Origin: Kitasatospora sp. SUK 42
GTDB lineage: Bacteria > Actinomycetota > Actinomycetes > Streptomycetales > Streptomycetaceae
NCBI RefSeq assembly: GCF_015776785.2
Contig: NZ_LFMD02000002.1
Location: 1,911,960-1,975,959, forward strand
Direction of reading: 5' to 3'
Length of the DNA: 64,000 bases
The notes beneath the pieces were generated by a model that worked only from the letters and a program-made list of their open reading frames with translations, did not search any database and was not told the DNA's origin. Below are positions 1-64,000 of this stretch, piece by piece (positions within the stretch are counted from its first letter, which is position 1; each line of letters begins with the position of its first letter). Position numbers and translations under genes: made by a program.

Positions 1-1
1 C

Positions 2-811
2 CCGGTGCTGCTGATCGGCCCGCTGCTGGTGCTCTGCTGGCGGGCCGGGAAGTGGCGCGAGTTCCGGGTGATGCTGGGCGGCGCGGCGGGCGCCTGGCTG
101 GTGGTCAACCTGCCCATCATGCTGGCCAACTGGCAGGGCTGGTCGACCTTCTACGTCTTCAGCAAGCACCGCGGCGAGGACTACGGCTCGTTCTGGCTGA
201 TCCTGATGCAGAACCGCGGCGCCGGCCTGGTCGACCTCGACCTCTACATCGCCGTGCTGATGGTGCTGGGCTGCGCGGCCATAACGTGGCTCGGCCTCTC
301 CGCGCCCCGGCGGCCGCGCGTCGCGCAGCTGGCCTTCCTGGTGGTCGCGCTGTTCGTGCTGGTCAACAAGGTGTACTCGCCGCAGTACGCGCTCTGGCTG
401 GTGCCGCTGGCGGCGCTGGCCCGGCCCCGCTGGCGGGACTTCCTGATCTGGCAGGCCTGCGAGGTGCTCTACACCCTGGGCATCTGGTCGCACCTGGGCT
501 TCGTCACCGGGCCCAAGCAGCACGGGATCGGCGAGCCCTGGTACCACTTCGCGATCGCGCTGCACCTGCTCGGCACGCTCTACCTGGTCGTGCTGGTGGT
601 CCGCGACGCCCTCCACCCGGACCGCGACCCGGTCCGCTGGGACGGCAGCGACGACCCCTCCGGCGGGGTGCTCGACGGCGCCCCGGACGTGTTCGTGCTG
701 GGCACCGCCCGGCGGCTGCGCGAGGAGGAGAGCTACGCCAGGTACGCGCCGGCCGGCCCCGAGCAGTGGCTGTACGAGCCCGAACTGCCGGAGCCGGCCG
801 AGAAGCCGTAG
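2..811 (+). CDS. GT87-type polytopic membrane glycosyltransferase (5' end outside window)
   Basis: This is the C-terminal part of an integral membrane protein; the frame is open to the left edge, so the start lies upstream. About six hydrophobic segments are visible, and the stretch around NKVYSPQYALWLVPL is typical of the DUF2029/GT87 family, polyprenol-phosphate-dependent mannosyl- or arabinosyltransferases acting on the outer face of the membrane. After the last segment there is an acidic cytosolic tail of roughly 65 residues ending in EPAEKP. It converges with the racemase-like gene, 15 nt away. The family call rests on topology and that signature; the sugar and acceptor cannot be told. 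Confidence 0.72.
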   Translation, partial: PVLLIGPLLVLCWRAGKWREFRVMLGGAAGAWLVVNLPIMLANWQGWSTFYVFSKHRGEDYGSFWLILMQNRGAGLVDLDLYIAVLMVLGCAAITWLGLSAPRRPRVAQLAFLVVALFVLVNKVYSPQYALWLVPLAALARPRWRDFLIWQACEVLYTLGIWSHLGFVTGPKQHGIGEPWYHFAIALHLLGTLYLVVLVVRDALHPDRDPVRWDGSDDPSGGVLDGAPDVFVLGTARRLREEESYARYAPAGPEQWLYEPELPEPAEKP

Positions 812-826
812 CCGGGTCCAGCGGTT

Positions 827-1861
827 CTAGCGGTCCACCACGCGGTCGAAGTGCGTGGTGGTGTGCCGGACCTGGAGGCCCAGCTCCTCGCCGATCGCCG
901 GGGGGTTGGTCTCCCCGTCCAGGAACAGCAGCGAGACCTGCATGTGCGGCGGCTCGGCGAACCAGAGCTGCTTGCCCGCCCAGTGGAACGGCGACTTGGT
1001 CTTGTTGACGGTCGCCAGGCCGGCCCGGGCGATGCCCTTGGCCCGGGAGGCCATGCTCTGCACGTACTTGGGCGCCTCCAGACCGATGCCGTGCGCGGTG
1101 CCGCCGGCGACCACCAGGAGGTGGCCGTCGGACGGCGCCGGGTGCTGGCGGTAGCCGTAGCGGTCGCCCTTGCGCACCTGGGTGACGTCCAGCACCGTGG
1201 CCCGGACCTCCAGCGCGTTGTGGTCGCCCAGCCAGAGCCGGGTGCCGATCCGGGCCCGGAACACGGTGTCCGGGTAGCGCTGGGCCAGCTGCTCCATGCC
1301 CGCCGCGCCGAGGTGGCTGACGAACACGGTGTGCACCGGGATGCCGGCCGCCCGGGCGGTGTCCACCCAGTACGCGACCTCCTCGACCGGACTGGAGCCG
1401 TCCGGCCGGTCCATCGGCAGGTGCAGCGCCAGGCCCTCGAAGGAGACGCCGTCCAGCTCGGCGGCGACCGTCCGCAGGTCCTCCGCGCCCACGCCGTGCC
1501 GGCGCATGGTGGTCATGCACTCCACCACCACCCGGGCGCCGGGCAGCGCGCGCAGCGCCGCCAGGCTCGCGACCGTCCGGATCACCCGGGCGTGCGGCAG
1601 CGGCAGTATCTCCTCACCGACCCGGTACGGGGTGAGCACCAGCAGCTCGCCGCCGTACCACTCGGCGGCGTCCGCCGCCTCGTACGCGGTGCCGACGGCC
1701 AGCACCCCGGTGCCGAGCAGCGTCGCCTCCTCGGCCAGCCGGTGGTTGCCCAGACCGTAGCCGTTCCCCTTGGCGACCGGGACCAGGCCGGGGAACTCGG
1801 TCAGGACGGACCGCTGGTGGGTGCGCCAGCGTTCGGTGTCGAGGTAGAGCGACAGCGTCAT
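827..1861 (-). CDS. Alanine racemase-like PLP enzyme (fold type III)
   Basis: A 344-residue protein resembling alanine racemases. The N-terminal barrel has the PLP-lysine motif as VAKGNGYG (Lys31; AVVKANAYGHG in classical Alr), and a C-terminal motif KGDRYGYRQ (Tyr235/237) sits where Alr has its second catalytic tyrosine. It is somewhat shorter than classical Alr (about 370-390). The stop of femX lies 13 nt upstream on the same strand, so the two are probably co-transcribed and this enzyme likely serves cell-wall synthesis. Substrate and reaction are inferred; it may be a specialised racemase or epimerase rather than the housekeeping Alr. Confidence 0.75.
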   Translation of the reverse strand: MTLSLYLDTERWRTHQRSVLTEFPGLVPVAKGNGYGLGNHRLAEEATLLGTGVLAVGTAYEAADAAEWYGGELLVLTPYRVGEEILPLPHARVIRTVASLAALRALPGARVVVECMTTMRRHGVGAEDLRTVAAELDGVSFEGLALHLPMDRPDGSSPVEEVAYWVDTARAAGIPVHTVFVSHLGAAGMEQLAQRYPDTVFRARIGTRLWLGDHNALEVRATVLDVTQVRKGDRYGYRQHPAPSDGHLLVVAGGTAHGIGLEAPKYVQSMASRAKGIARAGLATVNKTKSPFHWAGKQLWFAEPPHMQVSLLFLDGETNPPAIGEELGLQVRHTTTHFDRVVDR

Positions 1862-1874
1862 CGGGTCAGCCTCC

Positions 1875-2993
1875 TCAGCGGCGGGACATGTAGAGGTCGA
1901 GGGCCTTGTGCAGCAGCTTGTTGAGCGGGAAGTCCCACTCGCCGAGGTACTCGGCCGCCTGGCCGCCGGTGCCGACCTTGAACTGGATCAGGCCGAACAG
2001 GTGGTCGTTCTCGTCCAGGGTGTCACTGATGCCGCGCAGGTCGTACACGCCGCCGCCGAGCGCGTAGGCGTCGCGCATCATCCGCCACTGGATCGCGTTC
2101 GAGGGCTTGACCTCGCGCTTGTGGTTGGCCGAGGCGCCGTAGGAGTACCAGACGTGCTCGCCGACCACCAGCATCGTCGTCGCGGCCAGCGGCTCGCCGT
2201 CGTGGTAGGCGATGTAGAGCCGCATCCGGTTCGGGTCCTCGGCGGTGAGGGCCTTCCACATCCGCTGGAAGTAGGACAGCGGGCGCGGGGTGAACTTGTC
2301 GCGCTCGGCGGTGACCAGGTAGAGCTGGTGGAAGATCGGCAGCTCGTCGTAGCCGCCCTGGAACACCTCGACGCCGCTCTTCTCGGCCTTCTTGATGTTG
2401 CGGCGCCAGAGCTGGTTGAAGCCCTTCTGGATGTCGTCCAGCGAGCGGTTGGCCAGCGGCACCTGGAAGACGTAGCGCGGCTGGACGTCGCCGAAGCCGG
2501 CGCCGCCGTCCTCGCCCTGCAGCCAGCCGGCCTTGCGCAGCCGGTCGGCCACCTCGAAGGCGCGCGCCTCGTACCAGTCGGCCTCGATGTCGCGCAGGCG
2601 CTTGGCCTGCTTGCCGGCGATGGCCTCCTTGATGGTGGGGGCGTCCCAGCGGCGGATGACCACCGGCGGGCCCATCTTCACCGAGAACGCGCCCTGCGAC
2701 TTGAGGTGCGCCAGCATCGGCGACAGCCAGCGGTCGAGGTCGCGGTCGAACCAGTCGATGACCGGGCCCTCGGGCAGGTAGGCGAGGTAGCGCTTGAGCT
2801 TGGGCAGCTGGCGGTAGAGCACCAGGCCGGCGCCGACCAGCTGGTTGTGCTCGTCGAACCAGCCGATCGACTCGGAGCGCCACTCCGCCTTCACGTCGCC
2901 CCACGACGGCACCTGCATGTGGCTCGCCGAGGCGCGGCTCCTGATGAAGGCGAGGTGCTCCTCGCGGGTGATCGTCCTCAGGCGCAGGCTCAT
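1875..2993 (-). CDS. femX: FemX-type peptidoglycan bridge aminoacyltransferase
   Basis: A 372-residue FemABX-family protein. The family uses aminoacyl-tRNA to add a residue to the stem peptide of lipid II; streptomycetes carry a single glycine on LL-diaminopimelate, and FemX is the enzyme known for it in S. coelicolor. Family-like segments are LWRRNIKKAEKSGVEVF in the middle and FKVGTGGQAAEYLGEWDFPL near the end. The ATG follows an AGGAG-like site (revcomp of gctcctc, 3001-3007). It is followed 13 nt later by the racemase-like gene. Function comes from family and conserved context; no catalytic residue is diagnostic. Confidence 0.85.
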   Translation of the reverse strand: MSLRLRTITREEHLAFIRSRASASHMQVPSWGDVKAEWRSESIGWFDEHNQLVGAGLVLYRQLPKLKRYLAYLPEGPVIDWFDRDLDRWLSPMLAHLKSQGAFSVKMGPPVVIRRWDAPTIKEAIAGKQAKRLRDIEADWYEARAFEVADRLRKAGWLQGEDGGAGFGDVQPRYVFQVPLANRSLDDIQKGFNQLWRRNIKKAEKSGVEVFQGGYDELPIFHQLYLVTAERDKFTPRPLSYFQRMWKALTAEDPNRMRLYIAYHDGEPLAATTMLVVGEHVWYSYGASANHKREVKPSNAIQWRMMRDAYALGGGVYDLRGISDTLDENDHLFGLIQFKVGTGGQAAEYLGEWDFPLNKLLHKALDLYMSRR

Positions 2994-3182
2994 TGCTCGG
3001 TGCTCCTCGTCGGTCGGGCTGCGGTGGCCCCAGGTTCTCCGGGTGACCCTATCGTCCGGGGCCCCGGCGCCCGTCGGTGCGGGCGTGACGGCGCCCCCGT
3101 CGCGTACCTGTCTGTTGCAGACACGCGCCGGGGGCGCCTGGGGTTCCTGAGCCGGGGTCCCGGCCCGGAGTGCGCCGGGGGC

Positions 3183-3482
3183 TCAGCCCCAGAGACCGCC
3201 GCGGGCGATGCCGAGGTAGAAGCCGATCGCGGCGGCGCCGAGCGTGATCATCAGGACGAAGCGCTCGGCGGTGGTGACCGAGACGAACATGCCCCACAGG
3301 CCCGTGACGATCCCGGCCAGACCGGTCCACGAGGTCAGCAGGTGCAGGTTGTGGAAGAACGAGGTGGTGAAGGCGATCACGCCCAGCACGGTGGTCAGCG
3401 CCACCAGGGTGTTCTCGCGGGGGTGCGGGTGGCCGTCGGTGTTCAGCGTGAGCGCGGGCATGCGGTGGACGGACTGGGCCAT
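3183..3482 (-). CDS. Small membrane protein of unknown function
   Basis: A 99-residue protein. The ATG is chosen because AGGAGG precedes it at ideal distance on the minus strand. Three hydrophobic stretches (about residues 26-42, 50-68 and 75-93) predict a small integral membrane protein with a short polar N-terminus rich in His and Pro. It lies between femX and the divergent rpsF operon, the place of a conserved hypothetical in other streptomycetes. I recognise no domain and propose no function. Confidence 0.7.
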
Positions 3483-3799
3483 GTGTCCCACCTCCTGGCG
3501 TGGAGACGAACGGGCAGGAATCCCGTTCCGTCCAGATTGCGGCGGTTGGGCCGCACTCACAACCCCTATGCGTTTTGTTCGGCCGTCCGGGTGCGGGTAG
3601 GCTGCTCGTCTGCACTGGTGTAGTTGTGCCCCCTTGCGCCCTCTTCCGGGCGACGCCCCTTCCGGGTGAGCGGGGGCCGACTGTCCGACCCGGCCGCTAC
3701 GGTGTGCCGGAGTCGTCACCGCACCGGTGCCGACGCTACGCACAACCCTCCTGCCACGGAGAGACCGTGGCCGCTGAGTCCAAAGGAGGTGGGTTACTC
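3483..3799. other. Divergent intergenic region upstream of rpsF
   Basis: A 317-nt gap between the small membrane protein gene and rpsF. It holds a good housekeeping-type promoter reading toward rpsF (3575-3603, separate entry), implying a leader of about 190 nt. No gene or strong hairpin is visible in the leader. Confidence 0.5.
3575..3603 (+). promoter_or_regulatory. Probable HrdB-type promoter of the rpsF-ssb-rpsR-rplI operon
   Basis: TTGTTC at 3575-3580, a 17-nt spacer and TAGGCT at 3598-3603 match the streptomycete vegetative promoter pattern. It is the best match in the gap. Confidence 0.55.
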
Positions 3800-4090
3800 A
3801 TGCGTCACTACGAGGTGATGGTCATCCTCGACCCCTCGGTCGAGGAGCGCGCTGTCTCCCCCCTGATCGAGAACTTCCTCACTGTCGTCCGCAACGGCGG
3901 CGGCAAGGTGGAGAAGGTCGACACCTGGGGTCGTCGCCGTCTGGCTTACGAGATCAACAAGCAGTCCGAGGGCATCTACTCGGTCATCGACCTGAAGGCC
4001 ACGCCTGAGGTCGTCAAGGAGCTCGACCGCCAGATGGGCCTGAGCGAGTCGGTTCTGCGGACCAAGGTCCTGCGCCCGGACACCCACTGA
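3800..4090 (+). CDS. rpsF: 30S ribosomal protein S6
   Basis: Ninety-six residues, normal for bacterial S6. It starts [12 protein letters not shown] and carries the family segment [11 protein letters not shown]6 binds the 16S rRNA central domain together with S18, whose gene is two genes downstream. The ATG at 3800 follows a strong AAAGGAGGTGGG, which decides against the longer open frame upstream. It opens the conserved rpsF-ssb-rpsR-rplI operon; a parS site lies between it and ssb. Confidence 0.97.
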
Positions 4091-4133
4091 GCCACCTCTG
4101 AGGCCTTCGGGTCTCGGGTAGCTCGCGTCCGCT

Positions 4134-4147
4134 GTTTCACGTGAAAC
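4134..4147. other. parS: parS centromere-like site
   Basis: A perfect 14-bp palindrome GTTTCACGTGAAAC, the streptomycete ParB-binding consensus, extended by GCT/AGC arms to a 20-bp palindrome (4131-4150). It lies between rpsF and ssb. In Streptomyces, ParB loads at clustered parS sites around oriC to segregate chromosomes during sporulation, so this marks the window as origin-proximal. A second copy is at 61563-61576. Confidence 0.92.
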
Positions 4148-4186
4148 AGCGGTGAACGGACATCTTCCCGAGAGGTCATCACCACC

Positions 4187-4789
4187 ATGGCAGGCGAGAC
4201 CGTCATCACCCTCGTCGGCAATCTCGTCGACGACCCCGAGCTGCGCTTCACCCCGTCGGGTGCGGCGGTCGCGAAGTTCCGCATCGCGTCCACCCCCCGC
4301 ACCTTCGACCGTCAGACGAACGAGTGGAAGGACGGCGAGAGCCTCTTCCTCACGTGCAACGTCTGGCGTCAGCCGGCGGAGAACGTGGCCGAGTCGCTGC
4401 AGCGCGGCATGCGCGTCATCGTGCAGGGCCGACTGCGCCAGCGGTCTTACGAGACCAAGGAAGGCGAGAAGCGGACGGTCTTCGAGGTCGAGGTCGACGA
4501 GGTCGGCCCGAGCCTGCGGTCGGCGACCGCGAAGGTCACCCGGGCCAACCGGTCCGGCGGCCCCGGCGGTCCCGGCGGCGGCTTCGGCGGCCAGCAGGGT
4601 GGCGGCCAGGGCGGTTGGGGCGGCGGTGGCGGCCAGCAGGGCGGCGGCAACTGGGGTGGAAACTCCGGTGGCGGCCAGTCCGGCCCCTCCGACGACCCGT
4701 GGGCGTCCAGCGCTCCGTCCGGTGGCAACCAGGGCGGCGGCTGGGGTGCCCCGTCCGGTGGCGGCTTCTCGGAAGAGCCCCCGTTCTAA
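4187..4789 (+). CDS. ssb: Single-stranded DNA-binding protein SsbA
   Basis: A 200-residue SSB. Residues 1-110 form the OB-fold (starts [39 protein letters not shown] in the middle). Residues about 120-190 are a Gly/Gln/Trp-rich disordered linker, and the acidic tip ends SEEPPF, which in this family recruits replication and repair proteins. The place in the rpsF operon is that of the essential streptomycete SsbA; the paralogue SsbB lacks this tip. The ATG follows GAGAGG. Confidence 0.96.
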
Positions 4790-4808
4790 AGAGCTGACAG
4801 ATTTCGTG

Positions 4809-4847
4809 CGGCCCGGCCGCAGGCGTCCCCGGACGCCCGCCGGGCCG
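4809..4847 (+). other. Nested RNA hairpin between ssb and rpsR
   Basis: CGGCCCGGC (4809-4817) pairs with GCCGGGCCG (4839-4847), and inside it GGCGTC pairs with GACGCC around a CCCG loop. There is no T-run. It may act as an attenuator or 3'-end-stabilising structure that sets the ratio of ssb to rpsR mRNA. Confidence 0.5.
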
Positions 4848-4869
4848 TGAACCCCAAATGGAGCACACA

Positions 4870-5106
4870 ATGGCGAAGCCGCCTGCTCGCAAGCCGAAGA
4901 AGAAGGTTTGCGTCTTCTGCAAGGACAAGGTCAACTACGTTGACTACAAGGACACGAACCTGCTGCGGAAGTACATCTCCGACCGCGGCAAGATCCGTGC
5001 CCGCCGGGTCACCGGCAACTGCACCCAGCACCAGCGTGACGTCGCCACGGCCGTGAAGAACAGCCGTGAGATGGCGCTGCTGCCCTACACCAGCACCGCG
5101 CGCTAA
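4870..5106 (+). CDS. rpsR: 30S ribosomal protein S18, zinc-binding form
   Basis: Seventy-eight residues. Cys14, Cys17, Cys52 and His55 (VCVFC, NCTQH) form a zinc site, so this is the C+ form; many actinobacteria also carry a zinc-free paralogue used under zinc starvation. S18 pairs with S6 on the 30S platform. An in-frame ATG exists at 4858, but the GGAG at 4860-4863 fits the ATG at 4870, which also gives the standard MAKPPARKP start. rplI begins 17 nt after the stop. Confidence 0.96.
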
Positions 5107-5123
5107 GAGAGGGTGACCCTGTA

Positions 5124-5570
5124 ATGAAGATCATCCTCACTCACGAGGTGCCGGGTCTCGGCTCCGCCGGCGAGGTCGTCGAGGTCAAGGACGGCTACGC
5201 CCGCAACTACCTGGTCCCGCGTGGCTACGCCATCCGCTGGACCAAGGGTGGTCAGAAGGACGTCGACGCCATCCGTCGCGCCCGCAAGATCCACGAGATC
5301 CAGACCCTTGAGGCCGCCAACGAGGTCAAGGGCAAGCTTGAGGGCGTCCAGGTCAAGCTGGCCGTTCGCTCGGGCGAGGCCGGCCGCCTGTTCGGCTCGG
5401 TCACCCAGGCCGACGTCGTCGAGGCCATCAAGGCCGCCGGCGGCCCGGCTGTGGACAAGCGCGCCGTCGCGATCGCCTCGCCGATCAAGACCGTGGGCAC
5501 CCACAAGATCTCGGTCAAGCTGCACTCCGACGTCCTGGCCAACCTGGACATCGCCGTCGTCGCTGCCTGA
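5124..5570 (+). CDS. rplI: 50S ribosomal protein L9
   Basis: A 148-residue L9, the usual length. It starts [21 protein letters not shown], the rRNA-binding N domain, followed by a long connecting helix and a C domain ending DIAVVAA. L9 binds domain V of 23S rRNA at the L1 stalk base. The start follows GAGGGTG and lies 17 nt after rpsR. It is the last gene of the operon; a strong terminator follows at 5589-5622. Confidence 0.97.
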
Positions 5571-5588
5571 GTTCCGTAGCAGTCGCCT

Positions 5589-5622
5589 GAGGGCCGGACT
5601 CCTCCCGGGGAGTCCGGCCCTC
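5589..5622. terminator. Terminator of the rpsF operon (bidirectional)
   Basis: A perfect 14-bp stem, GAGGGCCGGACTCC pairing with GGAGTCCGGCCCTC, with a 6-nt loop. It lies 19 nt after the rplI stop and 38 nt from the stop of the convergent MATE gene. Confidence 0.8.
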
Positions 5623-5659
5623 GGTCGTTCCCCGGGCCGGCCCCAGCCCCGGGCAGGTC

Positions 5660-7012
5660 CTAGCCCCGGACGGCGCCCGTGACCAGCCAGCGGCCGCCGC
5701 GGGCGCGGGCCACCAGGAAGGCGGCGCGGACCAGCATGAACAGGTTCATCGCCCACCAGAGCCCGGCCAGACCGGTGCCGGCGGCCGGCACCAGGAGGGC
5801 CGCCGGGGCGAACACCGCCAGGGTCGCGAGCGCCGCCCAGGCCAGGTACGGGCCGTCCCCGGCACCCATCAGCACCCCGTCCAGCACGAAGACCAGCCCG
5901 GCCACCGGCTGGCTGAGCGCGAGCAGCAGCAGGGCGGTGTGCAGCTGCCCCTGCACCACCGGGTCGGGGGTGAAGAGCGGGACGTACAGCGGGCGGGCGA
6001 GCACCACCAGCAGGCCGAGCACCACCCCGGAGCCGAGGCCCCACTCGACCATCCGCCGGGTGGCCGCCCGGGCGCCGGGGACGTCCGAGGCACCCAGGTA
6101 GCGGCCGATGATGGCCTGCCCGGCGATGGCGATGGCGTCCAGCGCGAAGGCCAGGAAGCTGAACAGGGTCATGGCGATCTGGTGCGCGGCCACCTGGTCG
6201 TCGCCGAGCCGGGCGGCCACCGCGGTGGCGAGCATCAGCACCGCGCGCAGGCTGACCGTCCGCACCAGCAGTGGACCGCCCGCCCGGGCGCCGGCCCGGA
6301 TGCCCGCCGCGTCCGGCCGCAGCGTGGCCCGCTCCCGGCGGGCGCCGCGGACCACCACGACCAGGTAGACGGCGGCCATCCCGGTCTGCGCCAGCACGGT
6401 GCCCCAGGCCGAGCCGGCCACCCCGAGCCCGGCGCCGTACACCAGCCCGGCGTTCAGGCCGATGTTGGCGGTGAAGCCCGCGACGGCCACCAGCAGCGGC
6501 GTACGGGTGTCCTGGAGGCCGCGCAGCACGCCGGTGGCGGCCAGCACCAGGAGCATCGCCGGGATGCCCAGGGAGCTGATCCGCAGGTAGGTCACGGCGT
6601 ACGGCGCGGCGGTCGGCGAGGCGCCCAGCACCTCGGCCGCCCAGGGGGCCAGCAGCAGGGTGAGCAGGACCACCGGGACGGCCAGGCCGATCGCGAGCCA
6701 GAGGCCGTCGATGCCCTGCTGGACGGCGCCCCGGCGGTCCCCGGCACCGATCCGGCGGGCCACCGCGGCGGTGGTGGCGTAGGCGAGGAAGACGAACACG
6801 CCGGTCGCGGTGGTGAGGGCGGCGGAGGCGACCCCGACCCCGGCCAGCTGGGGGGTGCCGAGGTGGCCGACGATCGCGGAGTCGGCCATCAGGAAGAGCG
6901 GCTCGGCGACCAGTGCGCCGAAGGCCGGGACGGCGAGGGCGAGGATCTCGCGGTCGTGCCGGCGTCTGGAGGGCGCTGTGGGGGCGGCGGTCATGGGCTC
7001 CAGGTTACTCAT
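5660..7012 (-). CDS. MATE-family efflux transporter
   Basis: Up to 450 residues with about 12 membrane segments, starting near LALAVPAFGALVAEPLF, with the MATE-typical GHLGTPQLAGVGVA in the first helices. The family exports cationic drugs using Na+ or H+; DinF-like members are common beside this operon. The start is uncertain: the ATG at 7012 has a poor ribosome site, while an in-frame ATG at 6994 (MTAAPTAP) has GGAG close by. A TCATCCACA DnaA-box-like sequence overlaps the 7012 start. It converges with rplI. Confidence 0.88.
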   Translation of the reverse strand: MSNLEPMTAAPTAPSRRRHDREILALAVPAFGALVAEPLFLMADSAIVGHLGTPQLAGVGVASAALTTATGVFVFLAYATTAAVARRIGAGDRRGAVQQGIDGLWLAIGLAVPVVLLTLLLAPWAAEVLGASPTAAPYAVTYLRISSLGIPAMLLVLAATGVLRGLQDTRTPLLVAVAGFTANIGLNAGLVYGAGLGVAGSAWGTVLAQTGMAAVYLVVVVRGARRERATLRPDAAGIRAGARAGGPLLVRTVSLRAVLMLATAVAARLGDDQVAAHQIAMTLFSFLAFALDAIAIAGQAIIGRYLGASDVPGARAATRRMVEWGLGSGVVLGLLVVLARPLYVPLFTPDPVVQGQLHTALLLLALSQPVAGLVFVLDGVLMGAGDGPYLAWAALATLAVFAPAALLVPAAGTGLAGLWWAMNLFMLVRAAFLVARARGGRWLVTGAVRG

Positions 7013-7271
7013 CCACAGGTAATGGACACCATGACAGTTCGGTCATTACTCGAAATCCTGAGCGACGCACCCGGCGCGCTCCGTGCCCACAGCCGTCCGA
7101 CGGCGTGTGAAGAATTTCTCATGCACAGGCCCGGGACGGGGGAATCGCAGGTCAGCCGGTTGACGGTGGATCGATCGTCCGGTTATCCACAGGGACTTCC
7201 ACAGGGGCGTCCACAGCTTTGCGGCAGTTCTCCACAGGTCGGGGCCCTTCATCCACACCCCCTGTGGATAA
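7009..7271. promoter_or_regulatory. Cluster of DnaA-box-like sequences upstream of dnaB
   Basis: Box-like 9-mers are TCATCCACA (7009-7017), TTATCCACA (7183-7191), ACTTCCACA (7195-7203, weak), GCGTCCACA (7207-7215), TTCTCCACA (7228-7236), TCATCCACA (7249-7257) and TGTGGATAA (7263-7271, the reverse of TTATCCACA). Six fall within 89 bp. The streptomycete DnaA box is TTGTCCACA with tolerance in the first three bases. The last box ends 5 bp before the -35 of the dnaB promoter. No gene is visible in the surrounding 7013-7447 gap. Confidence 0.75.
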
Positions 7272-7276
7272 CCGCC

Positions 7277-7306
7277 TTGGCGCGAGGGCGTCCGGCGCCT
7301 TAGCGT
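7277..7306 (+). promoter_or_regulatory. Probable dnaB promoter
   Basis: TTGGCG (7277-7282), an 18-nt spacer and TAGCGT (7301-7306) fit the vegetative consensus. Transcription would start near 7313, giving a leader of about 135 nt. DnaA boxes abut it upstream. Confidence 0.55.
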
Positions 7307-7447
7307 GGGCCCTCCGCCCGACACTTCCGCCCGCCCCGGCGTCCGATTTGTCGGAGCCGTGGCGTACAAAGAGGAGCGGCTCCGCTCCACCCAGCCACCG
7401 GCAAGGCCCGCTCCAACTTCGCACCACTCGCTGATCGGGGAACACGC

Positions 7448-9079
7448 GTGACCGGCCCCCAGTACGACGACCACGACGCCCCGCCGCCGGAGGAGGACTG
7501 GCAGACCGCCGAGGACCCCTTCCCGGCCGGCGCCTTCGACGACGCGCCCTTCCCGGACGGTCCCGGCGACCGGCTGCCGGTCTCCCGCAACCGCGGCGGC
7601 CAGGGTGACCGGAACGGCCAGGGTGACCGGAACGGCCAGGGCGGCCAAGGCGGTGGCCGGGGCGAGGGCTTCCGGAAGGGCGGCTTCAAGAACGGCAAGG
7701 GCGACCGCGACCGCCGGGACGAGCGCGAGGACGGCGGCCAGGGCGGCGGGGACGGCTTCGAGCGCGTCCCCCCGCAGGACCTCGCCGCCGAGCAGTCCGT
7801 CCTCGGCGGCATGCTGCTGTCCAAGGACGCCATCGCCGACGTGGTCGAGGTGCTCAAGCCGGCCGACTACTACCGGCCCGCGCACGAGATGATCCACGGC
7901 GCGATCCTCGACCTGTACGCCCGCGGCGAGCCGGCCGACCCGATCACCGTGGCCGGTGAGCTGACCAAGCGCGGCGAGCTGCAGCGCGTCGGCGGCGCCT
8001 CCTACCTGCACACCCTGGTCAACTCCGTCCCGACCGCGGCCAACGCCGAGTACTACGCCCAGATCGTCAACGAGCGCGCCGTCCTGCGCCGCCTGGTCGA
8101 GGCCGGCACCCGGATCGCCGGCATGGGCTACGCGGCCGAGGGCGACGTGGACGAGATCGTCAACGCCGCCCAGGCGCAGATCTACGCCGTCACCGAGCAG
8201 CGCACCAACGAGGACTACGCGCCGCTCGCCGACATCATGGAGGGGGCCCTCGACGAGATCGAGTCGATCGGCTCCCGCAACGGCCAGATGTCCGGAGTGC
8301 CGACCGGCTTCGCCGACTTCGACCAGCTCACCAACGGGCTGCACCCCGGTCAGATGATCGTCATCGCGGCCCGCCCCGCCATGGGTAAGTCCACCCTCGC
8401 GCTGGACTTCGCCCGGGCCTGCTCGATCCACAACAAGCTGCCGAGCGTGATCTTCTCGCTCGAAATGGGGCGCAACGAGATCGCCATGCGCCTGCTGTCC
8501 GCCGAGGCCCGGGTCGCGCTGCACCACATGCGCTCCGGCAGCATGACGGACGACGACTGGACCAGGGTCGCCCGCCGGATGCCGGACGTCAGCGAGGCAC
8601 CGCTGTTCATCGACGACTCGCCGAACCTGTCGATGATGGAGATCCGCGCCAAGTGCCGCCGGCTGAAGCAGCGCAACGACATCAAGCTGATCGTCATCGA
8701 CTACCTCCAGCTGATGCAGTCCGGCGGCTCCCGCCGGGCCGAGAACCGCCAGCAGGAGGTCTCGGACATGTCCCGTAACCTCAAGCTGCTGGCCAAGGAG
8801 CTGGAAGTCCCGGTCATCGCGCTCTCCCAGCTGAACCGTGGCCCCGAGCAGCGCACCGACAAGCGGCCGATGGTCTCGGACCTCCGAGAGTCCGGCTCGA
8901 TCGAGCAGGACGCCGACATGGTCATCCTGCTGCACCGCGAGGACGCCTACGAGAAGGAGTCCCCGCGCGCGGGCGAGGCCGACCTGATCGTCGCCAAGCA
9001 CCGTAACGGCCCCACCGCCACCATCACGGTGGCCTTCCAGGGCCACTACTCGCGCTTCGTCGACATGACCCGGGACTGA
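7448..9079 (+). CDS. dnaB: Replicative DNA helicase DnaB
   Basis: A 543-residue DnaB, longer than the usual 450-470 because of a roughly 100-residue acidic, Gly/Asn/Arg-rich N-terminal extension with two exact 18-bp repeats (7603-7638). The helicase starts near VPPQDLAAEQSVLGGMLL, the primase/loader-interacting N domain. Walker A is ARPAMGKST (about residues 308-316) and Walker B is LIVIDYLQLM (about 414-423). The gene is uninterrupted, with no intein of the kind some actinobacterial dnaB genes carry. GTG is the start. It follows the ribosomal operon as in other actinobacteria. Confidence 0.96.
   Translation: MTGPQYDDHDAPPPEEDWQTAEDPFPAGAFDDAPFPDGPGDRLPVSRNRGGQGDRNGQGDRNGQGGQGGGRGEGFRKGGFKNGKGDRDRRDEREDGGQGGGDGFERVPPQDLAAEQSVLGGMLLSKDAIADVVEVLKPADYYRPAHEMIHGAILDLYARGEPADPITVAGELTKRGELQRVGGASYLHTLVNSVPTAANAEYYAQIVNERAVLRRLVEAGTRIAGMGYAAEGDVDEIVNAAQAQIYAVTEQRTNEDYAPLADIMEGALDEIESIGSRNGQMSGVPTGFADFDQLTNGLHPGQMIVIAARPAMGKSTLALDFARACSIHNKLPSVIFSLEMGRNEIAMRLLSAEARVALHHMRSGSMTDDDWTRVARRMPDVSEAPLFIDDSPNLSMMEIRAKCRRLKQRNDIKLIVIDYLQLMQSGGSRRAENRQQEVSDMSRNLKLLAKELEVPVIALSQLNRGPEQRTDKRPMVSDLRESGSIEQDADMVILLHREDAYEKESPRAGEADLIVAKHRNGPTATITVAFQGHYSRFVDMTRD
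7603..7638 (+). repeat. 18-bp tandem duplication in the dnaB N-terminal extension
   Basis: Two exact adjacent copies of GGGTGACCGGAACGGCCA (7603-7620 and 7621-7638), encoding GDRNGQ twice in a disordered segment. It looks like replication slippage that keeps frame. Confidence 0.8.
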
Positions 9080-9088
9080 CCGGGCTCG

Positions 9089-9142
9089 CGCACGCACCTC
9101 GCCCGTCGGGAGCGGCCGCTCCCGACGGGCGAGGTGCGTGCG
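9089..9142. terminator. Bidirectional terminator: 54-bp perfect palindrome
   Basis: 27-bp arms meet without a spacer at the centre (AGCGG|CCGCT at 9115/9116). It sits between the dnaB stop and the stop of the convergent acetyltransferase gene, so it can end transcription from both sides. Confidence 0.8.
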
Positions 9143-9143
9143 G

Positions 9144-10352
9144 TCAGAACCAGTGCAGGCAGTGCGGGGCGCGCTCGGCACGGAAGAGGGCGTCGGCGAG
9201 GGCGGTCGCGCCGGGGCGGTGGGCCCGGACGTGCCCGGCGCGCACCAGGGCGCTCGGGGCGGTGCCGCCGAGGTAGATCGAGCCGAGGTCGCTCACGTCC
9301 AGGGAGAGGTCGGGCTCCCGGTCCGTCGGGACGCAGTCGGCCTTGCCGTCCCGGACGGTCAGCAGGTGGCGGTGGTGCTCGCCGAGGAACGGGTCGTCCA
9401 CGTCGAGGACCAGCTCGCCGTCGGTGAACCAGCCGCGCGAGGTCAGTGCGCGGGGGACGTCCAGCAGCCGCACCCAGAGCCAGTCGGTGTGGCCGGTCAG
9501 CTGGCCGGCGTTGAAGTCCGCGAGCTGCCAGCGCAGCGGGTGCTCCGGCGGGAAGTGCTTGAACACGACCTCGGTGACCAGGTCGTGGCCGAGCGCGTAC
9601 CGGGCCAGGGCGGTGTGGGCGGTGTCGTCGACGGCGACGACCTCGTCGACCGTCAGGGTGGCGCCGTCGAGCGAGTAGCTGGCGTAGCCGTCCGGGACGC
9701 CGTCCGCGTCGCGGTGGACGGCCACGTAGCGCGGCGCCGGGGCGACCGGGGGCTGCCCCGCGCCCAGGGCCCACCAGTGGTGCGGCCGGGACAGCGCGCC
9801 GGGCTGCGCGCGGCGGTACCGGTCGTAGACCTCCTCCAGGAGGTCGACGCACTCGGCGCGGCGCAGCAGCTCGACCGTGCCGGTGTCCGGGCCGCCGGCC
9901 CGGGGAGCGGCGAAGTCGGCCCGGTGGCGCGGCACGGTCAGCCGCTGGGTGTACGTCGCCGGCCCGTAGCCGAACCTGCGGTAGATCACGGCCTCGGAGG
10001 CCAGCAGCACGGAGAGGAACTCGCCCCGGGCCCGCACGTCGGCGAGTTGATGCCGCATCATCGCGGTGAGCACGCCCCGGCGCCGGTGCGAGGGCAGCAC
10101 GCCGACGGAGGTCACCCCGGCGGCCGGGACGACGACCTCGCCGGGCAGGGTGAGTTCGAAGGAGTACGCGCCGGCGGTGCCGGCGGGCCGCCCGTCCGCC
10201 GCCACGGCGAGCAGGCTGCGGCCCGTCTCGGTCGCCGCCCACCAGACTCCGCCGCCGCCCTCGGTCGGGGTCTCCGGGAATCGTCCGAACGCGGCGTGGA
10301 CGGTGTCGATGAAGAGGTCGCGGTCCTGGTCGGTGGTGGGACGGATCTGCAT
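9144..10352 (-). CDS. Eis-like GNAT N-acetyltransferase
   Basis: A 402-residue protein of the Eis type (about 400 residues: N-terminal GNAT domain, second degenerate GNAT domain, sterol-carrier-like C domain). The acetyl-CoA loop is VGVLPSHRRRGVLTAMM, followed by FLSVLLASEAVIYRRFGYGPAT, the Eis hallmark region. The protein ends in Phe, as Eis proteins do, where the C-terminal carboxylate serves in catalysis. In mycobacteria Eis acetylates aminoglycosides and protein lysines; the substrate here is unknown. The ATG follows AGGAGG. Confidence 0.87.
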   Translation of the reverse strand: MQIRPTTDQDRDLFIDTVHAAFGRFPETPTEGGGGVWWAATETGRSLLAVAADGRPAGTAGAYSFELTLPGEVVVPAAGVTSVGVLPSHRRRGVLTAMMRHQLADVRARGEFLSVLLASEAVIYRRFGYGPATYTQRLTVPRHRADFAAPRAGGPDTGTVELLRRAECVDLLEEVYDRYRRAQPGALSRPHHWWALGAGQPPVAPAPRYVAVHRDADGVPDGYASYSLDGATLTVDEVVAVDDTAHTALARYALGHDLVTEVVFKHFPPEHPLRWQLADFNAGQLTGHTDWLWVRLLDVPRALTSRGWFTDGELVLDVDDPFLGEHHRHLLTVRDGKADCVPTDREPDLSLDVSDLGSIYLGGTAPSALVRAGHVRAHRPGATALADALFRAERAPHCLHWF

Positions 10353-10519
10353 TGCTACCGCTGCCTCCTGGGGATGCCGGCACCACGACGTGTGGTGCCC
10401 TGCCACAGTGCAGCGGCGCCCCGCGGCCGGGTCAACCGAATTACCGCCGGTCGCGCGGCCGTTGGGGCCTGTCCGGCGGGTTCTCGCCGGACGGGCCCAG
10501 GGGCCCTCGACTGCCGGGG

Positions 10520-11698
10520 TCAGACGGTGACGGTGGCGCGGAAGAGCGTGCTGCCGGTGCCGGAGAGGCGGGTCGGGGTGCCGACGGCCGGCAGGAAGGC
10601 GGACTGGCCGCGGGCGAGGTCCAGCACGGTGCCGTCGGCTGAGGTCAGCCGTACCGCGCCGCCGGTGCAGAGCAGGATCTGCGGGGTGCGGCCGTCGATC
10701 TCCCGGTCGACGCCGTCCAGTTCGAAGCGGGAGAGCCGGAACTCGTCGATCGGGACGGGGTAGAGCTGCTCGCCGGGGGTGGCCTCGACCGCGACCGGGT
10801 GGAGCACCTCGGGTGCGCAGGGCTCGAAGACCACGACCTTCAGCAGCTCCGGCACGTCGATGTGCTTGGGGGTGAGGCCGGCCCGCAGCACGTTGTCCGA
10901 GTTGGCCTGGAGTTCGACGCAGACGCCGGACAGGTAGGCGTGCGGCACCCCGGCGCCCAGGTAGAGCGCCTCGCCGGCCCGCAGCCGCACGTGGTTGAGC
11001 AGCATGGCGGCGATCACGCCGCGGTCTCCGGGGAAGTCCTCGGCGATCCGGGCGTACGGGGCGTGGTCGCCGTCCGGGAGGGTGCGGGCCAGCTCCTCGG
11101 CGGTCCGCCGGACGGTGTCCGCGTCCAGGGCGAGGGCGGCGGCGAGGGCGCCGCGCAACGCCTCGGACTCGTCCGCGAGTTGCAGTCGGTCGATCACCGG
11201 GGCGAGCCCGGGCACCGCGAGTCCGGCCAGCAGCGCGGCCGCCTCGGCGGGCCGGCGGAAGCCGCACAGGCCCTCGAACTCGCCCAGCGCGCACACCATT
11301 TCGGGCTTGTGGTTGGCGTCGCGGTAGCTGCGCTCGGGGGCGTCCGGCGGGATGCCGAGGGCGTTCTCGGCGGCGAAGCCGGCCCGGGCCTGGTCGAGCG
11401 TGGGGTGCGCCTGGATGGACAGCGGGATGCCGGCGGCGAGCACCTTGAACAGGAAGGGCAGGGCCGGGCCGAACCTGGCCACGCTCGCGGCGCCCAGCTC
11501 GCGCTCGGGGTCGGCCGCGATCAGCTCGTCCAGCCGCCGGGGCCCCTCGCCGCGGTCGGCGCGGGACGGGTCGCCGGGGTGGGCGCCCATCCACAGCTCG
11601 GCCTGCGGTTCGCCGGTGGGCTCCTGTCCCAGCAGCTCGGGCAGGGCCGTGAGCGACCCCCAGGCGTACGGGCGGACGGTGTTGACGAGCCTGTCCAT
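10520..11698 (-). CDS. manA: Mannose-6-phosphate isomerase, class I
   Basis: A 392-residue type I phosphomannose isomerase interconverting fructose-6-P and mannose-6-P. Zinc-site motifs are visible: IQAHPTLDQA (Gln and His), NHKPEMVCAL (Glu) and GAGVPHAYLSG (His region). The start is MDRLVNTVRPYAWGS after GAAGGAG; the longer open frame upstream is rejected. It is divergent from the polyprenol-phosphate mannose synthase gene, so mannose activation and use sit back to back. Confidence 0.93.
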   Translation of the reverse strand: MDRLVNTVRPYAWGSLTALPELLGQEPTGEPQAELWMGAHPGDPSRADRGEGPRRLDELIAADPERELGAASVARFGPALPFLFKVLAAGIPLSIQAHPTLDQARAGFAAENALGIPPDAPERSYRDANHKPEMVCALGEFEGLCGFRRPAEAAALLAGLAVPGLAPVIDRLQLADESEALRGALAAALALDADTVRRTAEELARTLPDGDHAPYARIAEDFPGDRGVIAAMLLNHVRLRAGEALYLGAGVPHAYLSGVCVELQANSDNVLRAGLTPKHIDVPELLKVVVFEPCAPEVLHPVAVEATPGEQLYPVPIDEFRLSRFELDGVDREIDGRTPQILLCTGGAVRLTSADGTVLDLARGQSAFLPAVGTPTRLSGTGSTLFRATVTV

Positions 11699-12026
11699 GC
11701 GCGCGGTCCTACTCCTTCGCTGTCTGGCGGGTGTGCCGGATCGCCGGGGTGGCCCCGGCGTGCGGGCGGGTCCGGGCACGGGCAAGGTCACCGACCCTAG
11801 CCGACCGTCACCACCCAGGGGGAAACGGTGGGCATCAGGTGGGAGTGCCGTGGTCGGACCGGTGGTTCCCGGGCGCGGTAGTAGGATGCCAGGACGCAGT
11901 AGTCTCCGCCCCGCACAGCAATCTCCACCACGGTCGTCCCGTCGGTGGGCTGTCGGTGGGGCCGCGTTTCCAGAGTGCGGGCGACGGTGTTCTGACACTC
12001 CCCGCCATCGGCCGAGAGGTTTGTAC
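11699..12026. other. Divergent intergenic region manA / mannose synthase gene
   Basis: A 328-nt gap. A good -10 hexamer, TAGGAT (11882-11887), reads toward the synthase gene but lacks a clear -35. No hairpin, operator or small gene can be supported. Confidence 0.35.
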
Positions 12027-12794
12027 GTGACCGTGAACCAGCAGAGTTTTGCTGATCTCGGCAAGGTCCTGGTGATCATCCCGACCTACAACGAGGCGGA
12101 GAACGTCGAGCGGATCGTGGGCCGGGTGCGCGCCGCGGTGCCCGAGGTCCACGTGCTGGTCGCCGACGACAACAGCCCGGACGGCACCGGCGAGCTGGCC
12201 GACAAGCTGGCCGCCGAGGACCGATGCGTCCACGTGATGCACCGCAAGGGCAAGGAGGGCCTGGGCGCCGCCTACCTCGCGGGCTTCCGCTGGGGCATCG
12301 ACCACGGTTACGACGTCCTGGTCGAGATGGACGCGGACGGCTCGCACCAGCCCGAGGAGCTGGACCGGCTGCTGAGCGCGCTGCGCGGCGCCGACCTGGT
12401 GCTGGGCTCGCGCTGGGTGCCGGGCGGCCGGGTGGTGAACTGGCCGAAGTCGCGGCTGCTGCTGTCGCGCGGCGGCTCGACCTACTCGCGGCTGATGCTG
12501 GGCGTGCCGATCCGGGACGTCACCGGCGGCTACCGGGCCTTCCGCAAGGAGACGCTGCTGGGCCTGGGCATGGACGAGGTGGCCTCGGCCGGGTACTGCT
12601 TCCAGGTCGACCTGGCCTGGCGCACGGTGAAGGCCGGCTTCAAGGTCGCCGAGGTGCCGATCACCTTCGTCGAGCGCGAGCTGGGCGCGTCCAAGATGAG
12701 CCGCAGCATCGTCGTCGAGGCGCTCTGGCGGGTGACGTCCTGGGGCGTCTCCGACCGGGTGGCGCGACTGCGCGGGGGCGCGAGGAAGCGCTGA
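12027..12794 (+). CDS. Polyprenol monophosphomannose synthase (GT2)
   Basis: A 255-residue GT2 enzyme transferring mannose from GDP-mannose to polyprenyl phosphate, the donor for protein O-mannosylation and other exported mannosylations. Motifs are VIIPTYNEAENVERIV, VADDNSPDGTGELADK and the metal-binding EMDADGSHQPEEL; the C-terminal part FVERELGASKMS is typical. There is no transmembrane or acyltransferase domain, so it is the single-domain form. The start is GTG 12027 after GAGAGG; a second GTG two codons on is possible. Confidence 0.9.
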   Translation: MTVNQQSFADLGKVLVIIPTYNEAENVERIVGRVRAAVPEVHVLVADDNSPDGTGELADKLAAEDRCVHVMHRKGKEGLGAAYLAGFRWGIDHGYDVLVEMDADGSHQPEELDRLLSALRGADLVLGSRWVPGGRVVNWPKSRLLLSRGGSTYSRLMLGVPIRDVTGGYRAFRKETLLGLGMDEVASAGYCFQVDLAWRTVKAGFKVAEVPITFVERELGASKMSRSIVVEALWRVTSWGVSDRVARLRGGARKR

Positions 12795-12814
12795 CCACCG
12801 TCACGTTCCACGGG

Positions 12815-12855
12815 CGAAGGGCCCGTCCGCCGTACTCCGGCGGGCGGGCCCTTCG
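12815..12855. terminator. Bidirectional terminator after the mannose synthase gene
   Basis: A 17-bp stem with one G-U pair (12815-12831 with 12839-12855) and a 7-nt loop. It lies between the convergent synthase and HxlR-family genes. Confidence 0.75.
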
Positions 12856-12878
12856 TCGTTCAAGGGGGCGGGGACCGG

Positions 12879-13286
12879 TCAGCAGCCGCCCCTGAGGGCG
12901 CTCTCCGGCAGGTAGCGGTCGGCCCAGACGGCCAGTTCGTTGAGCGCGGGCTTCAGGGCGACGCCGCCCTCGGTGAGCCGGTAGCTGACCCGCAGCGGCG
13001 GGCCCGGGTCGACCTCGCGGACGACCAGCCCGGCCTCGGTCAGCTCGGTCAGCCGGTCGGAGAGCATGCGCTCGCTGATGCCGGGGACGGCGCGGCGCAG
13101 CTCGGAGAAGTAGGCGGGGCCGCCGTTGTTGAGCACACCCAGCAGCAGGCCGGTCCAGCGCTTGCCGAGCAGGGTGAACACCCGGTTGAGGGCCAGGTCG
13201 ACGTTGACGCACGCGTTGTGGGCGCCCGCGTCGCACACGTCGGCGGTGGAAGGGGCTCCTTCGGTCACTACCTCGTGCTCGGCCAT
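12879..13286 (-). CDS. HxlR-family transcriptional regulator
   Basis: A 135-residue winged-helix protein with the HxlR core RWTGLLLGVLNNGGPAYFSEL and GISERMLSDRLTELTEAGLV. The N-terminus carries Cys18 and Cys26; HxlR members such as YodB and HypR sense electrophiles or oxidants through an N-terminal Cys. It is divergent from an azoreductase/quinone reductase gene across about 100 nt with inverted repeats, the usual arrangement in which the regulator represses the reductase until quinone or disulfide stress. The inducer is inferred. Confidence 0.88.
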   Translation of the reverse strand: MAEHEVVTEGAPSTADVCDAGAHNACVNVDLALNRVFTLLGKRWTGLLLGVLNNGGPAYFSELRRAVPGISERMLSDRLTELTEAGLVVREVDPGPPLRVSYRLTEGGVALKPALNELAVWADRYLPESALRGGC

Positions 13287-13325
13287 GCCTCCAGCGTACT
13301 AGACCTGCCGCTAGTGACTATAGAA

Positions 13326-13352
13326 AAGTAAGCTGCTACCGTACTTGCAGCT
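13326..13352. promoter_or_regulatory. Candidate HxlR operator in the divergent gap
   Basis: Two interleaved inverted repeats: AAGTA (13326-13330) with TACTT (13342-13346), and AGCTGC (13331-13336) with GCAGCT (13347-13352). The gap is also AT-richer than its surroundings. Confidence 0.45.
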
Positions 13353-13392
13353 GCAACGGAAACAGCAGCTACTTATTCTCTGGAGGTTCCGC

Positions 13393-14040
13393 ATGCCCAC
13401 GCTTCTGCACATCGACTCCTCTGCGGTCGCCGACGGCTCCGTCTCCCGCGAGGTCACCGCCGCCTTCCGCGCCGCCTGGCTGGCCGAGCACCCCGACGGC
13501 ACGGTGATCCACCGGGACCTCGCCGCCGCGCCGATCCCGCACCTGGAGCTGCACGGCATCACCGCCGGCTTCGCCCCGGCCGAGGCGCACAGCGCCGAGC
13601 AGGCCGCCGCCTTCGCGCTGCGCGAGGAGCTGATGGCCGAGCTGGAGGGCGCCGACGCCGTCGTCATCGGCACCCCGATGTACAACTTCACGATCCCCTC
13701 GACCCTCAAGGCCTGGCTGGACCAGGTGATCCTGGTCGGCCGCACCGCCGGCGAGGAGCCCTCCGCCAAGGGCACCCCGGTCACCGTGGTCGCCGCCCGC
13801 GGCGGCTCGTACGCGCCGGGCGCCCCGCGGGAGCCGTTCGAGTTCGTCACCACCTACCTGGAGAAGGTGCTGACCGGCATGCTCGGGCTGGAGGTCGACT
13901 TCATCGTCCCGGAGTTCACCCTCGCGGCGAACGTCCCGGCGATGGCCGACTTCGTCCCGCAGGCCGCCGAGTCCAAGGCCCAGGCGCTGGAGCAGGCCGC
14001 CCGCCGCGGCAAGGAGCTCGCCGCCCGCGTCGCGGTGTGA
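13393..14040 (+). CDS. azoR: FMN-dependent NADH:quinone/azo reductase
   Basis: A 215-residue flavodoxin-fold protein of the AcpD/AzoR family, which reduces quinones and azo bonds by two-electron transfer. Residues 5-18 (HIDSSAVADGSVSR) bind the FMN phosphate, and GTPMYNFTIPSTLKAWLDQV is the family hallmark. The ATG follows TGGAGG; an in-frame upstream start would lie in the operator region and is rejected. Probably controlled by the divergent HxlR protein. Confidence 0.9.
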   Translation: MPTLLHIDSSAVADGSVSREVTAAFRAAWLAEHPDGTVIHRDLAAAPIPHLELHGITAGFAPAEAHSAEQAAAFALREELMAELEGADAVVIGTPMYNFTIPSTLKAWLDQVILVGRTAGEEPSAKGTPVTVVAARGGSYAPGAPREPFEFVTTYLEKVLTGMLGLEVDFIVPEFTLAANVPAMADFVPQAAESKAQALEQAARRGKELAARVAV

Positions 14041-14052
14041 CGTGATCCTCAG

Positions 14053-14090
14053 GCCCGGAAGGCATGCCCCGCCGGGCGCGCCTTCCGGGC
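14053..14090 (+). terminator. Terminator after azoR
   Basis: GCCCGGAAGGC (14053-14063) pairs with GCCTTCCGGGC (14080-14090), with a smaller GC-rich hairpin possible in the loop; 12 nt after the stop. Confidence 0.65.
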
Positions 14091-14158
14091 ATTCGGCCAT
14101 CGGTGCTCCCATGCTGTAGGGCGCAGACAATCCGACCGCCGACCAGAGGGAGCAGCCC

Positions 14159-15121
14159 GTGACGTCGTCCCCGCCCGAGGAGAGCCCCGGCGCGGAGCGG
14201 GCGGACGCCGAGCCCGTCGAGGCCGGCGCCGCCGCGACCGGCGCCGGGACCGGTGCCGCGACCGGCACCGCAGGGGAGGCCGAGCGGCCCGCCCGACCGC
14301 TGGAGGTGGCCGTCTTCACCGGCCCCGAGTCGGCCTTCTTCGCCACCTCCACGCTGATCCTCGGCGAGCGGACCGCGATCCTGGTGGACGCCCAGCTCAC
14401 CCGCAGCGCCGGACGCGAACTCGCCGAGTGGGTCGCGGGCAAGGGCCGCCGACTGCTCGCCATCGTGGTCACCCACCAGCACCCCGACCACTACTTCGGC
14501 GCCGAGGAGGTGCTGAAGCTCTTCCCCGAGGCGCAGCTGCTGGCCGCGCCGGCCGTGGTCGAGGGCATCCGGAGCACCGTCGCCGCCAAGGTCGCGCAGT
14601 GGAAGCCGGTGTACGGCGACGACATCCCCGACCACCCGCTGATCCCCGCCCCGCTGCTGCCGCAGCCGCTGATGCTCGACCGGCAGGTCATCCCGGTGCT
14701 GCTGCTCGGCCAGGCCGACTGCGGGGAGTCCACGGTGGTCCACGTGCCGAGCATCCGGACCGTCGTGGCCGGGGACTTCGTCGCCAACGGCACCCACGTG
14801 TGGACCGCCGACACCACCCCGGCCCAGCGCACCATCTGGGGGCACAACCTCGGCCGGATCGCCGACCTCGGCGCGGACCGGGTGATCGCCGGGCACCGCG
14901 CCCCCGACCAGGGCGACGACGCGGCCCGGGTGATCGGCTTCACCGGCGAGTACCTCCAGGACTTCGACCGGCTGCTGACCGAGCACCCGGACGACCCGGA
15001 GGCGCTGGTCACGGCGATGAACGCGCGGTACGGGGAGCTGACCCTGCCGTCCTTCCTCCAGCTGGGCGCGGCCGCGAACACCGCCGCCAGGGCCTCCTCC
15101 CCGGAGGACGTCGAGGAGTAG
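14159..15121 (+). CDS. Metallo-beta-lactamase-fold hydrolase
   Basis: A 320-residue protein. The first 50 residues are a low-complexity Ala/Glu/Gly leader. The metallo-beta-lactamase fold follows, with the metal motif VTHQHPDHYFGAEE (HxHxDH, near residue 104), a later Asp in VVAGDFVANGTH and His in VIAGHRAPDQ. Such hydrolases act on thioesters, lactones or phosphodiesters; the substrate cannot be told. The GTG start follows GAGGGAG. mobA begins 26 nt after the stop. Confidence 0.82.
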   Translation: MTSSPPEESPGAERADAEPVEAGAAATGAGTGAATGTAGEAERPARPLEVAVFTGPESAFFATSTLILGERTAILVDAQLTRSAGRELAEWVAGKGRRLLAIVVTHQHPDHYFGAEEVLKLFPEAQLLAAPAVVEGIRSTVAAKVAQWKPVYGDDIPDHPLIPAPLLPQPLMLDRQVIPVLLLGQADCGESTVVHVPSIRTVVAGDFVANGTHVWTADTTPAQRTIWGHNLGRIADLGADRVIAGHRAPDQGDDAARVIGFTGEYLQDFDRLLTEHPDDPEALVTAMNARYGELTLPSFLQLGAAANTAARASSPEDVEE

Positions 15122-15147
15122 GGCCTTCCGGACGGGATACTGGCCGC

Positions 15148-15729
15148 ATGACGCCGTACGATGCGATCGTCCCGGCGGGCGGGGCCGCCCGGCGGCTCGG
15201 CGGCGCCGACAAGCCCGGGCTGACCGTGGGGGAGACCACCCTGCTGGACCGGGTGCTCGCCGCCTGCGCCGGCGCCCGCACCACCGCCGTCGTCGGCCCG
15301 GCCCGGCCGACCGGGCGCGACGGGGTCCGCTGGACCAGGGAGCAGCCGCCCGGCGGGGGGCCGGTCGCCGCCGTCGCGGCCGGGCTGGACCTGGTCACCG
15401 CCGACACCGTGCTGCTGCTCGCCGCCGACCTGCCCTTCCTGGACCGGCGGACGGTCGAGCGGCTGGTCACCGCCCTCGACGAGGCCGGGGCGGACGCGGA
15501 CGCCGCCGTCCTGGTCGACGCGGGCGGACGCGAGCAGCCGCTCGCCGCCGCCTACCGCACCGCACCGCTGCGCGGCGCGCTGGCCGCCCTCGGCGAGCCG
15601 GCCGGCCTGCCGCTGCGCCGGCTCACCGGAGGCCTCGCCCGGATCCCGGTGGCCGACGTCGACGACGTCGCCCACGACTGCGACACCTGGGAGGACCTCG
15701 AACAGGCCCGGCGGCGCGAGGGGTCCTGA
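15148..15729 (+). CDS. mobA: Molybdenum cofactor guanylyltransferase
   Basis: A 193-residue MobA-like nucleotidyltransferase that attaches GMP to molybdopterin. The loop VPAGGAARRLGGADKPGL corresponds to the GGxSxRMGxDKP signature, and LLAADLPFLD carries the metal-binding aspartate. There is no Shine-Dalgarno; a GATACT hexamer 6 nt before the ATG hints at a leaderless transcript. It heads a run with DUF6457 and moeA, so the three probably serve the bis-MGD cofactor. Confidence 0.88.
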   Translation: MTPYDAIVPAGGAARRLGGADKPGLTVGETTLLDRVLAACAGARTTAVVGPARPTGRDGVRWTREQPPGGGPVAAVAAGLDLVTADTVLLLAADLPFLDRRTVERLVTALDEAGADADAAVLVDAGGREQPLAAAYRTAPLRGALAALGEPAGLPLRRLTGGLARIPVADVDDVAHDCDTWEDLEQARRREGS

Positions 15730-15827
15730 GGGCCCACGGCCCCCGATGCGGGATCGTGAGGGAATCGACGCGCGCCGCACACGGGGCGAACACCACCGCG
15801 AAACCGCCGATCAGGCAGCATGGGCGC

Positions 15828-16088
15828 ATGGAGCGCACGCTGGAAGACTGGATCGCCGAGGTCAAGGCCGACCTGGGCATCGACCTGGACGTGGACGTCC
15901 GGGGACTGCTCGACGTGGCCCGGGTGGTCGCGCACGGGGTGGCCAGGCCCGCCGCGCCGCTGACCGCCTTCCTGATCGGCTACGCGGCCGCGCAGCAGGG
16001 CGGCGGGCCGGAGGCCGTCGCCGAGGCGTCCCGGCGGACGGCGGCGCTCGCCGAGCGCTGGGCAGCCGCCTCGCCGGAGGAGCCGTGA
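15828..16088 (+). CDS. DUF6457 protein linked to molybdenum cofactor genes
   Basis: An 86-residue protein, mostly helical, containing LLDVARVVAHGVARPAAPLTAFL, the core of the DUF6457 family found in actinobacterial molybdenum cofactor operons. Its biochemical role is unknown. Its TGA overlaps the GTG start of moeA by 4 nt, showing translational coupling. No good ribosome site precedes the ATG at 15828. Confidence 0.8.
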   Translation: MERTLEDWIAEVKADLGIDLDVDVRGLLDVARVVAHGVARPAAPLTAFLIGYAAAQQGGGPEAVAEASRRTAALAERWAAASPEEP

Positions 16089-17293
16089 GCACGGTCGGAC
16101 AGACCACCGTGGCCGCCCCCGCCACCGGCCCCGGCGTGCTGACCTGGGTACGGGCCCGGGAGACCGCCCGCCGGGCCGGATCGCGTCCGCTGCCCGCGCT
16201 CGGACTGCCGCTGGCCGAGACGCTCGGGCACACCCTCGCCGAACCGCTCGGCGCGCTGACCGACCTGCCCGCCTTCGACACCTCCGCGATGGACGGCTGG
16301 GCGGTCGCCGGCCCCGGGCCCTGGCGGGTCGCCGGGCGGGTGCTGGCCGGCCGTACCGAGGTGGCGCCGCTGGCCGACGGCGGCGCCGTGGAGATCGCCA
16401 CCGGGGCCCAACTGCCCGCCGGTGCCACCGCCGTACTGCGCCGCGAGCACGGCCGCACGGAGGGCGCGCTGCTGTACGACCGCGGGCCCCGCCCGCTGAC
16501 CACCGGCCAGGACGTCCGCCCGCGCGGCCAGGAGTGCCACCGGGGCGAGGAGTTGCTGCCGGCAGGGACGGCGGTCGGCCCGGCGGTGCTCGGCCTGGCT
16601 GCCGCCTGCGGCCACGACCGGCTCACCGTCCGGCGCCGACCGGTTGTCCAAGTCCTCGTCCTCGGCGACGAGTTGCTCGCCGCCGGGGTCCCCGGGCCGG
16701 GACTGGTCCGGGACGCGCTCGGCCCGCTGCTGCCGCCCTGGCTGCGGTCGGCCGGTGCGGAGGTGGACGAAGTCCGGTGCGTCCGCGACGACTTCGGGCT
16801 GCTGCGGGACGCGCTGCGGCACTCCACCGCCGATGTCGTGGTCACCACCGGCGGAACGGCCGCCGGGCCGGTGGACTTCCTGCACCGGGCGCTGGCCGAG
16901 GCCGGGGCGCGACTGCTGGTGGACGGTGTGGCCGTGCGGCCCGGGCACCCCATGCTGCTGGCCGAACTCCCGGGCGGACGCCACCTGGTGGGCCTGCCCG
17001 GCAACCCGCTGGCGGCCGTCGCCGGCGTGGTCACGCTCGTCCTGCCGCTGCTGCACGCCCGCAGCGGGCGCACCGCCGCCGCGCCCGCGCTCGCCCCGGC
17101 GGCCGTCGCGCTGCCCGGGCACCCGGTGGACACCCGGTTGCAGCCGGTGCGGAGCGCCGCGGGCGGTGTCGTCCCGATCGCCTTCGACGGACCGGCGATG
17201 CTGCGCGGCCTCGCCCGCGCCGAGGCACTGGCGGTGGTGCCGCCCGGCGGCTCGGCGGCGGGGGAGACGGTCGAACTGGTGGAGGTCCCGTGA
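16085..17293 (+). CDS. moeA: Molybdopterin molybdenumtransferase
   Basis: A 402-residue MoeA inserting molybdenum into adenylylated molybdopterin. Motifs are FDTSAMDGWAV near the N-terminus, VTTGGTAAGPVDF (TSGG-like loop), VRPGHPMLLA and VGLPGNPLAAV. The TTGGTAAGPVDF and RPGHP segments deviate from the E. coli forms (TSGGVSVGDYD, KPGKP), as in many actinobacterial paralogues. The GTG start overlaps the DUF6457 stop. Confidence 0.9.
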   Translation: MSTVGQTTVAAPATGPGVLTWVRARETARRAGSRPLPALGLPLAETLGHTLAEPLGALTDLPAFDTSAMDGWAVAGPGPWRVAGRVLAGRTEVAPLADGGAVEIATGAQLPAGATAVLRREHGRTEGALLYDRGPRPLTTGQDVRPRGQECHRGEELLPAGTAVGPAVLGLAAACGHDRLTVRRRPVVQVLVLGDELLAAGVPGPGLVRDALGPLLPPWLRSAGAEVDEVRCVRDDFGLLRDALRHSTADVVVTTGGTAAGPVDFLHRALAEAGARLLVDGVAVRPGHPMLLAELPGGRHLVGLPGNPLAAVAGVVTLVLPLLHARSGRTAAAPALAPAAVALPGHPVDTRLQPVRSAAGGVVPIAFDGPAMLRGLARAEALAVVPPGGSAAGETVELVEVP

Positions 17294-17354
17294 GCGGGCG
17301 ACGGGGGTGCCCCCGGCCGGAGGCCGGGGGAGAGCCCACTATGGAGAGGTGCGC

Positions 17355-18413
17355 ATGAGCAGGCTGCGACGCGGTTCGGCGCCGGGGACGGAGCCGTGGG
17401 CGGACGCCGGGATCGTGCTGCCCGCCCGGCGGGCGGAGCCGGCCGTACGGCAGGTCGGTTCGCGGCTGCTGCTGGCGCTCGCCGTCCTGGTCGCCACCAC
17501 GGTCATCGTCTACCTGGACCGGGGCGGCTACAACGACAACGCGGGCGGTGAACTCAGCTTCCTGGACGCGGCGTACTACGCGACCGTGACGCTCTCCACC
17601 ACCGGGTACGGCGACATCACGCCGTTCAGCGAGACCGCCCGGCTCACCAACATCTTCGTGATCACCCCGCTGCGCGTGGTGTTCCTGATCATCCTGGTCG
17701 GCACCACGCTGGAGGTGCTCACCGAACGGACCCGCCTGCAATGGCGGTTGAACCGCTGGAGGTCCACCGTGCGCGAGCACACCGTCGTCATCGGCTACGG
17801 GACGAAGGGGCGCAGCGCCGTCGACACGCTGCTCGGCCAGGGGGTGAAGAAGGAGGAGATCGTCGTCGTCGACCCGCAGCGCAAGGTGGTCGACACCGCC
17901 GCGCAGCACGGCCTGGTCGGCGTGGTCGGCGACGCGACCCGGACCGACACCCTGGTGCGCGCGGGCCTGCCCACGGCGGCCCGGGTGGTGGTCGCGCCCG
18001 AGCGGGACGACACCGCCGTGCTGATCACCCTGACCGCGCGCCAGTTGAACAAGGCCGCCACCGTGGTCGCGGCGGTGCGGGAGGACGAGAACGCGCCGCT
18101 GCTGCGGCAGAGCGGCGCCGACGTCGTGGTCACCAGCTCCAGTTCGGCCGGGCGGCTGCTCGGGCTGTCGATGCTCAGCCCGCACGCCGGGGCGGTGATG
18201 GAGGACCTGCTGACGTACGGCAACGGGCTGGACGTGGTCGAGCGCCCGGTCACCCGGGCCGAGGCCGGACACAGTCCGCGCGAGTGCGAGGAACTGGTGG
18301 TCGCGGTGGTCCGGGGCCGGCGGGTGCTCAACTACACCGAGCCGGAGGCCGCGGTGCTGCAGCTCACCGACCGGGTGATCGTCATCCGCTCGACCGGCCT
18401 GGGCGGGGCCTGA
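17355..18413 (+). CDS. Two-TM potassium channel with RCK domain
   Basis: A 352-residue channel subunit. One hydrophobic segment lies at about residues 36-55, the pore loop has the selectivity filter TTGYGD (about 82-87), and a second segment (NIFVITPLRVVFLIILVGTTLEVL) follows. From about residue 138 a Rossmann RCK/TrkA-N domain begins VVIGYGTKGRSAVDTLL, then a TrkA-C-like end, making it MthK-like. The ATG follows GGAGAGG. It may be transcribed with moeA, 61 nt upstream, though no functional link is evident. Confidence 0.92.
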   Translation: MSRLRRGSAPGTEPWADAGIVLPARRAEPAVRQVGSRLLLALAVLVATTVIVYLDRGGYNDNAGGELSFLDAAYYATVTLSTTGYGDITPFSETARLTNIFVITPLRVVFLIILVGTTLEVLTERTRLQWRLNRWRSTVREHTVVIGYGTKGRSAVDTLLGQGVKKEEIVVVDPQRKVVDTAAQHGLVGVVGDATRTDTLVRAGLPTAARVVVAPERDDTAVLITLTARQLNKAATVVAAVREDENAPLLRQSGADVVVTSSSSAGRLLGLSMLSPHAGAVMEDLLTYGNGLDVVERPVTRAEAGHSPRECEELVVAVVRGRRVLNYTEPEAAVLQLTDRVIVIRSTGLGGA

Positions 18414-18449
18414 CGGCCGAACTGCCGTGAAGCGCAGTAGGTTCGGGGC

Positions 18450-19427
18450 ATGCATGCGATGACGATTCCCGTACCCGGCGGTCCCGAGGCGCTCGTGTGG
18501 GCCGAGGTGCCCGACCCGGTGCCCGGCGAGGGCGAGGTCCTGGTCGAGGTGGCGGCCACCGCCGTCAACCGTGCCGACCTGCTCCAGCGGAAGGGCGCCT
18601 ACAACCCGCCGCCCGGCGCCTCGCCCTACCCCGGGCTGGAGTGCGCCGGGCGGATCGTGGCGCTCGGCGCGGGGGTGTCCGGCTGGGCGGTCGGCGACGA
18701 GGTGTGCGCGCTGCTGTCGGGCGGCGGCTACGCGCAGCGGGTCGCGGTGCCGACCGGGCAACTGCTGCCGCTGCCCAAGGGGCTGAGCCCGGAGCAGGCC
18801 GCGGCGCTGCCGGAGGTGGCCTGCACGGTGTGGTCCAACGTCTTCCTCACGGCACACCTGCGGCCGGGCGAGACGGTGCTGCTGCACGGCGGTGCGAGCG
18901 GCATCGGGACGATGGCGATCCAGCTGGCCAAGGCGGTCGGCGCGCGGGTCGCGGTGACGGCCGGCAGTGCGGAGAAGCTGGCCCGGTGCACCGCGCTGGG
19001 CGCGGACATCGCGATCAACTACCGCGAGCAGGACTTCGTCGAGGCGGTCCGGGAGGCCACCGACGGGGCCGGGGCGGACGTGATCCTGGACATCATGGGC
19101 GCCAAGTACCTGGAGCGGAACGTGGAGGCGCTCGCGGTCAACGGCCGGCTGGTGGTCATCGGGCTGCAGGGCGGGGTGAAGGGCGAGCTGGACCTCAACA
19201 CGCTGCTGCGCAAGCGGGCGGCGGTGATCGCCACCAACCTGCGCGGGCGGCCGCTGGCGGAGAAGGCGGCGATCGTGGCGGCGGTGCGGGAGCACGTGTG
19301 GCCGCTGATCGAGTCCGGGGTGGTGAAGCCGGTGGTGGACCGGGTGCTGCCGCTGACCGAGGCCGCGGAGGCGCACCGGGTGCTGGAGGCGGGGGAGCAG
19401 GTCGGGAAGGTCGTGCTGAAGGCCTGA
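18450..19427 (+). CDS. NAD(P)H:quinone oxidoreductase, MDR superfamily
   Basis: A 325-residue zinc-free medium-chain reductase of the PIG3/QOR type. The N-terminal GroES-like domain has ANRADLLQRKG as TAVNRADLLQRKGAY, and the NADPH site is LLHGGASGIGTMAIQLAK, followed by ADVILDIMGAKYLERN. No Shine-Dalgarno precedes the ATG; TAGGTT ends 6 nt before it, so the mRNA may be leaderless. A second in-frame ATG lies three codons on. Confidence 0.9.
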   Translation: MHAMTIPVPGGPEALVWAEVPDPVPGEGEVLVEVAATAVNRADLLQRKGAYNPPPGASPYPGLECAGRIVALGAGVSGWAVGDEVCALLSGGGYAQRVAVPTGQLLPLPKGLSPEQAAALPEVACTVWSNVFLTAHLRPGETVLLHGGASGIGTMAIQLAKAVGARVAVTAGSAEKLARCTALGADIAINYREQDFVEAVREATDGAGADVILDIMGAKYLERNVEALAVNGRLVVIGLQGGVKGELDLNTLLRKRAAVIATNLRGRPLAEKAAIVAAVREHVWPLIESGVVKPVVDRVLPLTEAAEAHRVLEAGEQVGKVVLKA

Positions 19428-19575
19428 GCCGGCGGGCATCGGGCGGCGGGGGCGGCGATGGTGGACAGGATGTCCGAAATGCCGCGTTAGTCGGTTTGTG
19501 TGAGGCTAGTCCGGAGCAGTCCCGCCGCCGATCCCCGCCCCCCGGGCGCGGTCGGCCGTCGGAAGGACTCCGACC

Positions 19576-20493
19576 GTGGCCGCATCTCCACACGCATCCC
19601 TCGGGCCGCTGCCCGCCGCGCCGAACCACCGTCGTACCTGCCGTCGCCCGTGCTTTCCGGGCCGCCCTGGCCGTCCACGCCGTCCACGCCGTCCGGGCCG
19701 TCCGGGCCGTTCCCGGCGGTTGCTCGTGACGGCCGTGCTGGGGCTCACGCTTCCGCTGGCCGCCGCGACGGCGGCGGTGGCGGCGGTGGCGGAACCCTCG
19801 CCGAGCGTGACCGTGGCTCCGTCGGGCAGGGCCGCGCCCTCCCCCTCCCCTTCTCCCCCGGGTCCGGCGCCGGCCTCGGCCCCTCCGGCGGTGCCGGCCG
19901 CGGTCGAGCCCTCGCCCACGGGTGCGCAGACCCCGTCGGCCGTGCCGCCGCAGCCCCCGGGGTCCCGGCCGCGTCCGGACGGCGTCGGCCCCTGGTCCCA
20001 CCGGCACCGCCCGGCGTCGGCGCCGGAACGTTGGGACCGCGCCGTGGAGCAGGCACCGGCTCAAGCACCGGACCAGGCGCCGGCTCAAGCACCGGAGCAG
20101 GCACCGGCGCAGGCACCGGCTCAAGCGCCGGAGCAGGCTCCCGAGCAGGCACCGGACCAGGCCGTCGGCCAGGCTCCCGAGCAGGCCGTCGAACAGGCGC
20201 CGGACCAGGCGCCGGAGCAGGCACCCGAGCAGGCCCGGGACCAGGCGCCGGACCGGGCTCCCGAGCAGGCCCCGGACCAGGGCGTCACGGCCGACCAACC
20301 GGACGGCGGCACGGACGCCCCGGTCGCCCCGGACACCGCCGCGGCCTCCGGCCAGCCGCTCGCGGCCGCCGTCCCCACCGTCCTCCCCGCCCGCTGGCAG
20401 GACCCGTCCACCCTCCAGCTGCCCCTCGGTGTCGGCCTCGGCCTGATCGGCTGCGGCCTCGGGCTGATCGGCCTGCGCCTGCGGAAGGGCTGA
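19576..20493 (+). CDS. Exported, membrane-anchored QAP-repeat protein
   Basis: A 305-residue protein with no domain I recognise. A very basic N-terminus (residues 20-48) precedes a signal-like hydrophobic stretch (about 50-73). Then come a Pro/Ser/Ala-rich region, a four-residue repeat (E/D/A)QAP from residue 158 to 235, a short acidic spacer and a C-terminal transmembrane helix ending LRLRKG. It is presumably a cell-wall-spanning stalk with the C-terminus anchored in the membrane. The GTG start follows GGAAGG. Third positions are G/C-rich in this frame, but low complexity makes the call less sure than for its neighbours. Confidence 0.62.
   Translation: MAASPHASLGPLPAAPNHRRTCRRPCFPGRPGRPRRPRRPGRPGRSRRLLVTAVLGLTLPLAAATAAVAAVAEPSPSVTVAPSGRAAPSPSPSPPGPAPASAPPAVPAAVEPSPTGAQTPSAVPPQPPGSRPRPDGVGPWSHRHRPASAPERWDRAVEQAPAQAPDQAPAQAPEQAPAQAPAQAPEQAPEQAPDQAVGQAPEQAVEQAPDQAPEQAPEQARDQAPDRAPEQAPDQGVTADQPDGGTDAPVAPDTAAASGQPLAAAVPTVLPARWQDPSTLQLPLGVGLGLIGCGLGLIGLRLRKG
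20047..20280 (+). repeat. 12-bp repeat array encoding QAP tetrapeptides
   Basis: About 19 consecutive 12-bp units of the form (GAG/GAC/GCT)-CAG-GC(A/G)-CC(G/C), encoding EQAP, DQAP and AQAP with a few variants (QAV, QAR, DRAP). Confidence 0.85.
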
Positions 20494-20800
20494 AGAAGGC
20501 GACGGTGGCCGAGCGCGCCCGGGCCGATGCGGACCGTGGCGGCGCACGGAGATCGTGGAGGTTCGGTGCGGGTTCTCGGAGCGGCGCGCCCGGCCCGGGG
20601 CGGGTTCCACCGGGTGCCCGGGCGCGGGTCGTACGGAGGCGGGCCCGAGGGGGAGGGCGGGGGCAGTCGGCAGGAGTGGAACGGGAACTGAGTATCCGTA
20701 CGGATTCCCGGGCGGCGCGCGGGAGCGTACCGTCGTCACGGGTGGCGCAGGACGGCGGGACGAACGGGGGCTTCCGCCCGACCAACCCCAGTGAGAGAGA
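20494..20800. other. Intergenic region upstream of bpa
   Basis: A 307-nt gap. It contains a perfect 12-bp palindrome ATCCGTACGGAT at 20694-20705, about 100 nt before the bpa start, which could be a regulator site. I see no convincing vegetative promoter and no gene. Confidence 0.35.
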
Positions 20801-21424
20801 ATGTTGTTCATGACGAATCCGATGAACGAGCGCTCGTCGCAGGAGCCCCTCTGGGCCGCCGGCGGGCAGTCGCAGGACGGCCAGAAGGTGCTGATCGTCG
20901 GACCGGACGGGCTGCCCGTGGGCCAGGGGTTCGCCGGGCCGGCGGGGGAGGGTGACGACGAGGGCGGCGTGCCGCGCGAGCTTCCGGTGACGGAGATGGT
21001 CGAGCAGCCCGCCAAGGTCATGCGCATCGGCAGCATGATCAAGCAGCTGCTGGAGGAGGTCCGGGCGGCGCCCCTCGACGAGGCCAGCCGGGCCCGGCTG
21101 AAGGACATCCACGCCAGCTCGATCAAGGAGCTGGAGCTCGGACTGGCGCCGGAGCTGGTCGCCGAGCTGGAGCGGCTCTCGCTGCCGTTCACCGAGGACA
21201 CCATTCCGACCGAGGCCGAACTGCGGATCGCCCAGGCCCAGCTGGTGGGTTGGCTGGAGGGCCTCTTCCACGGCATCCAGACCGCCCTGTTCGCCCAGCA
21301 GATGGCCGCGCGGGCGCAGCTGGAGCAGATGCGCCGCGCGCTGCCGCCCGGGCTGCACGGCGGGGAGTCGGACGAGGAGGAGCCGGGCCCCGGCCGCGGC
21401 ATCCGCTCCGGCCCGTACCTGTAG
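20801..21424 (+). CDS. bpa: Bacterial proteasome activator Bpa (PafE)
   Basis: A 207-residue protein with a central four-helix domain (MVEQPAKVMRIGSMIKQLLEEV through MAARAQLEQMRRALPPGL) and a C-terminus ending GPYL. The penultimate tyrosine corresponds to the HbYX-like tail that docks in the 20S proteasome alpha ring; M. tuberculosis Bpa/PafE ends GQYL. Bpa is an ATP-independent ring that opens the proteasome gate for unfolded substrates. The two in-frame ATGs (20801, 20810) cannot be separated; GAGAGAGA adjoins the first. It lies apart from the prcBA/pup locus, upstream of two kinase genes. Confidence 0.88.
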   Translation: MLFMTNPMNERSSQEPLWAAGGQSQDGQKVLIVGPDGLPVGQGFAGPAGEGDDEGGVPRELPVTEMVEQPAKVMRIGSMIKQLLEEVRAAPLDEASRARLKDIHASSIKELELGLAPELVAELERLSLPFTEDTIPTEAELRIAQAQLVGWLEGLFHGIQTALFAQQMAARAQLEQMRRALPPGLHGGESDEEEPGPGRGIRSGPYL

Positions 21425-21497
21425 GCCGACCCCGCGGACCGACCCGCGGACCGGGCCTCCGGACCGCCGCGGGGACCGGACGTGCCACGACGATCCG

Positions 21498-21540
21498 CCC
21501 CGGGCCCGCACCGCCGCTGGACGGCGTTGCGGGCCCGGGG
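21498..21540 (+). terminator. Terminator after bpa
   Basis: 19-nt arms with one mismatch (21498-21516 with 21522-21540) around CTGGA; very GC-rich, without a T-run, as is usual in this group. Confidence 0.7.
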
Positions 21541-21720
21541 CCGCGAACGCCCCTGGGCCGATCACCGTCGGCGGGAGCCGATACCCTGACCCCTGTCGCC
21601 GGCCGGGCGAGCCGCCGCGACAGGGGTCCGTCAGGCCGACGGGCCGGGCCCATCACGCACCGACGAGACCGAACGTCACGGTTGCGGCAGCACGGCCGCG
21701 CCGAGGGGGAGCAGAGGACC

Positions 21721-23142
21721 ATGAGCGAGCACGGCAACGCGGCGGTCGAGGGCTTCTCCCTGGGCAACGGCCGCTATGTGCTGCAGCGGCTGCTGGGCGA
21801 GGGCGGCATGGCCTCCGTGCACCTCGCGTACGACAGCGTGCTGGGCCGGCCGGTCGCGCTGAAGAGCATGCACAGCGAGCTGGGCCGGGACGAGTCGTTC
21901 AAGGAGCGGTTCCGCCGCGAGGCCCAGGCGGTGGCCCGGCTGGAGCACCCGAACATCGTCACGGTGTACGACAGCGGCGAGGACGTCGCCCCGGACGGCT
22001 CCGGAACGCCGTACATCGTCATGCAGCTGATCGACGGCAAGGGCCTGCGCGAGGCGATCAACGAGGCGGTCGCCGAGTACGGCGCGATGCCGACCGAGGA
22101 GGCCCTGCGGGTCGTCGTCGGGGTGCTGAACGCGCTGGAGGCCTCGCACGACATGGGCCTGGTGCACCGCGACATCAAGCCCGGCAACGTCATGTTCGAC
22201 CGCAAGGGCAATGTCAAGGTCATGGACTTCGGCATCGCCCGGGCGCTGGAATCCGGCGTCACCTCGATGACGCAGACCGGCATGGTGGTCGGCACCCCGC
22301 AGTACCTCTCGCCCGAGCAGGCCCTCGGCAAGCCGGTGGACGCCCGCTCCGACCTGTACTCGGTCGGCGTGATGCTCTTCGAGATGCTCACCGGCCAGCT
22401 GGTCTTCGACGGCGACTCGGCCTTCTCGATCGCCTACAAGCACGTCCAGGAGGAGCCCCCGGCGCCCTCCGGCCTCAACCGTTCGATCACCCCGGCGGTG
22501 GACGCCTTCGTGGCCCAGGCGCTGCGCAAGGATCCGGCGCACCGTTTCCAGAGCGCGGCCGCGATGCGGGACGAGGCGGAGCGGCTGATCGCGGAGCTGA
22601 AGGGCGGCGGCAGCGGGCACCAGCTCCAGGCCAGCACCCCGCTGGTGATCAACGAGGGCCCGCGCTCGGTGCACGCCGCTCCGCAGGCCCCGCAGGCTCC
22701 GCAGACCCCGCACCCGCAGTACCTCCAGCAGGGGCCGCCGCAGCAGCCGCAGTACCGGACCCCGCCGCCGGCCTACCAGGCCCCGCACCCGCAGTACCTC
22801 CAGCAGGGGGCGCCGCAGCAGCCGCAGTACCGGACGCCCCCGCCGGCCTACCAGGCCCCGCACCCGCAGGCCCCGCAGACCCCGCAGCCCTTCCAGCGGC
22901 CGATGCACGCCCCGGCGCCGCAGACGATGCCGCCGTACCAGCAGCCGAAGCAGTCCGGCGGCTGTTCCACGGCCGTGGTGGTGATCGGGATCATCGTCGG
23001 CGTGCTGGTGCTGGCCGGCATCATCATCGCGATCGTGGTCAACAAGGCCGAGGAGAAGACGAAGGGCAAGGTCGGCCACTCCGCGCGGCCGGCCGCGGTG
23101 CTGGTCGTGGGGCCGTCGGCCGACCGGAATGGCCTGCTCTGA
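21721..23142 (+). CDS. Transmembrane Ser/Thr protein kinase (PknB-like, no PASTA)
   Basis: A 473-residue Hanks-type kinase. The glycine loop is GEGGMASV, Lys48 is the ATP lysine, HRDIKPGN (His149-Asp151) the catalytic loop and DFG is at 169-171; the activation segment has SMTQTGMVVGTPQYLSPEQ with candidate autophosphorylation threonines. The kinase domain ends near residue 285. A Pro/Gln/Tyr-rich linker with a 75-bp tandem duplication follows, then one membrane helix (about 416-441) and a 32-residue outside tail without PASTA repeats. The ATG at 21721 after GGGGGAGCAGAGG is chosen over the longer open frame. The next gene encodes a second kinase. Confidence 0.92.
   Translation: MSEHGNAAVEGFSLGNGRYVLQRLLGEGGMASVHLAYDSVLGRPVALKSMHSELGRDESFKERFRREAQAVARLEHPNIVTVYDSGEDVAPDGSGTPYIVMQLIDGKGLREAINEAVAEYGAMPTEEALRVVVGVLNALEASHDMGLVHRDIKPGNVMFDRKGNVKVMDFGIARALESGVTSMTQTGMVVGTPQYLSPEQALGKPVDARSDLYSVGVMLFEMLTGQLVFDGDSAFSIAYKHVQEEPPAPSGLNRSITPAVDAFVAQALRKDPAHRFQSAAAMRDEAERLIAELKGGGSGHQLQASTPLVINEGPRSVHAAPQAPQAPQTPHPQYLQQGPPQQPQYRTPPPAYQAPHPQYLQQGAPQQPQYRTPPPAYQAPHPQAPQTPQPFQRPMHAPAPQTMPPYQQPKQSGGCSTAVVVIGIIVGVLVLAGIIIAIVVNKAEEKTKGKVGHSARPAAVLVVGPSADRNGLL
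22706..22855 (+). repeat. 75-bp tandem duplication in the kinase linker
   Basis: Two adjacent 75-bp copies (22706-22780, 22781-22855) with few differences, each encoding a 25-residue block containing PQYLQQG, PQQPQYRTPPPAYQAP. A third copy starts at 22856 and breaks off. Confidence 0.85.
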
Positions 23143-23255
23143 CGGTTTCCGGCCGGTTGGGGGGTGCCACGGGCACGTCCGGGAAGCGGTAGCGTTCGGG
23201 GATACGTAAGCGACAGGGCACCGCGATTCCGAGCGACCGCCCGGGGCGAGGAGCG

Positions 23256-25061
23256 ATGGCACAGACGCAGCAGCCGGACGACGAGGCGGGTGCCCGAGTG
23301 GACGGACGGACCGGCGGTACGCCGAGGATCCCCGGGCCGGGCAGTGAAGCCGCGACCTCCGCGCTGCCGCCGGTCGGACGGACGGGCGGGCCGCAGACCC
23401 CCGGCCGCGGCACCGCCCTGCCGCTGGGCACGGCCGGCGACGGCCGCTACCGGCTGACCCACCGGCTCGGCCGCGGCGGCATGGCCGAGGTGTTCGCCGC
23501 CGAGGACGTGCGGCTGGGCCGCACCGTCGCGGTCAAGCTGCTGCGCGGCGAGCTGGCCCAGGACGACGTCGCCCGGCTGCGGTTCACCCGCGAGGCACAC
23601 GCCGTCGCGGCGCTCAACCACCACTCCATCGTCGCGGTCTACGACACCGGCGAGGAGTACGTCGGGGACGAGTCCACGCCGTACATCGTGATGGAGCTGG
23701 TCGAGGGCCGGACCGTCCGCGAGCTGCTGGTGGACGAGGAGGCGCCGCCGGTCGACCAGGCGCTGATCATCATCGCCGGGGTGCTGGAGGCGCTCGCCTA
23801 CAGCCACCGGAACGGGATCGTCCACCGCGACATCAAGCCCGCCAACGTGATCATCACCAACAACGGCGCGGTCAAGGTGATGGACTTCGGCATCGCCCGG
23901 GCGCTGACCGGCGGGGCCACCACGATGACCCAGACCGGCATGGTCATGGGCACCCCGCAGTACCTCTCGCCCGAGCAGGCGCTCGGCAAGGCGGTCGACC
24001 ACCGCTCCGACCTGTACGCGGCCGGCTGCATGCTCTACGAGCTGCTGACGCTGCGCCCGCCGTTCACCGGCGACACCCCGCTCTCGGTGGTCTACCAGCA
24101 CGTCCAGGACCCGCCGGTGCCGCCCTCGCAGGCCAACAGCCGGGTGCCCGCCGGGCTGGACCCGCTGGTGCTGCGCTCGCTGGCCAAGAACCCGGACGAC
24201 CGCTTCCAGGACGCCGACGAGTTCCGCGCCCACGTGCAGCACGCGCTGCGCGAGATGCACGGCGCGGCCGGGCTCTGGGCCGGTCCGACGGCCGGGCTGC
24301 CGGGCGACACCGGCGCCACCCAGGTGCTCCGGCCCGACCAGGCGGCGGCCACCCAGGTCCTCGGCGCGGTCGGCGCGGGTGACCAGACCTCGGTGCTGCC
24401 GTACGCGCCGGTGGCCGGCGGCGCGAACCCCGCCGCGCCCTACCCGGGGGCCGGCGGCCCGTACGGCGGCGGTGGCGAGCACGACGACGAGGACGACGGC
24501 GGCCGGCGGCGCGGGCCGTGGGGCTGGGTGGCCGGTGTGGTCGCGGTGCTGGTCGCGGCCGGCGTCGGCATCGCGTTCGCGGTCAACGGCGGCGGCACCG
24601 AGGGCAAGGTGACGGACACGCCCACGACGCCCGCGCCGGCGGTCAGCACCGCCGAGCCGACCGCCCCGGCCCAGACCGGCCAGCAGAGCCCGCAGGCGAC
24701 GGTCCCCGGCACCAAGCGGCCGCAGCAGCCGACCGACCCCGGCAACTACGGCGGGACGGGCGGCGGCAACAACATGTCGCCGCCGCCGAACAACAACAAG
24801 CACACGCCGAGCACGTCGCCGAGCAACACGCCGACCGCCACCCACGTTCCGACGGCCACCGCGCCGGCGACCGGTGGGGCGAGCACGGGGCCGACGGCGC
24901 CGAGCTCGGGCGGGGGCAACGGCAACGGCGGCGGCAGTGGCGGCAGTGGCGGGGGCAGTGGCAGTGGCAGCGGGGGCGGCGGTGGCGTCGTGACGCCGCC
25001 CACCAATCAGCCGCCGGCGACCACGAAGCCGACCGGCGGCACGCAGCCCACGCCCCCCTGA
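23256..25061 (+). CDS. Transmembrane Ser/Thr protein kinase
   Basis: A 601-residue Hanks-type kinase, paralogous to the gene before it. A disordered N-terminal extension (about 65 residues) precedes the kinase domain: GRGGMAEVF loop, AVKLLRGE lysine, VHRDIKPAN catalytic loop, MDFGIAR and the activation segment TTMTQTGMVMGTPQYLSPEQ. An Ala/Gly/Thr linker, a membrane helix (about residues 422-443) and a long Thr/Pro then Gly/Ser-rich outside tail follow, with no recognisable sensor fold. The start follows GAGGAG. The kinase pair lies beside a phosphotransferase and a response regulator gene, an arrangement kept in other streptomycetes. Confidence 0.92.
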   Translation: MAQTQQPDDEAGARVDGRTGGTPRIPGPGSEAATSALPPVGRTGGPQTPGRGTALPLGTAGDGRYRLTHRLGRGGMAEVFAAEDVRLGRTVAVKLLRGELAQDDVARLRFTREAHAVAALNHHSIVAVYDTGEEYVGDESTPYIVMELVEGRTVRELLVDEEAPPVDQALIIIAGVLEALAYSHRNGIVHRDIKPANVIITNNGAVKVMDFGIARALTGGATTMTQTGMVMGTPQYLSPEQALGKAVDHRSDLYAAGCMLYELLTLRPPFTGDTPLSVVYQHVQDPPVPPSQANSRVPAGLDPLVLRSLAKNPDDRFQDADEFRAHVQHALREMHGAAGLWAGPTAGLPGDTGATQVLRPDQAAATQVLGAVGAGDQTSVLPYAPVAGGANPAAPYPGAGGPYGGGGEHDDEDDGGRRRGPWGWVAGVVAVLVAAGVGIAFAVNGGGTEGKVTDTPTTPAPAVSTAEPTAPAQTGQQSPQATVPGTKRPQQPTDPGNYGGTGGGNNMSPPPNNNKHTPSTSPSNTPTATHVPTATAPATGGASTGPTAPSSGGGNGNGGGSGGSGGGSGSGSGGGGGVVTPPTNQPPATTKPTGGTQPTPP

Positions 25062-25074
25062 CGGGTCGGCGGGC

Positions 25075-26175
25075 TCAGTTGGCGAAGGCGTCCAGGACCT
25101 GCTCGTACTCCTGGCACCACCACGCCAACTGGCCCGCCGAGGCGGGGTAGAGCGGGTCGGCCCGGTGGTCGCCCCGCTGGTAGCGCCACTGGAGCATCCA
25201 GAAGTCGTTCAGCCGCTCCCACCAGACCCGGTGGACGGCGGCGGCCAGGTGCTCGGCCGTGGCGGCGCCGGAGGCCCGGTAGGACTGGGAGTAGCGGCGG
25301 ACCCGGACCAGGTCGAGGACGCCGGTGGCCCGGTCGTTGAAGAGCAGGGTGGCGGCGCGGACGGCCTCCTCGGCGCGCGGCTGCGGGCCGAGCTTGTCCC
25401 AGTCCAGCACGGCCGTGACCGGCCCGCCGTCGGGCCCCTGTGCGTACAGCAGGTTGAGGCCGTGGAAGTCGCCGTGGGTCCAGCCGGTGGGCGGGGCGGT
25501 GCTCGGGGCGGGGCGGCACCGGGTGTGTTCGGCGAGCAGATCCAGCCGTTCGGTGAGCCGTTGTTCGACCAGCTCGTCCAGTTCCCCGTACGGGCGGTGC
25601 TCGCGGGCGCGGCGCCGCAGGTCACGGGCGAGTTCGAGGCTGTCGAGCGGGTCTGCGCTCTGGTATCCGGGGGGTTGGTCGAGGGGGGCGCAGACGTCGT
25701 CGAGCGCGCCGTGCAGTCGGCCGAGCAGCGTGCCGAGCGCGTCGCACTGCGGCGGTTCGAGCTCGGTGCCGTGCCGGTGGCGGCCGTCGACCCAGGGGAA
25801 CAGCGCGAACAGCCGGCCGCCCAGGCCGGCCACCGTGCCGGCGCGTTCGGCGCAGCTCAGTGGGGGTGCGACGGGCAGTCCCAGGGCGTGCAGGTCGGTC
25901 ATCGCGCGGTGGTGGGCGAGGATCTTCGGACGGTTGGCGGTGGCGGCGTCGACGTAGCACTTCAGGAAGTACGTGCCGGCCTCGGTGGTGACCCGGTAAC
26001 CCCGGTTGAGCAGGCCCTCGGCGACCGGTTCGGCGGTCAGCAGCCGCCCCACCCGGTAGCGGGCCAGGACCTCGGCGAGTGCGCTGCGCGGGACGGGCGG
26101 GCTGAGGGTCCCTATCGGCGGGGCGGAGAGGTCGGGGCGGGCCGGGGCGCAGGCGAGGGTCTGGCTGAAAGTCAC
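25075..26175 (-). CDS. Aminoglycoside phosphotransferase-family kinase
   Basis: A 366-residue APH/choline-kinase-fold protein. The ATP-side lysine region is GTYFLKCYVD, the catalytic loop is THGDFHGLNLL and the metal motif is AVLDWDKLG. Such genes are often annotated as homoserine kinase type II or resistance enzymes, but genomic members mostly phosphorylate small metabolites; the substrate is unknown. The GTG start has no Shine-Dalgarno, but TAACCT ends 6 nt before it, suggesting a leaderless mRNA. It converges with the kinase gene, only 13 nt between stops. Confidence 0.82.
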   Translation of the reverse strand: MTFSQTLACAPARPDLSAPPIGTLSPPVPRSALAEVLARYRVGRLLTAEPVAEGLLNRGYRVTTEAGTYFLKCYVDAATANRPKILAHHRAMTDLHALGLPVAPPLSCAERAGTVAGLGGRLFALFPWVDGRHRHGTELEPPQCDALGTLLGRLHGALDDVCAPLDQPPGYQSADPLDSLELARDLRRRAREHRPYGELDELVEQRLTERLDLLAEHTRCRPAPSTAPPTGWTHGDFHGLNLLYAQGPDGGPVTAVLDWDKLGPQPRAEEAVRAATLLFNDRATGVLDLVRVRRYSQSYRASGAATAEHLAAAVHRVWWERLNDFWMLQWRYQRGDHRADPLYPASAGQLAWWCQEYEQVLDAFAN

Positions 26176-26188
26176 GTGCAGAGGTTAT

Positions 26189-26206
26189 GGCCCCCTGGTG
26201 GGGGCC
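26189..26206 (-). terminator. Short terminator after the DosR-like regulator gene
   Basis: GGCCCCC and GGGGGCC arms around TGGT, about 35 nt past the regulator stop and just upstream of the phosphotransferase gene. Confidence 0.45.
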
Positions 26207-26240
26207 CTTGACAAACCGTCAGACTTGTGAAGCGGCTTGA

Positions 26241-26900
26241 TCAGTACTGGTGATCGGCCTGGTGCCGTGCCACGAAAGCGGCCGCCTGGGTGCGTCGCTC
26301 CATGCCCATCTTGGCGAGCAGACTGGAGACGTAGTTCTTCACCGTCTTCTCGGCCAGGTGCAACTCGTTCCCGATCTGACGATTGGTCATCCCCTCGCCG
26401 ATCAGATCGAGGATCCGTCGTTCCTGCTTGGTGAGTTGGGAGAGCCGCTCGTCCTCCTTCTCGCCGCCGTCGCGCAGCCGGGCGAGCACCCTGCTGGTGG
26501 CCACCGGGTCGAGCAGCGAGCGGCCGGCCGCGACGTCCCGGACGGCGGTGATCAGGTCGGTGCCGCGGATCGCCTTGAGGACGTAGCCGGAGGCGCCCGC
26601 CATGATCGAGTCGAACAGCGCCTCGTCGTCCGAGAACGAGGTCAGCATCAGGCACTTGATCTCCGGCAGCCGGGAGCGGATCTCCCGGCAGACCTCGACC
26701 CCGTTGCCGTCCGGCAGCCGGACGTCCAGCACCGCGACGTCGGGGTGCACCGCGGGGATCCGGGTGAGCGCCTCGGCGGCCGTGCCGGCCTCGCCGACCA
26801 CCTCGATGTCGTCCTCGACCGAGAGCAGATCGTGCACACCCCGCCGGACGACCTCGTGATCGTCGAGCAGGAACACCCTGATTCGTCCGTTGTCAGTCAC
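26241..26900 (-). CDS. DosR/DevR-type response regulator (NarL/LuxR family)
   Basis: A 219-residue response regulator. The receiver has the acidic pair in LLDDHEVV, phosphoacceptor Asp59 in [13 protein letters not shown], and the Lys in [10 protein letters not shown]. The LuxR helix-turn-helix is [21 protein letters not shown] followed by [14 protein letters not shown]. Similarity to mycobacterial DosR runs through both domains ([28 protein letters not shown]). GTG 26900 is chosen because GGGAGG precedes it by about 9 nt; an upstream in-frame GTG at 26921 has none. No kinase gene is adjacent, so it is an orphan. It is divergent from bkdABC, as in S. coelicolor. Confidence 0.9.
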
Positions 26901-27326
26901 GCCCAAAGCCTCCCATATCACCGTACAGAAGACCTATCGTTCACATCGCCGTAAAGACGTGATCCGGCCAGAGCCGACCGAAACAGATACCGAGAACCCC
27001 CTTACGTACGGGCGTCTGCCCGGATAACGTGCGCTGGTGTCCTGAAGGCGCTCGAATTGAGAGCTGCGTCACGCCGACCGTCACCCCCACCCATCCGACG
27101 GCGAGCCGGGCGCAGCACCCTCGGGGTCGTGGGCCCTGAACAAGTAGGACGTCCTAGCGCAAGCGCGCCAAGGGCGGACGCTGGGTAACGTTCTCGTGAG
27201 GGACGCCGTCGGAACAGGATCACCACCTGCCACGCAGTAGGTGCGCACACCCACGCGCGCCCCGCGAGGCGGTGACCGGACCGGTCACCGGCGACCCCGG
27301 GCGGCCGGACAGACCGAGGAGTGAAC
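26901..27326. other. Divergent intergenic region regulator / bkdABC
   Basis: A 426-nt gap. It contains a 12-bp palindrome TAGGACGTCCTA (27145-27156) and a -10-like TAACGT (27186-27191) toward bkdA without a clear -35. I see no gene and no obvious DevR-box pair. Confidence 0.35.
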
Positions 27327-28481
27327 GTGACCGTCAAAAGCACGGCGAGGGCTCGCAAGAAGGCGGCCCCCGGCGTCCCTGACACCCTCCGCGCCACGGG
27401 GACGGACGCCCAGCCGGAGCTCGTACAGCTGCTCACGCCGGAAGGCGAGCGGGTCGAGCACCCGGACTACCCCCTCACCACCACTCCCGAGGAGCTGCGC
27501 GCCCTCTACCGCGACCTGGTGCTGGTGCGCCGGTTCGACGGCGAGGCGACCGCGCTCCAGCGCCAGGGCGAGCTGGGCCTGTGGGCCTCGCTGCTCGGCC
27601 AGGAGGCCGCCCAGGTCGGCTCCGGCCGGGCCATGCGTACCGGCGACTACGCCTTCCCGACCTACCGCGAGCACGGCGTGGCCTGGTGCCGCGACGTCGA
27701 CCCGCTGAACCTGCTCGGCATGTTCCGCGGTGTGAACCACGGCGGTTGGGACCCGAACGAGAAGAACTTCCACCTCTACACCATCGTGATCGGCGCGCAG
27801 ACCCTGCACGCCACCGGCTACGCGATGGGCATCACCAAGGACGGCGCCGACGACGCGGTGATCGCGTACTTCGGTGACGGCGCCTCCAGCCAGGGCGACG
27901 TCAACGAGGCGTTCACCTTCGCCTCGGTCTACAACGCCCCGGTGGTGTTCTTCTGCCAGAACAACCAGTGGGCGATCTCCGAGCCCACCACCACCCAGAC
28001 CAAGATCCCGCTGTACCGCCGCGCCTCCGGCTTCGGCTTCCCCGGCGTGCGGGTCGACGGCAACGACGTGCTGGCCTGCCTCGCGGTCACCCGCTGGGCG
28101 CTCGACCACGCCCGCAGCGGCAACGGCCCGGTGCTGATCGAGGCCTTCACCTACCGGATGGGCGCGCACACCACCTCCGACGACCCCACCCGCTACCGGC
28201 ACGCCGAGGAGACCGAGGCCTGGAAGGCCAAGGACCCGATCACCCGGCTCCGCGCCCACCTGGAGAAGGAGGGCCTGGCCGACGAGGAGTTCTTCGCCGC
28301 CGTCGACGCCGAGAGCGAGCAGCTCGGGCTGCGGGTGCGCGAGGGCGTGCGCAGCATGCCGGACCCCGACCCGACGTTGATCTTCGACCACGTGTACAGC
28401 GAGCCGCATGCTCAGGTCGATGAGGAACGGGCCGAGTACATCGAGTACGCGGCCTCCTTCGAGGCGGGGGAGAACCACTGA
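27327..28481 (+). CDS. bkdA: Branched-chain 2-oxoacid dehydrogenase E1 alpha
   Basis: A 384-residue thiamine-diphosphate E1 alpha subunit. The ThDP motif is FGDGASSQGDVNEAF ending CQNNQWAIS, and YRMGAHTTSDDPTRYR is the phosphorylation-loop region typical of branched-chain E1. With E1 beta and E2 it decarboxylates branched 2-oxoacids to the acyl-CoA starters of iso- and anteiso-fatty acids and of some polyketides. GTG 27327 is preferred over GTG 27321 because GAGGAG (27316-27321) overlaps the latter. The stop overlaps the bkdB start by 1 nt. Pyruvate dehydrogenase E1 is the alternative; length and context favour Bkd. Confidence 0.9.
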   Translation: MTVKSTARARKKAAPGVPDTLRATGTDAQPELVQLLTPEGERVEHPDYPLTTTPEELRALYRDLVLVRRFDGEATALQRQGELGLWASLLGQEAAQVGSGRAMRTGDYAFPTYREHGVAWCRDVDPLNLLGMFRGVNHGGWDPNEKNFHLYTIVIGAQTLHATGYAMGITKDGADDAVIAYFGDGASSQGDVNEAFTFASVYNAPVVFFCQNNQWAISEPTTTQTKIPLYRRASGFGFPGVRVDGNDVLACLAVTRWALDHARSGNGPVLIEAFTYRMGAHTTSDDPTRYRHAEETEAWKAKDPITRLRAHLEKEGLADEEFFAAVDAESEQLGLRVREGVRSMPDPDPTLIFDHVYSEPHAQVDEERAEYIEYAASFEAGENH

Positions 28482-29455
28482 TGGCCGGTCAGCTCAGCAT
28501 TGCCAAGGCGCTCAACGAGGCGCTGCGCAAGTCGCTGGAGAACGACCCGAAGACCGTCCTGATGGGCGAGGACATCGGCAAGCTCGGCGGCGTGTTCCGG
28601 ATCACCGACGGCCTGCAGAAGGACTTCGGCGAGGACCGGGTGATCGACACCCCGCTGGCCGAGTCCGGCATCGTCGGCACCGCGATCGGCCTGGCGCTGC
28701 GCGGCTACCGCCCGGTCGTGGAGATCCAGTTCGACGGCTTCGTCTACCCGGCCTTCGACCAGATCGTCTCCCAGCTGGCCAAGATGCACGCCCGGGCGCT
28801 CGGGCACGTCAAGCTGCCGGTCACCGTCCGCATCCCGTACGCGGGCGGCATCGGCGCGGTCGAGCACCACAGTGAGTCGCACGAGGCGTACTTCGCGCAC
28901 ACCGCCGGCCTGCGGGTGGTCACCCCGTCCAGCGCGCACGACGCGCACTGGATGCTGCGCCAGGCGATCGAGTCGGACGATCCGGTCATCTTCCTGGAGC
29001 CCAAGCGGCGTTACTGGGACAAGGGCGAGGTCGGCGCCGCCGCCGACCTCGGGCTGCACGACGCCCGGGTGGTCCGCCCCGGCGCGGACGCGACGCTGAT
29101 CGCGTACGGCCCGATGGTCAAGGTCTGCCTGGAGGCCGCCGCGGCCGCCGAGGAGGACGGCCGCCGGCTGGAGGTCATCGACCTGCGCTCGCTCACCCCG
29201 GTGGACTTCGCGACGCTGGAGGAGTCGGTCAAGCGCACCGGACGGGCCGTCGTGGTGCACGAGGCTCCGGTGTTCCTGGGCATGGGCGCCGAGCTGGCCG
29301 CCCGGCTCACCGAGCGGTGCTTCTACCACCTGGAGGCACCGGTCCTGCGGGTCGGCGGCTACTTCGCGCCGTATCCGCCGTCCCGGGTCGAAGAGGCGTT
29401 CCTGCCCGACCTGGACCGCGTGCTCGACGCCGTCGACCGCGCGCTCGCGTACTGA
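28481..29455 (+). CDS. bkdB: Branched-chain 2-oxoacid dehydrogenase E1 beta
   Basis: A 324-residue E1 beta subunit, the standard length. Characteristic segments are LMGEDIGKLGGVFRIT, TPLAESGIVGTAIGLAL, MPVTVRIPYAGGIG-type sequence at LPVTVRIPYAGGIGAVEHHS, and PSSAHDAHWMLRQAI. It forms the heterotetramer with BkdA and completes the ThDP site. Its ATG overlaps the bkdA stop as TGATG, so translation is coupled. Confidence 0.92.
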   Translation: MAGQLSIAKALNEALRKSLENDPKTVLMGEDIGKLGGVFRITDGLQKDFGEDRVIDTPLAESGIVGTAIGLALRGYRPVVEIQFDGFVYPAFDQIVSQLAKMHARALGHVKLPVTVRIPYAGGIGAVEHHSESHEAYFAHTAGLRVVTPSSAHDAHWMLRQAIESDDPVIFLEPKRRYWDKGEVGAAADLGLHDARVVRPGADATLIAYGPMVKVCLEAAAAAEEDGRRLEVIDLRSLTPVDFATLEESVKRTGRAVVVHEAPVFLGMGAELAARLTERCFYHLEAPVLRVGGYFAPYPPSRVEEAFLPDLDRVLDAVDRALAY

Positions 29456-29470
29456 TTCCGGGGAGCGAAG

Positions 29471-30910
29471 ATGACCACCGAAGTTCGCTCGCTCCGCGAG
29501 TTCAAGATGCCCGACGTGGGCGAGGGCCTCACCGAGGCCGAGATCCTCAGCTGGTACGTCAAGCCCGGTGACACCGTCACCGACGGGCAGGTCGTCTGCG
29601 AGGTGGAGACCGCCAAGGCGGCGGTGGAGCTGCCGATCCCGTTCAACGGGGTCGTCGAGCAGCTCTTCTTCCCCGAGGGCGCGACGGTCGACGTCGGCAC
29701 CGTGATCATCTCCGTGGCGGTCGCCGGGGAGGCGGGGGCCGCACCGGCCGCCGCACCCGCCGTCGTTGCCGCGGCGCCGGCCGCGGAGGCCGAGCCGGAG
29801 CGGCGCGAGGTGCTGGTCGGGTACGGCCCGCGCACCGGCACCGCCCAGCGCCGGGCCCGGCGGACGACCACCAGGACCACGACGGTCACCGCGTCGAAGC
29901 CCGCCCCGGCGGCGCCCGCCGCGGTCGTGCCGGCCGTCGCGGCCCCGGCGGCCCCGGCGGCTCCGGCGGCTCCGGCCCCCGGCGTCGAAGTGCCGGGCGG
30001 GGAGCGGCCGTTGGCCAAGCCGCCGGTGCGCAAGCTGGCCAAGGACCTCGGCATCGACCTGCGCGCGGTCACCCCGACCGGTCCGAACGGTGTGATCACC
30101 CGCGAGGACGTGCACGCCCACGCCGCGGCCCTGGCCGCCCCGGCGGCTCCGGTCGTCGAGGCCGTCGTGGCCGAGCCGGTCGAGGTACCGGTGTTCGCAC
30201 CCGCCGCGGGCGACGTCCGGGTGCCGATCAAGGGCGTCCGCAAGGCGACCGCGCAGGCGATGGTGGCCTCGGCCTTCACCGCCCCGCACGTCACCGAGTT
30301 CGTCCAGGTCGACGTGACCCGCACGATGAAGTTCGTCCGCCGGCTCAAGGAGAGCGGCGAGCTGGGCCGGGACGTCCGGGTCAGCCCGCTGCTGCTGGTC
30401 GCGAAGGCGCTGCTCACCGCGATCAAGCGGCACCCCGAGATCAACGCCCAGTGGGACGAGGCGGCCCAGGAGATCGTGATCAGGGGCCAGGTGAACCTCG
30501 GCATCGCCGCGGCCACCCCGCGCGGCCTGATCGTCCCGAACATCAAGGACGCCGGGACCAGGACCCTCGGCGGCCTGGCCACCGCGCTCGGCGAGCTGGT
30601 CGAGACCGCCCGCCAGGGCAAGACCTCGCCGGCCGACATGCAGGGCGGCACCGTCACGATCACCAACGTCGGCGTCTTCGGCGTCGACACCGGCACCCCG
30701 ATCCTCAACCCGGGCGAGGCGGCCATCCTCGCCTTCGGCGCGGTCCGGGAACTGCCGTGGGTGCACAAGGGCAAGGTGGTCCCGCGCCAGGTGACCACGC
30801 TGGCGCTCTCCTTCGACCACCGGCTGGTCGACGGCGAGCTCGGCTCCAAGGTGCTGGCCGACGTGGCCGCGCTGCTGGAGCGCCCGAAGCGCCTGATCAC
30901 CTGGGGCTGA
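29471..30910 (+). CDS. bkdC: Branched-chain 2-oxoacid dehydrogenase E2 (acyltransferase)
   Basis: A 479-residue dihydrolipoyl acyltransferase with one lipoyl domain (1-80; lipoyl Lys49 in EVETAKAAVEL), an Ala/Pro-rich linker, the peripheral-subunit-binding domain (VRKLAKDLGIDL with GPNGVITREDV, about 180-215), a second linker and the catalytic domain with SFDHRLVDGELG (His near 450, Asp near 454). It moves the acyl group to CoA. The ATG lies 15 nt after bkdB with GGGGAGCGA before it. No E3 gene is present, so a shared lipoamide dehydrogenase is likely used. Confidence 0.93.
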   Translation: MTTEVRSLREFKMPDVGEGLTEAEILSWYVKPGDTVTDGQVVCEVETAKAAVELPIPFNGVVEQLFFPEGATVDVGTVIISVAVAGEAGAAPAAAPAVVAAAPAAEAEPERREVLVGYGPRTGTAQRRARRTTTRTTTVTASKPAPAAPAAVVPAVAAPAAPAAPAAPAPGVEVPGGERPLAKPPVRKLAKDLGIDLRAVTPTGPNGVITREDVHAHAAALAAPAAPVVEAVVAEPVEVPVFAPAAGDVRVPIKGVRKATAQAMVASAFTAPHVTEFVQVDVTRTMKFVRRLKESGELGRDVRVSPLLLVAKALLTAIKRHPEINAQWDEAAQEIVIRGQVNLGIAAATPRGLIVPNIKDAGTRTLGGLATALGELVETARQGKTSPADMQGGTVTITNVGVFGVDTGTPILNPGEAAILAFGAVRELPWVHKGKVVPRQVTTLALSFDHRLVDGELGSKVLADVAALLERPKRLITWG

Positions 30911-30929
30911 CGCCCCGGTAGACCGGAAG

Positions 30930-30971
30930 AAGGGGCCCTCCCCCGCACCGCCGTGCGGGGGAGGGCCCCTT
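30930..30971. terminator. Bidirectional terminator after bkdC
   Basis: A perfect 19-bp stem (30930-30948 with 30953-30971) around CGCC, 19 nt after the bkdC stop and 18 nt from the stop of the convergent gene. Confidence 0.85.
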
Positions 30972-30989
30972 CGTCGTCCCGCCCGCCGG

Positions 30990-31928
30990 TCAGCGCCGGG
31001 TGCGCAGGCGGCGGACGGCGGTCAGCACGCCGGCTCCGAGGGCGAGGAGGACGGCGGAGGTGAGGGCGAGGAAGGTGTTGGTGGTGGAGGCGCCGGTGTG
31101 GGCGAGCTCGGGGGTGCCGGCCGGCGCGGTGGTGGCGGGTGCGGCGCTGGGGGTGGCGCTCGGAACGGCGGTGGGGGTGGTGTCCGCCTGGGCGGGGGCC
31201 TGGTCGGCGGCGGGCGCGGCGGGCTTCGCCTTGGCCGGGGTGGTGGGCTTCGCGGTGGCGGTCGGCTTGGGGGCGGGCGCGGCGGGGTGCGCCACCGGGA
31301 AGGTGAGGTAGGAGTCGCTGCCGACCGCCTTCGAGTGGGGAGCCTGCCCGAGGACGCTGACCGTGATCGACTTCAGCTCCTTGGGGGCCTTCGAGGAGAG
31401 CCCGATCCGGAAGAGGCGGTGCTCGGCGCGGCCGTTTTCGAGGTGCTTGATGACGGTGGCCGGCGTGGCGGTGGTGTGGAGCGAGGGGTCGCAGCCGTGT
31501 TCGAGGGAGACCGGCTTCCAGGTCCCGCCCGAGGCCACCTCGACCGTGAAGTCCTGGGGGCGGAGACCGGCGCCCGGGACGGGGTTGAACAGCGAGATGG
31601 CCGCGGCGACGTTCTCGTAGGGGGCGCCGGTGAAGTTGGCGATGCCGACGCCGACCTCCACCTTCGGGCCGCCCGCGGTGAGGGTCTGGCCGTCCCGGGT
31701 CTGGTGGAAGCCGGCCTGGAGCTCGCCGTCGTGGGTGACGGCTGGAGCGGTGGGAGCCGAGGTGGGAGCCGTCACCGGGTAGGGACCGGCGCAGGCCCAG
31801 GCGGTGTCGGTGGCGAGGAACTGGACGCCGCCGACGAGAAGGGTGGTAGCGGCGAGGGCGGCGAGACGGCGGCGGCCGGAGAGCGGGCGGTCGTTCTTCG
31901 CAAAACGGGTGATAACGGACGTACGCAT
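30990..31928 (-). CDS. Sortase-anchored cell-wall protein with LAHTG motif
   Basis: A 312-residue exported protein. A basic N-terminus and hydrophobic stretch form a signal peptide ending near AWACAGPYP. A folded domain of about 170 residues follows, then a Pro/Ala/Thr-rich stalk and a sorting signal: LAHTG (275-279), a hydrophobic helix and RRLRTRR. LAxTG is the motif used by class E sortases of streptomycetes. ATG 31928 is chosen because GGGGAG precedes it by 9 nt. The domain's role is unknown; Cys residues near its start and middle could form a disulfide. Confidence 0.85.
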   Translation of the reverse strand: MRTSVITRFAKNDRPLSGRRRLAALAATTLLVGGVQFLATDTAWACAGPYPVTAPTSAPTAPAVTHDGELQAGFHQTRDGQTLTAGGPKVEVGVGIANFTGAPYENVAAAISLFNPVPGAGLRPQDFTVEVASGGTWKPVSLEHGCDPSLHTTATPATVIKHLENGRAEHRLFRIGLSSKAPKELKSITVSVLGQAPHSKAVGSDSYLTFPVAHPAAPAPKPTATAKPTTPAKAKPAAPAADQAPAQADTTPTAVPSATPSAAPATTAPAGTPELAHTGASTTNTFLALTSAVLLALGAGVLTAVRRLRTRR

Positions 31929-32296
31929 GACGTGACTCCCCAGGGTCATGGGTCTGACGGTGTGTAGGTGAAGACGACCGGCTCCGCTCCTGCCGAGCGG
32001 AAGCGCCCCCCGGCTCCGCCGGTCTCGCTCTCTGCCCGCCTTCACCCGTACAGACGCGTATCCCCGCCGGGGGTTGCAGGTGGGTCCGGAAATTTTTTTC
32101 GCGGAGTTCCCGGCGGGCCCCCGGAGTGGTTCCGATGGGTTCGAACGAATCATTGGTATGACTGGGATGAAGCTGATCGTTCGGCCAGTTCGGTGACATT
32201 TGCGTCGGCCGGTTGGGGCGACACGCCGGTCCGGGTACGTCTTCGCTCCACCACCCGGGCGACGCCGGGTGACCGGAGCACCGAGGACGCACCCGT
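31929..32296. other. Divergent intergenic region LAHTG gene / M64 peptidase gene
   Basis: A 368-nt gap, AT-richer than its surroundings in places (an ATTTTTTT run near 32092). I find no promoter with both boxes well matched, and no gene. Confidence 0.3.
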
Positions 32297-33526
32297 ATGC
32301 CTGCTGGCACCCCTGGCCGTCTCGTCCGGACCACGGCCCTACTCGTACTGGTGTCCACCGCCGTACTCCCGGCCGTCCTGGACCTGGTCGGCCCCTCGCC
32401 GTTCGGCGTCATCGGCGCGGACGCCCCGGTCGACCGGGCGGTGCCGCCGCCCGCCGCGCTCCACGCCGACCAGCGGCTGCCGGTGGCCGCCCCGACCTTC
32501 GACGTCCGCAGCACCGGGGACCCGACCAACCGGATCACCCTGGTCCTGCTCGGAGACGGCTACACGGCCGACCAGCAGGAGCTCTTCCGGCAGCAGGCGG
32601 ACAAGGCCTGGCACTCGCTGATGGACATCGAGCCGTTCCGCACCTACCAGGGGTTCTTCAACATACGGCGGGTCGAGGTGGTCTCCCCGGTCTCCGGCAT
32701 CGCGGAGACCGAGAGCCGCCGCACCCCCGCCACCCCGCTCGGCATGCACTTCTGGTGCGAGGGCACCGCCCGGCTGCTCTGCGCCGACGAGGCCGCCACC
32801 GCCCGCTACGCCGGGGAGGGCACCGGGCCGCAGTACCTGATCGCGCTGGCCAACTCCACCGAGTACGGCGGCGCCGGGGGCACCGGGGTGACCACCCTGG
32901 CGGGGGGCAGCCCGGACGCCGGACGGATCATCCAGCACGAGATAGGGCACACCGTCGGGGACCTCGGCGACGAGTACGACAGCGCCCCGGACGACGCCGA
33001 CTACCCGAACCTCTCCACCCTCAACTCCGACGACATGCGCAAGAAGCAGACCAAGTGGTGGCGCTGGCTGGGCGCGGTGTCCCCGGACGGCTCCGGGACC
33101 ATCGGGGCGTACCGCGGCGCCAACGGCCTCTACCGGCCCACGCCCGACTCGGTGATGCGCACCCTCGGCAGCTCCTACAACCTGCCCTCGCGCGAGGCGA
33201 TCATCGAGGAGATCTACCGCAAGGTCCGGCCGACCGACGCCCCGTCGCCGCCGCCGGGCGAGGTGGCCGGGCGGCCCACGCTGGACGTCCGGCCGCTGTC
33301 GCTGTCCGGCTCCCGGCAGCTGGAGGTGGAGTGGAAGGTGGACGGCGTCCCGGTGGTCCCGCCGACCGCGGCCGGCGGCCGGCTGGACACCGCGCAGCTG
33401 GTGCTGGCCCCCGGCCGGACGGCCACCGTGACCGCGACCGTCCGGGACAACACCGACTGGGTGCGCGACGAGGCCTTCCGGGACCGCTACATGACGAGGT
33501 CGGTGTCCTGGACGGTGACCGGCTGA
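32297..33526 (+). CDS. Secreted M64-family metallopeptidase (IgA peptidase-like)
   Basis: A 409-residue exported protease. A hydrophobic signal stretch (about residues 10-30) precedes a conserved start ITLVLLGDGYTADQQELF and the zinc motif HEIGHTVGDLGDEY (His214, Glu215, His218, with the downstream Asp/Glu typical of M64). A beta-rich domain of about 110 residues ends the protein. M64 includes Clostridium IgA-degrading peptidase, but soil members are simply secreted proteases of unknown target. GAGGAC precedes the ATG at a slightly long distance. Confidence 0.88.
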   Translation: MPAGTPGRLVRTTALLVLVSTAVLPAVLDLVGPSPFGVIGADAPVDRAVPPPAALHADQRLPVAAPTFDVRSTGDPTNRITLVLLGDGYTADQQELFRQQADKAWHSLMDIEPFRTYQGFFNIRRVEVVSPVSGIAETESRRTPATPLGMHFWCEGTARLLCADEAATARYAGEGTGPQYLIALANSTEYGGAGGTGVTTLAGGSPDAGRIIQHEIGHTVGDLGDEYDSAPDDADYPNLSTLNSDDMRKKQTKWWRWLGAVSPDGSGTIGAYRGANGLYRPTPDSVMRTLGSSYNLPSREAIIEEIYRKVRPTDAPSPPPGEVAGRPTLDVRPLSLSGSRQLEVEWKVDGVPVVPPTAAGGRLDTAQLVLAPGRTATVTATVRDNTDWVRDEAFRDRYMTRSVSWTVTG

Positions 33527-33574
33527 GGCCCGCTCCACGGGCCGTCCACCCCCCTCTGGGCCTCCCATCATGGG

Positions 33575-34948
33575 ATGACTAGTCTGGACGGAACTATGAC
33601 CGTGGAGCCAGCCCGTTCAGTCCCGTCCCTGTCCGTCCCCGCTCCCCGATCCACCGCCGAGCCCCCGGCCGCCGGACGCCCGGCCGCCGAGCCCTCCCCG
33701 CCCGGCGGTCGTGCCGCCTGGGTGGCCTGGTCCATCGGCGTCAGCGTCTACTTCCTGGCCGTCATCCACCGCACCAGCCTCGGCATGGCCGGACTGGACG
33801 CCGCCGAGCGCTTCGGCATCGGCGCCTCGGCACTCTCCACCTTCTCGATCCTCCAGGTGCTGGTCTACGCGGCCATGCAGGTCCCGGTCGGCCTGCTGGT
33901 CGACCGGTTCGGGCCGCGCAGGGTGCTGCTGCTCGGCGTGCTGCTGCTGAGCGCCGGTCAGCTGGCCTTCGCGTTCAGCTCCGCCTTCGCCCCCGCGCTC
34001 GCCTCCCGGGCGGTGCTCGGCTGCGGAGACGCGATGACCTTCATCAGCGTGCTGCGGATCGCCGCCCGGTGGTTCCCGGCGGCCCGCAACCCCTTCGTCG
34101 CCCAGCTGACCGGCCTGGTCGGGATGGGCGGCAACCTGGTCACCACCGTGGTGCTCGCCCAGGCCCTGCACCGCGAGGGCTGGACGCCGACCTTCGCCGC
34201 GATCGCGCTGCTCGGCGTGGCGGTGTTCGCGCTGGTCGCGCTGTTCCTCAAGGACGCGCCCGGTCAGGAGGCCCCCGTACGGCCGGCCGAGCACCGGGAG
34301 CGGCCGAAGGTCCGCAGCCAGGTCCTCGACTGCTGGCGGGAGCCGGGCACCCGGCTGGGCCTGTGGATCCACTTCACCACCCAGTTCCCCGGCAACGCCT
34401 TCGGCCTGCTCTGGGGCCTGCCCTACCTGGTGGAGGCGCAGGGCATGACCCGGGCCGAGGCCGGCGGGCTGCTGACCCTGCTGGTGCTCTCCAACATGAG
34501 CTGCGGCTTCGTCTTCGGCCGGGTGCTGTCCCGCACCGCCCGGGCCCGGATGCCGATCGTGCTCGGGGTCGTCGCGGCCACCGGGTTCGGCTGGGCGCTG
34601 GTGCTGGCCTGGCCGGGCGGGCACCCGCCGACCTGGCTGCTGGTCGGGATCATCCTGGTGATGGGCAGCAACGGCCCGGCCTCGCTGGTCGGGCTGGACT
34701 ACGCGCGCGCCCGCAACCCGGTGGAGCGGCTCGGCACCGCCTCCGGGATCGTCAACATGGGCGGCTTCATCGGCACGATGATCACCCTGTTCGGCATCGG
34801 CGTGCTGCTGGACGCGCTCTCCCCGGCCGGCGCCGGGACGTACTCGGCCGACGCCTTCCGCTGGGCGTTCTGCTGGCTGTACGTCCCGCTGGCGGCGGGC
34901 ACGGTGATGGTGCTGCGGCTGCGCCGGAAGGTCGCGGCCGCGGTCTGA
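33575..34948 (+). CDS. MFS transporter
   Basis: A 457-residue major facilitator protein with about 12 helices after a Pro/Ala-rich N-terminus of 45 residues. The loop 2-3 signature appears as PVGLLVDRFGPRRVLLLG, and a nitrate/organic-anion-type pattern RFGIGASALSTFSILQVLVYA opens the first half. Substrate unknown. The start is uncertain: ATG 33575 has little ribosome site, and an ATG at 33596 (MTVEPARS) is equally possible. It lies 48 nt after the M64 gene on the same strand. Confidence 0.85.
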   Translation: MTSLDGTMTVEPARSVPSLSVPAPRSTAEPPAAGRPAAEPSPPGGRAAWVAWSIGVSVYFLAVIHRTSLGMAGLDAAERFGIGASALSTFSILQVLVYAAMQVPVGLLVDRFGPRRVLLLGVLLLSAGQLAFAFSSAFAPALASRAVLGCGDAMTFISVLRIAARWFPAARNPFVAQLTGLVGMGGNLVTTVVLAQALHREGWTPTFAAIALLGVAVFALVALFLKDAPGQEAPVRPAEHRERPKVRSQVLDCWREPGTRLGLWIHFTTQFPGNAFGLLWGLPYLVEAQGMTRAEAGGLLTLLVLSNMSCGFVFGRVLSRTARARMPIVLGVVAATGFGWALVLAWPGGHPPTWLLVGIILVMGSNGPASLVGLDYARARNPVERLGTASGIVNMGGFIGTMITLFGIGVLLDALSPAGAGTYSADAFRWAFCWLYVPLAAGTVMVLRLRRKVAAAV

Positions 34949-34976
34949 GCGGCCGCCGCCCGGACCCCCGGGACCG

Positions 34977-35798
34977 TCAGAGGGTGACCGAGAAGTTGGC
35001 CAGCACCCGGTCGGCCAGCTCGCGGTCCCCCTCGACCTTCACCGGGCCGGGCCGGCCGCGCCCGCAGGCGAGCCGCAGGTAGGTCTCCCAGTCCATGGTC
35101 AGCTGGACGTCGGGGGCCAGGCTGATCGACTCGTCCACGGTGCCGCGGCCGGCGGAGTCCACCCGGACGGTGCGCAGGAACTCCACCGGGCCGGTCACGT
35201 CCACCACCAGGGCCGTCCCGGCCGGGGCGCCGGCGTTGCGGGCGACGGCCTTCGGCAGCTGCTCCAGCAGGACGTCCCGGGTGATCAGCGCGCCCGGCGC
35301 GTTCAGGTTGCCGGGGGTCTCCAGGGCCCGGCGCAGGTCCTGCTCGTGCACCCAGACGTCGAAGGCCCGCAGCCGCAGCAGTTCGTGGTACGGGACGTCC
35401 CGGGCCAGCGGGCCGGCCGGCCAGCGCACCGACTCGTCGGGCGTCTGCTTGGCGCCCCGCAGCGCGCGGGAGCGGCGGATGATCGTGTACTCCAGCTCGC
35501 TGGTCATCTCCAGCGCGGTGTGGCAGCGGCGCTTGTCGACCGGCAGTTCGACGTAGCGGGCGAACTCGGTGGTCACGTGGCGAAGGTCACGCGGCAGCGA
35601 GTGGATCGGGCGGGGGTCGCCCAGCAGCTCGGACTCGACCGCGATCACGTGCGAGACGACGTCCCGGACCGACCAGCCGGAGCACTCGGTGGCCCGGTTC
35701 CAGGAGCCCTCGGGGAGGGGGGCGACCAGCTCCGATATGGACTCGATGCTCTGGGTCCACGCCTCGGTGTAAGCCTGCACCGTCTGGTTGTCCGTCAC
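34977..35798 (-). CDS. Maleylpyruvate isomerase-family (DinB-like, mycothiol-dependent) protein
   Basis: A 273-residue protein with an N-terminal DinB-like four-helix bundle (ECSGWSVRDVVSHVIAVE with the metal-binding His) and a C-terminal sterol-carrier-like domain. The family includes mycothiol-dependent maleylpyruvate isomerase and S-transferases; mycothiol is the actinobacterial thiol. The substrate is unknown. GTG 35798 (VTDNQTVQAYTEAW) is chosen because GGAG stands 6 nt before it; the open frame continues upstream without a better start. Confidence 0.78.
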   Translation of the reverse strand: MTDNQTVQAYTEAWTQSIESISELVAPLPEGSWNRATECSGWSVRDVVSHVIAVESELLGDPRPIHSLPRDLRHVTTEFARYVELPVDKRRCHTALEMTSELEYTIIRRSRALRGAKQTPDESVRWPAGPLARDVPYHELLRLRAFDVWVHEQDLRRALETPGNLNAPGALITRDVLLEQLPKAVARNAGAPAGTALVVDVTGPVEFLRTVRVDSAGRGTVDESISLAPDVQLTMDWETYLRLACGRGRPGPVKVEGDRELADRVLANFSVTL

Positions 35799-35955
35799 GG
35801 GAATCTCCGGCCCTCCGTCAGCTTTCCTACGGTCGTGCCCGGCCATCGCGGTCGGCCGGGATGGTCCGGCTTCCGGGCGCACGCGCTAACCGCACGTTAC
35901 GCTGCCGGGAGACAGCTGGGCAGCGCTTTCGGGTGACGATCGTAGGTCTCTTGTC

Positions 35956-36768
35956 GTGGACGGTGGTACTGTGCGCGCTTCATTGATCCAACTCGCGGTC
36001 TCCGACGCCGAGCCGCCCGCCGAGCGGCGGGCCAGGGCGGCGGCGCTGGTCCGGGCGCAGCAGGGCGCCGACCTGGTGGTGCTGCCGGAGTTGTGGCCGC
36101 TCGGCGGCTTCGCGTACGACCTCTGGTCGGAGGGCGCCGAGACGCTGGACGGGCCCACCTCGGACGCGATGGCGGCGGCCGCCCGGGCCGCCGGGGTCTG
36201 GCTGCACGCCGGTTCGATCGTCGAACGCGATCCGGACGGACCGATCTACAACACCTCGATGCTGTTCGCCCCGGACGGCGAGCTGGTGCACACCTACCGC
36301 AAGATCCACCGCTTCGGCTTCGACAGCGGCGAGGCGGTGGTGATGGGCGCCGGGCAGGAGATCGTCACCGCGCCCACCGACTTCGGCACGCTGGGCCTGG
36401 CCACCTGCTACGACCTGCGCTTCCCCGAGCTGTTCCGGGCGCTGCTGGACGCCGGGGCGCAGCTGCTGGTGGTCCCGGCGGCCTGGCCGGCCAGGCGGCG
36501 CGAGCACTGGACGCTGCTGGCCCGGGCCCGGGCGGTGGAGGAGCAGGCCTTCGTGCTGGCCTGCAACACCGCCGGGACGCACGCCGGGGTCGAGCAGGCC
36601 GGGCACAGCATCGTGGTGGACCCGTGGGGCCGGGTGCTGGCCGAGGCGGGGGAGGAGGAGCAGGTGCTGACCGTCGAGTTCGATCCGGCCGAGGTGGGTA
36701 GGGCGCGCGAGGACTTCCCGGTGCTGCGGGACCGGCTGCTCGGGATCCCGGCGCCGGTCCAGCGCTGA
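35956..36768 (+). CDS. Carbon-nitrogen hydrolase (nitrilase superfamily)
   Basis: A 270-residue amidase-type hydrolase with the triad Glu45 (VVLPELWP), Lys116 (TYRKIHRF) and Cys151 (ATCYDLRFPE). The length and FDSGEAVVMGAGQEI segment resemble the omega-amidase/Nit branch, which repairs deaminated glutathione or hydrolyses 2-oxoacid amides. The substrate is inferred only at family level. GTG 35956 is a guess; GTG 35971 (VRASLIQL) is also possible because no clear ribosome site is present. Confidence 0.87.
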   Translation: MDGGTVRASLIQLAVSDAEPPAERRARAAALVRAQQGADLVVLPELWPLGGFAYDLWSEGAETLDGPTSDAMAAAARAAGVWLHAGSIVERDPDGPIYNTSMLFAPDGELVHTYRKIHRFGFDSGEAVVMGAGQEIVTAPTDFGTLGLATCYDLRFPELFRALLDAGAQLLVVPAAWPARRREHWTLLARARAVEEQAFVLACNTAGTHAGVEQAGHSIVVDPWGRVLAEAGEEEQVLTVEFDPAEVGRAREDFPVLRDRLLGIPAPVQR

Positions 36769-36782
36769 GCGGCGTGCTGAGC

Positions 36783-36808
36783 GGCGTTCCGCAGGGGCGT
36801 TCCGCAGG
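36783..36808. repeat. 13-bp tandem repeat
   Basis: Two exact copies of GGCGTTCCGCAGG in the gap between the hydrolase and GntR genes. The surrounding 270 nt is full of GGAGG- and GTTC-rich near repeats and holds no gene. Confidence 0.7.
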
Positions 36809-37037
36809 GGCGCCGGAGGGTTCCCGAACCGCTCCCGGAGGGTGCCCGGAGCGTTCTCGGAGGGGGCCGGGTCGGGGCTCCGGCGGGGCTCCGGTGACGT
36901 TCGAGCGGCGTTCGGGAGGGTTGGTTCATACCTATTCCGACCCGGTTTGAGAAGATGAGCACTCGTCGTGTTCCCCGCCGCTCGTCGGCCGGTCCGTCGC
37001 GGGTCGGCACGGCGGCCTGCCCGAGGAGGTCGCGCGC

Positions 37038-38000
37038 ATGTCCGGCACCGGCGCTGGCGACACCCCCCGTCCCGTCATCCAGCGCAACAGCCTGCGCGAA
37101 CAGATCGCCGGCGCCCTGCGCGAGGAGATGATGGCCGGCCGGCTGGCGGCCGGCCGCAACTTCACCGTCAAGGAGATCGCCGACCTGTACGGCGTCTCCG
37201 CGACCCCGGCCCGGGAGGCACTCGTCGACCTCGGCGCCCAGGGGCTGCTGCGGGCCGAGCACCACCGGGGCTTCACGGTCCCCGAGCTGTGCTGGGAGGA
37301 CTTCGTCGAGATCTTCGAGTCCCGGGTGCTGCTCACCGACAGCTTCTTCCGCCAGTTCGCCGCCCGCCGGGTGCTGCCCGACATCACCCGGCTGCCCTCG
37401 CTGCGCCGCCGGGCCGACGCCGCGGTGCGGGCCGCCCGGTCCGGGAACCTGGACGTGATGGTGGGCTGCGACCGCCGGTTCTGGCAGGAGGTCGCCGCCC
37501 TGCTCGGCAACCGCCGGATCGTGGACTACCTGGACTGGCTGCGGGTGCAGTCCTGGATGTTCGCCGCGCCCTACCTGCGGGCGATGCCCACCCTGGCCGG
37601 GGTCTGCTGGGACCGCCACCTGGACCTGGTCGAGACGGTCGCGGCCCGCGACCTGACCGGGGCGCACCGGATCATCAGCGAGTACAACCTGTTCACCGTC
37701 CGGCTGCTGGCCGGGCTGGCCGGGCAGTCGCTGGACACGGTGACCGTGCTGGGGCTGCTCGCCGAGACCGCCGGTGCGGACCCGCTGCCCGTCCCGGTCG
37801 AGCCGGCCGCGCCCTCGCCGCAGCAGGTGCCGGCACCCGTGCCCGAACCCGTGGCGGCCTGGCCTGAACGGCCCCGGCGGGGCGAGGAGATCGGCCGGGA
37901 GCTGGGCCGTGAACTGGGCCTCGGCCTCGGACTGGTGCCGCAGCCGCGCTGGGTGCCGTACGCGCGGTTCGGCCGACGGCTGCCCGAGCCGCCGTCATAG
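37038..38000 (+). CDS. GntR-family regulator (FadR/FCD type)
   Basis: A 320-residue regulator with an N-terminal winged helix (SLREQIAGALREEMMAGRLAAG, then VKEIADLYGVSATPAREALVDL) and an all-helical FCD-like ligand domain to about residue 230. It has an unusual C-terminal extension of about 90 residues rich in Pro, Arg, Gly and Glu that is absent from ordinary FadR members. The ATG follows a perfect GAGGAGG. The ligand is unknown; no divergent target gene is adjacent. Confidence 0.85.
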   Translation: MSGTGAGDTPRPVIQRNSLREQIAGALREEMMAGRLAAGRNFTVKEIADLYGVSATPAREALVDLGAQGLLRAEHHRGFTVPELCWEDFVEIFESRVLLTDSFFRQFAARRVLPDITRLPSLRRRADAAVRAARSGNLDVMVGCDRRFWQEVAALLGNRRIVDYLDWLRVQSWMFAAPYLRAMPTLAGVCWDRHLDLVETVAARDLTGAHRIISEYNLFTVRLLAGLAGQSLDTVTVLGLLAETAGADPLPVPVEPAAPSPQQVPAPVPEPVAAWPERPRRGEEIGRELGRELGLGLGLVPQPRWVPYARFGRRLPEPPS

Positions 38001-38170
38001 GGCCGGCCCGAGCTCCCGCAGGGGCGGCCCGACCCGCGCCCGGCGCCGGGCCGGTAGGGTGGGCGGTCGTCGAACCGGCGCCCGGACAAGGGCCGTCCGG
38101 GTACCGACTCCGCCCCCCTCGTCGCCCCGCCCCGCGGGCGATCCCGCCGCCCGGAGAGGAACTGCCGGCC

Positions 38171-38818
38171 ATGGCCTGCGACCTCTGGCTCGTCCCGCTG
38201 GTGGACGTGCTGAGCCACAGCCCCGACAACCCCTTCCGGGACGACCTCGCGCTCTACAACGCGGTGCTGACCTCACGTGGGCTGCCCGAGGTGCCGGTCT
38301 ACCAGTACGTCCCCGGGCTGAGCGGAGCGGTCGAGCCGATAGCCGCCTTCGACTACGACTCGCTGCACTTCCTGCGCCGCGCCTACCTGCTGGGCCTGAC
38401 CGGACTGGACATCACCCCGGTCGACTCGCTCGGCGGCGACTACGAACAGCTGCTGGAGATGTTCGAGAGCAGCGCCGAACAGTCGCACCTGATCTGGCAC
38501 TTCGACCACGCCGGCGCGTACGTCCCGATCGAGTTCCCGAGCCCGCTGGTGGACGAAACGCTGCTCGCCTCCGGCGGCCCGCTCGGCTCCAGCCACGGGC
38601 TGCTGCGCGAACTGCAGGCCGTCGCACCGGCGCTGGGCATCGACCCGCTCAACCCGCCGGACCCGACCAGGCCGCTCGGCCCGACCGGCCTGGAGCAGCC
38701 GTTCGGACCGCCGATCGACGACCTGCACCCCTTCGCCCGGGAGCGGCACGCCTGGTCCGGGCTGTACGCGGCGGCGACCCGCAGCCTCACCCAGGGCTCG
38801 ATGATCGTCTTCGCCTGA
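38171..38818 (+). CDS. Conserved streptomycete protein of unknown function
   Basis: A 215-residue soluble protein, start MACDLWLVPLVDVLSHSP, without signal or membrane helix. It is acidic, with a segment LIWHFDHAGAYVPIEFPSPLV and a C-terminal SLTQGSMIVFA. I recognise no family or catalytic motif. The ATG follows GGAGAGG. It converges with the SLATT-like gene, only 4 nt between stops, which argues that both frames are real and maintained. Confidence 0.75.
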   Translation: MACDLWLVPLVDVLSHSPDNPFRDDLALYNAVLTSRGLPEVPVYQYVPGLSGAVEPIAAFDYDSLHFLRRAYLLGLTGLDITPVDSLGGDYEQLLEMFESSAEQSHLIWHFDHAGAYVPIEFPSPLVDETLLASGGPLGSSHGLLRELQAVAPALGIDPLNPPDPTRPLGPTGLEQPFGPPIDDLHPFARERHAWSGLYAAATRSLTQGSMIVFA

Positions 38819-38822
38819 GCCC

Positions 38823-39608
38823 CTACCGCAGCGGCCCCTCCGGCGGCCGCTGGCGCGGCATCGTCGGCCGGGTGCCCGGCGGCGGCAGCACCCGCACCTG
38901 GGCGCCCACCCCGGGCTCGGAGCGCCCGCCCCAGGTCCCCGGGCCCTGGGTGGGCAACTGGGTCATCGACGCGCGGAACTCCAGCATCCACTCCGAGGTC
39001 TCGGTGCGGACCATGTCCGAGACGTCCTCGCAGAACCGGCGCAGCACGCCCAGGCAGCGCTCGGCGGCCTCGCCCGCGGTGCCCTCGGTCGGGCCGAGCA
39101 CCTCGCGCACGCACTCCGACGCCCAGTCGAACTGGAAGGCCTCCAGCCGGCGTTGCAGGGCCTGGCCGGTGGAGACGTCCCGCATCCAGCCGGAGGTGAG
39201 GCCGAAGGCCAGGTCGGCGCCGTAGCAGGCGGCGGCCAGCGCGAAGCCCACGTAGCCCCAGCCGGTGCCGTGCGGGAGGACGCCGGTCAGGTCCGCCAGC
39301 GGGGCGGTCACCCCGCCCAGCGCGAAGCCGGCCGAGCCGAAGCGCAGCAGCCGGGCCCAGCGGCGCTTCCAGACCCGGTCCCGGCGGTACCACTCGATCG
39401 CCTCGACCGCCCGCTCCTCGGACCAGCGGTAGAGCTCCTCCAGCCGTTCAGCGGGCTCGCCCCAGTCCCCGAGCGGGAACTGTCGGGTGCTCAGATCGGT
39501 CCGGCGGCGGGTGGAGGCCCGCCTGGCGACGGCGGTGACGGGCGGGTCCTCCTCACCGATCTCCTTGCCCCAGGCACTCTCCTCGGGCTGCATTTCCGGC
39601 TGGCTCAC
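38823..39608 (-). CDS. Two-helix membrane protein, probably SLATT-domain
   Basis: A 261-residue protein: a cytosolic N-terminal helical segment (WGEPAERLEELYRWSEERAVEAI), a membrane hairpin (FGSAGFALGGVTAPLADLTGV and WGYVGFALAAACYGADLAFGL), then a helical C-terminal region and a Pro/Arg tail. This layout fits SLATT proteins, many of which are predicted pore-forming effectors in nucleotide-signalling systems; no cyclase or SLOG partner is adjacent here. GTG 39608 is chosen because GGGAG lies 9 nt upstream. Confidence 0.62.
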   Translation of the reverse strand: MSQPEMQPEESAWGKEIGEEDPPVTAVARRASTRRRTDLSTRQFPLGDWGEPAERLEELYRWSEERAVEAIEWYRRDRVWKRRWARLLRFGSAGFALGGVTAPLADLTGVLPHGTGWGYVGFALAAACYGADLAFGLTSGWMRDVSTGQALQRRLEAFQFDWASECVREVLGPTEGTAGEAAERCLGVLRRFCEDVSDMVRTETSEWMLEFRASMTQLPTQGPGTWGGRSEPGVGAQVRVLPPPGTRPTMPRQRPPEGPLR

Positions 39609-39976
39609 CTTGTGGGGCTCCCTGTGGCGGGCGGGCGGCTTGGTCTGGCGGCGCATCGGCTGACATGACGTCCGCCGTTGGTTGTCCAACAGCACTTCTT
39701 ACCGCCAAATGGCTGACCGTGGGGGCGCTTCCACGGTGATCGTTACCGGTTTCGGCCACCGGAACCCGTGGTGAGCGGGTTGCGTCGGGCGGCGAGATTT
39801 CACCCGTCCGAGCGAGGGTCCGGTGACCCGCCGTCCTGACCCGGGCACCCGCCGCACAACAAGCCCGGTCGGGCTTGGAGGATCCTCCGATGTCGAGGGC
39901 GTACGGGCCCCTTCCCCTGGAGGATCCGACGGGACCGGAGAGCGGCCGGAACCGGCCACCGACTACGCTGCCTGGC
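39609..39976. other. Divergent intergenic region SLATT-like gene / purD
   Basis: A 368-nt gap with no supported gene. It holds a 12-bp palindrome GGAGGATCCTCC (39877-39888), part of which recurs as GGAGGATCC near 39929, and a -10-like TACGCT (39964-39969) placed 7 nt before purD. Confidence 0.4.
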
Positions 39977-41224
39977 GTGAAGGTCCTCGTCATCGGCGGC
40001 GGCGCCCGCGAACACGCCCTGTGCCGCTCCCTGTCCCAAGATCCCTCCGTGACCGAGTTGCACTGTGCCCCGGGTAACGCCGGGATCGCCCGGGTGGCGA
40101 CGGTCCACCCGGTCGACCAGCTGGACGGCGCCCAGGTCACCGAGCTGGCCGCGAAGCTCGGCAGCGACCTGGTGGTGGTCGGCCCGGAGGCCCCGCTGGT
40201 GGCCGGCGTCGCCGACGCCGTGCGCGCGGCCGGCATCCCCGTGTTCGGCCCCTCCGGCGCGGCCGCGCAGCTGGAGGGCTCCAAGGCGTTCGCCAAGGAC
40301 GTGATGGCCGCGGCCGGCGTCCCCACCGCCCGCTCCTACGTCTGCACCACCGCCGAGGAGGCCGCCGAGGCGCTGGACGCCTTCGGCGCGCCGTACGTCG
40401 TCAAGGACGACGGCCTGGCGGCCGGCAAGGGTGTCGTGGTCACCTCCGACCGCGAGGCCGCGCTGGCGCACGCCGCGTCCTGCGAGCGCGTGGTCATCGA
40501 GGAGTACCTGGACGGCCCCGAGGTCTCGCTGTTCGCGATCACCGACGGCACCACCGTGCTGCCGCTCCAGCCCGCGCAGGACTTCAAGCGCGCGCTGGAC
40601 GGCGACGAGGGCCCCAACACCGGCGGCATGGGCGCCTACTCGCCGCTGCCGTGGGCGCCGGACGGACTCGTCCAGGAGGTCCTGGACACCGTCCTGCAGC
40701 CGACCGTCGACGAGTTGCGCCGCCGCGGCACCGAGTTCTCCGGCCTGCTGTACGCGGGCCTGGCGCTCACCTCGCGCGGCACCCGGGTGATCGAGTTCAA
40801 CGCCCGCTTCGGCGACCCGGAGACCCAGGTCGTGCTGGCCCGGCTGCGCACCCCGCTGGCCGGCGTCCTGCTGGGCTCCGCCACCGGCACCCTGGACCAG
40901 CTGGAGCCGCTGCGCTGGGACGAGGGAGCGGCGGTCACCGTGGTCGTCGCCTCCGAGGGCTACCCGGCCGCGCCGCGCACCGGCGACCCGATCGAGGGCC
41001 TGGCCGAGGCCGAGGCGGACGGCACCGCGTACGTGCTGCACGCCGGGACGAAGGCGGACGAGGACGGCCGGGTGCTGAGCGCCGGCGGCCGCGTCCTGTC
41101 GGTCACCGCGACCGGCGCCGACCTGGCCGAGGCGCGCGACCGCGCGTACGCCGCGGTGGACCGGATCTCCCTCAAGGGCGGCCAGCACCGCACCGACATC
41201 GCACTGAAGGCGGCCACCTCCTGA
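39977..41224 (+). CDS. purD: Phosphoribosylamine-glycine ligase (GAR synthetase)
   Basis: A 415-residue PurD, step 2 of purine synthesis, joining glycine to phosphoribosylamine with ATP. The ATP-grasp fold begins [16 protein letters not shown], with [24 protein letters not shown] and the signature [14 protein letters not shown] 39977 is used because it gives the standard [14 protein letters not shown]-type start; no Shine-Dalgarno is present, and TACGCT ends 7 nt before, suggesting a leaderless mRNA. purC and purSQL follow within 14 kb. Confidence 0.95.
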
Positions 41225-41249
41225 GGCGGGTCTGACGGCGGCGGTGCTC

Positions 41250-41299
41250 CGAGGGCGTTGCGCCCCGTGGGATTGAACCCCATGGGCGCAGCGCCCTCG
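41250..41299 (+). terminator. Terminator of purD
   Basis: CGAGGGCGTTGCGCCC and GGGCGCAGCGCCCTCG arms with G-U pairing plus an inner CGTGGG/CCCATG extension and loop ATTGAAC; 26 nt after the stop. Confidence 0.75.
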
Positions 41300-41387
41300 G
41301 CGTTTCCGGTGCTGGAGCGGTTCCGGGGCCCGACGCACCGTTCGGCGGTCGGAATCCAGCCCATCGGGTGATAGCCCCCGCATCCGG

Positions 41388-41417
41388 CTGACGTAGCCGG
41401 GCGCCCGGCCTTATGGT
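41388..41417 (+). promoter_or_regulatory. Candidate promoter for the M48-like gene
   Basis: CTGACG (41388-41393), 18 nt, TATGGT (41412-41417). If used, the leader would be about 335 nt. The remaining 41300-41758 sequence shows no gene with convincing codon use. Confidence 0.45.
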
Positions 41418-41758
41418 GCGCTGGATCGCAGTGCGACGCGGCCGCGCGCCGGGGTCGCCGCCGGGTAGCGCTGTGCCCGCGGGGGGATGCTGGACGGCGT
41501 TCGGCCGGGTGTTCGCCCGGTGCTCCGCACCGACCGGTCGCGGACGTCCGGAATTCGGGCGACGTCACCGGGACGAGTGGAAACCGGGGCGATCCGGAAC
41601 GCCTGCCGGGACCGGGGCGTCGAAAATGTCAGTAGCGCCACGCAGCATGCACTACCGGGGATCGGACGCCTCCGCTTCCCGGTCGGAACTGATCATTTCG
41701 AGTCGGCTCCGGGCCCGAAGCCGGGCGCCCGAGGGCTCCGAAGGGGGTGCCGCACCGT

Positions 41759-43342
41759 ATGGCCGTAGTCGATACCGCGCGCGCTCACGCCCAGGCGGTA
41801 CTGCGGGTCCGGGGCCTCGCCCTGGCCGCCGCCGCCCTGCCCACCGCCGCCGCGGTGGTCCTGCTCGCCGGCCGGTTCACCGGCCGGATCGGCGCGCCCG
41901 GCGCCTCCGACGCCGCCGCCTGGGACGCCGCCCGCTGGGTGGTCTGCGCGGTCGCCGCGCTGAGCCTGCTGGTCGCCTGGCTGACCGCCCGCGCCCACCG
42001 CCTGGCCGTCCCGCCACGGACCCCCGCCGTCCAGGTCGGGCGCGCCGAGGCCCCCGAGCTGTACCGGCTGATCGACGAACTCGCCGACCGGCTGAACGTG
42101 CCCGCGCCCTCCGCCGTGGCGCTCACCCCGGACTGCGACAGCTGGCTGGAGGACGTCCCGCCGGTGCGCCGGCCCCGCCCGCTGCGGCCGCACCCCGAAC
42201 CGCCCGCGCCGGTCCTGGTGATCGGCTCGCCCTTCCTGTGGTGGATGCGGGCCGGGGAACTGCGCGCCCTGCTCGCCCCCGTGGTGGCCGGCACCGCCGC
42301 CTCCACCGACCCGGAGATCGCCGCCGCCCGCCGCTTCCTGCGCAGCCTGGACGCCTGCCTGGACTCCGGCCGGGGCACGGCCCCCGGCCTCGGCGGCGGC
42401 ACCCTGGCCGCCCCGCCCCTGCCGCCCCGGCGCGGACCGGCCGGGCTCGCCGACGAGGTCACCCGGCGGATCACCCGCCGCCTGCTCGGCGCCTGCCGCG
42501 GCCACTCCGCGGAGCTGGAGCGGTCCGTCGCCAGCTGGGCCTCCGAACAGGCCAGGACGGTCGACTACGGCCTGCGGATCGCCGCCCAGGAACAGGTCGG
42601 ACTGGCCTACGCCGGCTGGGACCGGCTGCTCACCCGGGTCGCGCTGCCCGCCTGGCGGCTCGGCCGCCACCCCGCCCACCTCAACGCCGGCGTGGCCGCC
42701 GCGCTCACCGAGCTCGCCCGCCGCGACCGGCTGGCCGACGGCTACAGCAGCCGGCTCGGCGACCGCCCCGCCTGCGACCTGCTGGAGGAGCCCGGCACGG
42801 TGGACCGGGCGGTCTCCCGGCTCGCCGCCGAGCTGTTCTTCGGCCGCCCGGCGGCCGGGGCCTGGCACGAGCTGGAGTGGTCCGACTACCCGGCCGACGT
42901 GGTGGACGCCGGCTGGCGGGCCCAGGCTGCCGCCCTGCAGTCCGCCCTGGACCGGCTCGCCCCGCAGTCCCGCCCCGGCGCCCCGACCCTCACCCGGCTG
43001 CTGGTCCGGCTCGCCGAGGGCGACGGAGAGCGGCTGGCCGCCGCGCTCGCCGCCCAGCTGGCCCGCACCACCACCCCGGCCCCGCTGCTCGAACCCGACC
43101 GCACCGGCCGCGACCTGCTGGTCGACCACGTCACCGCGATGGTCTGCTGCGCCGCCGTGGACACCGCCGGCGGCGCCCCCGGCCTGGACTGGCTGGACGG
43201 CCCGGTGCTGCAGCTCGGCGGGGTCCGCCGCACCGACCTGGCCGGCCCGGTCGCCCAGGCCGTCGAACAGGGCCAGGACGGCCCGCTGCGGGCCTGGCTG
43301 GACGCCGCCGAGGTCCGGCTGGAGAAACCCGTGCGGCTCTGA
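41759..43342 (+). CDS. M48-peptidase-like membrane protein lacking the zinc motif
   Basis: A 527-residue protein with two N-terminal membrane helices (about 18-38 and 60-80). Residues 100-180 look like an M48 (HtpX/Ste24) peptidase: APELYRLIDELADRLNVPAP, then VLVIGSPFLWWMRAGELRALL. Where M48 enzymes have HExxH, this protein has P174-V-V-A-G178, so both histidines and the glutamate are gone and it should not bind zinc there. The rest is helical without recognised domains. The ATG follows AAGGGGGTG. The neighbours are purD and a dimethylformamidase-like gene. The M48 relation is inferred by eye. Confidence 0.6.
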   Translation: MAVVDTARAHAQAVLRVRGLALAAAALPTAAAVVLLAGRFTGRIGAPGASDAAAWDAARWVVCAVAALSLLVAWLTARAHRLAVPPRTPAVQVGRAEAPELYRLIDELADRLNVPAPSAVALTPDCDSWLEDVPPVRRPRPLRPHPEPPAPVLVIGSPFLWWMRAGELRALLAPVVAGTAASTDPEIAAARRFLRSLDACLDSGRGTAPGLGGGTLAAPPLPPRRGPAGLADEVTRRITRRLLGACRGHSAELERSVASWASEQARTVDYGLRIAAQEQVGLAYAGWDRLLTRVALPAWRLGRHPAHLNAGVAAALTELARRDRLADGYSSRLGDRPACDLLEEPGTVDRAVSRLAAELFFGRPAAGAWHELEWSDYPADVVDAGWRAQAAALQSALDRLAPQSRPGAPTLTRLLVRLAEGDGERLAAALAAQLARTTTPAPLLEPDRTGRDLLVDHVTAMVCCAAVDTAGGAPGLDWLDGPVLQLGGVRRTDLAGPVAQAVEQGQDGPLRAWLDAAEVRLEKPVRL

Positions 43343-43571
43343 GTCCCCAGGAGTCGGGGACGGCGCTCGGAGCCCCGCCACGCGCCCCCGAGTTGCCCGG
43401 CGGCCGGCCGTCTCCGCAGGCCGGAGGCCCCGCCCGGACGGCGCGCGAGATTCCCGACACGAATTGCTACCGCGGGGTGACGCAGCGCCAGCGCGGTGTG
43501 GTGTATTAGACCGCACGCACATCCGGGGGGCACGTGCCAACCCGGCGGAAGTGCACCTGGGAGGGCGCGTG

Positions 43572-45149
43572 GTGACCGAACTCAACCGCCGCTGGGAGTC
43601 AGGAACGCACGCTTACAGCGTCTCCGACCCCTTCGGCCAGGGCCCGCTGCCCTGGCTGCGCAGCCCGGACCAGTACCTGGCCGGGGCCGAGGGCGCCGTG
43701 CCCTGGTACGTCTCGGTGGACGCGCCCGGCCAGCAGCCGCTGACGGCCGGCGTGCGGCGGCCCAAGCCGCCGGTCGGCACCCCGCAGAGCTCCAACGACG
43801 TGGACCAGCAGATCAAGGGCTTCGCCTCGGCAGGGGTGGTCCGACCCGGCGGCTCGGTGGACTTCCGGGTCACCGTCAACCCGCCCCGCGAGTTCACCGT
43901 GGACGTCTACCGCATCGGCCACTACGGCGGCGACGGCGCCCGCCACATGACCTCCACCCCGAACATCTCCGGACTGGCCCAGCCCGCCCCGCTGGTGGTG
44001 GACCGGACGGTCTCCTGCCACCACTGGTGGCACTCCTGGCGGCTCCAGATCCCGGCGCACTGGCAGCCCGGCGCGTACGTCGCCGTGCTGACCACCGCGG
44101 ACATGCTGCACCGCAGCCACATCCCGTTCACCGTGCGGGACCACACGGACCAGGGGCGCACCGCCGAACTGCTCCTGGTGCTCCCGGACGTGACCTGGCA
44201 GGCGTACAACCTGTTCCCCGAGGACGGCCGCACCGGCGCCAGCCTCTACCACGCCTGGGACGGCCGGGGCGGCCTGGTCGGCGAGCCCGAGGCGGCCGTC
44301 ACCGTCTCCTTCGACCGCCCGCACGCCACCGCCGGGCTGCCGCTGCACGTCGGCCACGCGTACGACTTCATCCGCTGGGCCGAGCGCTACGGCTACGACC
44401 TCTCCTACGCCACCGCCACCGACCTGCACGCCGGCCTGGTGGACCCGGCCGAGCACCGGGCGCTGGTCTTCCCCGGCCACGACGAGTACTGGTCCGAGCC
44501 GATGCGCCGGGCCGCCGAGCGGGCCCGGGACGGCGGCACCTCGCTGGTGTTCCTGTCCGCCAACACCATGTACTGGCGGGTGGAGCTGACCGACGCCGCC
44601 TCCGGCGAGCCCAACCGGCTGCTCAACTGCCGCAAGCGGCAGAAGGTCCGGCCGGGCAACCCGGCCGCCGGGGTGCCCGGCGCGGCCAGCGCGCTTTGGC
44701 GGGACGCGGGGGAGCCCGAGCAGCACCTGCTCGGCGTGCAGTACTCGGGCCGGGTCGCCGCGCCCGTCCCGCTGATCGCCCGGCACACCGCGCACTGGCT
44801 GTGGGACGGCACCGGGCTGCAGGAGGGGGACGAGCTGCCCGGCCTGGTCGCGGGGGAGGCCGACCGGTACTACCCCAAGGTGGCGCTGCCCGAGCACACC
44901 GAGCGGGTGCTGCTGGCGCACTCGCCGTACCAGGACCTGTCCGGCCGCACCCGCTACCAGGAGACCTCGCTCTACCGGGCGCCCAGCGGCGCGTACGTCT
45001 TCGCGGCCGGCACCTTCGCCTGGTCGCCCGCGCTGGGCCGCCCGGGACTCACCGACGAGCGGATCCAGCGGGCCACCGCCAACCTGCTGGACCGCCTCTG
45101 CAAAAACCAGACGGAATCGGGCGGCGGTCCTCCGGTTCGGCGGGCGTGA
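43572..45149 (+). CDS. N,N-dimethylformamidase beta-subunit-like protein
   Basis: A 525-residue protein resembling the large subunit of N,N-dimethylformamidase (C-terminal domain family). Visible landmarks are VDVYRIGHYGGDGARHM, WQAYNLFPEDGRTGASLYHAW, FPGHDEYWSEPMRRA and YVFAAGTFAWSPAL. There is no signal peptide and no small-subunit gene nearby, so the DMF activity is doubtful; actinobacterial members are mostly uncharacterised. GTG 43572 is chosen because GGGAGGG precedes it; the open frame extends upstream without a better start. purC follows 73 nt later. Confidence 0.75.
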   Translation: MTELNRRWESGTHAYSVSDPFGQGPLPWLRSPDQYLAGAEGAVPWYVSVDAPGQQPLTAGVRRPKPPVGTPQSSNDVDQQIKGFASAGVVRPGGSVDFRVTVNPPREFTVDVYRIGHYGGDGARHMTSTPNISGLAQPAPLVVDRTVSCHHWWHSWRLQIPAHWQPGAYVAVLTTADMLHRSHIPFTVRDHTDQGRTAELLLVLPDVTWQAYNLFPEDGRTGASLYHAWDGRGGLVGEPEAAVTVSFDRPHATAGLPLHVGHAYDFIRWAERYGYDLSYATATDLHAGLVDPAEHRALVFPGHDEYWSEPMRRAAERARDGGTSLVFLSANTMYWRVELTDAASGEPNRLLNCRKRQKVRPGNPAAGVPGAASALWRDAGEPEQHLLGVQYSGRVAAPVPLIARHTAHWLWDGTGLQEGDELPGLVAGEADRYYPKVALPEHTERVLLAHSPYQDLSGRTRYQETSLYRAPSGAYVFAAGTFAWSPALGRPGLTDERIQRATANLLDRLCKNQTESGGGPPVRRA

Positions 45150-45222
45150 AAGACTGCGGGGGCAGTGACCTCCCCTTTCGCGGTGCCCACGCCCGTGAAC
45201 GACCCCTGAGGACTGAGACACC

Positions 45223-46122
45223 TTGAGCGGATTTGTCACCAAGCCCGAGCCGGTCCAGGTACCCGGCCTGGTCCACCTGCACACCGGCAAGGTGCGCGAC
45301 CTCTACCGCACCGGATCGGGCGAGCTGGTGATGGTCGCCAGCGACCGCACGTCCGCCCACGACTGGGTGCTGCCGAACGAGATCCCGGACAAGGGGCGCA
45401 TCCTCACCCAGCTGTCGCTGTGGTGGTTCGAGCGGATCGCCGACATCGTCCCCAACCACGTGATCTCCACCGAGCTCCCGGCCGGCGCCCCCGCCGACTG
45501 GAAGGGCCGCACGCTGATCTGCCGCAGCCTGGAGATGGTCCCGGTCGAGGCGGTCGCCCGCGGCTACCTGGCCGGCTCCGGCCTGGCCGAGTACAACGAG
45601 AGCCGGACGGTCTGCGGCATCGCCCTGCCGGAGGGCCTGGAGAACAGCTCCGAGCTGCCCGGCCCGATCTACACCCCGGCGCTGAAGGCCGAGGTCGGCG
45701 AGCACGACGAGAACGTCTCCTACGAGGAGACCGCCCGCCGGATCGGCGCCGAGCTGGCGGCCAGGCTGCGCCGCACCACCCTGGACGTCTACGCCCGGGC
45801 CCGCGACATCGCCCGCGACCGCGGCATCATCCTGGCCGACACCAAGTTCGAGTTCGGCCTGCTGGAGGGCGAGCTGGTGATCGGCGACGAGGTGCTCACC
45901 CCGGACTCCTCCCGCTACTGGCCGGCCGACGAGTACCAGCCGGGCCGCTCGCAGGCGTCCTTCGACAAGCAGCTGATCCGCGACTGGCTGGTCTCCCCGG
46001 CCTCCGGCTGGGACCGCTACAGCGAGCAGCCGCCGCCGGAGCTGCCGGCCGAGATCGTCGAGCAGACCCGCGCCAAGTACATCGAGGTGTACGAGCGGCT
46101 GACCGGCACCACCTGGGCCTGA
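45223..46122 (+). CDS. purC: Phosphoribosylaminoimidazole-succinocarboxamide synthase
   Basis: A 299-residue SAICAR synthetase joining aspartate to CAIR with ATP. Typical segments are [51 protein letters not shown] and [12 protein letters not shown]. Actinobacterial PurC is about this length. The start is TTG 45223 with GAGGA upstream; no ATG or GTG fits in the conserved N-terminal region. It converges with the response regulator gene. Confidence 0.95.
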
Positions 46123-46163
46123 CGCCCGTGTGACGCCCGCGGGTACGGCTTCGAGGATCCGAC

Positions 46164-46787
46164 TCAGATCCAGCCGTGCTCGCGGGCGATCCGCACCGCC
46201 GCGTGCCGGTTCTCCGCGCCCAGCTTGGTGGCCGCCGAGGACAGGTAGTTGCGCACGGTGCCCTGGGACAGCGCGGCCCGTTCGGCGATCTCCGCGATCG
46301 AGGTGCCGTCCGCGGCCAGCTCCAGGACGTCCGTCTCACGCGGGGTCAGCGGGGTCTCCCCGGCGCTGATCGCGTCCGCCGCCAGCTCCGGGTCCACGTA
46401 CCGGCCGCCGGAGCGCACGGTGCGGATGATGCCGGCCAGGTCGGCCGCCGAGACGGTCTTCGGCAGGAAGCCGCGCACCCCGACCTCCAGGGCCCGCTTG
46501 AGGTAGCCGGGGCGGCCGTGGCCGGTGACGATCATGCAGCGGCAGTCCGGCAGCAGCTGCCGGAGCCGGGTGGCCACCTCGATGCCGTCCTTGCCGGGCA
46601 TCTGGAGGTCCAGCACCGCTATGTCGGGCCGGTGCGCCTGGGCCATCGCCAGCGCCTCCGGGCCGGAGCCGGCCTGGGCGACCACCTCGATGTCGTCCTC
46701 CAGCGAGAGCAGCGCGGCCAGCGCGCCCCGGATCAGGTGCTCGTCGTCGGCGAGCAGGACGCGGACGGGCGCGGTGTTCTCGGTCAT
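46164..46787 (-). CDS. NarL-family response regulator (DesR-like)
   Basis: A 207-residue regulator: receiver with ADDEHLIRG, phosphoacceptor Asp in IAVLDLQMPGKDG, and Lys in GFLPKTVSA; LuxR-type helix-turn-helix TSIAEIAERAALSQGTVRNYL with the actinobacterial DesR-like ending SSAATKLGAENRHAAV. It lies 13 nt after the histidine kinase gene and is co-transcribed with it and an ABC transporter. It probably binds the palindrome at 50059-50072 upstream of the operon. Confidence 0.92.
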   Translation of the reverse strand: MTENTAPVRVLLADDEHLIRGALAALLSLEDDIEVVAQAGSGPEALAMAQAHRPDIAVLDLQMPGKDGIEVATRLRQLLPDCRCMIVTGHGRPGYLKRALEVGVRGFLPKTVSAADLAGIIRTVRSGGRYVDPELAADAISAGETPLTPRETDVLELAADGTSIAEIAERAALSQGTVRNYLSSAATKLGAENRHAAVRIAREHGWI

Positions 46788-46800
46788 CGGGCGGCCTCTC

Positions 46801-48039
46801 TCAGCCTGGCAGCGGGACGGTGGCGAGCATCCGGAAGGAACCGGGTGCGGCGGTCGGGACGGTCAGCTCGCCGTCGTGGGCGGCGAGCCGCTCGCGCAGG
46901 CCGCGCAGCCCGGTGCCGCCGCCCTGGGAGGGGAGCGGCACGTCCGGCACCCCGTCATTCTCCAGCTCCAGCACGGCCCGTCCGTCCTCCTGCCGCAGCC
47001 GGATCAGGCAGTGCGCGGCCTCGCTGTGCCGCAGCACGTTGGTGGTGGCCTCGCGGATCACCCAGCCGAGCACCGACTGCACCGGGGGCGGCAGCCGGTC
47101 GGCGCCCTCGCCGAGGTCGATCTCGCAGGCGACGTCGGCCGAGCGCAGCACCGCGCGGGCGCCGATGGCCTCGGCGTGCAGGTCGGCGGTGCGGTAGCCG
47201 CGGATGACGTCCCGGACCTCGCGCTGGGACTCCTGGGCGATCTGCTGCACCTCGGCCATCTGGTCGGCGGCCTCGGGGCGCCCGCGCCGGGCGAGCTGGA
47301 CGGCGAGCTCGCTCTTCAGCGCGATGGTGGTGAGGTTGCGGCCCATCACGTCGTGCAGGTCGCGGGAGAAGCGCAGCCGCTCCTCGGCGACGGCCAGGCG
47401 GGACTGCGCCTCGCGGGCGGCGTCCAGTTCCCAGACGATGGCGGCCAGCCAGGCGAGGCTGCGACTGGTGGCGGCGAGGAGGGCGTGGCCGACCGTCACG
47501 CCGGTCAGCAACCCGGCCGTGGTGGCGGTGCTCACTCCGGCCAGCAGCATCCCGGGGAGGATCACCAGCGGCAGGCCGACCACCGCGATCCAGATCCAGC
47601 GCAGTGGCAGCGCGACGCTCAACGGCCCGAGGGCCAGGAGGAGCAGGGAGGTGGCGACGGACGCGGTGAACGGCGCGCCGTAGGGGGCCGCCGGCGAGCC
47701 GCCGGCGGACGGGCCGAGCAGCACGACGGCCCAGGCGCCGGTCACCGTGACGGCGGTGTTGACGACCAGCCAGCGCGCGTACCGGCCGGGCCGCCCCAGG
47801 TAGTGGTCGAGCGAGGTGTGGAACGTCGGCAGGGACACCAGGACCGCGGCCAGCGTGACGAGCAGGGCGACCCGGACGGTTGCGGTGTGGTCCGGGAAGT
47901 TCCTGGGGCTGGCGCTGACCACGAGGTTCACCAGGAGGACGAGCCACGCCACCGCGTAGAGCGACCAGCGCAGGTACACCTCGGCGCGCTGGGGCTGGCG
48001 GTAGCCCTTCCAACGGCGGATCGGCCCCCGGACCTGCAT
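46801..48039 (-). CDS. DesK-type sensor histidine kinase
   Basis: A 412-residue kinase. About five or six membrane helices fill residues 25-175, without a large outside domain, so it likely senses the membrane. HisKA_3 has the phosphorylated His near residue 229 in FSRDLHDVMGRNLTTIAL, and the ATPase domain has GGGTGLRGLRERL. ATG 48039 (MQVRGPIRR) is chosen because GGGGAG precedes it by 8 nt; a GTG at 48063 lacks a site. The partner regulator follows. DesK/LiaS-type kinases respond to lipid or envelope stress. Confidence 0.92.
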   Translation of the reverse strand: MQVRGPIRRWKGYRQPQRAEVYLRWSLYAVAWLVLLVNLVVSASPRNFPDHTATVRVALLVTLAAVLVSLPTFHTSLDHYLGRPGRYARWLVVNTAVTVTGAWAVVLLGPSAGGSPAAPYGAPFTASVATSLLLLALGPLSVALPLRWIWIAVVGLPLVILPGMLLAGVSTATTAGLLTGVTVGHALLAATSRSLAWLAAIVWELDAAREAQSRLAVAEERLRFSRDLHDVMGRNLTTIALKSELAVQLARRGRPEAADQMAEVQQIAQESQREVRDVIRGYRTADLHAEAIGARAVLRSADVACEIDLGEGADRLPPPVQSVLGWVIREATTNVLRHSEAAHCLIRLRQEDGRAVLELENDGVPDVPLPSQGGGTGLRGLRERLAAHDGELTVPTAAPGSFRMLATVPLPG

Positions 48040-48138
48040 CGTCGATTCTCCCCGTTCGATCACGATCGTGTCGTTGCCTTCATATCAGAGGTCGAACGGG
48101 GAAAGGTCCTTCGGATTCTGCCGAAATGCCGTCGGAAA

Positions 48139-48972
48139 TCAGCGACGCGGCTCCCAGTGGAAGTAGCGCACCGCGCCCCAGACCGCCAGACCCAGCCAGA
48201 CGGCCCCGGTGATCAGGTGCGAGCCGGCGGCGCCCCAGCTGCCGAGGAAGTCCGTCGCGGGGGCCGAACCGTCGGTGCCGAACCAGCCGATGCGGATCAG
48301 CTGGAAGGCCGGGGTGGTCGGCAGCAGACGGCAGATGTCGGCCAGCTGGGTGGGCATGACCTCCAGCGGGACGAACAGGCCGGAGCCGAGCTGCATGACG
48401 AGGATGGCCGGCAGGGTGGTGATGCCCGCGCTCTCCACGGTCTTGGTGAAGGCGCTGGACAGCGCGGCCAGGGCGATCATGGTGGCCAGCGCCAGGACGA
48501 GGCCGATGAGCATCAGCAGCGGGTTGACCGGCACGGCCAGGTGCAGGCCGAGGCTGCCGCCGATCCCGATCAGGGCGGCCATCATCAGGCCGAGGGCGAG
48601 CGAGGGGACGGCGGTGCCGAGCAGGATCTCGATGTCCCGGGCCTCGCCGGTGCGCAGCCGCTTGAGGACCAGCTCGCCGCGCCGCCCGACGTAGGCGGCG
48701 GTCAGGTTGTAGTACACGACGAAGGCCAGGATCATCCCGACCGCGCCGTAGACCAGCAGCGAGTCGACGTCCAGCCCCGGGTTGGACTCGGCCTCCTTGG
48801 AGAGGGTGCTGTGCAGGGTGACGATCAGCAGCAGCGGCAGCACCAGGGCGGTGAACAGGGCCGTGCGGTTGCGCACCAGCAGGGTGGCCTCGGCGCGGCC
48901 GAGGGCGAGCAGCCGGCGGACGGTGGTGCTCCGCGGGCCGGCGGTGGTGGCGGTGGGGACGGCGGTGGTCAT
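48139..48972 (-). CDS. ABC-2 type permease
   Basis: A 277-residue permease with six membrane helices (for example LFTALVLPLLLIVTLHS and LGLAVWGAVRYFHW), of the drug/lipid exporter class. Its ATG overlaps the stop of the ATPase gene as ATGA. With that ATPase it forms an exporter that the downstream kinase/regulator pair probably monitors or controls. Substrate unknown. Confidence 0.9.
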   Translation of the reverse strand: MTTAVPTATTAGPRSTTVRRLLALGRAEATLLVRNRTALFTALVLPLLLIVTLHSTLSKEAESNPGLDVDSLLVYGAVGMILAFVVYYNLTAAYVGRRGELVLKRLRTGEARDIEILLGTAVPSLALGLMMAALIGIGGSLGLHLAVPVNPLLMLIGLVLALATMIALAALSSAFTKTVESAGITTLPAILVMQLGSGLFVPLEVMPTQLADICRLLPTTPAFQLIRIGWFGTDGSAPATDFLGSWGAAGSHLITGAVWLGLAVWGAVRYFHWEPRR

Positions 48973-49979
48973 CGGGCGGATCCGATCAGGCGGCGGCGGG
49001 CGGGGCGGGAGGGGGCGGCGGGGGCCTGCGGGGGGCTCTGGTGGGCGGCCTCGGAGGCGATCGCGAGGAAGGCCTCCTCCAGCGAGGCGCTGCGGGCGTC
49101 CAGGGCGCCGAGCACGACTCCGTGGTGCCGGGCCCAGCCGAGCAGGTCGGTGAGGGTGTCCTGGAGGCTGACGGTCTGCACGGTGACCTTGCGGCCGTCG
49201 AGGCCGATCTCGGCCCCGGCCAGGACGGGCAGCGAGGCCCCGGCGAACTCCGGGAGTTCGAAGGTGATCCGGGAGGGCCGGTCGGCGATCACCTCGGCGA
49301 CGGTGCCGCTGGTGACGACCTGGCCGCCGTGCATGATGGCCAGCCGGTCGGCCAGCTCCTCGGCCTCCTCCAGGTAGTGCGTGGTGAGCAGCACCGTGGT
49401 GCCCTGGGCGCGCAGCTCGCGGACCAGCCGCCAGACGGAGGCGCGCGCCTCCGGGTCGAGGCCGGTGCTGGGCTCGTCCAGGAACAGCACCTCGGGACGG
49501 CCGAGCAGGGCCATCGCGAGGTCCAGCCGGCGCCGCTCGCCGCCGGACAGCTGCTTGACCCGGACGCCGGCGCGGTGGCCGAGGCCGACCAGCTCCAGCG
49601 CCTCCGCGACCGGGCGGGCGCCGCTGGTCATCCCGGCCCAGACGCGGCCGGTCTCGGCCGCGGTGAGCTCGCCGGGGAAGCCGCCCTCCTGGAGCATGAT
49701 GCCGATCCGGGGGCGGACGTCGGCGCGCTCCCTGAACGGGTCCCGGCCGAGCACCCGGACGGTGCCGCCGGTGGGCGCGGCCAGGCCCTCGATGACCTCC
49801 ATGGTGGAGGTCTTGCCGGCGCCGTTGGTGCCGAGCAGGGCGAACAGCTCACCGCGGCGGACGGTCAGGTCGACGCCTCGGACGGCGTGGTACCCGGTGG
49901 CACCGGTGCCGTAGTGGCGGTGCAGGTCGGTGACCTCGATCACGCTGTCGCCGGAGCGGGAGGGCTGGCTCGTTTCCAT
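48969..49979 (-). CDS. ABC transporter ATP-binding protein (drug/lipid export type)
   Basis: A 336-residue DrrA-like ATPase: Walker A LLGTNGAGKTSTM (about residues 49-60), Q loop LQEGGFPGELTA, signature LSGGERRRLDLA, Walker B LFLDEPSTGLD and H-loop TTHYLEEAEEL. The C-terminal 100 residues are the extension typical of DrrA proteins. It is the first gene of a four-gene minus-strand operon (ATPase, permease, kinase, regulator). Confidence 0.93.
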   Translation of the reverse strand: METSQPSRSGDSVIEVTDLHRHYGTGATGYHAVRGVDLTVRRGELFALLGTNGAGKTSTMEVIEGLAAPTGGTVRVLGRDPFRERADVRPRIGIMLQEGGFPGELTAAETGRVWAGMTSGARPVAEALELVGLGHRAGVRVKQLSGGERRRLDLAMALLGRPEVLFLDEPSTGLDPEARASVWRLVRELRAQGTTVLLTTHYLEEAEELADRLAIMHGGQVVTSGTVAEVIADRPSRITFELPEFAGASLPVLAGAEIGLDGRKVTVQTVSLQDTLTDLLGWARHHGVVLGALDARSASLEEAFLAIASEAAHQSPPQAPAAPSRPARRRLIGSAR

Positions 49980-50058
49980 GCCCCAAGCCTTCCGCCGGCC
50001 GGGCCGCGCGGGCAGTGCGCGCCGTCATGAACCGTCGGTGCGGATCCACGGGTCGGCG

Positions 50059-50072
50059 ATGACAAATGTCAT
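50059..50072. promoter_or_regulatory. Palindromic operator upstream of the ABC/two-component operon
   Basis: ATGACA-AA-TGTCAT, perfect 6-bp arms, 80 nt upstream of the ATPase start. AT-rich and conspicuous in this GC-rich context; a plausible binding site of the DesR-like regulator encoded in the same operon. A half site GTCAT occurs at 50024-50028. Confidence 0.55.
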
Positions 50073-50162
50073 GGGGGTGGAACCGGAGCGGCGGCGGGGA
50101 AGTGCCCGGGAAGTTCCGGGAAACGCCGAAGGCCCCCTCGATCGAGGGGGCCTTCGTACTGG

Positions 50163-50235
50163 AGCGGACGACGAGATTCGAACTCGCGACCCTCACCTTG
50201 GCAAGGTGATGCTCTACCAACTGAGCCACGTCCGC
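50163..50235 (-). tRNA. tRNA-Gly (anticodon GCC)
   Basis: A 73-nt cloverleaf: acceptor arms GCGGACG and CGTCCGC with discriminator T, anticodon loop in CACCTTGCCAAGGTG, T arm GGTTCGAATC-type as GAGTTCGAATCTC. The CCA end is not encoded. An identical copy follows 39 bp away. Confidence 0.96.
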
Positions 50236-50274
50236 AGGACCAACTATTGTGTTGTGCTGTGCTCGCGCACTGCG

Positions 50275-50347
50275 AGCGGACGACGAGATTCGAACTCGCG
50301 ACCCTCACCTTGGCAAGGTGATGCTCTACCAACTGAGCCACGTCCGC
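50275..50347 (-). tRNA. tRNA-Gly (anticodon GCC), second copy
   Basis: A 73-nt gene identical to the one at 50163-50235, same strand, 112-bp period. It lies upstream of the other copy in transcription order, so the pair is likely one transcript. Confidence 0.96.
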
Positions 50348-50489
50348 ATGGTGCCTGGTGGGGCACCCGCCGCCTTGTTCGGATCTCTCCGTTGCGGCGA
50401 CGAGGAATACTCTACAGCATCTTTCGGGGTGGTCGCCCCACCCTTTCGGTCCGGGCGGGCAGGGCGACCAGGGGCGGTGCCCCGGGAGG

Positions 50490-50807
50490 TCAGTTCGCCT
50501 CGGCGAACGCCTCGTACACGTGCTTGGGGATGCGGCCGCGGGCCGGAAGTTCCATGCCGCGGGACAGGGCCCAGGCGCGGACCGCGGCCGGGTCCGGGGT
50601 GAGCGCGGTGCGGCGGAAGGACTTTCCGGTGCGGCTCTGACGACGGCCGGCCGCGACGAACGGCGCGAGGGCCTCCCGCAGCTTTTCCGCGTTGTCCACG
50701 GACAGGTCGATCTCGTACGACTTCCCGTCGACGCCGAAGTGGACGGTTTCCGCGGCGGCGCCGCCGTCCAGGTCGTCGGAGAGCGTGACAACTACACGCT
50801 GAGCCAT
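50490..50807 (-). CDS. lsrL: Lsr2-family nucleoid-associated protein (LsrL-like)
   Basis: A 105-residue Lsr2 homologue: N-terminal dimerisation domain (MAQRVVVTLSDDLDGGAAAE, VHFGVDGKSYEIDLS) and C-terminal AT-hook-like domain with VRAWALSRGMELPARGRIP, where RGR enters the minor groove. Lsr2 proteins silence AT-rich and horizontally acquired DNA. Streptomycetes have two; the position beside purSQL fits the LsrL paralogue rather than main Lsr2. The ATG follows GAGAGGA; the longer upstream frame is rejected. Confidence 0.9.
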   Translation of the reverse strand: MAQRVVVTLSDDLDGGAAAETVHFGVDGKSYEIDLSVDNAEKLREALAPFVAAGRRQSRTGKSFRRTALTPDPAAVRAWALSRGMELPARGRIPKHVYEAFAEAN

Positions 50808-51274
50808 GGGTGTCAATCCTCTCGGGCAATTCGGTCGCCGGTTCGCGGGTACGCCCGGTGGCCTGATGTGCACCAACTCGCGCAAGCGCACACGGGCAGG
50901 CCTGGTGGCCCGCCGGATACGCAGCACTTGCCGCGACAGGTGGCCCTATTCTGCACCCGAAGGGGGTCGAAATCGAAGAGTCCGGCATTCTTTTCCGGAT
51001 ATTCACGAGTGTTCGCGCGACTCCCGGATACCGATGTGCGGGACGGGTCGATCTGTCCCCAAGTGCCGTATTCGGGTGTTCTTCGCGGATGCCTGTTCGG
51101 GGCCGTGAAACCGCAGAAACGGTTCGATCCGGGCGGGGGGCGGGGGTGTCGGATCCCTTGCGGCGTAAGGGTTCCGGGTCTACGCGCGTCACGTTCCCCG
51201 GCCAGCAATCCTGCCCGAAACGGCCGGTAGTCTGGAGTTCCCCCGCCTCACCGAAGACACCACCGGGAGTGCCA
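50808..51274. other. Divergent intergenic region lsrL / purS
   Basis: A 467-nt gap, visibly AT-richer around 50935-51075. A -10-like TAGTCT (51228-51233) reads toward purS without a clear -35. No gene is supported; an AT-rich tract next to an Lsr2 gene could be a self-binding site. Confidence 0.35.
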
Positions 51275-51529
51275 GTGGCACGCGTCGTAGTCGACGTCAT
51301 GCTCAAGCCGGAGATCCTCGACCCCCAGGGACAGGCGGTGCAGCGTGCACTGCCCCGTCTCGGATTCACCGGGATCGCCGACGTCCGCCAGGGCAAGCGT
51401 TTCGAGCTGGAAGTGGAGGGCCCGGTCGACGACGCCGCGCTCGCCCGTATCCGCGAAGCCGCCGAGACGTTTCTCGCCAACACCGTGATCGAGGACTTCA
51501 CCGTCCGGGTCGAGGAGGCGGCGAAGTGA
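51275..51529 (+). CDS. purS: Phosphoribosylformylglycinamidine synthase subunit PurS
   Basis: An 84-residue PurS, start [22 protein letters not shown], the usual size. It bridges PurQ and PurL in the FGAM synthase complex, step 4 of purine synthesis. GTG 51275 follows GGGAG. Its stop overlaps the GTG of purQ by 4 nt. Confidence 0.94.
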
Positions 51530-52202
51530 CCACCCGCATCGGCGTCGTCACTTTCCCCGGCTCCCTCGACGACCGCGACGCCCAGCGCGCGGTCCGCCTG
51601 GCCGGTGCCGAGCCGGTCGCCCTCTGGCACCGTGACAAGGATCTCCACCAGGTCGACGCCGTCGTCCTGCCGGGCGGATTCAGTTACGGCGACTATCTGC
51701 GCTGCGGCGCGATCTCCCGCTTCTCGCCCGTGATGGAGACCGTCATCGAGCAGGCGAAGCTCGGAATGCCGGTCCTCGGTATCTGCAACGGCTTCCAGGT
51801 GCTGTGCGAATCGCACCTGCTGCCCGGCGCGCTCCACCGGAACGACTCGCTGCACTTCGTCTGCCGCGACCAGAAGCTGCGCGTCGAGAACGCGGAGACC
51901 GCCTGGACCGGGGATTACTCGGCCGGCCAGGAAATCGTCGTCCCGCTGAAGAACGGCGAGGGCCGCTTCGTCGCCGACGAGCGCGTCCTGGACGAGCTGG
52001 AGGCGGAGGGCCGGGTCGTCGCCCGGTACCTGGACCTCAACCCGAACGGTTCGTACCGCGACATCGCCGGCATCACCAACGCCGCCGGCAATGTCGTCGG
52101 CCTGATGCCGCACCCGGAGCACGCCGTGGAGCCGCTCACCGGTCCGACCACCGAGGGCCTGGGCTTCTTCACTTCCGTCCTGAAGCAGCTGGTGAACGCC
52201 TG

Positions 52203-52203
<1 letters not shown>
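51526..52203 (+). CDS. purQ: Phosphoribosylformylglycinamidine synthase, glutaminase subunit
   Basis: A 225-residue class I glutamine amidotransferase with the nucleophile Cys in [14 protein letters not shown] and the His/Glu pair in MPHPEHAVE. It supplies ammonia to PurL. It overlaps purS by 4 nt (GTGA) and purL by 1 nt (TGATG), so translation of the three is coupled. Confidence 0.96.
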
Positions 52204-54458
<2,255 letters not shown>

Positions 54459-54470
54459 TCGGGCCCTGAC

Positions 54471-54508
54471 CGAGGGGCGGACGGTTCGACTGAACCGTCC
54501 GCCCCTCG
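54471..54508 (+). terminator. Terminator of purSQL
   Basis: A perfect 17-bp stem (54471-54487 with 54492-54508) with loop GACT, 12 nt after the purL stop. The -35 region of the next gene would lie inside it. Confidence 0.8.
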
Positions 54509-54524
54509 GCGTATGTTGGGGCGC

Positions 54525-55337
54525 ATGCCTCCCAAGTCCCGTACGTACCAGCCGCAGAAGGTCCGCGCCGCGCTGACCGCCCAGACGCGGGCGCTGCGCT
54601 CCGTCGTGCAGGGCCTCACCGACGCGCAGTTGGACCTGCCGACCAGGCTGGGGGACTGGCGGGTCCGTGAGCTGCTCGCGCACCTCGCCGTCCAGCTCGA
54701 CTTCCTCCCCGCCCACCTGGACGACCCGCTGGAGGGGCGCCCGCCGCTGGACCTGCCGGGCTGGGTGGCCGCGGTCGGCACCGTCGCGTCCGGGCTGGAC
54801 GCGCAGACCCGGGAGCGGGCGGCGGCGGAGTTCGGCGGCGGCGCGGAGTCGGTGGCGGCGGCCTTCGGCCGGGCCGCGGACGCGCTGACCGGGCTGCTGG
54901 AGCGCCCGGAGGCCGCCGACCCGACGCGGCGCCTGGAGGTCCGGGTGGGCTCGATGCTGCTCGCCGACCTGCTGGTGACCAGGCTGGTGGAGACGGTGGT
55001 GCACGCCGACGACCTGGCGGCCGCGCTCGGTCAGGAGCCGTTCCCGCACGACCGCCAGGCCGTCGCCGCCACCACCCGGCTGCTCGCGGACGCCTTCGCC
55101 GACCGGGTGCCCGGTGGTGCGGTGGAGCTGCGGATCCCGCCGTACGCGGTGGTCCAGGCGGTGCCGGGGCCCAAGCACACCCGCGGCACCCCGCCGAACG
55201 TGGTCGAGACCGACCCGCTGACCTGGATCCGGCTGGCCACCGGCCGTACGGACTGGGCGGCGGCGCTGGCGGACGCCGAGGTGTCGGCCTCCGGGGAGCG
55301 CAGCGACCTGCGGGAGTACCTGCCGGTCCTGCACTGA
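54525..55337 (+). CDS. Maleylpyruvate isomerase-family (DinB-like) protein
   Basis: A 270-residue protein of the same broad family as the gene at 34977: N-terminal helical bundle with LGDWRVRELLAHLAVQLDFLP (metal His), a central LVTRLVETVVHADDLAAAL with further ligand candidates, and a C-terminal sterol-carrier-like domain. ATG 54525 is preferred over 54513 because TATGTT stands 7 nt before it and no ribosome site fits either, suggesting a leaderless mRNA. Substrate unknown. Confidence 0.75.
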   Translation: MPPKSRTYQPQKVRAALTAQTRALRSVVQGLTDAQLDLPTRLGDWRVRELLAHLAVQLDFLPAHLDDPLEGRPPLDLPGWVAAVGTVASGLDAQTRERAAAEFGGGAESVAAAFGRAADALTGLLERPEAADPTRRLEVRVGSMLLADLLVTRLVETVVHADDLAAALGQEPFPHDRQAVAATTRLLADAFADRVPGGAVELRIPPYAVVQAVPGPKHTRGTPPNVVETDPLTWIRLATGRTDWAAALADAEVSASGERSDLREYLPVLH

Positions 55338-55364
55338 GGCCTCATCGGACAGGCCTCAGTGCAG
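55329..55364. terminator. Bidirectional terminator formed from two gene ends
   Basis: 14-bp perfect arms (55329-55342 and 55351-55364) with an 8-nt loop. The arms contain the last codons and stop codons of both convergent genes, whose C-terminal residues are Leu-His in each. Confidence 0.75.
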
Positions 55365-56060
55365 CTGTCCGGCCAGGGTCTCGGCGGCCTTGCGCAGTGG
55401 TTCGCCGGCGAGGGCCGGGTCCGGGTCGGCTCCGGCGGTGTTCTGGGAGAGCAGCAGCACCAGGTCCCCCTCGCCCCGGAGGGCGACGCGGGAGACGGCG
55501 GCCGTGCCCTGGCCCGGGGTGAGCCTGGTCTGCCCGACGGCGGGCCGGTCGCCGGCGAACCGGCTGAGCTGGTCCACGCTGAGCAGTCCGGCGCGCTGGA
55601 TCGCGGGCAGCATCATGCTGACGCCGTAGTCGGTCTTCGGCACGGCCAGCAGCTCGACGTCGACGGTGGACGGGCCGACCGTGTACGAGCAGGTGATCTG
55701 GGCGCTCGGGGGAGTGGCCGGCATCTCGGTCATGGTCGGTGGGTGGGTGGCTCCCGACGGCCAGGGCTGGGCCGGAACGCCGTCGCCGGCGTTGCCCTTG
55801 ACGGACCGCCCGTCCGTCACGGCGGGGGCGACGGCGCCGCCGATCCCGGCGTCGGCCGCGGCCTTCGTGAAGTCGAGGCCGAACGGGCAGGCGGTGGACC
55901 TGTTCTTGAACAGGTCCAGGGCGGTCGAGCGGACGCGGTCGTAGGAGAGCGGCCCGCCGCCCGTGCCGGCGCCGGAGGAGGACGAGCAGGCGGCGGCGCC
56001 GAGGGCGATCACGGCGGCGGTGAACACGGCGGTGGGCTTTCGGCGTTGGGCAGTGGTCAT
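55356..56060 (-). CDS. DUF3558-family lipoprotein
   Basis: A 234-residue putative lipoprotein: MTTAQRRK, hydrophobic stretch, then lipobox-like IALGAAAC followed by a Ser-rich linker. The mature part has Cys in ACPFGLDF and ITCSYTVG, probably disulfide-bonded, and fits the DUF3558 family of actinobacterial surface proteins with unknown role. The ATG at 56060 gives the proper signal; upstream in-frame codons do not. TACCCT ends 6 nt before it and no Shine-Dalgarno is seen. Confidence 0.75.
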   Translation of the reverse strand: MTTAQRRKPTAVFTAAVIALGAAACSSSSGAGTGGGPLSYDRVRSTALDLFKNRSTACPFGLDFTKAAADAGIGGAVAPAVTDGRSVKGNAGDGVPAQPWPSGATHPPTMTEMPATPPSAQITCSYTVGPSTVDVELLAVPKTDYGVSMMLPAIQRAGLLSVDQLSRFAGDRPAVGQTRLTPGQGTAAVSRVALRGEGDLVLLLSQNTAGADPDPALAGEPLRKAAETLAGQLH

Positions 56061-56121
56061 GACCGCAGGGTAGGCCGTGGTGGTGCCGGAGGGTTGCCGA
56101 TCGGGTCTCAACTCCGTCGTA

Positions 56122-57006
56122 CTACGGGACCGCGGGCCCGCTCAGGTAGGTGCCCTCCGCCGTGTACGGCCAGGCGTTGGGCGCGCAGCCCTTGAGGCCG
56201 TAGATCTGCTGCATCATCGCGGGCGCCGGCTTGCCCGGGCCGGGGCAGGTCTCGTGCCCGTGGCCGATCCGGTGGCCGACCTCGTGGTTGACGATGAGCG
56301 CCCGGTAGTCGTCCAGCGGGCCGCTGAACTGCGGCGAACCGGTGTTCCAGCGCTTGGAGTTGACCAGCACCTGGTTGCCGACGTTGCAGTTGACCTCGCC
56401 GTGGGTGTCCAGGCCGGAGGCGCCGCAGATCCGGTCCACGGTGGCCGGGGAGGCGATTTTCACGGTGAAGTCGTACGGACCGCTCGCGACCAGCTGGAAG
56501 CCGTTCCTGTGGTCGTTGGTCCAGCCGCGCCGGTCGCCGAGGATGCCGTGGATCTGTGCGGCGGCGGACGCGGCGTCGATGCCTATGCCGTTCTCGACCT
56601 CCACCCGGTAGCGGCGCACGGTGCCGTTGCCGACCGGCTTGGCGGTGGCGGGGGCGGTGCTGAAGGTGCCCGCGCCCTTGGTGGGGCCCGGGTCCGGCGC
56701 GGTGGGCGTGGGCGTGGGTGTCGGCGTCGCCGTGGGCGCCGGGGCGGGCGGCTCGGCCGGCGGCGGGGTCGGGACGGACGCCTGCTCGGCGGGCGGGGCG
56801 ATCCGGGCCTGGGCGGTCGGTGCGGGGGCGGCGGGGCCCGAGGGCCGGTTCAGCGCGAAGGCGGCGGCGCCCAGCACCAGCACCGCGGCGACCAGTGCCG
56901 TGAGCATGCCAGGCCCGACTCTGCGGCGTGCCCGGCGGCGTCTACGGCCGCCGCGGGGGTTTCGAGCCGGGGCGGCTCGCCTGCTGGCGGGTCGGGCTGC
57001 GGGCAC
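56122..57006 (-). CDS. DUF3152 exported metzincin-like protein
   Basis: About 294 residues: a strongly basic N-terminus (RRRRRARRR), one membrane or signal helix (MLTALVAAVLVLGAAAFAL), a Pro/Thr/Ala stalk of about 60 residues and a C-terminal catalytic-looking domain with NHEVGHRIGHGHETC, the HExxHxxGxxH zinc motif of metzincins. The DUF3152 family is uncharacterised but its motif implies a secreted zinc protease. The start is uncertain: GTG 57006 has AAGGTG before it; a GTG at 57015 is also possible. Confidence 0.82.
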   Translation of the reverse strand: MPAARPASRRAAPARNPRGGRRRRRARRRVGPGMLTALVAAVLVLGAAAFALNRPSGPAAPAPTAQARIAPPAEQASVPTPPPAEPPAPAPTATPTPTPTPTAPDPGPTKGAGTFSTAPATAKPVGNGTVRRYRVEVENGIGIDAASAAAQIHGILGDRRGWTNDHRNGFQLVASGPYDFTVKIASPATVDRICGASGLDTHGEVNCNVGNQVLVNSKRWNTGSPQFSGPLDDYRALIVNHEVGHRIGHGHETCPGPGKPAPAMMQQIYGLKGCAPNAWPYTAEGTYLSGPAVP

Positions 57007-57061
57007 GACCGACACCTTGGCATGCGAACGGGTGAATGTCCACGTACCCGGTATGCGGGCC

Positions 57062-57781
57062 TCAGCTGCCCGGCAGCCCCAGGGAGCGGACGAGATCGAG
57101 CAGTTCGAGCCTGTACAGACGGTCCGGGTGGTGCGCCTGCGGGCCCAGGTGACCGTGCAGCTCCAGGGCGACCGGGCCGTGCATCCGCCCCCAGAGCCGC
57201 AGCGCCAGGGCGACGGCGGCGGGCGGGAGGTCCGGGTGCCGCTCGCGGACCTTGGCCGCGAGGTCCTCGGAGAAGTCGCTCCACCGCGCCGACGGGTCCT
57301 CCTGCGACGTCCGGGCGCTCGGCCAGGCCGCCGCGACCAGGCCGACCAGCCCGAGGCAGGCACGCCCCGCGGCCTCCGGGGCGGGGCCTTCGACGGGCGG
57401 GCGGTAGCCGGCCACGGGATCGCCGTAGAGCAGCCGGAAGCCCTGCGGATTGGCCAGCGACCAGGCGCGCAGGGCCTCGCCCCAGGCCACGATCCGGCCG
57501 CCGGGGTCGTCCTCGGGCACCGCGTCCCGGGCGGCCTCCACGGCCTCCACCAGGGCGGTGTAGACGTCGCCGATCAGTGTGGAGATCAGGTCGTCGCGGG
57601 TGTCGAAGTAGCTGTAGATCGCGCTGCCGCTCATGTCCATCTCGCGGGCGATGGCGCGCAGCGAGATGGCGTCGGCGCCCTGCTCGGCCATGTGCTCCAG
57701 GGCGATCCGCTTGATCTCGGCGGTGGTCTGGGCCCGCAGGCGGGCGCGTCGGCCCGGTTTCCGATCTTCCACGCTTGACAT
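57062..57781 (-). CDS. TetR-family regulator
   Basis: A 239-residue repressor with helix-turn-helix AISLRAIAREMDMSGSAIYSYFDTRDDLI (about residues 40-68) and a WHG-type C-terminal domain (NPQGFRLLYGDPVAGY). It is divergent from a zinc-type dehydrogenase gene, with its start codon overlapping the -35 of that gene's promoter, so it probably represses both. Ligand unknown. Confidence 0.88.
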   Translation of the reverse strand: MSSVEDRKPGRRARLRAQTTAEIKRIALEHMAEQGADAISLRAIAREMDMSGSAIYSYFDTRDDLISTLIGDVYTALVEAVEAARDAVPEDDPGGRIVAWGEALRAWSLANPQGFRLLYGDPVAGYRPPVEGPAPEAAGRACLGLVGLVAAAWPSARTSQEDPSARWSDFSEDLAAKVRERHPDLPPAAVALALRLWGRMHGPVALELHGHLGPQAHHPDRLYRLELLDLVRSLGLPGS

Positions 57782-57814
57782 CGTACAGCGCTGCATTAGA
57801 GTGCGATGCGCTAA
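57775..57814 (+). promoter_or_regulatory. Promoter and operator of the TetR / dehydrogenase pair
   Basis: TTGACA (57775-57780), 16 nt, TAGAGT (57797-57802) read toward the dehydrogenase gene. An imperfect dyad TTAGAGTGCGATGCGCTAA (57796-57814) covers the -10 and start site and is the likely TetR operator. Confidence 0.6.
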
Positions 57815-57862
57815 ATCAGAACGGTGCACGGAAAACGCGCGCCGAACAGGGGAGGGGGCGTC

Positions 57863-58858
57863 ATGGAGAGCAAGGCCGTGCTGTTCGACGAGATCGGCGG
57901 ACCGGAGGTCCTGCGGCTGGAGAAGGTCGCGCTGGCGGACCCGGGTGCGGGGGAGGTGCTGGTCCGGATCGACGCGATCGGCCTGAACCGGGCCGAGGCG
58001 CTGTTCCGCTCCGGCGGCTACTGGTACGACGCGACCCTGCCGGGCTCCCGGCTCGGCGCGGAGGCGGCGGGCGAGGTGGTCGCGCTCGGCCCCGAGGTGG
58101 ACGGCTTCGCGCCGGGCGACGCGGTGAGCGTCCTGGCCACCGGCACCGGAATGTCCCACGCCGGCGTGTACGGCGATCACGTGGTGGTGCCCGCGACGAC
58201 CCTGCTGCGCCGGCCCGCGGACATGGACGCCGTCACCGGGGCGGCCGTCTGGCTGTCCTACCTGACCGCCTACGGCGCGCTGGTCGAGGTCGGCCGGATC
58301 GCGCCCGGCGACCACGTGGTGATCACCGCCGCCTCCAGCAGCGTCGGCGTCGCCGCGATCCAGATCGTGACGGCCCTCGGCGGCGTCCCGGTCGCCGTGA
58401 CCCGGACGGAGGCCAAGGCCGACCGGCTGCGGGCGGTCGGCGCCGCCCACGTGGTGGTCGCGGACGGCGGCCCCGAACTGGTGGCGAAGGTGCGGGAGGT
58501 GACCGGGGACGCGGGCGCGCGGATCGTGTTCGATCCGGTCGCCGGTCCGGGCCTGGCCGACCTCGCCACGCTGGTCGCGCGCGGCGGAGTGCTGATCGTC
58601 TACGGCTGGCTGGACCCGAGGCCCGCGCCGTTGCCGATGAACTGGCCGCTGAACGTCTGGGGCTACGCGCTGTCCGCCCTGGTCGCCGACCCGGAGGCGC
58701 TCCGCCGGGGCCAGGACTTCGTCCACGCCGGGCTCCGCGCGGGCACCCTCGCGCCGCTGATCGACCGCACCTTCGACCTGGAGGAGATCGTCGACGCCCA
58801 CCGGCACATGGAGGCCAACGGACAGGTCGGCAAGATCGTGGTGACCGTCCGGCACTGA
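57863..58858 (+). CDS. Zinc-independent MDR-family NADPH oxidoreductase
   Basis: A 331-residue medium-chain dehydrogenase/reductase of the quinone oxidoreductase branch: IGLNRAEALFRSGGY in the GroES domain and NADPH site VVITAASSSVGVAAIQIV; no structural zinc cysteines. ATG 57863 follows GGGGAGGGGG and excludes the upstream ATG at 57824. Under likely TetR control. Substrate unknown; such enzymes reduce enones or quinones. Confidence 0.87.
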   Translation: MESKAVLFDEIGGPEVLRLEKVALADPGAGEVLVRIDAIGLNRAEALFRSGGYWYDATLPGSRLGAEAAGEVVALGPEVDGFAPGDAVSVLATGTGMSHAGVYGDHVVVPATTLLRRPADMDAVTGAAVWLSYLTAYGALVEVGRIAPGDHVVITAASSSVGVAAIQIVTALGGVPVAVTRTEAKADRLRAVGAAHVVVADGGPELVAKVREVTGDAGARIVFDPVAGPGLADLATLVARGGVLIVYGWLDPRPAPLPMNWPLNVWGYALSALVADPEALRRGQDFVHAGLRAGTLAPLIDRTFDLEEIVDAHRHMEANGQVGKIVVTVRH

Positions 58859-58939
58859 CCCCAGGGTGATCCTGTGAGGGTGGTGCCGATCCCGGGCACG
58901 GCGGTTGACCGGTGGGTCCCGGATGGCAGACTGCACTGC

Positions 58940-59359
58940 ATGGCGATTCACAGGAACCTACTCGACGGCCCCGAACCGACCCTCCTGCCGGAGGACGAGC
59001 AGCCCTACCGGATGCTCGCGGAGGAGTCGGCCTCACCGACCCAGGTGGCGGCCGAGTACCCGACCTTCTGCCTGGCCTGGGCCATGCTCGCCGACGACGC
59101 CTTCGCGGCCGGCCGCTACGTCGAGTCGTACGCCTACGCCCGTACCGGCTACCACCGCGGCCTGGACGCGCTGCGCCGCAACGGCTGGAAGGGCCACGGG
59201 CCGGTGCCGTGGGAGCACCGCGGCAACCGCGGCTTCCTGCGCTGCCTGGCGGCGCTCGCCCGGGCGGCCGGCGCGATCAAGGAGACCGAGGAGGAGACCC
59301 GCTGCTGGCAGTTCCTGAAGGACAGCAGCGCGGAGGCGTACGCGGAGCTCAAGCAGTAG
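58940..59359 (+). CDS. DUF3151 protein
   Basis: A 139-residue helical protein with the DUF3151 core: NLLDGPEPTLLP, AAEYPTFCLAWAMLADDA, SYAYARTGYHRGLDALR and PWEHRGNRGFLRCLAALA. The family is almost confined to actinobacteria, often next to fba as here, with no known role. TTGACC (58905-58910), 16 nt and CAGACT (58927-58932) put the start site at about the ATG, so the mRNA is probably leaderless. It converges with fba. Confidence 0.88.
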   Translation: MAIHRNLLDGPEPTLLPEDEQPYRMLAEESASPTQVAAEYPTFCLAWAMLADDAFAAGRYVESYAYARTGYHRGLDALRRNGWKGHGPVPWEHRGNRGFLRCLAALARAAGAIKETEEETRCWQFLKDSSAEAYAELKQ

Positions 59360-59383
59360 TCCGAAAGCGTTGACGGAGACGAC

Positions 59384-59415
59384 CGTGCCCCCGGCGGAGG
59401 ACCGCCGGGGGCACG
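59384..59415. terminator. Bidirectional terminator between DUF3151 gene and fba
   Basis: CGTGCCCCCGGCGG and CCGCCGGGGGCACG, perfect 14-bp arms around AGGA; 24 nt from each stop. Confidence 0.8.
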
Positions 59416-59438
59416 CGCGTCTCACGCGGTCAGCGCGT

Positions 59439-60461
59439 TCACTTCAGGCGCTTGCCCGCCGAACGCAGCTGCTCGGCGGCCTCGCGCACGCGGGCGGCCA
59501 TGCCGGCCTCGGCCAGCTTGCCCCAGGTGCGGGGGTCGTAGGTGTTCTTCTTGCCGACCTCGCCGTCGACCTTCAGCACGCCGTCGTAGTTGGCGAACAT
59601 GTGGCCGGCGACCGGGCGGGTGAAGGCGTACTGGGTGTCGGTGTCCAGGTTCATCTTCACGACGCCGTTCTCCAGCGCGGTGGCGATCTCCTCCGCGGAG
59701 GAGCCCGAGCCGCCGTGGAAGACGAAGTCGAACGGGTCGGTCTTGCCGTACTGCTTGCCGATCGCGTCCTGCAGCTCGCGCAGCAGCTCCGGCTTCAGCA
59801 CGACGTTGCCCGGCTTGTACACGCCGTGCACGTTGCCGAAGGAGGCGGCCAGCAGGTAGCGGCCCTTCTCGCCCAGGCCCAGCGCCTCGGCGGTGCGCAC
59901 GGCGTCGTTGACGGTGGTGTACAGCTCGTCGTTGATCTCGTGCGTGACACCGTCCTCCTCGCCGCCGGTCGGGGTGATCTCGACCTCAAGGATGATCTTG
60001 GCGGCGGCGGCCTGGGCCAGCAGCTCCTGGGCGATGGCCAGGTTGTCGGACAGGGTCTCGGCCGAGCCGTCCCACATGTGCGACTGGAACAGCGGGTTCT
60101 CGCCCTTGGCCACGCGCTCGGCGGAGATCGCCAGCAGGGGGCGGACGTAGCCGTCCAGCTTGTCCTTCGGGCAGTGGTCGGTGTGCAGCGCGACCGTGAT
60201 GTCGTACTTGGCGGCGACGATGTGCGCGAACTCGGCGAGCGCGACCGCGCCGGTCACCATGTCCTTGTTGTGCTGGCCGCCCAGGAACTCCGCGCCACCG
60301 GTCGAGATCTGGATGATGCCGTCGCTCTCGGCCTCGGCGAAACCACGCAGTGCGGCGTGCAGCGTCTGCGACGAGGTGACGTTGATGGCCGGGTAGGCGA
60401 ACTTGCCCGCCTTGGCCCGGTCCAGCATCTCGTTGTAGACCTCGGGAGTTGCGATGGGCAT
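59439..60461 (-). CDS. fba: Fructose-bisphosphate aldolase, class II
   Basis: A 340-residue zinc aldolase of glycolysis and gluconeogenesis. Motifs are ALHTDHCPKDKLDG (zinc His), FGNVHGVYKPGN (His), FHGGSGSSAEEI and KMNLDTDTQYAFTRP. The ATG at 60461 (MPIATPEVYNEML) follows AGGAG and is the family start. Confidence 0.96.
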   Translation of the reverse strand: MPIATPEVYNEMLDRAKAGKFAYPAINVTSSQTLHAALRGFAEAESDGIIQISTGGAEFLGGQHNKDMVTGAVALAEFAHIVAAKYDITVALHTDHCPKDKLDGYVRPLLAISAERVAKGENPLFQSHMWDGSAETLSDNLAIAQELLAQAAAAKIILEVEITPTGGEEDGVTHEINDELYTTVNDAVRTAEALGLGEKGRYLLAASFGNVHGVYKPGNVVLKPELLRELQDAIGKQYGKTDPFDFVFHGGSGSSAEEIATALENGVVKMNLDTDTQYAFTRPVAGHMFANYDGVLKVDGEVGKKNTYDPRTWGKLAEAGMAARVREAAEQLRSAGKRLK

Positions 60462-60782
60462 GCGATCCGCTCCTGTCGGGTTGCGGCGTACGGACGGGTG
60501 CTGTCCGACGCTTTGTACGCCTTCGTGACGACTCCGTGCCGGCCCGCCGACGCGCGGCGCTGCGGTGTGGCTCTCCGGCACCAAGGTTCGAGGCGGCCAC
60601 CGCGGTACGGCCATGAGGGTGGGACCGCCGCGGACCGGACGCCTGGGCCATCTTCCCAGACTCGTGCCCGCAGGTCAGCAGGAGCCCGCCTGTCGGGACG
60701 TCGGACCGGGGCACTCGACCGGAACCCGTCGACGGGGCTCGGCCGGAAGTCACCGGCAAGATGCGCCCGCTATCCTGCGCCC
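60462..60782. other. Divergent intergenic region fba / DedA gene
   Basis: A 321-nt gap. Apart from TATCCT (60771-60776) just before the DedA start, I see no promoter with both boxes, no structured leader and no gene. Confidence 0.35.
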
Positions 60783-61499
60783 GTGGACTACAACCAGCTG
60801 GCCGTCAACCTGCTCGACGCCAAATCCCTGATCTCGTCCCTCGGCGCCATCGGGCTGATCGCGATCATCTTCGCGGAGACCGGCCTGCTGGTCGGCTTCT
60901 TCTTCCCGGGCGACTCGTTGCTGATCCTCGCGGGTGTCGCCGCCTCGAACGCCGCCTCCTCGGTGCTCGGCGACGGCGCCAAGCTGCCGATAGCCGTGCT
61001 GCTCGTCGGCTGCCCGATCGCGGCGATCGCCGGTGCCCAGCTGGGGCACCTGATCGGCGTCAAGGTCGGGCCGAAGATGTTCGACAAGCCCGATTCGAAG
61101 ATCTTCCGCCGCGAGTACGTGGTGAAGGCGGAGGAGTACTTCAACAAGTTCGGCTCCGGCAAGGCCGTGGTGCTGGCCCGCTTCATGCCGATCATCCGCA
61201 CCTTCCTGAACCCGGTGGCCGGCACCCTGGAGATGCCCGCCAAGACCTTCTTCGTCTGGAACGTCGTCGGCGGTGTGCTGTGGACCGAGTCCATGCTGCT
61301 GATCGGCTACTTCTTCGGTGACGCGCTCGCCCCGGTGATCGACAAGTACCTGATCCCGGCGGTGCTGCTGATCGTCCTGCTGTCGATCTCGCCGATCCTG
61401 ATCGAGGTCATGCGGGAGCGGAAGAAGAAGAAGGCGGGCGGCGCCGAGGCCGCCGCCGAGGCCACGCAGGCCGGCAGCGGGCGCCACCGGCGAGGCTGA
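60783..61499 (+). CDS. DedA-family membrane protein
   Basis: A 238-residue membrane protein with the DedA/SNARE-associated signatures ETGLLVGFFFPGDSLLILAG and ARFMPIIRTFLNPVAGTLEM, whose arginine and acidic residues are needed for transport. Members flip undecaprenyl phosphate or phospholipids, supporting envelope synthesis. It ends in a basic tail. GTG 60783 has no ribosome site; TATCCT lies 6 nt upstream, so the mRNA is likely leaderless. Confidence 0.9.
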   Translation: MDYNQLAVNLLDAKSLISSLGAIGLIAIIFAETGLLVGFFFPGDSLLILAGVAASNAASSVLGDGAKLPIAVLLVGCPIAAIAGAQLGHLIGVKVGPKMFDKPDSKIFRREYVVKAEEYFNKFGSGKAVVLARFMPIIRTFLNPVAGTLEMPAKTFFVWNVVGGVLWTESMLLIGYFFGDALAPVIDKYLIPAVLLIVLLSISPILIEVMRERKKKKAGGAEAAAEATQAGSGRHRRG

Positions 61500-61536
61500 A
61501 CCCCCGGGCGAGGCTGAACCTCCGGGCGACGGACGA

Positions 61537-61592
61537 CGAAGGGCCGGGCCCCGTTCCACGTGGTTTCACGTGAAACAGGGCCCGGCCCTTCG
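61537..61592. terminator. Convergent terminator with parS in its loop
   Basis: CGAAGGGCCGGGCCC (61537-61551) pairs perfectly with GGGCCCGGCCCTTCG (61578-61592). The 26-nt loop contains a perfect parS. It serves both the DedA gene and pyrE. Confidence 0.8.
61563..61576. other. parS: parS centromere-like site, second copy
   Basis: A perfect GTTTCACGTGAAAC, preceded by GTTCCACGTGGTTT (61553-61566), a partial match that shares four bases with it. It lies inside the terminator loop between DedA and pyrE. Confidence 0.9.
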
Positions 61593-61626
61593 CTTCGTGC
61601 GTCCGTGTGCGGGGTGTCCGCGGGGG

Positions 61627-62163
61627 TCAGAGGCCCAGGTCGGCCAGGTCGTACGCGGTCACGTACTCCAGGCCCTGCGCCTCGACGGCGGCCGCGCCAC
61701 CGCGCTCGACGATCACCGCGACGCCGACCACCTCGGCGCCCGCCTCACGCAGCGCCTCGACGGCGGTCAGCACCGAGCCACCGGTGGTGGAGGTGTCCTC
61801 GACCGCCAGCACCCGGCGGCCCTTCACGTCAGGGCCCTCGATCCGGCGCTGCAGGCCGTGCGCCTTGCCGGTCTTGCGGACGACGAAGGCGTCCAGCTGA
61901 CGCCCGCGCGCGGCGGCGGCGTGCAGCATCGAGGTGGCCACCGGGTCGGCGCCCAGGGTCAGACCGCCGACGGCGTCGTACTCCAGGTGCGAGGTCGCGT
62001 CCAGCATCACCCGGCCGACCAGCGGGGCGGCCACGCCGTCCAGCGTGATCCGGCGAAGGTCGACGTAGTAGTCGGCCTCCTTGCCGGAGGAGAGGGTGAC
62101 CTTGCCGTGCACGACGGCCTTGTCCTTGATCTGTGCCAGCAGGGCGTCGCGGTCGTTGCTCAT
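61627..62163 (-). CDS. pyrE: Orotate phosphoribosyltransferase
   Basis: A 178-residue PyrE making OMP from orotate and PRPP in pyrimidine synthesis. The PRPP motif is RRVLAVEDTSTTGGSVL, and DYYVDLRRITLDG is the family N-terminal segment. The ATG has no Shine-Dalgarno, and TAGACT (minus strand, 62172-62177) ends 8 nt before it, suggesting a leaderless mRNA. Confidence 0.95.
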   Translation of the reverse strand: MSNDRDALLAQIKDKAVVHGKVTLSSGKEADYYVDLRRITLDGVAAPLVGRVMLDATSHLEYDAVGGLTLGADPVATSMLHAAAARGRQLDAFVVRKTGKAHGLQRRIEGPDVKGRRVLAVEDTSTTGGSVLTAVEALREAGAEVVGVAVIVERGGAAAVEAQGLEYVTAYDLADLGL

Positions 62164-62193
62164 GAGCGTTCAGTCTAGGCCCTGTCTCCCGGC

Positions 62194-63243
<1,050 letters not shown>

Positions 63244-63827
63244 GTCACGGAGCCTACCGACTGGGCCCCGCCCGGTCCCCACCCACCACCGCCCGACTTT
63301 TCCCCGCCCCCCATCGCTCGGACACCGCCCGCCCCCACGGCCGCAGGCCTCAGCGGGGCCCAGGAAGAGGCCGCAGAGCCTCCCGACCGGGCCCCGCCGG
63401 GTCCCCTACCCGCCCCGCCCGACCTTCCCCCGCCCTCTGCGGCTTGGGGGCTGCCCGTGTTTGGCCCGCTGCCGCCTGCGGTGGCCCGCCCGCCGCTGGG
63501 GCGTCAGCCGGGGTCCCACCACTACCGCCCGCCTTGCCCCAGCCTCCGCTGCTCGGCGTCAGCCGGGGCCCCACCTCCACTGCCCGACTTTTCCCCGCCC
63601 TCTGCGGCTCGGGCGCCGCCCGTGTTCGGCCCACTGCCGCCTGCGGTGGCCCACCCGCCGCTGGGGCGTCAGCGGAGGCCGAGGGGCCGCAGAGCCTGCC
63701 GACCGGGCCCCGCCGGCCCGCTGCCGCCTGCGGTGGCCCGCCCGCCGCTGGGGCGTCAGCGGAGGCCGAGGGGCCGCAGAGTCTGCCGACCGGGCCGCGC
63801 CGGGTCCTCACCCGCCACTGGAGGGCG
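63244..63827. repeat. Intergenic array of degenerate GC-rich repeats
   Basis: A 584-nt gap with imperfect repeats. A 44-bp unit (CCGCTGCCGCCTGCGGTGGC core) occurs at 63465-63508, 63630-63673 and 63717-63760; the last two belong to an 87-bp tandem duplication (63630-63716, 63717-63803). A second element, CCCGACTTTTCCCCGCC, recurs at 63292, 63418 (variant) and 63583. Open frames cross it on both strands but their content is the repeat itself. Confidence 0.7.
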
Positions 63828-64000
63828 TCAGCGGGGCCCGAGGAGGGTGAGGGGGGCCGGTGGGCGGGTGGGGCGGAGGGTGGTGAGGAGGGTCGCGGAG
63901 GTGTGGAGGTCGGTGGGGGTGAGGGCGCGGGGCGGTGGGGCGTCGGGGGCGAGGGTGAGCGGCGGCGGGGTGGCGGCGGCGAGGAGGAAGTCCTGGGCGG
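63828..64000 (-). CDS. C-terminal end of an unidentified protein (5' end outside window)
   Basis: Fifty-six codons enter from the right edge and end in TGA at 63828-63830. The frame begins AQDFLLAAATPPPLTLAP and ends LTLLGPR; nearly every third base is G or C, unlike the other frames, which supports coding. Too little is present to name a family. Confidence 0.55.
   Translation of the reverse strand, partial: AQDFLLAAATPPPLTLAPDAPPPRALTPTDLHTSATLLTTLRPTRPPAPLTLLGPR

Follow-up and report, generated by a model that had tools for sequence, protein, structure and literature searches.

An array of six DnaA-box-like 9-mers lies upstream of the replicative DNA helicase gene dnaB, at 7183-7271 of the window (the whole stretch of 64 kb that was analysed), where it is probably bound by DnaA and controls the dnaB promoter (7277-7306) from upstream, most likely by activation. 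The steps of this reading carry different weight: homology makes binding of DnaA to the array near certain, an action of DnaA on dnaB is likely, and activation is considered appreciably more probable than repression.

Architecture of the DnaA-box array and the dnaB promoter

The array occupies the gap between dnaB and a divergent MATE-family transporter gene, to the left of which lie rplI, ssb and rpsF. The encoded DnaB is 97% identical to that of Streptomyces sp. FH025 and 86% identical to that of Kitasatospora. Boxes were scored by their mismatches to TTRTCCACA, and the conservation values given with them refer to Streptomycetaceae. The features are as follows.

5124-5570, plus strand: rplI, last of the rpsF-ssb-rpsR-rplI group; where a family has no MATE gene, it directly precedes dnaB
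5660-7012, minus strand: gene for a divergent MATE-family transporter, beginning at 7012 or 6994 (Pfam MatE, 7e-48)
7009-7017, plus strand: outlying box TCATCCACA, 174 bp before the 7183 box, one mismatch, overlapping the MATE start region (conservation 0.93)
7119-7127, plus strand: outlying weak box TCATGCACA, 64 bp before the 7183 box, TTCTGCACA in many Streptomyces (conservation 0.85)
7183-7191, plus strand: perfect DnaA box TTATCCACA, no mismatches (conservation 0.93)
7195-7203, plus strand: weak DnaA box ACTTCCACA, 12 bp past the 7183 box, three mismatches (conservation 0.90)
7207-7215, plus strand: weak DnaA box GCGTCCACA, 12 bp past the 7195 box, two mismatches (conservation 0.92)
7228-7236, plus strand: DnaA box TTCTCCACA, 45 bp past the 7183 box, one mismatch (conservation 0.97)
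7249-7257, plus strand: DnaA box TCATCCACA, 21 bp past the 7228 box, one mismatch (conservation 0.93)
7263-7271, minus strand: promoter-proximal DnaA box TGTGGATAA, an inverted perfect TTATCCACA, no mismatches (in 49 of 49 Streptomycetaceae sequences)
7277-7282, plus strand: -35 element TTGGCG, of which TTGGC is conserved
7301-7306, plus strand: -10 element TAGCGT after an 18 bp spacer, read directly and supported by conservation
7448-9079, plus strand: dnaB, replicative DNA helicase of 543 aa (Pfam DnaB_C, 4e-108; DnaB, 1e-34)

Direct reading confirmed the preliminary description in its count of six boxes within 89 bp, two of them perfect and opposite in orientation, with a seventh at 7009, and in its placing of a TTGGCG-N18-TAGCGT promoter 5 bp past the last box. 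Successive boxes of the array are spaced 12, 12, 21, 21 and 14 bp apart. A generic sigma-70 scan did not call the promoter, which was instead judged by its conservation and by a test of TTGnnn/TAnnnT geometry; the transcription start is expected near 7313. An Rfam search of 6900-7600 returned no RNA family. In S. coelicolor dnaB belongs to the HrdB regulon (PMC6344877). Cytosine methylation (m5C) has been reported upstream of this S. coelicolor gene (SCO3911) and its mRNA is up after 5-aza-dC (PMC10148868), cytosine methylation being a possible second layer of dnaB control.

The window overall is not enriched in boxes, with seven matches of at most one mismatch against 4.9 expected from shuffles. 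Four of these seven are concentrated in the 89 bp of the array, where the expectation at window density is 0.007 and a Poisson estimate puts four boxes at about 1e-10 per place. The genome (6.57 Mb) has 21 copies of TTATCCACA and a single one of the reversed word; runs of three direct (T)CCACA cores are confined to oriC/dnaA, the cluster upstream of serS and the dnaB array (reversed control 0).

Conservation in Streptomycetaceae

The array is in register in all 49 aligned Streptomycetaceae sequences (the present one included), with a mean identity of 0.94 in the boxes against 0.75 between them. The alignment was anchored on the promoter-proximal TGTGGATAA, which introduces no selection effect because this box is present in every sequence tried. 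Spacings of 64, 45, 21 and 14 bp are identical across the Streptomycetaceae, where the outlying boxes at 7119 and 7009 also hold their distances of 64 and 174 bp to the first box; the conservation of the 7009 box could reflect the leader of the MATE gene. Conservation extends to the weak boxes at 7195 and 7207, which argues for their membership of the array. A lack of box conservation in an otherwise alignable gap had been named beforehand as the outcome that would speak against the cluster, and in the alignment the boxes stand out as conserved islands. The promoter is equally constant, TTGGCN-N17/18-TANNGT beginning exactly 5 bp after the TGTGGATAA box in 47 of the 49 sequences. Boxes and promoter are held together by selection, the array being selected as part of the dnaB promoter region.

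Distribution and phasing across Actinomycetia

Homologous arrays lie 5' of dnaB in 26 of the 30 families represented by 90 loci of the class, although the shared ancestry of the families means that such counts are not independent tests; at the stringency used no array was found in the other four. At least two boxes per 150 bp are present in 80 of the 90 loci (2 with the reversed-motif control) and at least three in 65 (0 with the control), and box density upstream of dnaB reaches 8.7 per kb against 0.20 per kb in the remainder of 81 loci. None of 24 loci from elsewhere in the phylum, outside the class, has a comparable array; a few contain two or three boxes. Three dnaB paralogues of about 56% identity are also without an array. 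The MATE gene is not upstream in most Micrococcales and in Bifidobacterium, and in families that lack it the array is situated, where rplI was found, between rplI and dnaB. Since it is kept where the MATE gene is missing, the array goes with dnaB rather than with the gene on its other side. One genome appears to carry two divergent dnaB copies, 73% and 72% identical to the query, with boxes upstream of both; these copies could represent a true duplication or a mixed assembly.

Same-strand box distances are phased at 10.9 bp, with a score, inflated by shared ancestry, of 0.67 against 0.27 for the best of 1000 jittered sets. Distances of 12, 44/45 and 64/65 bp recur across the class, and the phasing may represent one inherited layout. 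Outside the Streptomycetaceae, 48 of 121 loci have a TTGnnn-N16-18-TAnnnT pair close to the last box against 2.4 expected, which leaves most of the 121 without a promoter of this simple form. In the family-labelled set all promoter-like sites at most 45 bp past a box (11 families) start at 4-7, 18-20, 30-31 or 40-41 bp, distances at which the -35 element keeps the same helical phase to the boxes. Such placement is the need of a promoter-bound activator and not of a pure sink.

Activation or repression of dnaB by DnaA

Experimental evidence for DnaA at dnaB comes from mycobacteria. In M. tuberculosis the region 5' of dnaB is among the five strongest in vitro DnaA sites obtained by DnaA pull-down, and ChIP-seq in M. 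smegmatis gave the same five sites, including a peak upstream of dnaB (PMC7738170). The DnaA variant I282T of M. tuberculosis shows less binding upstream of dnaB, which is uniquely under-expressed (PMC7738170), an effect on mycobacterial dnaB that could be indirect. S. coelicolor DnaA is weak on single boxes and prefers several (PMC4285127), which fits an array. It is proposed that DnaA would bind the strong outer boxes (7183 and 7263) and would fill the weaker phased boxes between them cooperatively, forming an oligomer on one helix face with its end 5 bp short of the -35 element. Contact of this oligomer with RNA polymerase would then activate dnaB, and the supply of helicase would follow the availability of DnaA. 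The class-wide conservation, the promoter geometry and the mycobacterial data on DnaA binding and dnaB expression give good support to the earlier suggestion that the cluster regulates the helicase gene and ties the supply of DnaB to the availability of DnaA. The probabilities are evenly balanced for the wider proposal that the common ancestor of Actinomycetia had a phased DnaA oligomer activating dnaB with the polymerase on the same DNA face, a feed-forward circuit from initiator to helicase that would have been kept in most families.

DnaA bound to the same array might instead repress dnaB, whose expression would fall when free DnaA is high. That DnaA represses its own promoter is well documented for several bacteria, S. 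lividans among them (PMC8203912), and the last box of the array abuts the -35 element. However, the stretch from -35 to +1 is free of boxes, the end of the boxes 5 bp upstream in 47 of 49 sequences is the usual place of an activator, and dnaB mRNA is reduced in the M. tuberculosis mutant whose DnaA binds less, which makes repression an unlikely mode of action. One box has its centre near -46, a position that suits an activator but is no proof of activation. The recognised roles of DnaA are initiation and the repression of dnaA; conserved activation of the helicase gene would, if true, tie together two components that limit the initiation machinery. As the array is regular, the phase between boxes and promoter is testable by insertions of a few bases.

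Titration and other box clusters in the genome

Clusters of DnaA boxes near oriC are described as restraining initiation in S. coelicolor (PMC4585315), and the dnaB array could be such a DnaA sink (datA-like or of the S. coelicolor type) with no part in dnaB transcription. It is located 38 kb from oriC and, as in the S. coelicolor type, has several boxes within some hundred bp outside the origin. In complete genomes of the class with both positions read, dnaB lies about 22-143 kb from dnaA; dnaB is oriC-proximal wherever the two positions were read, so that distance does not separate titration from regulation. On the other hand, neither a constant phase to the -35 element nor persistence next to dnaB when the other neighbour changes is required of a sink; the better candidate for one is a conserved cluster 3' of crgA, in a gap where the genes converge. 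Titration as the sole function of the dnaB array is thus quite improbable, but a titration role may be added on top of regulation.

The genome has three prominent non-origin clusters, as ranked by pattern searches only, beside crgA, dnaB and serS. The two others are:

L198:2344-2560 (C22:1865343-1865559): DnaA-box cluster 15 kb from oriC, immediately 3' of crgA and between that gene and a convergent rhomboid gene
L201:6016-6397 (C22:1744015-1744396): cluster of DnaA boxes, three of them perfect TTATCCACA, immediately 5' of the seryl-tRNA synthetase gene serS

Boxes beside crgA recur across the class, at least three per 200 bp being present in 14 of 30 loci (control 0). The crgA cluster probably matches the M. 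tuberculosis DnaA site Rv0010c-Rv0011c, Rv0011c being taken here to be crgA. This site has been described as without obvious counterpart in other species (PMC7738170), and the present cluster suggests that a second strong mycobacterial DnaA site, next to crgA, is common to streptomycetes.

It is highly improbable that the boxes upstream of dnaB are the sites of another regulator reading TTATCCACA-like words. A different motif, paired TTNTCCACA, does lie upstream of several genes in the genome, some of them competence-type, but its fixed 17-18 bp pair and its preceding inverted repeat are both absent at the dnaB array, and in mycobacteria it is DnaA itself that binds upstream of dnaB. Five copies of the TTNTCCACA pair, with a 17-18 bp distance and in most cases an inverted repeat (for example CACCCCTGCGGGTG) in front, are present in the genome (control 0); L088 is a variant:

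L084, C22:685970
L085, C29:1906800
L090, C29:941465
L091, C29:1024475
L089, C22:1361411
L088, C22:403505

The genes downstream of these pairs are of UPF0102/ComM-like, ComEA-like, SSB paralogue, TadZ/CpaE-like ATPase, DUF6099 and mscL-like types, and the pairs seem to mark an unnamed regulon that is in part of competence type, with DnaA or another protein as the possible reader.

The frequency of weak boxes, the loose pattern YYVTCCACA being uninformative genome-wide with 394 matches against 402 for its reversed control, would be in favour of a chance cluster, but this and a cryptic second origin are of negligible probability, as chance is ruled out by conservation and the reversed-motif controls, the array has no strongly AT-rich stretch beside it (lowest 50-57% GC) and so lacks the oriC-type combination of box array and adjacent AT-rich unwinding region between dnaA and dnaN, and oriC is located elsewhere, with about 20 box-like sites in some 600 bp.

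Comparison with known DnaA-box systems

The mycobacterial site (dnaB, Rv0057 region, and its M. smegmatis homologue) concerns the same gene and the same place in the same class, Actinomycetia, and is linked to dnaB expression; binding was measured there, whereas in the present organism the array is known from sequence. The text of the mycobacterial report is without box phasing, promoter geometry or class-wide conservation (PMC7738170). The window has the arrangement of the mycobacterial-type promoter, a DnaA-box array directly upstream of the replicative dnaB, and the dnaB array would explain one of the strongest mycobacterial DnaA sites. The link between DnaA and dnaB is thus already known, while no description of the class-wide, phased, promoter-locked architecture was found in the open-licence texts searched.

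In Caulobacter dnaB is included in the DnaA regulon (PMC8203912), and for Caulobacter crescentus predicted DnaA boxes 5' of dnaB and DnaA-dependent expression are described (Hottes 2005, via PMC8203912). The phylum is distant, however, and the likeness is one of arrangement, with no homology of the element implied. The clusters outside oriC of S. coelicolor belong to the same family and are near oriC like the dnaB array, but their reported role is restraint of initiation by DnaA binding, whereas the anatomy of the dnaB array points to the promoter. These clusters are said to have been named H69, H24 and D78 after cosmids by Smulczyk-Krawczyszyn in 2006; H24 may presumably be the dnaB cluster, and H69 and D78 are suspected to be the crgA and serS clusters. 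The datA/DARS elements of E. coli and the oriC-proximal clusters of B. subtilis are also non-origin box clusters that tune initiation, of which datA/DARS act with IHF or Fis on the nucleotide state of DnaA and not via a conserved adjoining promoter.
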